From Bacteroidales bacterium (GTDB lineage Bacteria; Bacteroidota; Bacteroidia; Bacteroidales; P3), in the NCBI GenBank assembly GCA_017647065.1, contig JAGCLI010000037.1, positions 1-16,283 on the forward strand: DNA of 16,283 bases. Reading direction: 5' to 3'. Both the position numbers and the translations under genes were made by a program. Numbering within the stretch: the stretch's first letter is position 1; each line of letters begins with the position of its first letter. Below are positions 1 through 16,283 of this stretch, piece after piece. The notes under the pieces are model-generated. The model was given only the letters and a program-made list of their open reading frames with translations, was not told where the DNA came from and did not search any database.

Positions 1-816
1 ACATCTATCTTCAAAACTTCCTTGTAACTTATATGAGAAATATTCTTTGTTTGTAAACGAAACACTATCGGCATATAACATCGCACGATTAAGACTTGCT
101 CCATAATTGCTCAACTCCACATAGACATCATCTTGTGGCAAACCTAATTTACTCCAATTTACAATACCCCCTTTACCCTCGAAATACTCATCTTTCAAAT
201 AAAATTGTCCAAGAGTTGAATAAATTGTATTAGAGTCTTGAATAGAACGATAAGTTAAATCAATTTCGCTAATAAAATCGGCATAAACTCCACGTTCTTT
301 ATCATTTCTAAAAACATAATCGCCTGCATCTCCAATATACCAAGCAACATTTTTAGATTTATAAAGATACCCCTCAGAAAGTAAAAGTAAGGTGTTTTCA
401 ACTATTTGATTATAGATTTTAACATTGCTATTTGCTATGCAATTTTGCATAGACTTCAACCATTGAGTATAACTCTCAGGAGTTTGTTGTGAGGATTGAA
501 AAGCAATTTGAGTTTGAATGAAAGTAAAAAAACCATTCCTTATTCTTATATTCTTTTTAAACATAGATTGAGATAATTTTGCAATATCTTTTCTATGTTG
601 AATAGAGAAATTAGTCCAAGATTGCTCATACTCTTCCAATAATTGCTCAAAGTCTTTCTTTGCATCAGACTTTAAATTCACATCACTTTCAAGCATTTCT
701 TTTAACTCTCCAAGATAAGTATCTACTTGTCCTGAAAAACCCTTAAATCTTTGTTGAGCGTTTAGATTTATTGCTCCAATTGTAATAAGAAGAATAAGTA
801 ATAATATTTTTTTCAT
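1..816 (-). CDS. Secreted protein of unknown function (partial, 3' end outside window)
   Basis: I do not recognise this gene. The frame is open for 272 codons from an ATG at 816 to the left edge, so only the N-terminal part is seen. Residues 1-20 look like a Sec signal peptide: MKK, a hydrophobic run of L and I, then a probable cleavage near LNAQQ. The mature part starts with a charged, probably helical stretch (about residues 25-85, rich in E, K, L and Q). A more mixed region with aromatic residues follows, including GGIVNWSKLGLP near 222-233. No lipobox cysteine is visible after the signal, so a periplasmic or exported soluble protein is likelier than a lipoprotein. It starts 4 bp after the prmA stop and has no promoter of its own, so it is probably the third gene of the tpiA-prmA operon. 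Function unknown. Confidence 0.8.
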   Translation of the reverse strand, partial: MKKILLLILLITIGAINLNAQQRFKGFSGQVDTYLGELKEMLESDVNLKSDAKKDFEQLLEEYEQSWTNFSIQHRKDIAKLSQSMFKKNIRIRNGFFTFIQTQIAFQSSQQTPESYTQWLKSMQNCIANSNVKIYNQIVENTLLLLSEGYLYKSKNVAWYIGDAGDYVFRNDKERGVYADFISEIDLTYRSIQDSNTIYSTLGQFYLKDEYFEGKGGIVNWSKLGLPQDDVYVELSNYGASLNRAMLYADSVSFTNKEYFSYKLQGSFEDRC

Positions 817-820
817 TATT

Positions 821-1684
821 TTATTTTTTAACAAGTCGCATTGCTGCCCAATTGTCTTTTGTTTCTACATTGGTTAGTTCAAAACCATAGAGTTTACATT
901 CTGTTTCTAAAATTTCAACATCTTGCGAATAAAAACCACTTAAAAACAAAACGCCTTGCTCTTTAATTGATTTTGAATAAGTTTCCATATCAGCAAGAAG
1001 GATATTACGATTTATGTTAGCAAAGAAAACATCAAATTTTTCGTTTTCATCAAGCAAATTCGCATCTCCTAAAAGTACATCTACTTCAACAAAGTTTTTC
1101 TTTGCGTTTTCCTTTGCGTTTTCTGCTGCCCAAATATCAATATCTATTGCTTTTGCATAAGAAGCACCCATTTTCATAGCAAGAATTGCAAAAACACCTG
1201 TTCCGCAACCCATATCCATAACTCTCTTGCCTGCAATATCTTCTTGTGAAATAAAATTGATAATTAAAGAAGTCGTTTGATGATGTGCTGTTCCGAAAGA
1301 CATCTTAGGATTTATGATAATATCATATTTTATTCCCTCTTGCTTTGGATTAAACTCAGGACGCACTACACAAAAATCTCCAAACACAACCGAAGGATAG
1401 TCCTTTTCCCATTCTGCATTCCAATCCTTTTGCTCAATCTTTTCTTCCAAATAAGAAATCTCTAATCCTTGAACAAAACTTAAATTTTCTTGTGCAATTT
1501 GCTTTACCTTATCTAAGCAATAGTTTTCTTCCGAACAATATGCCTCAAAACCATTTTGTGTATCCACAAAACTATCAAAACCAAGTGAAATTAAAGAGTC
1601 TTTAAAGACATCTGCAATCCAAAAATTCTCTTCCTCCCACTTTTGATTGAGAGAAAGAGTAATATTTAACTTAATGTAATACAT
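821..1684 (-). CDS. prmA: Ribosomal protein L11 methyltransferase
   Basis: SAM-dependent methyltransferase of the PrmA family, which methylates ribosomal protein L11 in the cytoplasm. It has 287 residues, normal for the family in Bacteroidota. The N-terminal about 90 residues match the substrate-binding domain, with GFDSF and GFEAY near residues 35-49. The family hallmark SFGTAHHQTT is at 129-138 (most homologues read GTGxHxTT). The SAM-binding glycine loop DMGCGTG is at 157-163, the acidic end of the next strand (AIDID) at 179-183, and a catalytic-loop-like FFANINRNIL about 40 residues later. It begins 1 bp after the tpiA terminal stop (TAATATG), so it is almost certainly translated from the tpiA message. 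If the tpiA nonsense codon is real, polarity could reduce its expression. Intact, no oddities. Confidence 0.95.
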   Translation of the reverse strand: MYYIKLNITLSLNQKWEEENFWIADVFKDSLISLGFDSFVDTQNGFEAYCSEENYCLDKVKQIAQENLSFVQGLEISYLEEKIEQKDWNAEWEKDYPSVVFGDFCVVRPEFNPKQEGIKYDIIINPKMSFGTAHHQTTSLIINFISQEDIAGKRVMDMGCGTGVFAILAMKMGASYAKAIDIDIWAAENAKENAKKNFVEVDVLLGDANLLDENEKFDVFFANINRNILLADMETYSKSIKEQGVLFLSGFYSQDVEILETECKLYGFELTNVETKDNWAAMRLVKK

Positions 1685-1685
1685 A

Positions 1686-2444
1686 TTAAAAACTACGAGC
1701 GATTTCTATAAAGTCTGCACTCTTCAACGCTGCTCCGCCAATAAGTCCTCCATCTACGTCTTGTTGTGCAAAAAGTTCTCTTGCGTTCTTAGGATTGCAA
1801 CTTCCTCCATAAAGAATTGAAATCTCTTGTGCTACATCGTCTGAATATTTCTCTGTAATCAAACCTCTAATAAACGCATGTACCTCTTGTGCTTGTTATT
1901 TTGTTGCAGTTTTTCCTGTTCCTATTGCCCAAACAGGTTCGTATGCTATAACAACCTTTTGAATTTGCTCTTCATTTAAGTGAAACAATCCCTCAACAAC
2001 TTGAGAACGTATTACATCGAAATGTTTATCTGCTTCTCTATCCTCTAATTGTTCTCCGACACATACAATTGGTGTAATTTCTACTTCAAGCAATTTATCT
2101 ACCTTTTGAGCAACATCTTGATTAGTTTCAAAGAAATATTTTCTTCTTTCACTATGTCCTACAATGCAATAATCCATATTCATTGATTGCAACATCTTTG
2201 CTGACACCTCACCTGTATATGCTCCATCATCGAATTTTGATACATTTTGTGCTCCAACAAAAAACTCCACATCCTCTGCTGCATCTCCCACAAGTTCAAG
2301 ATAAGGAAATGGAGGACAAACCACTACATCTACATCTGTTGTATCAAATTCTCTTAACGCTTCTGCTATATCTGTTATCAATTCATCTGCATCGGAAAAC
2401 GTTTTATTTGATTTCCAATTGCCTGCTACTATATTTCTTCTCAT
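1686..2444 (-). pseudogene. tpiA: Triosephosphate isomerase with one in-frame stop codon
   Basis: TIM interconverts glyceraldehyde-3-phosphate and dihydroxyacetone phosphate in glycolysis. The N-terminal part is a textbook TIM: NWK with catalytic K11, GHSERR with H97, and loop 6 YEPVWAIGTGK with catalytic E169. After codon 182 (GTGKTATK) there is a TAA at 1896-1898. The same frame then continues for 69 conserved codons ([36 protein letters not shown]) to a normal TAA at 1686-1688. Full length would be about 252 residues, the usual size, so nothing is inserted or deleted. Most TIMs have an acidic residue at the stop position, so GAA changed to TAA is the simplest origin. The truncated product lacks strands 7 and 8 and the phosphate-binding GGS and GG loops and should be inactive. 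A genuine nonsense mutation, an assembly error and read-through are all possible. First gene of an operon with prmA. Confidence 0.9.
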
Positions 2445-2474
2445 AATCTATTTTATTTTTTCTATTAACGTTTG

Positions 2475-2482
2475 CAAAGGTA
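2475..2482 (-). promoter_or_regulatory. -7 promoter element for tpiA-prmA operon
   Basis: On the minus strand the sequence TACCTTTG matches the Bacteroidota -7 consensus TAnnTTTG, 30 bp before the tpiA ATG, which would give a leader of roughly 25 nt. No clear TTTG/TTG is seen 19-21 bp upstream, where the DNA is A/T tracts. The motif match is direct; promoter activity is inferred. Confidence 0.65.
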
Positions 2483-2520
2483 AAAATATTCCTTTGAAAA
2501 AATTATTTTTTTCTTAGGAA

Positions 2521-2565
2521 TATTTTAAAAAATCAAAGAAAAAAATAAAAAAAACAAAGAGTTTG
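2521..2565 (-). terminator. Weak terminator after the GT4 gene
   Basis: Downstream of the glycosyltransferase stop on the minus strand, a short hairpin (CAAA-CTC-TTTG, 2555-2565) is followed by a long T-rich run. The stem is only 4 bp, so this is a weak candidate. The remaining bases of the 2445-2573 gap hold the tpiA promoter and A/T tracts. Confidence 0.3.
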
Positions 2566-2573
2566 AAAATTTG

Positions 2574-3740
2574 TTAGTATGAAATCAATTTGTCTATTTC
2601 GGATTTCACAACATCAATCAATCTTTCATAATACCTGTTTTCAGAATACTCTCCAACAACTCTCTCTCTTGCAAAAGCAGAAAGGCGTTCAAACAACGTA
2701 TTATCAGAAAACAATCGTTCAATCGTAGACACAATTGCATCATAATCTTTGAATGAAACAATAAAACCGTTTTTGCCATTTTCAACAACATCTTTTGCAG
2801 CCAAAATATCATAAGCTACAACGGGCACTCCTCTTTTCATTGCTTCGATTACAACCATGCTAAAACCCTCATACCAATTACTTAAAAACAAAAGGACTTT
2901 CGATTCCAAGTAAAACTGATTTAACTGTTCTTTCTCCAAGAATCCAAAGAATTTTACGTTTGATGGTATTTCTCTATCTTGAAAATTGTTCTTTGCACCA
3001 GCCACTGCAAACTCGTAATCAGGCATTTTTTTCGCTATTTTCAGAAAATCATTAAAGCCTTTTTCTTCTGTAATTCTCCCAACAAAAGATATATATTTTC
3101 TATTGCAAGATTTAATTTCATTATTTGCTGACACATCTATTGCATTAGGCAACAAACTGACTTTACTTTTAGGATTCAGATACTCTTTAATAAGATACAT
3201 TTGCACCTTATTAAGACAGAGGAAATTATTTACCTTATTATAATAGCCCAATTTTCTAACAAGATAATATCTTACAAAAAATGAAAACGATGCAATGGCA
3301 TTTCCTGCACACCTATTTTTGAAACAATTCCACTCTCTACCCTTTCCGATACAATCTTTACAAATTTTACCCTCTCTATACAAAATTCCAATCGGACAAA
3401 ACAGTCGATAATTATGTACAATTTGAAAAACCTTCAAACCTTTCTTTCTCAAAAAAGGAATAATCGCAGGAGATATTATAGGAAACAAGTTATGCAATAT
3501 CACAGCATCAAAATCATCTTCCTTTAATATTGCATTCAAGTCTCTAAAACTTCGAAAATTAACCACCGAAGTGAACATTCCCCAAAATTTTCCAAGGAAC
3601 CATTTATTCATTTCAGAATAAGAACGAGTATAAAGCACAACTTTATGCCCATGCTTTTCCAAAAGAGTCTTTTGAAACTCCACAACAGATTCTTCTCCAC
3701 CCCGTATAGAATATTCATTATGGATTATAAGAAAATTCAT
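2574..3740 (-). CDS. GT4-family glycosyltransferase
   Basis: Retaining GT-B glycosyltransferase (GT4 / glycosyl transferases group 1) of 388 residues, cytoplasmic or membrane-associated. The N-terminal acceptor domain opens with FLIIHNEYSIRGGEE, containing the GGxE loop typical of GT4 enzymes that start MKIL.IH. A cysteine cluster (FCPIG near 114-118, CKDC 127-130, C139, C144) belongs to a recognisable GT4 subgroup. The donor domain has FVGRITEEKG at 219-228, with the conserved R and K that contact the nucleotide-sugar phosphates, and the E-x7-E motif at E291/E299 in EGFSMVVIEAM. The sugar and acceptor cannot be read from the sequence. The gene lies just downstream of a Wzx-like flippase on the same strand but has its own promoter. 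A role in surface polysaccharide or glycan assembly is therefore likely, though not proven. Confidence 0.92.
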   Translation of the reverse strand: MNFLIIHNEYSIRGGEESVVEFQKTLLEKHGHKVVLYTRSYSEMNKWFLGKFWGMFTSVVNFRSFRDLNAILKEDDFDAVILHNLFPIISPAIIPFLRKKGLKVFQIVHNYRLFCPIGILYREGKICKDCIGKGREWNCFKNRCAGNAIASFSFFVRYYLVRKLGYYNKVNNFLCLNKVQMYLIKEYLNPKSKVSLLPNAIDVSANNEIKSCNRKYISFVGRITEEKGFNDFLKIAKKMPDYEFAVAGAKNNFQDREIPSNVKFFGFLEKEQLNQFYLESKVLLFLSNWYEGFSMVVIEAMKRGVPVVAYDILAAKDVVENGKNGFIVSFKDYDAIVSTIERLFSDNTLFERLSAFARERVVGEYSENRYYERLIDVVKSEIDKLISY

Positions 3741-3809
3741 TCTATTGTTTAATCAGTTTTATTGTATATTCAGTATTCTTTTCTACTATTTTCAACACTT
3801 TTACGTTTG

Positions 3810-3840
3810 CAAATCTACTATTTTCTTTCATATCAACAAA
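3810..3840 (-). promoter_or_regulatory. Promoter for the GT4 gene
   Basis: A near-perfect Bacteroidota promoter on the minus strand: TTTG (3840-3837), a 19-bp spacer, then TAGATTTG (3817-3810). It starts right after the flippase stop codon and predicts a leader of about 65 nt before the GT4 ATG. The glycosyltransferase can therefore be expressed independently of the flippase operon. Confidence 0.75.
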
Positions 3841-3844
3841 ATAT

Positions 3845-5179
3845 TTATGCAACTAACTCTTTAATACTCTTTTTAACATAATAAGAACTCAATAAGTAAT
3901 AAATCACAAACAATGTGAAATTACTCAATAACAACGAATACGCAACTCCTATCTCCCCATAAATAGGAGCAGTAAAACTAAACAACAAATAACTCAATCC
4001 ATTGATAATAACAGAGGTTAAAATAGTAATGTAATTCTTTTCAAAATAAGTGAAATAGTTAAAAAAGAAAAGATTAAGTGAAGCGAAAATCTGTGCAAGA
4101 CACAAAGGAGGTAGAATACTCATAATAAGAGAATAAGTCTTTGGGAAAACACCCCAATTTAATAATAACCACGCTCCTATATATATTCCCACACAAAGCA
4201 AAAGCAAAAGAATAAAAATTCTAAGTCCATTCCTATCGGTTTTCTTTTTTAAAAGACTTAGGTTTTTCTCTTGTAAAAATGATGGTAACCAAATAACATT
4301 AACCGATTGATACACAATCACAGGAATAGTTGCAAGAAGTGATGCTAAATTATAGACTGCCACAACCCCTACTCCACAATAAAGCATCACAAAGTGTTTA
4401 TCGCCAAAATTAGTTATAGCACTCAAAAGAGCAACAAAAGAAAGAGGAAGTCCAATCTTCAAACCCTTACGCAAATAATATGAAGAAAATTTAAGAGTAA
4501 AGTTTTTGCAAAGGAAAATAGCGAAAACCCCACAAAGAATAAGTTCTACAAGATAGGTTATTGCCAAACGCAAAAGAGCAGCATCAGCATTGGCAGCAGT
4601 ATAAAGAAGAATAATTGATAATCCATTAGCAAAAAAGAAACGTATTAAATTAAACGCTTGAATATTCTTTATTTTCTCTGCTGCAACGAAGTAATAAGTC
4701 AAAAGATTGGAAAGAACCATCGATGCCATTGCCACAAAGAGATAAGGACGATAAGTATCGTAAGAAAAACCACTTACATCGTTATTGCGATTGATAAAAG
4801 AAAAGAAATACTCATCAATTCCTGTAAAAGAAAGTAAAGAAAAAACACAAACAAGCGTAAGTAAAAGCGTAAGAGAAAGAGTAAAGAGCATACTTCCTTG
4901 TGCTTTGTTATCGCTTTTTGTATCAGCAAAAAGTTTAGGTACTGAGGCATGAAAACCAAGTGTAAAAACAAAACTCATTGCCATAGCAAAACTATAAAGA
5001 TAACCATAAACCCCAAACTCTTCACGAGTCATAAGATGAAGAAAAACAGGTATTAGCAAGAAATTAGCACCTCTTACCAAAACATCAGTTGAAAAAAGCG
5101 AAAGAAAACGTCTAAATGCTACTTTATTTCTATATGTTTCAAGACTTTTTTTCCAAAATGATTGTTTATTTTCTCGCAT
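3845..5179 (-). CDS. Wzx-like oligosaccharide flippase (MOP superfamily)
   Basis: Polytopic inner-membrane protein of 444 residues with roughly 12-14 hydrophobic segments. It resembles polysaccharide biosynthesis/flippase proteins that move lipid-linked oligosaccharides across the inner membrane. The first membrane region (STDVLVRGANFLLIPVFLHL followed by TREEFGVYGY) is the family signature: a hydrophobic helix ending in (T)xEEFGxY. Short charged loops separate the later helices, and the C-terminus is basic (YYVKKSIKELVA). The chosen ATG lies 61 bp inside the preceding DUF721 gene. No other in-frame ATG occurs before the first helix, and the resulting hydrophilic N-terminus of about 25 residues is normal for the family, so the overlap looks real. 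The GT4 gene downstream supports a glycan role. Substrate unknown. Confidence 0.9.
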   Translation of the reverse strand: MRENKQSFWKKSLETYRNKVAFRRFLSLFSTDVLVRGANFLLIPVFLHLMTREEFGVYGYLYSFAMAMSFVFTLGFHASVPKLFADTKSDNKAQGSMLFTLSLTLLLTLVCVFSLLSFTGIDEYFFSFINRNNDVSGFSYDTYRPYLFVAMASMVLSNLLTYYFVAAEKIKNIQAFNLIRFFFANGLSIILLYTAANADAALLRLAITYLVELILCGVFAIFLCKNFTLKFSSYYLRKGLKIGLPLSFVALLSAITNFGDKHFVMLYCGVGVVAVYNLASLLATIPVIVYQSVNVIWLPSFLQEKNLSLLKKKTDRNGLRIFILLLLLCVGIYIGAWLLLNWGVFPKTYSLIMSILPPLCLAQIFASLNLFFFNYFTYFEKNYITILTSVIINGLSYLLFSFTAPIYGEIGVAYSLLLSNFTLFVIYYLLSSYYVKKSIKELVA

Positions 5180-5442
5180 ATATTACCTCTTACCATCATT
5201 AACTCACTACGAAGTGCAGGAGCATTCACATAAACAAAGAGAACCTTATCATAAACATAGATTTTCTTAGTTAATTTCTTGATTAAATCTCCTGTAATCT
5301 CTTCCCACACCTTAATAATCTCCTCTTGATTAAAATCAGTTGGTATTCCAAGTGATTCCAAAAAGCGTTCCATTACATTTATAATAGGTTGCTCACTTGC
5401 TTCGCTTAAACCTCTTGGTTTTATATAATAATCCTTGTTCAT
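5119..5442 (-). CDS. DUF721 / DciA-like protein
   Basis: Small protein of 107 residues of the DUF721 family. In many bacteria this family (DciA) interacts with the replicative helicase DnaB and helps load it. The visible core runs from about residue 40 to 100: a KVWEEITGDLI segment (the conserved W..I.G motif), KLTKKIYVYDKVLFVYVNAPALRSEL (strand - strand - A-L-R-x-E-L), then a helix ending near KVLKHIEIK. The start overlaps the recF stop by 4 bp (ATGA), indicating translational coupling, and the 3' end overlaps the flippase start. recF next to DUF721 is a known conserved arrangement. That this protein loads DnaB here is inferred from the family. Confidence 0.85.
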   Translation of the reverse strand: MNKDYYIKPRGLSEASEQPIINVMERFLESLGIPTDFNQEEIIKVWEEITGDLIKKLTKKIYVYDKVLFVYVNAPALRSELMMVRGNICEKINNHFGKKVLKHIEIK

Positions 5443-6512
5443 AATTTAAAGATTTTAGTCTTATCTTTCAACTCTTCGCCTATCATTTTCTCAACCCTTT
5501 CAAGATGAGTGTCGGTAATAAAAACCTGACTAAATCTACCATCTTCCAATAATGCTAAAATTCTACTAACTCTTTCAAAATCAAATTTATCAAAAATATC
5601 ATCTAACAATAATATAGGTTTCACACCCATATTTTTTTGAAGAAAATCAAACTGTGCAAGTTTGAGTGAAAGAAGAAAAGTCTTTTGTTGTCCTTGAGAG
5701 GCATGAGTTTTAATAGGCATTTGTTTAAGAGAAAAAATCAAATCATCTTTATGCACCCCTACAGTAGTATATCCGACAACCTTATCTTTCTCTCTATTTT
5801 CTTTCAACAAACAAAGCAAATCACCCTCAAAGGTTTGATACTCAATTTCTACATCTTCCTTATTTTGAGAAATAAACTGATAAAAGTCATTCATCGGTTG
5901 CTTAAACCCTTTAAAAAACTCCTTTCTTTTCTCTTGGACACACGCACCATAAAGTGCAATTTGCTCCTCCCAAATCAAAAGATTAACTTCATCAATATAA
6001 TGATAGAGTTGAAAAGATTTTAATAATTTATTTCTTTGCTCCACTGCTTTGTTGTAGCGAATAAGATTTTGAAGATAAACCTTATCTTGTTGAGAAATAA
6101 TCAAATCTATGAATTTTCTTCTCACCTCGCTACCTCCTGTAATTAACACATGGTCATTAGGGGCAATCATTACACAAGGTACCTTACCAATATGCTCTGA
6201 AAGTCGATTATAAGACTTCTGAGAGTATTTCATTTGCTTTTTGCCATCTCTCTTCAACACACAAGAATAAACCTCTTCTACGCCCTTAAAATCATAAAAA
6301 CCATGTAGAGCAAAGAAATCTTGTTCATATCTAATGGAATGAAAATCATTATTATTGAAAAAACTCTTACAAAAACTCAAATAATAAATAGCATCAAGTA
6401 TATTTGTTTTGCCAACGCCATTATTACCAACAAAACAATTGATTTGAGAAAAAGAAAACTCCTTTTCTTCTATGTTTTTAAAATTAGATATTTTTAATTT
6501 TTTCAAGAACAT
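5439..6512 (-). CDS. recF: DNA replication/repair protein RecF
   Basis: SMC-like ABC ATPase that, with RecO and RecR, helps load RecA at single-strand gaps. It has 357 residues, normal length. The start MFLKKLKISNFKN is typical (LxLxNFRN). The Walker A GNNGVGKT is at 29-36, the ABC signature SQGQQK at 272-277, and Walker B ILLLDD at 300-305 followed by IFDKFD. The D-loop/H-loop region FITDTH is near 331-336. The ATG lies 29 bp inside the 3' end of ispH, so the two are co-transcribed; the stop overlaps the DUF721 start. No defect seen. Confidence 0.96.
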   Translation of the reverse strand: MFLKKLKISNFKNIEEKEFSFSQINCFVGNNGVGKTNILDAIYYLSFCKSFFNNNDFHSIRYEQDFFALHGFYDFKGVEEVYSCVLKRDGKKQMKYSQKSYNRLSEHIGKVPCVMIAPNDHVLITGGSEVRRKFIDLIISQQDKVYLQNLIRYNKAVEQRNKLLKSFQLYHYIDEVNLLIWEEQIALYGACVQEKRKEFFKGFKQPMNDFYQFISQNKEDVEIEYQTFEGDLLCLLKENREKDKVVGYTTVGVHKDDLIFSLKQMPIKTHASQGQQKTFLLSLKLAQFDFLQKNMGVKPILLLDDIFDKFDFERVSRILALLEDGRFSQVFITDTHLERVEKMIGEELKDKTKIFKL

Positions 6513-7359
6513 AATCTCTAATCTCTTGCATTAACCACATAGGTGTTGATGTTGCACCACTAATCCCAATTCTATTATACTGTTTCAACTCTTCAACATC
6601 AATATCCCCCTTTTCAGTAATAAAATACGTTTCTTTTTTATGCTGTTTACAAAAATCAAAAAGATAATTCCCATTGCTTGAATGCCTTCCACTTACAAAC
6701 AAAAGTGCATCAACACTATCAGCAAAAGAAAGTAAAGTCGTAGTTCTGCTTGCCATTCTCTTACAAATAGAGTTCACAGGAAAGAATTTCTCGTTATTAT
6801 TTTCCTTCATTCTCTTACCGATAACCTGCACCAACTCCTCAAACTCTTCCTTATTCTTAGTTGTCTGCGAAAAAAGATACACCGCCTTAGAGAAATCAAT
6901 CTTATCAATCTCCTCTTGCTTGCTGATAACTATTGCTGTGTTATCTGTCTGCCCTTCCAAACCTATAACCTCAGCATGCCCCTTCTTACCAAAAATAACT
7001 ATCTGCCCATCGTTCATAGCACACTGCTCATACGCTTTCTTCACATCCTTTTGAAGTTTCAACACAATAGGACATGTAGCATCAAAAATCTCTATATTAT
7101 TTCTCTTAGCAAGAGCATAAGTAGAAGGAGGTTCTCCATGTGCCCTTATCATCACCCTACAATTGTGCAAATTCTGCAAATCATTAACATCTATGATTTT
7201 CAAACCCAACTGCTCAAGACGGTTAATTTCCATAGAATTATGCACCAACTCACCAAGACAATAAAGTTCTCCAAATTCTTTTAAACAATTTTCACTCAAC
7301 TTTATTGCACTTGTAACGCCAAAACAAAAACCTGCTTGTTTTTCAATTTCAATTTCCAT
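6484..7359 (-). CDS. ispH: 4-hydroxy-3-methylbut-2-enyl diphosphate reductase
   Basis: Iron-sulfur enzyme of the last step of the non-mevalonate (MEP) pathway, converting HMBPP to IPP and DMAPP. The three cluster cysteines are present: C12 (AGFCFGV), C96 (DATCPIV) and C199 (NSICKR). Substrate-binding H40 (LVHNSMEINRL), H74 (IRAHGEPP), H128 and E130 (KKGHAEVIG) and T167 (SQTTK) are also present. An in-frame ATG exists farther upstream (7491), but the extra 44 residues do not resemble the family. Starting at 7359 gives 291 residues and puts the first cysteine at position 12, as in E. coli IspH. The -7 element ends only 4 nt before this ATG, so the mRNA may be leaderless. First gene of the ispH-recF-DUF721-flippase cluster. 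Confidence 0.96.
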   Translation of the reverse strand: MEIEIEKQAGFCFGVTSAIKLSENCLKEFGELYCLGELVHNSMEINRLEQLGLKIIDVNDLQNLHNCRVMIRAHGEPPSTYALAKRNNIEIFDATCPIVLKLQKDVKKAYEQCAMNDGQIVIFGKKGHAEVIGLEGQTDNTAIVISKQEEIDKIDFSKAVYLFSQTTKNKEEFEELVQVIGKRMKENNNEKFFPVNSICKRMASRTTTLLSFADSVDALLFVSGRHSSNGNYLFDFCKQHKKETYFITEKGDIDVEELKQYNRIGISGATSTPMWLMQEIRDYVLEKIKNI

Positions 7360-7392
7360 TTTGCAAAGATAAACCTTTTTTTTGTAATTTTG
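7360..7392 (+). promoter_or_regulatory. Promoter for the DUF2156-GNAT operon
   Basis: TTTG at 7360-7363, a 21-bp spacer and TAATTTTG at 7385-7392 match the Bacteroidota -33/-7 pattern. The start codon follows at 7417, giving a leader of about 20 nt. The promoter physically interleaves with the ispH promoter on the other strand. Confidence 0.6.
7364..7371 (-). promoter_or_regulatory. -7 promoter element for ispH operon
   Basis: Minus-strand TATCTTTG followed by CAAA and the ispH ATG. It matches TAnnTTTG exactly, but no good TTTG lies 19-21 bp upstream. The placement implies transcription starts at or within a few bases of the start codon. It lies inside the spacer of the divergent plus-strand promoter. 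Confidence 0.6.
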
Positions 7393-7416
7393 AAACCTAA
7401 AAACAAAACAAGAACA

Positions 7417-8307
7417 ATGATAAACTTTCAACCAATTGAACCTAAGGATAGAGAGATTTTTGAGAGGTTTTATCCTTTCAAAACAATACAAAATTCCGAA
7501 TCCTCCTTTGCTAACCTATGTGCCTATTCCTTTATATATAATGGACAATGGGCAATTATAGACAACTGTTTAGTTACACGAATACACTTTGAAAAAAACT
7601 CTCACATTTGCTATCACTACCCCTTAGGAAATGGAGATAAAGACAAAATAATAGAAAAATTAATTAATTATTCTAAGCAAAACAATGAAAAAATGAGTGT
7701 TATCTGTGAAACTAAAGACAGAAAACCTTGTTTTGAACACAACTTTAATATAAAAGAAGAAAGAGATTTTTTTGATTACCTTTATTTAAGAGAAGATTTA
7801 GAGAGTTTAAAAGGAAAAAAACTTCAACCCAAAAGAAATCACATAAACAAATTCAACGCTAAATACAAGTGGGATTACATTGAAATAAACGCTAAAAACT
7901 ATCACCCCTGCCTTTCGCTCCTAAACACTTGGCAAGAAAAAGCAATAGAAAAAAATCCCGAACTCCTCGCCGAATACGAAAAAGAAAAAAAAGTAATTGA
8001 ATATTTATTTACCAACTTTGATGCTTTGGATTTAAAGGCAGGTGCTATAAAAGTAGAAGAAAAAATAATTGCCTTTACAATTGGCAGTAAAATAAATAAC
8101 GAAACCTTTGACATTCACATAGAAAAAGCAGATAGAGACTTTGAAGGTGCTTTTGCCATAATAAACCAAGAATTCGCAAAGAGATTAGATAGTTCTTACA
8201 AATACATCAATCGAGAAGAAGACTTAGGAATTGAAGGACTTAGAAAAGCAAAATTAAGTTACTATCCAATTAAATTAATAGAAAAATACATAGCAACTCT
8301 AAAATGA
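7417..8307 (+). CDS. DUF2156 (GNAT-fold, LPG-synthase C-terminal-like) protein
   Basis: Soluble protein of 296 residues resembling DUF2156 proteins. Their fold is a tandem GNAT domain related to the catalytic part of aminoacyl-phosphatidylglycerol synthases. Visible features are the N-terminal PIEPKDREIFERFYPF, the region YLYLREDLESLKGKKLQPKRNHINKF (R and K rich, conserved in the family), GAIKVEEKIIAFTIGSKINNETFDIHIEKADRDFEGAFAIINQEFA (a GNAT-like strand and helix), and the C-terminal INREEDLGIEGLRKAKLSYYP. No transmembrane segments are present, so this is not a full lysyl-PG synthase. The frame extends upstream to 7336, but that stretch overlaps the promoters and ispH and is not family-like, so I start at 7417. 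It overlaps the next gene by 4 bp. The acyl donor and acceptor are unknown. Confidence 0.85.
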   Translation: MINFQPIEPKDREIFERFYPFKTIQNSESSFANLCAYSFIYNGQWAIIDNCLVTRIHFEKNSHICYHYPLGNGDKDKIIEKLINYSKQNNEKMSVICETKDRKPCFEHNFNIKEERDFFDYLYLREDLESLKGKKLQPKRNHINKFNAKYKWDYIEINAKNYHPCLSLLNTWQEKAIEKNPELLAEYEKEKKVIEYLFTNFDALDLKAGAIKVEEKIIAFTIGSKINNETFDIHIEKADRDFEGAFAIINQEFAKRLDSSYKYINREEDLGIEGLRKAKLSYYPIKLIEKYIATLK

Positions 8308-9119
8308 AAACAATTCAAGAACAAGCAAAAGAACTTTGGAGAAAAACCTTTGGAGATACGGTTGAATACATTGATAAATTTTTTAACCTATACTTTAAAC
8401 CCAACTATTTCTTTCATTTAGAAAAAGATGGAAAATTACTCTCGATGCTCTTTGCCACCCATCACAAACTAAAAATAGGAGAAAAAACCCTACCTATTGC
8501 CTACATAGGAAGCGTATGTACAGATAAAGAATATCGTAATTGTGGACTTGCTACCACCCTAATGCAAAAAGCGGAAAAAGAATTAAAAACACTCGGAAAA
8601 AAAGCGATAATTCTAATTGCTGCACATGAAGGATTAGTTCCATTTTACGAAAAAATGGGATACTCTCTCTGTGGAATAGAAGGAATTAAAAAAATATCTT
8701 ACAAAGAAGACATTAATGATTTAGAAGAATTCAAAATACAAACCACTTATGAATTTGATTTTGATTTCATAAACCAAGTACAACGAAAGAGAAACAACTG
8801 TATAATTCACAACGAAGAAACACTAAAACTCTATACCATAACCGATTACAAAATAATAAACCTTTACCATAACACCACACTTCTTGCCCAATGCGTGTCA
8901 ATAGTTGATTGGGATACAATAGAAATATTAGATTGTTTTTCATTAGAAGAACAAACAGCAGAAATACTTGCTAAAAAAGTAAGTCTTAAATATAAAAAAG
9001 ACGTAAATTTAAAATACTTTCCATTTACAGAAAAAACTCCCTCTACAATCGAGATGATAAAACCCTTAGAGAAAGGACTTGTTAATGAAATATATATGAG
9101 TCTTAACCTTGACACCTAA
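8304..9119 (+). CDS. GNAT-family N-acetyltransferase
   Basis: Acetyltransferase of 271 residues. The N-terminal half is a clear GNAT domain: LWRKTFGDTVEYIDKFF at 11-27, IAYIGSVCTDKEYRNCGLATTLM at about 65-87 with the acetyl-CoA pyrophosphate loop R78-x-x-G81-x-A83, and FYEKMGY at 114-120. The C-terminal about 130 residues are divergent and fit a second, degenerate GNAT-like or Eis-like domain. It is coupled to the DUF2156 gene by an ATGA overlap, so the two acyltransferase-fold proteins are made together and may act on the same target. The substrate cannot be predicted. The stop is followed directly by the shared hairpin with the convergent tRNA. Confidence 0.88.
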   Translation: MKTIQEQAKELWRKTFGDTVEYIDKFFNLYFKPNYFFHLEKDGKLLSMLFATHHKLKIGEKTLPIAYIGSVCTDKEYRNCGLATTLMQKAEKELKTLGKKAIILIAAHEGLVPFYEKMGYSLCGIEGIKKISYKEDINDLEEFKIQTTYEFDFDFINQVQRKRNNCIIHNEETLKLYTITDYKIINLYHNTTLLAQCVSIVDWDTIEILDCFSLEEQTAEILAKKVSLKYKKDVNLKYFPFTEKTPSTIEMIKPLEKGLVNEIYMSLNLDT

Positions 9120-9157
9120 AAAACAAAAGGGGAAGACTGTGCTACCATCTCCCCCTT
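9118..9157 (-). terminator. Rho-independent terminator for tRNA-Gln, possibly bidirectional
   Basis: A 10-bp stem formed by 9127-9136 and 9148-9157 (G/C-rich core, one G-U wobble) with an 11-nt loop. On the minus strand it is followed by TTTTGTTTTTT. The convergent GNAT gene stops at 9119, so the hairpin may also end that transcript, although its plus-strand side lacks a good T-run. Confidence 0.8.
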
Positions 9158-9160
9158 AAG

Positions 9161-9231
9161 TTATCCCGCAAAGATTCGAACTTTGAATGACTGAACCAAA
9201 ATCAGTTGTGTTACCATTACACCACGGGACA
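9161..9231 (-). tRNA. tRNA-Gln (anticodon TTG)
   Basis: A 71-nt cloverleaf on the minus strand. Acceptor TGTCCCG pairs with CGGGATA (one G-U), with discriminator A at 9161. The D-arm is GTGT/ACAC, the anticodon arm ACTGA-TTTTGGT-TCAGT with anticodon TTG, and the T-arm CAAAG-TTCGAAT-CTTTG. The terminal CCA is not encoded. It has its own promoter and terminator. Confidence 0.96.
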
Positions 9232-9266
9232 GTTATTAGATAATTTCTTCGTGTGTTTTGCGAGTG

Positions 9267-9297
9267 CAAAGATACTACCTTTTTCTCAACTACCAAA
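9267..9297 (-). promoter_or_regulatory. Strong promoter for tRNA-Gln
   Basis: On the minus strand, TTTG (9297-9294), a 19-bp spacer and TATCTTTG (9274-9267), an exact Bacteroidota -33/-7 pair. The processed tRNA begins 35 bp farther on, so a leader of about 30 nt must be removed, presumably by RNase P. Phased tracts lie immediately behind the -33 box. Confidence 0.8.
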
Positions 9298-9327
9298 CTT
9301 TTTTACAACTTTTTTTAAAACTTTTTT
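9298..9327. repeat. Three helically phased T-tracts (bend / UP-element candidate)
   Basis: Three copies of C followed by 6-7 T begin at 9298, 9309 and 9321, that is every 11-12 bp, close to one helical turn. Phased A/T tracts bend DNA. They sit directly upstream of the tRNA-Gln -33 box (as A-tracts on its coding strand), where an UP-like element would act. Confidence 0.55.
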
Positions 9328-9429
9328 CTAAATCCCTGAAAAACAACACTCACTCAATGCTTAATATAAAGAACTAAAGTTTTTATTATTATATATTATA
9401 TTTATTATTTATTTAATATTGTAGGAAAT

Positions 9430-9471
9430 TTTTTCCTTTACTTTGGTAAATTTTTCCTTTGATTCGGTAAA
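9430..9471. repeat. Two tandem 21-bp direct repeats (iteron-like)
   Basis: Units 9430-9450 and 9451-9471 are immediately adjacent and share 18 of 21 positions: both start TTTTTCCTTT and end GGTAAA, differing at unit positions 11, 12 and 15. A 21-bp period places both copies on the same helix face, as for iterons or paired operators. Inverted TTACCAA cores occur at 9624 and 9663. Confidence 0.7.
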
Positions 9472-9477
9472 TTAAGA

Positions 9478-9503
9478 CAATGAGTCGTTGAGCAATGAGC
9501 AAC
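9478..9503. repeat. CAATGAG direct repeat with imperfect palindrome
   Basis: CAATGAG occurs at 9478-9484 and 9493-9499 (15-bp period) with TTGAG between. The block 9487-9503 reads as an imperfect 17-bp palindrome with GTTG and CAAC ends. It could be an operator for the downstream winged-helix protein; no functional evidence. Confidence 0.45.
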
Positions 9504-9536
9504 TTAAATTTTTCTCGGTGAGAATCAAGAAGTTAG

Positions 9537-9579
9537 AAAAAAAATTAAAAAAAATTAGCACTTTTTTTTGATTTTTTTT
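9537..9579. repeat. 18-bp A/T-only inverted repeat with 10-bp phased tracts
   Basis: A8-TT-A8 (9537-9554), a 7-nt loop (9555-9561) and T8-GA-T8 (9562-9579) form an 18-bp stem with a single G-U/G-T pair. Within each arm the tracts recur every 10 bp, so the DNA should also be intrinsically curved. It could act as an extruded cruciform, an unwinding element or a weak terminator. Confidence 0.65.
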
Positions 9580-9688
9580 AAAAAAAGCGTATATTATATA
9601 TAGAAAAAAAATTTGGCAACAACTTACCAATATACGTTGCAAAATTACAACTTATTTTTAAATTACCAAATAAATTTTAATTTTTTTT

Positions 9689-10042
9689 ATGAGCAGAAAG
9701 AATTACTTCATTTTTGATAATGATTTTTTATCCTCTCTTAGCGAGAAATTAGCAAGGGAGTTATCTCTAACAGAGGCAGTTATAATCTCTTTTATCTCCT
9801 CTTGGGGTGAGAAAGGTTTTTATGGTAGTCAGAAGACTATGGCGAAGAAATTACATATAACCGATAGGACTCTCAGAAATCATTTGAAGAAATTGTTGAA
9901 AGAGGAGATAATTTTAGAGAAAAAAAACTCAGGATATGACACTAAATGTCTGATTTTTAATAAAAATTTATCAAATCAGACTATTTATAAAAGTGAAGAA
10001 GAAGATAAGGAGTTCCAAGAATTATTGAACTCATTAAAATAA
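9689..10042 (+). CDS. Winged-helix DNA-binding protein (replication-module regulator or initiator)
   Basis: Basic protein of 117 residues. A helical N-terminus leads into LSLTEAVIISFISSWG (26-41) and a helix-turn-helix: GSQKTMAKKLHITDRTLRNHLKKLLKEEII (about 46-75). A wing follows (ILEKKNSGYDTKCLIFN, 75-91), then an acidic C-terminal tail (SEEEDKEFQELL). This arrangement resembles HTH_36-type domains in plasmid and phage replication proteins and in regulators. It is too small to be a complete classical Rep protein. It may bind the repeats upstream to control the module or help open the origin; this is inferred from position only. The start ATG at 9689 follows a T-run without a Shine-Dalgarno sequence. 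The next gene begins 24 bp later and is probably co-transcribed. Confidence 0.8.
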   Translation: MSRKNYFIFDNDFLSSLSEKLARELSLTEAVIISFISSWGEKGFYGSQKTMAKKLHITDRTLRNHLKKLLKEEIILEKKNSGYDTKCLIFNKNLSNQTIYKSEEEDKEFQELLNSLK

Positions 10043-10066
10043 TAATTATTTAAAATATATTAAATC

Positions 10067-11962
10067 ATGGTAGAAACAATTAAAACAAAATCATCTCCAC
10101 GCTTCTACAGTTTTTACAATAGAGATGTAGTGAGCAGATGGATGGAAGAAAAAGAACTTCTAAAAAGGGAAGTAAGTTACCTCACACAAGAAGGTAAAGA
10201 AGGTAAAATGATTAAAGTTGATTTTTCAAGCAGTGAAGACTTGAAAAAGAAAGTAGAAGAAATTGATAATGAAAACATTAAGGGGTGGTATATCACGCCA
10301 AACCCAACTGATGGCAAGGGAAGAAAGGCAGAAAATATCACTAAACGTGAATGGTTGATAGTGGACATCGATACGGTGAGAAAGAAAAAAACCAACGCCA
10401 CCAACCAAGAGATAGAAAAGGCATTTGACGTTGCATATGATATAGAATGTGAGACTATAACAATGGCGGACTTGTGCAAAACACATTGGCAGATACCATA
10501 CATCGCACTGAGCGGAAATGGTGTACATTTATTGTATCGTTGCGACTTACCCAACACAAAAGAAGCAAACAAATTAGTGAGTAAATGGTATAGTTTGTTA
10601 GATAAAGCGTTTTCAACACCAGAGGCAAAAATAGACGTCTCCATGGCATCTATTGCACAACTAACCAAATTGTACAACACTTGGGTAAGAAAGGCACCAG
10701 AGGAAGAAAATCGCCCTTGGCGACAAAGTTCATTACGTAGGATAGATTACAATGAATACGAGTGGTCCTACGTATTAGGGGACAGTGACGAATACTCAAG
10801 AATAATTGACATAGACAAATTAAAAAAAATGGTAGAAGATTTAGAACAAGTAATAAAAGGAAAGAACCAAATAAACAACAGAGAATGGTTGAAAGCATGG
10901 TGCGTGGAGCACAAATTAGAGTATAAAGAAACGATAACAGGGGTAATGTTTAAGAATTGTCCTTTTTACCATGAGCATCAACAAGAATATTGTAGTGGCG
11001 TGATGTGCGACAGAGCAGTTAGCGTAGATAATTTTGTATTTTACTGTTTCGGAACTCATTGTAAGGACGAGCAAGATAAGCAACTTCACACTTGGAAAGA
11101 ATTAAGGGCGTTAGTTGAAAACGGAGAAGTTGCACAAGAAGTTGCACAAGAGGAAACCACAAACAACAACACAGAACTTCCCGCTCCTATTAATCTTACA
11201 GATGAGAGGATTGTGGCAGAGAAGGAGTTTTGGGCAACTAATATTTCGTCTCTTGACCAGGCACTTGGTGGTGGTTTAGCAAAAGGGGAAATGAGCGTTG
11301 TAACAGGTTTTCCAACAGGTGGAAAATCTACCTTCGTTCAACAAATGGTAGCGAATTATGTTCGTGGAAATCTATCTGTTGGGTATTATCAAGGCGATAG
11401 AAGTCAAGAGGAAGTGAAAAATAATTTCCTTACTATTGGTCTATCTGAAGATGAGTTGGCGAAAGTTAATTTTTATTCTTGTTTGCAAGATATAACACCT
11501 GAACAAATGGTGGAAATATCTTCATTATACGATGTCTTTGTTTTTGACAGTTTTAAATCGTATGAAAACCAATTGAATGCCGATTACACACTTTCAGCAC
11601 AATTAGCTGGGCAGTTTTCAAGGGTTGTTAAGGAAAAGAAAAATCACATCCTAACAGTAGCGCATCAGACATCACACAATGGTCTTGCAAACACGACCGA
11701 TATTGCATCTTCGATTCAAATTAAAAATAAAGCAGATATGATTCTCGCAGTGGAAAGATATAATGATGAATTCGCACGAAAGGTGTACCTAGAGTTAGGA
11801 AAAGATAGTGATTTTTATTCAGATTTACTCGTCTACAAGAGAATGGGTGCGAATCCTTCTGCCTTTTTCTCAGTTTTCAAGAATCAGACAGGTGGTGAAC
11901 TTATAAGAATTCCAATTTTGTTTGAAAAAGAAAAAAAATTATTCAAAAATTATCAAAATTAG
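10067..11962 (+). CDS. Bifunctional AEP-type primase / DnaB-like (SF4) helicase
   Basis: Protein of 631 residues that appears intact and joins primer synthesis with DNA unwinding. The N-terminal domain (about 70-230) has archaeo-eukaryotic primase motifs: WLIVDID with D100 and D102 (metal-binding DxD), SGNGVHLLYR with H154, a third acidic residue D190 in AKIDVS, and TWVRK 205-209. A zinc-finger-like segment follows (about 298-332: C298, H302, H304, C309, C314, C327, H331, C332), similar to CHC2 or PriCT modules. A low-complexity linker (352-375) leads to a RecA-type motor: LDQALGGGLAKGE, Walker A GFPTGGKST (414-422), Walker B VFVFDS with D494, TVAHQTSH with H533, and a KRMG arginine-finger-like site at 591-594, as in DnaB and Twinkle. 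It would prime and unwind DNA at the element's origin. The partition into domains is motif-based. Confidence 0.88.
   Translation: MVETIKTKSSPRFYSFYNRDVVSRWMEEKELLKREVSYLTQEGKEGKMIKVDFSSSEDLKKKVEEIDNENIKGWYITPNPTDGKGRKAENITKREWLIVDIDTVRKKKTNATNQEIEKAFDVAYDIECETITMADLCKTHWQIPYIALSGNGVHLLYRCDLPNTKEANKLVSKWYSLLDKAFSTPEAKIDVSMASIAQLTKLYNTWVRKAPEEENRPWRQSSLRRIDYNEYEWSYVLGDSDEYSRIIDIDKLKKMVEDLEQVIKGKNQINNREWLKAWCVEHKLEYKETITGVMFKNCPFYHEHQQEYCSGVMCDRAVSVDNFVFYCFGTHCKDEQDKQLHTWKELRALVENGEVAQEVAQEETTNNNTELPAPINLTDERIVAEKEFWATNISSLDQALGGGLAKGEMSVVTGFPTGGKSTFVQQMVANYVRGNLSVGYYQGDRSQEEVKNNFLTIGLSEDELAKVNFYSCLQDITPEQMVEISSLYDVFVFDSFKSYENQLNADYTLSAQLAGQFSRVVKEKKNHILTVAHQTSHNGLANTTDIASSIQIKNKADMILAVERYNDEFARKVYLELGKDSDFYSDLLVYKRMGANPSAFFSVFKNQTGGELIRIPILFEKEKKLFKNYQN
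11126..11149 (+). repeat. 2 x 12-bp tandem repeat in primase-helicase linker
   Basis: Two perfect adjacent copies of a 12-bp unit encode EVAQ-EVAQ between the zinc-finger-like segment and the helicase domain. It probably arose by slippage and lengthens a flexible linker in frame. Confidence 0.8.
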
Positions 11963-12030
11963 GTCACTTTTTTAAAATTGAGACTATTTATATATATAAG
12001 ACAATAATAATTAAATAAAAACTAAAAAAA

Positions 12031-12435
12031 ATGATTAAGTACGTAAAAGTTAAAAGAGACATTCATGTCGGACAAAATCCTGGTGAGCGCTATGTCGCTC
12101 GCCTTTTCAGAGGACAAGATGTAGATTTAGACTCAATTGCAGAGTCAATCAGTAACTCTACAACAATTAGTTATGCCGATGTTATTGCTACATTAAAGGC
12201 ATTGGAAATTGAAATAAGTAAAGCAATACTTAATGGTAGTGCAGTGAAATTGAATTATTTAGGTTCGTTTATTCCTCAGTTAAACGCAAAAAGTCAATTA
12301 GATGTTGATACCTGTGATGCGAGTTCCATAAAAAGATTTTCTTGCAGATTTTTACCATCGGTGAAATTTAAACACAATCTTGAAAAAGTTAAATTTCAAG
12401 AAGCAGATTTAGAAGTAAAAGGGTTAGTTGAATAA
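12031..12435 (+). CDS. HU-family DNA-binding protein (Bacteroidota long form)
   Basis: Protein of 134 residues of the HU/IHF family, in the longer Bacteroidota variant rather than the roughly 90-residue housekeeping HU. The core is visible at about 20-85: RYVARLFRGQDVDLDSIAESISNSTTISYADVIATLKALEIEISKAILNGSAVKLNYLGSFIPQL. This follows the HU pattern of two helices, then a strand with the conserved G-x-x-V-x-L-x-x-L-G-x-F. The DNA-binding arm is altered and followed by a charged extension (91-134). Such proteins bend or wrap DNA and are frequent in Bacteroidota mobile elements. It lies 68 bp after the primase-helicase with no clear promoter between, so it is probably the last gene of the module, perhaps shaping the origin. 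The stop codon lies inside a terminator hairpin. Confidence 0.85.
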   Translation: MIKYVKVKRDIHVGQNPGERYVARLFRGQDVDLDSIAESISNSTTISYADVIATLKALEIEISKAILNGSAVKLNYLGSFIPQLNAKSQLDVDTCDASSIKRFSCRFLPSVKFKHNLEKVKFQEADLEVKGLVE

Positions 12436-12460
12436 CCCTTTTATTTATTTATTTTTTTTA
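12417..12460 (+). terminator. Rho-independent terminator ending the replication module
   Basis: A 10-bp stem AAAAGGGTTA (12417-12426) / TAACCCTTTT (12433-12442) with a 6-nt loop, followed by a T-rich tail to 12459. The HU stop codon TAA (12433-12435) is part of the 3' arm. The T-tail runs directly into the -7 element of the next gene. Confidence 0.85.
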
Positions 12461-12466
12461 TCTTTG
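12459..12466 (+). promoter_or_regulatory. -7 promoter element for the ABC ATPase gene
   Basis: TATCTTTG matches TAnnTTTG and ends 5 nt before the ATG at 12472. Transcription should therefore start at or beside the start codon, giving a leaderless message. No TTTG or TTG occurs 19-21 bp upstream, because that space is occupied by the terminator. Confidence 0.6.
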
Positions 12467-12471
12467 CAAAT

Positions 12472-13947
12472 ATGTTAGAGGTAAAGGATTTAAAAATAAG
12501 TTTTCTAAGAAATAAGCAATGGAATGAAGTTGTTAAAGGGATTTCTTTCCAAGTAGATAGAGGGGAAACGCTCGCTATTGTCGGTGAAAGTGGCAGTGGT
12601 AAGAGCGTTACTTCTCTTGCAATTATGGGACTTTTAGACAAGAAAAAATCAAAAGTAGAAGGTGAAATAATCTTTCAAGGTAAGAGAATATCTATGATTT
12701 TTCAAGAACCGATGAACGCCTTAAACCCTGTAATGAAGTGTGGAAAGCAAGTAATGGAAACAGGCGTTAGTAAAGAAAAGGTTTTGGAATTGTTTAAGGA
12801 GGTTCTTTTGCCTGATGTTGAAAAAGCGTTTAATTCCTATCCTCATCAACTCTCAGGAGGACAACAACAAAGAGTTATGATAGCAATGGCACTTGCGTTA
12901 AATCCTGATGTTCTTATTTGTGATGAACCTACTACTGCTCTTGATGTTAGTGTGCAAAAGGCAGTTTTGGATTTGATTTCAAGTTTGAAAAAAAAGAGAA
13001 ATTTCGCTGTTATTTTCATCACTCATGACTTAGGTGTTGTAAAGCAAATTGCAGATAGAGTGGCAGTTATTTATAAAGGAGAAATCGTTGAAACAGCAAG
13101 TAAAGAAGATATTTTTTCTAATCCTAAGAACTCTTATACTATTTCGCTACTTGAGGCAAGGAAATTCTCTAATGAAAAACCTTTGGATTGTGAGCGTGAG
13201 GTTATTCTTAGTGCAAAGAATATTCATATTCAATATGGTAAATTTACTGCAATAGAAAATCTTAGTTTTGATTTGTATAAGGGTGAAACTCTTGGACTTG
13301 TGGGAGAAAGTGGCAGTGGTAAGAGTACTTTGGGTTATACTCTTATGAATTTGATTGAAAACACTAAAGGGGAGATTTATTTTGAAAATAGATTGATTTC
13401 TAATTTAAAGAAAGGGGAATTAAAAAAATTACGAAAAGATATTCAAATTATTTTCCAAAATCCTTATTCTGCATTAAATCCTCGCATTCGTATTGGACAG
13501 GCACTTGAAGAGGTTTTAAGGGTGCACAAAATTGGGAAAAACTCTAAAGAAAGAAAGCAAGAGGTTATTAAGATGTTGGAGAGAGTTGGATTGGAGAAAG
13601 AGCATTATAATCGTTATCCTCATGAGTTTTCAGGAGGACAAAGACAAAGAATTGGAATTGCACGTTCTCTTTTACTTCGTCCAAAGATTGTTATTTGTGA
13701 TGAGAGTGTGAGTGCGTTAGATGTAAGAGTTCAAGCACAAATACTTTCTCTTTTGAATGATTTGAAAAAGGAATTTTCTTTGACTTATATCTTTATTACG
13801 CATGACTTGGGTGTGGTGAGGTGGATGTCCGATAGAATAATGGTGATGCAAAGGGGTGAGATTGTGGAATTGGACAAAGCAGACAGGGTAATGGACAATC
13901 CCCAATCGCAATATACTCAAAAGTTAATAAGTTCTATCCCTAAGTAA
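12472..13947 (+). CDS. Peptide/nickel-type ABC transporter, fused double ATP-binding protein
   Basis: Cytoplasmic energy subunit with two nucleotide-binding domains in one 491-residue chain, like fused DppD-DppF proteins (YejF, GsiA). NBD1: Walker A GESGSGKS 38-45, Q-loop IFQEP, signature LSGGQ 127-131, Walker B VLICDEP 147-153, switch H185. NBD2: Walker A GESGSGKS 278-285, signature FSGGQ 386-390, Walker B IVICDES 406-412, and a later FITHDLG. Oligopeptide family features such as SALNPR and SYPHQ/RYPHE are clear. NBD1 is shorter than NBD2: only 2 residues separate GEIIFQG from ISMIFQ, whereas NBD2 has a normal insert of about 17 residues there, so a loop is missing. No permease or binding-protein gene lies in the window, so the membrane partner must be elsewhere. 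The start MLEVKDLKISF is standard. Confidence 0.93.
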   Translation: MLEVKDLKISFLRNKQWNEVVKGISFQVDRGETLAIVGESGSGKSVTSLAIMGLLDKKKSKVEGEIIFQGKRISMIFQEPMNALNPVMKCGKQVMETGVSKEKVLELFKEVLLPDVEKAFNSYPHQLSGGQQQRVMIAMALALNPDVLICDEPTTALDVSVQKAVLDLISSLKKKRNFAVIFITHDLGVVKQIADRVAVIYKGEIVETASKEDIFSNPKNSYTISLLEARKFSNEKPLDCEREVILSAKNIHIQYGKFTAIENLSFDLYKGETLGLVGESGSGKSTLGYTLMNLIENTKGEIYFENRLISNLKKGELKKLRKDIQIIFQNPYSALNPRIRIGQALEEVLRVHKIGKNSKERKQEVIKMLERVGLEKEHYNRYPHEFSGGQRQRIGIARSLLLRPKIVICDESVSALDVRVQAQILSLLNDLKKEFSLTYIFITHDLGVVRWMSDRIMVMQRGEIVELDKADRVMDNPQSQYTQKLISSIPK

Positions 13948-13948
13948 G

Positions 13949-13978
13949 TTGGCATTCCAAAAAAAAGCACTATATTTG
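13949..13978 (+). promoter_or_regulatory. Promoter for arcA
   Basis: TTG at 13949-13951, a 19-bp spacer and TATATTTG at 13971-13978 match the Bacteroidota -33/-7 pattern. The predicted leader before the ATG at 14005 is about 20 nt. The downstream DUF2723 gene has no visible promoter of its own. Confidence 0.75.
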
Positions 13979-14004
13979 CAAATTGATAAAAAATATAAAT
14001 ATTT

Positions 14005-15207
14005 ATGAGTTATATTCAAGTTAATTCCGAGATAGGAGAATTAGAGGGTGTTATTCTGCATACACCTGGCATAGAGATTGAAATGATGACGCCTTCCTCT
14101 ATTGAAGAAGCGTTATATTCTGATTTACTGAATCTTAATATTGCACAAAAAGAATACTCTAATTTTTCAGGAGTATTAAATAAATGGACAAAAACATATC
14201 AAGTAAAAGATTTACTTTCTGAGGTTTTAGAAAATAAAGAGGTAAAAGCAGCACTTCTTTCAAAGATTTTACAAAACGAAAAAAAGGAAGATTTATTTGC
14301 AGAACTTATTGAAAAAACTCCTGCAGAACTTTCTACTATTTTAATCGAAGGTTATAAGAAAGATAATATTTTTGTTTTCAATCCATTATACAACTTATTT
14401 TTTACTCGTGATGCCTCTTCAAGTGTGTACGACAAGGTGTTGATTCATTCAATGAGTACAAATGTAAGAGATAGAGAAAGTTATGTTATGGAAGCGATTT
14501 TCAAACATTATTTCTCTTGCGAAACAATCAATCCAAAGGCATGTGAGGGTGCTCACACTGAGGGTGGTGATGTGTTGATTGCAAGAGAAGATGTACTTTT
14601 TATTGGTAATGGTTGTAGAACAAATAAGGCAGGTATTGATTTTTTAACTAAGTATTATGCCTCAAGAAAGGAAAGACAACATATTATTGTTCAAGAACTT
14701 CCCGAAAAACCTGAATCATTTATCCATCTTGACATGGTATTTACTATGCTTGCTAAGGATAGATGTATGATTTATGAACCTATAATAAGAAATTCTTTAG
14801 GTAAATTTAATGTAACTCATATTGAAATTGACAACGGGCAAATCTATTATCACCAAAGAAACAATATGTTAGAAGCAACTAAGAAACTTGGTTTTGACTT
14901 CTCTCCTGTTTTGTGTGGTGGTGATGATTACTTATATCAAGATAGAGAACAATGGCATAGTGGTGCTAATTTCTTTGCACTTGGTGAGGGTAAAATCCTT
15001 GGTTATGCAAGAAATACTCACACAATAGAGGCGTTAAACAATGCAGGTTTTGAGGTATTGAAAGCAGAAGATGTGTGTGGGGACAAAGTAAATATGAGAG
15101 ATTACGAAAGATTTGTTGTAGCATTTGATGCAGCAGAACTTCCTCGTGGAGGTGGTGGTGCAAGATGTATGACAATGCCTATAAAAAGAAAGAAAGTTGA
15201 TTGGTAA
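14005..15207 (+). CDS. arcA: Arginine deiminase
   Basis: Cytoplasmic enzyme hydrolysing L-arginine to citrulline and ammonia. It has 400 residues, the usual size. Catalytic residues of the guanidino-modifying fold are all visible: nucleophile C388 in GGGGARCMTMP, H241 and D243 in FIHLDMVFT, E186 in HTEGGDV, and D136 in FFTRDAS. The N-terminus GELEGVILHTPG and the GNGCRTN segment at 201-207 are also family hallmarks. A normal arginine deiminase pathway needs ornithine carbamoyltransferase and carbamate kinase. Neither they nor an arginine/ornithine antiporter is adjacent, so the gene may serve nitrogen supply or acid tolerance, or its partners lie elsewhere. It has its own promoter, and the next gene starts 23 bp downstream. 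Confidence 0.95.
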   Translation: MSYIQVNSEIGELEGVILHTPGIEIEMMTPSSIEEALYSDLLNLNIAQKEYSNFSGVLNKWTKTYQVKDLLSEVLENKEVKAALLSKILQNEKKEDLFAELIEKTPAELSTILIEGYKKDNIFVFNPLYNLFFTRDASSSVYDKVLIHSMSTNVRDRESYVMEAIFKHYFSCETINPKACEGAHTEGGDVLIAREDVLFIGNGCRTNKAGIDFLTKYYASRKERQHIIVQELPEKPESFIHLDMVFTMLAKDRCMIYEPIIRNSLGKFNVTHIEIDNGQIYYHQRNNMLEATKKLGFDFSPVLCGGDDYLYQDREQWHSGANFFALGEGKILGYARNTHTIEALNNAGFEVLKAEDVCGDKVNMRDYERFVVAFDAAELPRGGGGARCMTMPIKRKKVDW

Positions 15208-15230
15208 AAAAATTCTAAGTAAATTAAATA

Positions 15231-16283
15231 ATGAAAAAATATTCTTTAATAAATAATGTATTAGGGTGGGTTGTTTTCTTAATTGCTACAACCGTTTACC
15301 TTATCACAGCAGAACCTACAGTACCTTGGTGGGATTGTGGAGAATACACAGCAACAGCAGATAAACTTCAAGTAGGACACCCTCCTGGAGCACCTACTTT
15401 TCAATTGATTGGTTCTTTATTTTCAATCTTTGCAGGTAGCGACACAAGTCTTGTTGCCTACACTATGAATGCTATGAGTGCAATTTGTAGTGGTTTTACT
15501 ATTCTTTTCTTATTTTGGACAATTACTTTACTTGCAAAGAAATTTGTAAAGAATAAAGAGGAAATGACTCTTGGTCAAATGATTGCTATTTTTGCAAGTG
15601 CGGTTGTTGGTTCTTTAGCATATACTTTCTCAGATACTTTTTGGTACTCTGCAGTGGAGAGTGAGGTGTATGCAATGAGTAGTTGTTTTACTGCAATTTC
15701 CTTTTGGGCAATCTTGAAATGGGAAGAACAAGCAGATGATAAACACAATCTTCGTTGGTTGATTTTAATCGCTTTCTTGGTAGGTATCTCTATTGGAGTT
15801 CACTTACTTAACCTTTTGGCAATACCTGCAATCACTTATGTTTTCTATTTCAAGAAATATCCTAATCAAGAAAAAAATAAAAAACGTAACTTTATTTTAG
15901 TAGGTATTATCTCTATGTTATTGGTAGCGATAATCCTTTATTTCATAGTACCTTACATCGTTATTTTTGCAGGTAAGTTTGAAATATTCTTCACAAACTC
16001 TATAGGTCTTCCTTTCAATACAGGTACTATTGTTTACTTTGTCCTTTTGATTGGACTTCTTGTTTGGGGAGTGTTATATTCTATTAAAAAACAAAAGGTT
16101 ATTCTCAACACTGCATTACTTTCTGTTTTGTTTATTTTAATAGGTTATACCACTTTCTTTGTATTGGTTATTCGTTCTAATGCAAATACACCTATTAACG
16201 AAAACGCTCCTAAGGACGCTACTGCCCTATTAACTTATTTAAATCGTGAACAATATGGCGATACTCCTCTTTTCCATGGACAA
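15231..16283 (+). CDS. DUF2723 family membrane protein, GT-C-like glycosyltransferase (partial)
   Basis: The frame is open from ATG 15231 through 351 codons to the right edge; family members usually exceed 900 residues, so most is missing. The first membrane helix (VLGWVVFLIATTVYLIT) is followed by the family signature VPWWDCGEYTATADKLQVGHPPGAP at about 36-60, where the acidic residues sit in the first periplasmic loop as in GT-C enzymes. Several further helices follow (about 65-80, 85-110, 120-140, 170-200, 220-240 and more). The segment ends in LLTYLNREQYGDTPLFHGQ, another conserved DUF2723 block. DUF2723 is related to human TMEM260, a protein O-mannosyltransferase, so a role in glycosylating exported proteins is plausible but not shown. 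It is probably transcribed with arcA, without an obvious functional link. Confidence 0.9.
   Translation, partial: MKKYSLINNVLGWVVFLIATTVYLITAEPTVPWWDCGEYTATADKLQVGHPPGAPTFQLIGSLFSIFAGSDTSLVAYTMNAMSAICSGFTILFLFWTITLLAKKFVKNKEEMTLGQMIAIFASAVVGSLAYTFSDTFWYSAVESEVYAMSSCFTAISFWAILKWEEQADDKHNLRWLILIAFLVGISIGVHLLNLLAIPAITYVFYFKKYPNQEKNKKRNFILVGIISMLLVAIILYFIVPYIVIFAGKFEIFFTNSIGLPFNTGTIVYFVLLIGLLVWGVLYSIKKQKVILNTALLSVLFILIGYTTFFVLVIRSNANTPINENAPKDATALLTYLNREQYGDTPLFHGQ

Follow-up and report, generated by a model that had tools for sequence, protein, structure and literature searches.

An in-frame TAA codon in the otherwise conserved triosephosphate isomerase gene of a Bacteroidales draft genome

The only triosephosphate isomerase gene (tpiA) found in a draft genome of a Bacteroidales bacterium is interrupted by one in-frame TAA codon, which is restricted to this draft among the genomes compared and is followed by codons under normal constraint. 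On balance, this TAA is probably a consensus error or a mixed-strain artefact. The window considered here, 16,283 nucleotides long, is one whole contig (JAGCLI010000037.1) of the draft.

Translated on the reverse strand from position 2444 to position 1686, the gene gives 182 residues, a TAA, 69 further residues and the natural TAA stop, the frame being unchanged throughout. The first 182 codons (1899..2444, reverse strand) were recognized by translation and by a Pfam TIM match (E 6.1e-66 for these residues alone, profile positions 2-176) and extend through the AYEPVWAIGTG segment, which we take to contain the catalytic Glu. The in-frame TAA (1896..1898, reverse strand) stands at residue 183 between the codons AAA and CAA. 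The 69 codons beyond it (1689..1895, reverse strand) remain in frame, contain the YGGS and GGLIGGAAL segments and no ATG, and end with the natural stop TAA (1686..1688, reverse strand). One base further on lies the ATG of a prmA-like gene for ribosomal protein L11 methyltransferase (PF06325; 821..1684, reverse strand), which follows directly as a single open frame. Thus, the preliminary description, which had reported one in-frame TAA followed by CAA and neither insertion nor deletion, is confirmed by the sequence and its translation.

Using a six-frame search with PF00121, a single TIM match was found that covers profile positions 2-243 of 245 and includes the TAA. The window gene therefore resembles bacterial TpiA in matching nearly the full profile through the stop and differs from it in having a stop at codon 183 of 252, so that the whole barrel is not encoded by one uninterrupted frame. 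Because the frame is conserved on both sides, the TAA is regarded as a lesion rather than as the true end of the gene. The truncated protein would lack YGGS and GGLIGG, presumably the phosphate-binding segments, and is predicted to be inactive. As to an independent start past the stop, the 69 codons contain no ATG, and TTG is found at the 12th of them and again near the end. P0002, a close protein that is intact, can be aligned over its whole length with TIM enzymes of solved structure, the best being 9qus.

The first 182 residues served as a query against 40 related genomes, five of them of the same genus, and 32 of the 40 have a completeness of 90% or more with contamination of no more than 5%. 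Each of the 40 gave one match, in an open frame of at least 252 amino acids, and neither the stop nor a lesion shared across the lineage was seen in the relatives compared. Codon 183 is GAA in three same-genus loci (L003, L004 and L005) and GAT in the two others (L006 and L007), which supports the earlier proposal of a one-base change from GAA to TAA. The accompanying claim that the site is normally acidic holds for the genus (5/5) and mostly, not always, beyond it. An acidic residue was found in 18 of the 22 readable loci among 29 fetched from relatives and read by motif search (the others have Gln twice, Lys and Ala), and in 17 of the 20 readable ones in a second set of 21 named loci drawn partly from the same genomes (the others have Gly, Ala and Ala).

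P0002 is the closest public protein among the matches listed. It differs from the window product at four of 252 positions, namely residues 144, 160, 183 (the stop) and 197, and has Glu at residue 183. Compared at the protein level, it may come from the same species as the window. Residue 197 is Thr in the window and Ala both in P0002 and in G003, the nearest relative. Three similar proteins among the matches listed, 84% identical, are labelled Candidatus Onthomorpha.

Comparison with G003 gave a dN of 0.032 and a dS of 0.449 for the 182 codons before the stop, and a dN of 0.013 and a dS of 0.953 for the 69 codons after it, where one amino-acid difference stands against some 25 silent ones. The relaxed constraint to be expected of a pseudogene fixed in the lineage was not found past the stop, and therefore the change is either very recent or not real.

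Draft genomes are known to contain isolated nonsense substitutions as well as consensus errors, and the present case is like them in every respect noted: one base, one genome and a gene otherwise undecayed. Literature searches on lone changes of this kind in drafts found no paper on point. The source draft comprises 1,716,669 bases in 332 contigs, is 72.2% complete and 3.5% contaminated, and appears to be a metagenome-assembled genome. In such an assembly one wrong consensus base could arise from a sequencing error, from a minority variant, or from the merging, at a conserved motif, of reads that belong to a different strain or species, and the organism itself would most likely make a normal triosephosphate isomerase. 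The fragmentary state of the draft, the open frames in all 40 relatives together with Glu 183 in P0002, the predominance of silent differences after the stop and the contig ends that account for missing glycolytic genes all count for the artefact reading. By rough arithmetic, an error rate of 1e-5 per base over 1.7 Mb would correspond to somewhat less than one false stop for each genome.

Two further proteins among the matches listed touch on the same place. The N-terminal part of P0003 is nearly that of this species, and right after GTGKTATKE it passes into a very different TIM C-terminus. P0052, with 183 amino acids and 84% identity to the query, agrees exactly with full-length P0019 over 179 residues and then has a foreign four-residue tail. 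Judged from these sequences, both are possibly assembly chimeras, in which case assemblies or reads may get mixed at the GTGKT motif, in favour of an artefact. Alternatively, P0052 may represent another genuine truncation, in a relative and close to the position of the TAA, which counts against the artefact reading, as does the location of the stop, some 1.9 kb from the end of the 16.3 kb contig and not at its very end.

To survey the frequency of lesions in the draft, 61 of its contigs, together 357,324 bases, were compared with G003, represented by 40 stretches (728,118 bases). The comparison yielded 84 matched places, in which 27,259 residues were aligned; tpiA was included by design. Excluded from the count beforehand were matches below 60% identity or with E above 1e-20, frames shorter than 100 amino acids and any second frame at a place already matched, and the survey is blind to a stop very near the end of a gene. 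The draft was flagged in four of the 84 places: tpiA, L139, L069 and L126. Only L139 was accepted as a lesion besides tpiA, with a frameshift near the end of a gene. This frameshift (L139:8796-8814) lies in an A+T-rich stretch resembling the dispersed repeat described below, and the product of the gene has clustered cysteines, in the manner of an iron-sulphur protein. L069 was rejected because its stops and frame change occur only where the frame of the relative extends, apparently as non-coding sequence, upstream of the Met with which the well-conserved part begins. A repetitive frame of 148 amino acids, L126, has three draft stops, each counted in three overlapping alignments; similar frames on other draft contigs also hold stops, and L126 may be an antisense shadow of a repeat protein and is probably no gene. 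In the reverse direction one of the 84 places was flagged, ispH, where the natural G003 stop falls just inside the aligned end.

Thus, tpiA is the one convincing non-repetitive draft gene with an internal stop in 84 matched places, and therefore TAA is not reassigned in this organism. TAA is also the usual stop: the 84 matched draft frames end with TAA in 59 cases, TAG in 10 and TGA in 7, and 8 are cut by contig ends. In the window TAA terminates nine of 13 other genes checked, in agreement with the preliminary count of at least seven. Global reassignment is ruled out by these data, and the earlier view that the code is not globally changed was correct. Errors are evidently not widespread in the draft, and this speaks to some degree against an error at the tpiA stop, although one error in the genome would suffice.

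A real and very recent GAA to TAA nonsense mutation, making tpiA a null allele in this strain, is the other reading to be taken seriously, and we consider it possible, though less likely than an artefact. The cell would then live on bypass substrates or cross-feeding, or the allele would be short-lived in the sampled population. The change needs one step and the gene is otherwise undecayed, both as expected of such an allele; Thr 197 would be tolerable in a dead gene, yet one change proves nothing. A null strain is also conceivable from experiment, as an E. coli tpiA knockout is reported to show limited growth in complex media and none on synthetic media, with a build-up of methylglyoxal (PMC4006690). 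Against a null allele, the single open copy in 40 of 40 relatives and the low dN argue that loss of the gene is costly, and no glycolytic decay was found beyond that explained by contig ends.

In fact, the profiles of phosphoglycerate kinase (PGK) and of the C-terminal domain of GAPDH gave no match in the draft, and that of enolase matched only a piece running into a contig end; PGK and GAPDH were found in all five same-genus genomes and enolase in four of them. Around the PGK gene of G003 two draft contigs match, one on each side, and both stop short of the gene. Around the GAPDH gene one draft contig ends before the gene, and the other side has no good match. Scoring covered 40 of 292 candidates in one of these neighbourhood searches and 40 of 293 in another. 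We take the missing genes as assembly gaps, seen for GAPDH from one side, and glycolytic decay was set aside, since draft contig ends account for the missing genes. In one neighbourhood search (40 of 292 candidates scored), 40 of 44 draft matches were taken by a dispersed, A+T-rich and apparently non-coding repeat with units like CAAAGAAATAATTTT, also present in G003 at L190:3516-3643 and L191:3812-4228. An exact pattern of 15-16 bases was counted seven times in the draft (357 kb) and 28 times in G003 (728 kb), with no occurrence in one Markov resample of each.

The same broken allele was also sought in public sequences. With the 182 residues as a query, no similar product of 182 amino acids was found among the best 120 of 992 hits (8,000 scored), a set of clustered protein records in which an identical truncated product could be hidden. 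Among the best 120 of 1,110 hits to the 69 residues, P0133 is identical over its 53 residues (longest contig, 2,083 bases); its first residue corresponds to residue 200 and is not a Met, and the protein therefore falls short of the stop. A 17-base pattern over the stop occurs in three viral contigs, and this candidate was rejected, as the flanks in all three are unrelated to tpiA.

A broader conjecture, of a gut-type Bacteroidales strain that either has a real null tpiA and relies on bypasses or neighbours or has an ochre suppressor that escaped notice because its gene lies in the part of the genome not assembled here, is in our opinion quite unlikely.

Read-through of the stop by a suppressor tRNA or owing to its context, so that the full-length enzyme is made, is very unlikely. 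The codons past the stop are indeed conserved, but a lesion of very recent origin would leave them just as well conserved. The base next to the stop is C, which is a weak termination context. Anticodon UUA was absent among the 22 tRNAs found in the draft, a clearly incomplete set without tRNAs for Ala, Ile, Val, Lys, Phe and Cys. The folding of the RNA downstream of the stop showed nothing unusual (z -1.23; 25 of 200 shuffles at least as stable), and no older adaptation is visible, as the frames of the relatives are open at the site. In a study of E. coli, read-through peptides were found for 0.23% of genes ending with TAA, and some sites are hotspots whatever the stop, which would favour read-through, whereas TAA was the least read-through stop in a reporter library, with means of 0.01 to 0.05% of the wild-type signal (PMC11126739). 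This alternative of the preliminary description thus gained no support. Nor did its other suggestion, a second functional tpiA that makes the window copy redundant: about 28% of the genome is missing and could hold one, but the TIM profile found one match in the six-frame draft and one match was found in each of 40 relatives, most of them nearly complete, which makes a second gene extremely unlikely.

Some other features of the window may be mentioned. The glycosyltransferase gene region at 2618-3805 has no blastn alignment in G003 and G004, whose stretches are otherwise collinear with the window, and appears to be a variable gene slot. Three genes at 9689-12435, which lie downstream of a tRNA-Gln gene (9160-9231), encode a helix-turn-helix protein, a protein of 631 amino acids with a weak DnaB/KaiC-like ATPase match and an HU-like protein; this region looks like a small integrated element and is a candidate for one. 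The G003 stretches compared match the window up to 9022 only, and genes of the window beyond this region are also unmatched, so that absence of the element from G003 is not to be concluded from these stretches.

Summarizing, an artefact at the tpiA stop and a recent null allele are the two live readings, and neither is a new phenomenon. Where a fragmentary draft shows a lone stop in a conserved gene, both relatives and reads should be consulted before recoding or loss of a pathway is claimed. A stop that was real and stable would point to a strain able to tolerate the loss of a central glycolytic enzyme.
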